A stretch of 5,479 nucleotides of DNA. Origin: a bacterium (GTDB lineage Bacteria; 4484-113; JALSIF01). The notes below the pieces were generated by a model. That model made no database searches. It was not told the DNA's origin and was given only the letters and a program-made list of their open reading frames with translations. The position numbers and the translations under genes are program-made. The stretch is taken from positions 1-5,479 of the forward strand of contig JALSIF010000040.1 in assembly GCA_026981635.1 (NCBI GenBank), given 5' to 3'. The first letter of the stretch is position 1. Every line of letters begins with the position of its first letter. This document shows positions 1-5,479 of this stretch, one piece after another.

Positions 1-99
1 GTCCCTGAGGCTAATCCCCAGGGTGACGGTGCGCACGTCACAGTGGTAGCTCTCCACCATCTGGAGAGCGGCAAGGATCTCTGCCCGGGTAAGCTCCAC
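1..99 (-). CDS. DUF711/UPF0210 family protein, N-terminal 33 codons only
   Basis: Read from 99 down to 1, a GTG start gives 33 residues in one open frame, ending at the window edge. The segment VRTVTLGISLRD matches, from memory, the near-invariant N-terminal signature of the UPF0210/DUF711 family (usually IRTVTMGISLLDC). The preceding ELTRAEILAALQMVE matches the family's usual first helix, which starts at about this position. The family is distantly related to pyruvate formate-lyase-like folds and its reaction is unknown. In many genomes it lies next to a UPF0237 ACT-domain gene, and an ACT-domain gene occurs on the same strand at 3413-4084. The GTG is the only standard start that fits: an in-frame TAG lies 12 codons upstream, with only a CTG between. 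There is no Shine-Dalgarno sequence, but a -10-like TAGAAT sits 8 nt upstream (see 108-116). The identity rests on a short fragment. Confidence 0.7.
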   Translation of the reverse strand, partial: MELTRAEILAALQMVESYHCDVRTVTLGISLRD

Positions 100-107
100 C
101 CCGGCGA

Positions 108-116
108 ATTCTATCA
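108..116 (-). promoter_or_regulatory. Extended -10 element for the DUF711 gene, leaderless-type
   Basis: On the minus strand TGATAGAAT reads as an extended -10 (TGn followed by TAGAAT, 5/6 to TATAAT). Eight bases separate it from the GTG at 99-97, so transcription would start at or one base before the start codon. I see no TTGACA-like -35 at 16-18 nt. The placement is the same as for the genes starting at 4749 and 4806. Confidence 0.5.
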
Positions 117-217
117 GTGTGGGGAGAACCTAGGCTTACCAGAAAAGAAGGACTCTCCTCGGGTACCGCTCCAAGCACGGTGTCAGGTCTAACATTTCCG
201 GCTGGCCAATTCATTAG

Positions 218-223
218 TTGACA
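218..223 (+). promoter_or_regulatory. Possible -35 box for the lipoprotein unit
   Basis: A perfect TTGACA lies about 145 bases before the first lipoprotein start. The hexamer 17 nt downstream (CAACAG) is a poor -10. A better -10-like TATCAT (5/6) occurs at 267-272, but its spacing from this box is wrong (43 nt). The region is AT-richer than its surroundings and must carry the promoter of the lipoprotein pair. The exact element is not settled by inspection. Confidence 0.3.
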
Positions 224-245
224 GGTTTCAGTTTCATGCGCAACA

Positions 246-320
246 GATTGGGATACCCACCAGGGGTATCATGCGGACTCTTTGTTAGTAAGAAAATGAT
301 ACCGTTGCCCAATCGGTGGG
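246..320 (+). repeat. Interlocking inverted repeats in the lipoprotein leader
   Basis: Several perfect inverted repeats overlap. GATACCC (252-258) pairs with GGGTATC (264-270) around a 5-nt loop. GGTATCAT (265-272) also pairs with ATGATACC (296-303). Outside that, GATTGGG (246-252) pairs with CCCAATC (308-314). CCCACC (256-261) pairs with GGTGGG (315-320). The first pairing excludes the second, because both use 265-270. The set ends about 30 bases before the Shine-Dalgarno of the first lipoprotein. It could be a switching leader RNA or a multi-site operator. The repeats are seen directly; the role is inference. The rest of 100-366 holds nothing else I can identify. Confidence 0.6.
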
Positions 321-350
321 CACTGTGGTAGACTTGGTAAGCTTATCTGA

Positions 351-357
351 AAGGAGG
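351..357 (+). promoter_or_regulatory. Ribosome binding site that sets the first lipoprotein start
   Basis: AAGGAGG lies 9 nt before the ATG at 367. This strong site, and the signal peptide that follows directly, favour ATG 367 over the upstream in-frame GTG at 316. The GTG has no such site and lies inside the inverted-repeat region. Confidence 0.9.
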
Positions 358-366
358 TTAAATATC

Positions 367-1353
367 ATGCTGGAAGCAAGAAGGAGATTCCAGGCAGCTT
401 GGAACACAATCCCCTCCTTAGGCTGGCTCTTTCTTGCTTTTCTGCTCTTGTACATCTCTGGTTGTAACCCGGCTGAAGTCTCGACAGACGGCTATCTGAG
501 AGACGGAGAGCAAGCCGTCTCCTCCCCGCTAATAGGGCAGGATGCTTCCCTGCCCCGGAGCCTTGCCACCCAGCCAGCTGATGACTTTCCTTTCCGGATC
601 TATCCTTGCGGTGAAAAGAAGGAGTTCGGAAATTGGAAAGAAATTTACGAACTATACGAGGACTTTACCCGCACTCTTCCAAGTGGTGAGAAAGTAACTT
701 TAGATGAGCCTTCATTTTGTGACAGCATCTATTGGGGAACAAAAAGGCCCATCTACAAGCGTGTGTCAGTCATAGCTTCAGCTCTATCAGTCATTCCGGT
801 TTCCGAGCGCACGCCGGAAAAGCTTGAGCAAGCGTTGGCCACCTTCCCCAACTGGGTGTGGCCCAAGTGGGGCCATTTCAGCGTGGAGTACGAGCTGGTC
901 AGTCCGCACCAGCTTCTGGTGAAGCTCATTCCCGGGCGGGGGGGAAACTTTGAATGCGTCTACCGTAACTTCTGGCTGGGGGACCGGGATTATGCTTATG
1001 GCTACTACCAGCTAAACGATCCCCGGCGGGAGGTGCCTTTGGAGGAGCGTTGGGACTACCAGTCTGGATCCCAAACCTGGCACAACGAGCGATACCTGAA
1101 GGGCTGGTTTGAGCCGGCGCTGGTCAACTTCTACCTCTATGCGGGGAGGACCCCCGGTTCCATAGACGAGCTGTTGAGCTTCTATGAGCTGGAGAGGAAT
1201 CCGGACTACCCGGGCATCTGGAACACGCTCAGGTTTGAGTCCTGGGAGACCGGCGCCCGCATCAGCTACCGCCTGCCCTCAAGCGGGGAGGAGGTGGAGG
1301 CGGTGGTAGAGCTTGCCGACCAGAACAAGCGCCACAGTTTCGGCTTCAATTGA
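367..1353 (+). CDS. Predicted lipoprotein of unknown function, first paralog
   Basis: The 328-residue protein begins MLEARRRF, a basic n-region, followed by a hydrophobic stretch (about residues 18-30) and the lipobox ISGC with Cys33. It should be exported, cleaved before Cys33 and lipid-anchored. The mature part starts with a Ser/Gln/Pro-rich linker. A globular domain follows from about residue 74, opening with FPFRIYPCGEKKEF and later holding the conserved stretches LATFPNW, GGNFECVYRNFWLG and YPGIWNTLRFESWETGARI. Besides Cys33, Cys81 and Cys197 are shared with the downstream paralog and might form a disulfide; Cys118 is unique to this copy. I recognise no family. A weak resemblance of AGRTPGSIDELLSFYEL to the 'YPTSLDEL' region of pseudopilins is only suggestive. 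The next gene starts 28 bases after the stop, so the two probably form one unit. The 5' half is unusually AT-rich: hand count 42% GC over 601-780, against about 68% over 1201-1320. This makes the gene a base-composition mosaic. Confidence 0.9.
   Translation: MLEARRRFQAAWNTIPSLGWLFLAFLLLYISGCNPAEVSTDGYLRDGEQAVSSPLIGQDASLPRSLATQPADDFPFRIYPCGEKKEFGNWKEIYELYEDFTRTLPSGEKVTLDEPSFCDSIYWGTKRPIYKRVSVIASALSVIPVSERTPEKLEQALATFPNWVWPKWGHFSVEYELVSPHQLLVKLIPGRGGNFECVYRNFWLGDRDYAYGYYQLNDPRREVPLEERWDYQSGSQTWHNERYLKGWFEPALVNFYLYAGRTPGSIDELLSFYELERNPDYPGIWNTLRFESWETGARISYRLPSSGEEVEAVVELADQNKRHSFGFN
1203..1278 (+). repeat. Near-identical segment shared by the two lipoprotein genes, copy 1
   Basis: This 76-bp stretch matches 2206-2281 (constant offset 1003) with only two differences, C/T at 1251 and C/T at 1260. 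Both are synonymous, and the first 48 bp are identical. The rest of the two genes differs far more, including at third codon positions. Confidence 0.95.
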
Positions 1354-1364
1354 GGAAATTGATT

Positions 1365-1372
1365 AGGGAGGT
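1365..1372 (+). promoter_or_regulatory. Ribosome binding site of the second lipoprotein gene
   Basis: AGGGAGGT lies 9 nt before the ATG at 1382, within the 28-base gap after the first lipoprotein's stop codon. I see no obvious promoter in that gap, which supports co-transcription of the pair. Confidence 0.9.
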
Positions 1373-1381
1373 AACAGCAAA

Positions 1382-2356
1382 ATGAGGAGAGATGAGAACT
1401 CGAGAGTTCTCCTACTGACAGGTTTCACCCTGCTGGCGGTGTTCTGGTTGAGCGGGTGCAATCCCCTTGACCGCTCAAACACCGAGATCTTTTTTGCCAG
1501 CGAGGCTGTGGTTGGCCCCGCCTTGACCGGTCAGGGAAATGGGGCAACATCATTTCCGGCAAGGACCATCTCGGGCGGGGAGGAGGTCCCCTTCCAGATG
1601 TACCCCTGCGGAGAAAAGAAGGAGTTCAGCAGCTGGAAGGAACTGTCTGGCCTCTACGACCGCTTCACTCGCCAACTCCCCAACGGCCAGGTCTTTACCG
1701 ACTACGAACCGGGATTCCGCAGCATGGTGATGCAGGGAACCACCCTCCCCTTTGAGAAGCGGGTGGTTGATCTGGCCACCGCCATGTCTTCCATTCCTCC
1801 CTCCGAGCGCACCCAGGCCAAGTTTGAGCAAGCCCTGGCCACCTTCCCAAGCTGGGCAAAGCCCAAGCCCGGCCACTTCACCGTGGAGTATGAGTTCCTG
1901 CCGGAGAGGGGGACTGTGGCCGTAAGGACCTATCCCGGCACCGGGGGCAACATTGAGTGCATGTTCAAGAACTTCTGGCTAGGGAGCAACGACTATGGCT
2001 ACTACGACTGGCCGGTAAGAGATACAGGCCAGTATGCCCCTGGAAGCGACCGGTGGGACTACCAGAACCGACCCCTTCCCCACACCAGCGAGAATGACCT
2101 GTCCCAGTGGTTCATGCCGGCGGTGGTCCACTTCTACATCTACATGGGCCGGACTCCTGCCACCATGGAGGAGCTGCTGGACTTCTACGAGCTGGAGAAG
2201 AACCTGGACTACCCGGGCATCTGGAACACGCTCAGGTTTGAGTCCTGGGAGACTGGCGCCCGTATCAGCTACCGCCTGCCCACATCGGCCAGGGAGGTGG
2301 TGACCGAGGTAGAGCTGGCTGACAAGAACAGGCGGTTCCTCCCCAACTGGCCCTGA
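1382..2356 (+). CDS. Predicted lipoprotein of unknown function, second paralog
   Basis: The protein has 324 residues and the same layout as the upstream gene: n-region MRRDENSR, a hydrophobic core (about residues 9-22), lipobox LSGC with Cys26, a low-complexity linker, then the shared domain from about residue 70. Conserved landmarks are PFQMYPCGEKKEF (Cys76), LYDRFTRQLPNG, EQALATFPSW, GGNIECMFKNFWLG (Cys193), RWDYQ and YPGIWNTLRFESWETGARI. Cys76 and Cys193 correspond to Cys81 and Cys197 of the first copy. Aromatic residues are abundant, as in extracytoplasmic binding or structural domains, but no function can be assigned. The gene is evenly GC-rich (about 59% over 1621-1740 by hand count), closer to the flanking genes than the first copy's 5' half. 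A strong hairpin follows 12 bases after the stop codon. Confidence 0.92.
   Translation: MRRDENSRVLLLTGFTLLAVFWLSGCNPLDRSNTEIFFASEAVVGPALTGQGNGATSFPARTISGGEEVPFQMYPCGEKKEFSSWKELSGLYDRFTRQLPNGQVFTDYEPGFRSMVMQGTTLPFEKRVVDLATAMSSIPPSERTQAKFEQALATFPSWAKPKPGHFTVEYEFLPERGTVAVRTYPGTGGNIECMFKNFWLGSNDYGYYDWPVRDTGQYAPGSDRWDYQNRPLPHTSENDLSQWFMPAVVHFYIYMGRTPATMEELLDFYELEKNLDYPGIWNTLRFESWETGARISYRLPTSAREVVTEVELADKNRRFLPNWP
2206..2281 (+). repeat. Near-identical segment shared by the two lipoprotein genes, copy 2
   Basis: This is the counterpart of 1203-1278, with two synonymous differences at 2254 and 2263. It covers the codons for DYPGIWNTLRFESWE and the following TGARISYRLP. Confidence 0.95.
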
Positions 2357-2368
2357 TGGTGATTGCCT

Positions 2369-2402
2369 AGCTGGGGGGCTGGATTCCGCCAGCCCCCCAG
2401 CT
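2369..2402. terminator. 14-bp hairpin between convergent genes, likely bidirectional terminator
   Basis: The arms 2369-2382 (AGCTGGGGGGCTGG) and 2389-2402 are perfectly complementary around the loop ATTCCG. On the plus strand a moderately T-rich tract follows (ATTTGACTCTTTTC), starting a few bases after the stem. On the minus strand no U-tract follows. The hairpin lies 12 bases after the lipoprotein stop and 14 bases from the end of the opposing peptidase gene, so it serves the plus-strand unit best and may stop both. Confidence 0.85.
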
Positions 2403-2416
2403 GGATTTGACTCTTT

Positions 2417-3370
2417 TCAGCTCGCCGATGCCCCGGTGACGGCTGGGCAGGCCATCTGTACAAAGCGGTCAAAGAGCTTCTCCTCGTAGGTGAGGGTAAG
2501 CTCCTCCGGGCTCATCCCCGACTGGATCAGGGCCTGGGTTGCCCTCAGCCCCAGGAAGTAGCCGAAGCGGCCGGGAAGCTCCACCCCCCCGAGCGAAACC
2601 GGCTCCGTCTGAAAGAGGAGCCTCTCAAACACCTCCTCCTCATCGCTCTCAATCGCCTCCACCACCTCCCCCAGGTGTTTGGCATAGACCTCCCCTGCCC
2701 GCTCATACTCCTCCTCTGAGTAGCCCAGCACCGCCGGCTCCTCCCGGCCGGTGAGCTCCAGCGACTCCCAGGTGGCCATCCCCTCGTCCATCACGAAGGC
2801 CTTGATGGGGCAGAGGGGGCGAAGCTTGCTAATCAGCACCCCGGTGCTCAGGGCAAGCTCGTTGAACCAGGAGCGGGTGCGGTGGTCCAGGGAAAGGTAG
2901 CGGCGAAGGTGGGCAAGCTCGTGGGATAGCCAGATGGGAAGGTTCTCCAGGGGTACCCTGAGGCTGGGCTCGGGAGCATCCTCGCCAAACTGCTCCAGGC
3001 AGATGCCCACCATCCCCACCCCCTGCTTGGCCCCCTGGAAGGCGTTGGAGAAGAAGAGGCCGGGCATTAGGACCACATAGATCTCCCTTTCGCCGAGGCC
3101 CATCCGCTCCTCAAGCTCCCGGGCCAGCCGCTCCGCCTCCTGGCCGATCCGGTCGCGCACCCCGAGCACATGCTCCCGGTAGGCATCCCTTTCTACCGCG
3201 GATAGAATCTCTTTGGCATCCTCCCCCTTCTCCAGACCGGCAAGGTCGGTGAGGTAGCGCTCGGCAAGGTAGGGGGAGTAGTCGGCCAGGGCCTCCCAGT
3301 AGCCCTCCCCGTCGGCCTCAACCACCCTGTCCAGCAGCAGTTCGGTTAGATCGTTTACCCTCACACCCAT
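2417..3370 (-). CDS. Predicted zinc metallopeptidase, HExxH type, DUF2268-like
   Basis: The protein has 317 residues, no signal peptide and no membrane segment, so it is probably cytoplasmic. Residues 150-154 read HELAH, the HExxH zinc motif: His150 and His154 would be ligands and Glu151 the catalytic base. About 42 residues later MDEGMATWE supplies a plausible third ligand (Glu196), the gluzincin arrangement. The order of a beta strand with LMPGLFFSNAFQG, VGICLEQFG, HExxH, DEG and a C-terminal GYFLGLRATQAL segment resembles the DUF2268 group of predicted Zn-dependent proteases. That assignment is from memory and less sure than the zinc motif. The substrate is unknown. The ATG at 3370 has no Shine-Dalgarno sequence, and a TAGAAT lies 9 nt upstream. 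The gene begins 42 bases after the ACT-domain gene ends, so it could be read through from it or start separately. Confidence 0.85.
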   Translation of the reverse strand: MGVRVNDLTELLLDRVVEADGEGYWEALADYSPYLAERYLTDLAGLEKGEDAKEILSAVERDAYREHVLGVRDRIGQEAERLARELEERMGLGEREIYVVLMPGLFFSNAFQGAKQGVGMVGICLEQFGEDAPEPSLRVPLENLPIWLSHELAHLRRYLSLDHRTRSWFNELALSTGVLISKLRPLCPIKAFVMDEGMATWESLELTGREEPAVLGYSEEEYERAGEVYAKHLGEVVEAIESDEEEVFERLLFQTEPVSLGGVELPGRFGYFLGLRATQALIQSGMSPEELTLTYEEKLFDRFVQMACPAVTGASAS

Positions 3371-3379
3371 GGCATAGAG

Positions 3380-3385
3380 ATTCTA
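3380..3385 (-). promoter_or_regulatory. Possible -10 box for the peptidase gene
   Basis: On the minus strand TAGAAT (5/6 to TATAAT) ends 9 nt before the ATG at 3370, which would give a leader of only about 2-3 bases. No TTGACA-like -35 is visible. It lies in the 42-base gap after the ACT-domain gene and may be an internal promoter. Confidence 0.4.
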
Positions 3386-3412
3386 GACCCGCGGGCAAAC
3401 TTTTCTTCTGCT

Positions 3413-4084
3413 TTAGAGGCGGTGGATGTAGTTGAAGAGCTCCTCGCTCTGCAGGCCCACCAGCAGCCCCAGCCTCACCCCCAGGTCCTCCAGCTGGCGC
3501 TTTAGCTCCACGAAGGGCAGCCGGCAGGAGCAGGCGTCCACCCGGCCGATCACCACCGCCATCTCCCCCACCTGCTCCCGCTCCCAGCCCACCAGCCGAC
3601 AGCCGTTCTTCTCCAGGTAGGCGCGAAGCTCCCGCTCCTTGGGCTCGGTGAGCTGGCCCGCCACGGTGAGCACCAGCCGCTGGCAGAGGCCGGGACCGGG
3701 GGCAGCCTTGGCCGGCCGGTAGTCGGCCCGGGGCTGATAGGAGAAGGCGTTGCCCTGCTCCCGGCTGGGCAGGAGAAAGCCCACCTGGGGCCCGGTGTGG
3801 AGGAGGACGGGGTGTTCCTCCGGCTTGACCTTTGGCCTGACGGAGGGGGAGGCAGGGGCTCTCTGGCCGGTCCCCCTGGCCGCCTGGGCCTGCGGCGATG
3901 GGGCCGGTTTGGGTGCGGCCTTGCCCTCTTCCCCGCCGGTTCGCCTGAGTATCTCCACCACCGCCCGGGTGAGGGCCTCCGGCGGTGCGTCCATTCCCAG
4001 CTCCCTCACCGCCGCCTCAATGGCCCCCTCCACCTCGGATAGGGAGCCCACCCTGACCTGGCCCGATGGCTTGGCCAGGGGCAT
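3413..4084 (-). CDS. ACT-domain protein, UPF0237-like, with Pro/Ala-rich N-terminal region
   Basis: From ATG 4084 the ORF encodes 223 residues. The C-terminal 88 (about 136-223) look like a single ACT domain. RLVLTVAG is the first strand, followed by a helix to YLEKNGCRLVGWE, then MAVVIGRVD. The end, LEDLGVRLGLLVGLQSEELFNYIHRL in two parts (199-213, 214-223), closely fits the UPF0237 ending 'LGKELGVKI.VQ.EDIFNYMHRI'. The usual D-x-x-G-I ligand loop is replaced by QLTEPKE, so classical amino-acid binding may be lost. Residues 37-50 form an amphipathic helix (ALTRAVVEILRRTG) followed by about 30 residues rich in Pro, Ala and Lys. The ATG has no Shine-Dalgarno and no -10 close upstream, unlike the other minus-strand genes. 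The frame is open upstream to the A9 run at 4151-4159, so this may be the downstream half of a slippage or frameshift fusion. The true N-terminus is therefore uncertain. Confidence 0.72.
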   Translation of the reverse strand: MPLAKPSGQVRVGSLSEVEGAIEAAVRELGMDAPPEALTRAVVEILRRTGGEEGKAAPKPAPSPQAQAARGTGQRAPASPSVRPKVKPEEHPVLLHTGPQVGFLLPSREQGNAFSYQPRADYRPAKAAPGPGLCQRLVLTVAGQLTEPKERELRAYLEKNGCRLVGWEREQVGEMAVVIGRVDACSCRLPFVELKRQLEDLGVRLGLLVGLQSEELFNYIHRL

Positions 4085-4143
4085 GCCTGAGGGGGCCTTG
4101 GTAGCAGGGGGGGCACTACCGGTTGCCGGCGGAGGGGGGCTAG

Positions 4144-4749
4144 TTAGGGATTTTTTTTTGAGCCCTCCGACGGCGTGGGGAAGGGGCTTGCTCCCGGCGT
4201 TGGCACGGAGGGATTGCCCCGCCAGTTGGTGGAGGGGTCGTTTTCCTGCCTCACCCTGGACCGGGCGTAGGGCATCCCTTCCCGCTTCTCCGGCGGCGAG
4301 GGCCTCAGGTTCAGGTTGCCCGCCCAGCTGGGCAGGCGGTCAAAGTCGGTCCCTCCGTCCTGGTAGTAGTAGGGCCGAAATATGGGCACCTTGGGCTGGT
4401 AGGGAGTGGGGGTGAAGGCCCCGGTTACCCTCTCCGGCCGGGTCCCCTCTGGGACCTGGTGGACGAAACTCTGGGGGTTGGTGTGGGAGGGAAGCTCCGG
4501 CTCAACCATGGGCCGGTTGCCCGGCCAGTTGCTCTTGGGAATGTCGCGAAAGTGTCGCGGGTCCCGCTCCCGGTTGGTAAGGTTTCTCGGCCATGGCTGG
4601 ACCACCGGCCTTCCCCCCTTGTAGATGGTGATCCCGTGCTCCCTGGCGTGGTCGGCGGCAAGCGGCGTGATGATGGTCTCCTCGTCCACATCCAGCCGGC
4701 TGCCCGGGGGGAGCTGCTTGATGTCCGCCAGGGAGATGAGCTTGGCCAC
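4144..4749 (-). CDS. Proline-rich protein with microcompartment-enzyme-like N-terminal module and W-x-G-N repeats
   Basis: The ORF encodes 201 residues from GTG 4749. Residues 1-45 (LISLADIKQLPPGSRLDVD, then TIITPLAADHAREHGITIYKG) resemble a short module on several bacterial-microcompartment-associated proteins such as EutQ/EutT- and PduL-like enzymes. Its core pattern is 'L.VDEGTIITPLARD.A.E.GI.I'. This comparison is from memory. The rest (46-201) looks disordered: rich in Pro, Arg, Asn, Ser and Tyr, with no predicted globular core or membrane segment. It contains repeated W-x-[GR]-N motifs at residues 53, 75, 142 and 176. The start is supported by a consensus extended -10 placed for leaderless initiation. 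The last codons run through A9 (SKKNP, then TAA). A one-base shift there continues into the ACT-domain frame, giving about 445 residues. It is divergent from the aminotransferase, with 56 bases between starts. Confidence 0.8.
   Translation of the reverse strand: MAKLISLADIKQLPPGSRLDVDEETIITPLAADHAREHGITIYKGGRPVVQPWPRNLTNRERDPRHFRDIPKSNWPGNRPMVEPELPSHTNPQSFVHQVPEGTRPERVTGAFTPTPYQPKVPIFRPYYYQDGGTDFDRLPSWAGNLNLRPSPPEKREGMPYARSRVRQENDPSTNWRGNPSVPTPGASPFPTPSEGSKKNP
4151..4159 (-). other. A9 slippery run joining two ORFs
   Basis: Nine consecutive A (T on the plus strand) follow TC in the sense strand. Frame zero reads TCA AAA AAA AAT CCC TAA and stops. Adding one A, or slipping back one base, gives AAA TCC CTA ACT and then 20 further sense codons to the ATG of the ACT-domain ORF, with no stop. 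A9 runs are known sites of transcriptional slippage, as in Thermus thermophilus dnaX, and contain the A-AAA-AAA heptamer for -1 ribosomal frameshifting. A sequencing error of one A would look the same. Confidence 0.6.
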
Positions 4750-4755
4750 GGGCCG

Positions 4756-4764
4756 ATTATAGCA
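4756..4764 (-). promoter_or_regulatory. Consensus extended -10 for the proline-rich gene, leaderless
   Basis: On the minus strand TGCTATAAT is a perfect TATAAT preceded by the extended -10 TGn. Only six bases (CGGCCC) separate it from the GTG at 4749-4747, so transcription should begin at the start codon itself. No -35 match is visible in the GC-rich upstream sequence, which fits an extended -10 promoter. Confidence 0.7.
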
Positions 4765-4777
4765 ACGCCCCCGCCCC

Positions 4778-4787
4778 CAGCCGGCTG
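4778..4787. promoter_or_regulatory. Palindrome between divergent promoters, possible operator
   Basis: CAGCCGGCTG is a perfect 10-bp palindrome lying in the 32 bases between the two opposed -10 elements. A regulator bound here would cover the upstream region of both promoters. With one copy seen, the function is a guess. Confidence 0.35.
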
Positions 4788-4793
4788 AGAAGC

Positions 4794-4799
4794 TAGACT
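4794..4799 (+). promoter_or_regulatory. -10-like box for the aminotransferase gene, leaderless-type
   Basis: TAGACT (4/6 to TATAAT, fits TANNNT) is followed by six bases and then the ATG at 4806. The spacing is identical to that of the divergent gene. No Shine-Dalgarno is present. On its own the hexamer is weak; the shared placement strengthens it. Confidence 0.45.
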
Positions 4800-4805
4800 T
4801 TGCCC

Positions 4806-5479
4806 ATGCCGACGGAAACTGACCGCCACCTGCTCAGCCTCTACCAGAAGCACCTAAACGAGGGGCTCGCCCGCCTGATTGACTTTATGGGCCTGGCCAC
4901 CGAGGAGGTGGATGCGGAGGGCTCCATCGTGCGCACGGCAGACGGGCGCGAGTTCATTGACCTCCTTGGCGGCTACGGGGTCTTCAACCTGGGCCACCGC
5001 CACCCCCGGGTGGTGGAGGCGGTGCGGCGCCAGCTTGAGCGCATGCCCCTCTCGGCCAAGGTCTTCCTCAACCGCCCCCAGGCGGAGCTGGCCGCAAAGC
5101 TTGCCGAGATCACCCCGGGGGAGCTTGCCAGGTGCTTCTTCTGCAACTCGGGCACCGAGGCGGTGGAGGCGGCCATCAAGTTTTCCCGCCTGGCCACCGG
5201 CCGCTCCCAGGTGGTCTACGCCACCGGCGCCTTCCACGGCAAGACCCTGGGCTCCCTCTCCGCCACCGACCGTCCCCACTACCGCGACCCCTTCATGCCT
5301 CTCTTGGAGTTTCGCCTGGTCCCCTACGGCGACCCGGCCTCCCTTGAGGAGGCGGTTAGCGAGGACACCGCCTGCCTGCTCATTGAGCCCATCCAGGGCG
5401 AGGGGGGCATCGTCATCCCCCCCGACGGCTACCTTCGGGCCTGCCGCGAGGCCTGCCATCGGGCGGGCGCCCTTTTGGT
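4806..5479 (+). CDS. Class III PLP-dependent aminotransferase, putrescine aminotransferase-like, 5' part
   Basis: The frame is open from ATG 4806 to the window edge, giving 224 residues, about half of a usual 430-460. It is a fold type I, class III (ornithine/acetylornithine/4-aminobutyrate) transaminase that moves an amino group from the terminal amine of a diamine or omega-amino acid to a keto acid. Visible landmarks are FIDLLGGYGVFNLGHRHP (50-67), the PLP-phosphate loop NSGTEAVEAAIK (114-125), GAFHGKTLGSLSAT (141-154) and IEPIQGEGG (193-201). The DEVQ motif and the catalytic lysine lie beyond the window. GGYGVFNLGHRHP, FFCNSGTE, GAFHGK and PFMPLL match E. coli PatA (YgjG) closely from memory, better than ArgD. 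The substrate could still be another diamine or omega-amino acid. The start follows a -10-like TAGACT by six bases. The MPTETDRHLLSLYQKH start agrees with the family's N-terminal helix. Confidence 0.93.
   Translation, partial: MPTETDRHLLSLYQKHLNEGLARLIDFMGLATEEVDAEGSIVRTADGREFIDLLGGYGVFNLGHRHPRVVEAVRRQLERMPLSAKVFLNRPQAELAAKLAEITPGELARCFFCNSGTEAVEAAIKFSRLATGRSQVVYATGAFHGKTLGSLSATDRPHYRDPFMPLLEFRLVPYGDPASLEEAVSEDTACLLIEPIQGEGGIVIPPDGYLRACREACHRAGALL

What the first reader, a model, noticed from the sequence alone, without database searches (positions are those of the whole stretch)
3413..4749. A9 run could fuse the proline-rich protein to the ACT domain by slippage
Two codons before its stop, the 201-residue ORF crosses nine A (4151-4159, minus strand). 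The -1 frame from there reads KSLTSPPPPATGSAPPATKAPSG and enters the ACT-domain ORF at its ATG with no stop. The added linker has the same Pro/Ala-rich character as both partners. The ACT ORF has no Shine-Dalgarno and no close -10, unlike the other minus-strand genes. Two products are plausible: 201 aa, and about 445 aa made of a microcompartment-like module, W-x-G-N repeats, a Pro/Ala linker and ACT. A weak hairpin (GGTAG/CTACC, 4100-4120) is about 30 nt away, too far for a standard frameshift stimulator, so RNA polymerase slippage looks more likely. No A9-controlled ACT fusion is known to me.
Basis: partly seen in the sequence, partly recalled or inferred. Interest (0 to 1): 0.82.

Follow-up and report, generated by a model that had tools for sequence, protein, structure and literature searches.

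The report
Microcompartment module–ACT gene, frame-broken in assembly
Two neighbouring reading frames are most likely the two halves of one bacterial-microcompartment gene whose frame is broken by one base in this draft genome, and nothing found here requires the proposed slippage switch at nine A's, although slippage is not excluded.

Summary
The anatomy is real. A9 lies at 4159-4151 (minus strand); the 201-codon ORF ends six bases after it. One extra A gives a stop-free 445-codon frame into the 223-codon ACT ORF. Programmed slippage is not supported. (1) Another genome encodes the same module + Pro-rich linker + ACT as one ordinary ORF with no long A/T run. (2) At least six others carry a hairpin + ACT gene, like ORF2, as a complete separate gene after a BMC-P shell gene and before DUF711. 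So a plain fusion and two plain genes both have precedents; slippage has none. (3) Codon statistics place any frame change about 45 nt upstream of A9; the same method lands on the run in a second split gene. (4) The genome's only other A9/T9 run splits a PriA-like gene that relatives encode whole, and a C8 run splits a third gene with opposite sign. Single-base frame breaks at long runs therefore recur in this 317-contig draft, as errors or real indels. (5) No RNA structure exceeds shuffles. Best reading: one BMC-associated gene with an ordinary frame break (0.50). Rivals: two genes (0.33), A9 slippage (0.12).

The parts
4144..4749 (-). ORF1, 201 aa, GTG start: BMC module (residues 3-48), then a Pro-rich tail with W-x-G-N repeats
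   Evidence: module: TIGR02536 E 2.9e-4; 38-46% identity to modules on RpiB proteins at BMC loci; z 10.1 to G356 module; AF2 pLDDT about 91 over residues 1-50
4612..4743 (-). EutQ/PduM-like BMC module KLISLADIKQLPPGSRLDVDEETIITPLAADHAREHGITIYKGG
4756..4761 (-). TATAAT box six bases before the GTG start (leaderless-type start)
4151..4159 (-). A9 run; one of only two A9/T9 runs in the genome; contains the -1 heptamer A AAA AAA in phase
4195..4237 (-). Stretch where codon statistics place the change from ORF1 frame to ORF2 frame (best 4201-4206)
4085..4159 (-). Pro/Ala-rich linker, open in the ORF2 frame (KKKSLTSPPPPATGSAPPATKAPSG)
4100..4120 (-). Weak GGTAG/CTACC stem; region folds no better than shuffles
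3413..4084 (-). ORF2, 223 aa: helical hairpin, Pro/Ala linker, ACT domain
3935..4048 (-). Helical hairpin (SLSEVEGAIEAAVRELGMDAPPEALTRAVVEILRRTG), shared with BMC-ACT proteins of other genomes; limits approximate
3413..3700 (-). ACT domain ending in HRL
2417..3370 (-). 317-aa gene of unknown family downstream, with a TAGAAT box 9 bases before its ATG
1..99 (-). Start of a DUF711 gene at the contig edge; DUF711 follows BMC-ACT genes in other genomes

Best explanation
ORF1 and ORF2 are two parts of one gene of about 445 codons. It encodes a bacterial-microcompartment linker protein: an N-terminal EutQ/PduM-like module that docks to the shell (inferred), a long disordered Pro-rich spacer with W-x-G-N repeats, a helical hairpin, and a C-terminal ACT domain. 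The draft sequence is one base out of frame, either at A9 (9 instead of 10) or about 45 nt upstream, through a consensus error or a real indel in the population. Shown: the two frames, the domains, the relatives, and the frame breaks at other long runs in this draft. Inferred: that one intact protein is made, and its linker function.
For: One ORF in G356 encodes module + Pro-rich linker + ACT followed by DUF711, with no A/T run of 7 or more. ORF1 alone would be a docking module with a disordered tail and no other domain. The codon signal in the ORF2 frame extends to about 4204, well upstream of its ATG; only 1 of 224 reference gene ends shows a -1-frame advantage of 9 nats or more, and 3 show 6 or more. 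The HMM joins the two ORFs at 4206. In the same draft a T9 splits a PriA-like gene that class relatives encode in one ORF of about 710-740 codons, and a C8 splits a third gene. ORF2 has no strong start signal. Both halves are BMC-associated, and the genome has BMC shell genes.
Against: At least six genomes have the hairpin-ACT gene on its own, starting just before the hairpin, as ORF2 could. The 23-codon linker has non-coding-like codon usage. The draft is otherwise clean: 24 coding G/C8, two G/C9 and one G/C10 run keep frame. The HMM also joins several ordinary gene pairs at the same penalty, so that call is weak. No close relative of the organism is held.
Confidence: 0.5

Rival explanations
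1. Two ordinary adjacent genes: a 201-aa BMC module protein, and a 223-aa hairpin-ACT protein starting at ATG 4084. A9 near the first gene's stop is incidental.
For: In G126, G352, G059, G332, G201 and G166 the hairpin-ACT protein is a complete gene directly after BMC-P and before DUF711. ORF2 from its ATG covers hairpin + linker + ACT. The linker has poor codon usage. About 30% of internal genes with a similar gap have no detectable start signal.
Against: G356 has module and ACT in one ORF. Codon signal of the ORF2 frame extends about 120 nt upstream of the ATG. An A9 run, one of two in the genome, falls where +1 fuses the frames.
Confidence: 0.33
2. Slippage at A9 (RNA polymerase inserting one A, or a -1 ribosomal shift on A AAA AAA) makes both a 201-aa and a 445-aa product, as first proposed. 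The T9 in the PriA-like gene would be rescued in the same way.
For: Both A9/T9 runs in the genome lie at frame breaks of the same sign, whereas none of 20 A9+ runs examined in class relatives does. A9 is slippage-prone in several bacteria, including Thermus dnaX (PMC1088944). The -1 heptamer is in phase at both runs.
Against: Codon signal changes frame about 45 nt before A9, whereas in the PriA-like gene it changes at T9. No stimulator. The fused relative has no run. A C8 frame break of opposite sign shows that ordinary indels or errors occur in this draft. No orthologue conserves the run.
Confidence: 0.12

Closest known systems
EutQ N-terminal region (Salmonella/E. coli Eut microcompartment)
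   Same: Module resembles EutQ residues 1-45 through the G356 module (z 9.3 to EutQ, z 10.1 to ORF1). EutQ 1-99 is also module + flexible linker + two helices (PMC12487888).
   Different: ACT instead of the EutQ cupin; much longer Pro-rich W-x-G-N linker; hairpin similarity to EutQ H3/H4 is not significant.
ACT protein of the UPF0237/PRK00194 type paired with DUF711
   Same: C-terminal ACT with conserved HR[IL] end and a DUF711 gene nearby.
   Different: Has a hairpin, and possibly a BMC module, in front; belongs to a genome with BMC genes.
Thermus thermophilus dnaX and Shigella mxiE transcriptional slippage
   Same: Run of nine A (dnaX) or a U run (mxiE) at a frame change; mxiE slippage gives the longer product (PMC1088944).
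   Different: No conservation, transcript or protein evidence here; codon signal does not change frame at the run.
'Pseudo pseudogenes' at 9-A runs (Baranov et al. 2005)
   Same: Broken ORF with a 9-A run, single ORF in other species (PMC1088944).
   Different: Single consensus draft; the break may be an assembly error and may lie outside the run.

Membership tests
BMC-associated module (EutQ/PduM/TIGR02536 type) | Sequence similarity to the short module found at N- or C-termini of BMC proteins | tested here: met
   below the curated cut-offs of TIGR02536 and PduM, which are whole-protein models
BMC-associated module (EutQ/PduM/TIGR02536 type) | Genome encodes a BMC shell | tested here: met
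   (BMC-H on C317, BMC-P on C42)
BMC-associated module (EutQ/PduM/TIGR02536 type) | Gene lies in a BMC locus | tested here: inconclusive
   the window is a whole 5.5-kb contig without shell genes; only DUF711 links it to the BMC-P/ACT/DUF711 order
ACT domain (UPF0237 type) | beta-alpha-beta-beta-alpha-beta fold and family sequence signature | tested here: met
   Foldseek hits to ACT proteins only at E about 0.016
EutQ | C-terminal cupin | tested here: not met
   no cupin family in Pfam/NCBIfam scans; C-terminus is ACT
Programmed transcriptional slippage site | Run of 9 or more A/T where a one-base change joins two frames | tested here: met
[quoted passage not shown]
   relatives are distant, no close one is held
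Programmed transcriptional slippage site | Heterogeneous transcripts or two protein products | not testable with these tools
   no reads, RNA or proteome available
-1 ribosomal frameshift site | Slippery heptamer plus stimulatory structure | tested here: not met
   heptamer A AAA AAA in phase, but structure z 0.05

The most novel reading that the evidence does not exclude
In this lineage nine-base A/T runs are left one base short inside genes (the BMC module-ACT gene and a PriA-like gene) and are read by slippage, so that each gene yields a short and a full-length product; here this would tune the ratio of free shell-docking module to module-ACT linker.
Probability: 0.1. Interest if true: 0.7.

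Novelty: new member of a known kind. Interest (0 to 1): 0.32.

Why it matters
As a recoding case it is weak and should not be counted as a new slippage switch. As a protein it joins the EutQ-type shell-docking module to an ACT domain. If the full-length protein is real, it would be a shell-to-cargo linker whose far end could sense a small molecule, which is a testable idea for how microcompartments might be regulated.

Tried and rejected
Close orthologues: none in the class, in genome contigs or in viral contigs. PDB by sequence: nothing useful. Hairpin as an EutQ H3/H4 homologue: not significant. General homopolymer damage of the draft: rejected, since most long G/C runs keep frame and the HMM scan of about 504 kb finds few split genes. 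Class-wide habit of frame-breaking A9 runs: rejected, 0 of 20. RNA stimulator: rejected. Fold search of the module model: only weak matches with E 0.6 or more. W-x-G-N repeats as a known family: no Pfam or NCBIfam match. Several frame joins proposed by the HMM (L051, L062, L083, L086, L119, L131) are adjacent ordinary genes or too short to judge, not split genes.

Full report
WHAT IS THERE. The window is a complete contig (C40) of a draft genome of 1.745 Mb in 317 contigs, 85% complete, from a class with only ten held genomes and no close relative. The minus strand holds A9 at 4159-4151, and the 201-codon ORF (4749-4144) ends TCA AAA AAA AAT CCC TAA. One extra base there continues without a stop into the 223-codon ORF (4084-3413), 445 codons in all. 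A9/T9 occurs only twice in the genome.

WHAT THE PROTEINS ARE. ORF1 begins with a module of about 45 residues that matches the end of TIGR02536 (E 2.9e-4). It recurs at the N-terminus of RpiB in G126 and G263 and at the C-terminus of RpiB in G264, all beside BMC-P genes. A similar tail ends the PduL protein of G126. The link to E. coli EutQ is weak directly (p 0.018) but clear through the G356 module (z 9.3 and 10.1). In Salmonella EutQ, helices H1-H2 bind the shell and H3-H4 bind cargo peptides (PMC12487888). The rest of ORF1 is Pro-rich with three W-x-G-N repeats. ORF2 is a helical hairpin, a Pro/Ala linker and an ACT domain (fold predicted without an alignment, pLDDT 75; family confirmed). 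The genome has BMC-H, aldehyde dehydrogenase and BMC-P genes on other contigs.

RELATIVES. A profile search of 385 genomes gave two informative architectures. In G126, G352, G059, G332, G201 and G166 the hairpin-ACT protein is a gene of its own, between BMC-P and DUF711 (in G126 the hairpin is shortened to one helix). In G356 a single ORF holds the module, a Pro-rich linker and ACT, followed by DUF711, with no A/T run of 7 or more in the gene. The window keeps the DUF711 partner: its first 33 codons are at the contig edge, 99-1 on the minus strand. So a plain fusion and plain separate genes both have precedents; a run-controlled fusion has none.

IS A9 THE FRAME BREAK? A codon-usage model trained on this genome places the change from ORF1 frame to ORF2 frame at 4201-4206. 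A9 scores 9.6 nats worse, or 7.0 with synonymous usage only. For the PriA-like gene on C92 the same method puts the change at or within about five bases of its T9. Of 224 reference genes, 1 shows a -1-frame advantage of at least 9 nats at its end and 3 show at least 6. If the two ORFs are one gene, the break may therefore lie upstream of A9. The linker after A9 has weak codon signal, so these data do not exclude two genes, and the HMM makes several joins of ordinary gene pairs at the same penalty.

HOW RELIABLE IS THE DRAFT? Scanning about 504 kb found two clear gene-internal breaks outside the window, both at long runs. T9 splits the PriA-like gene (one base short; class relatives have single ORFs of about 710-740 codons). 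C8 on C33 splits a third gene (one base too many, judged from frame and codon signal; no homologue was checked). Twenty-four other coding G/C8 runs, two G/C9 and one G/C10 keep frame. The draft is mostly sound but breaks frame at some long runs, in both directions. This is what rare consensus errors or real replication-slippage indels would give; reads are needed to tell which.

THE SLIPPAGE READING. It remains possible. Both A9/T9 runs sit at breaks of the same sign, whereas 20 A9+ runs examined in class relatives are intergenic, at gene ends or in frame. Nine-A runs slip in bacteria, for example Thermus dnaX, and runs that could restore broken ORFs have been described (PMC1088944). Against it stand the codon signal, the absence of any conserved run, the absence of RNA structure (z 0.05) and the C8 break. 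I give it 0.12.

START SIGNALS. ORF1 and the 317-aa gene have TANNNT boxes 6 and 9 nt before their starts, a leaderless-type pattern found at about a quarter of first genes (23 of 92). ORF2 has neither that nor a well-placed Shine-Dalgarno, but 17 of 56 comparable internal genes also lack both. This is weak evidence.

VERDICT. The main value lies in the protein, a BMC docking module next to, and probably fused with, a hairpin-ACT domain. The probabilities given are judgements, not computed values.

Noticed in passing
L159, L161, L192, L193, L194, L196 (genomes G126, G352, G059, G201, G166, G332): Conserved order BMC-P shell gene, hairpin-ACT gene, DUF711 gene in six genomes: an apparently undescribed BMC-associated ACT family. 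No paper in the library held 'bacterial microcompartment', 'ACT domain' and 'shell protein' together, and neither of two BMC locus catalogues mentions an ACT domain in its main text.
   Followed up: partly
L049:2575-2583 (G000:C92:9074-9082): The genome's only other A9/T9 run splits a PriA-like gene (132 + 585 codons); class relatives have one ORF.
   Followed up: yes
L128:204-211 (G000:C33): A C8 run with an apparent extra base splits a gene of unknown family.
   Followed up: partly
window 4756-4761, 3370-3385, 4789-4806: Leaderless-type starts: a TANNNT box 4-10 nt before the start codon, at 23 of 92 first genes sampled.
   Followed up: partly
window 316-1353 and 1382-2356 (+): Two tandem paralogous genes with lipoprotein-like N-termini (LLYISGC, LFWLSGC); no Pfam family above cut-off.
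   Followed up: no
L159:3344-4258: A PduL-type protein of G126 ends in the same kind of BMC module (LLTPSARDLAR), so the module appears to be a movable tag on BMC proteins.
   Followed up: partly
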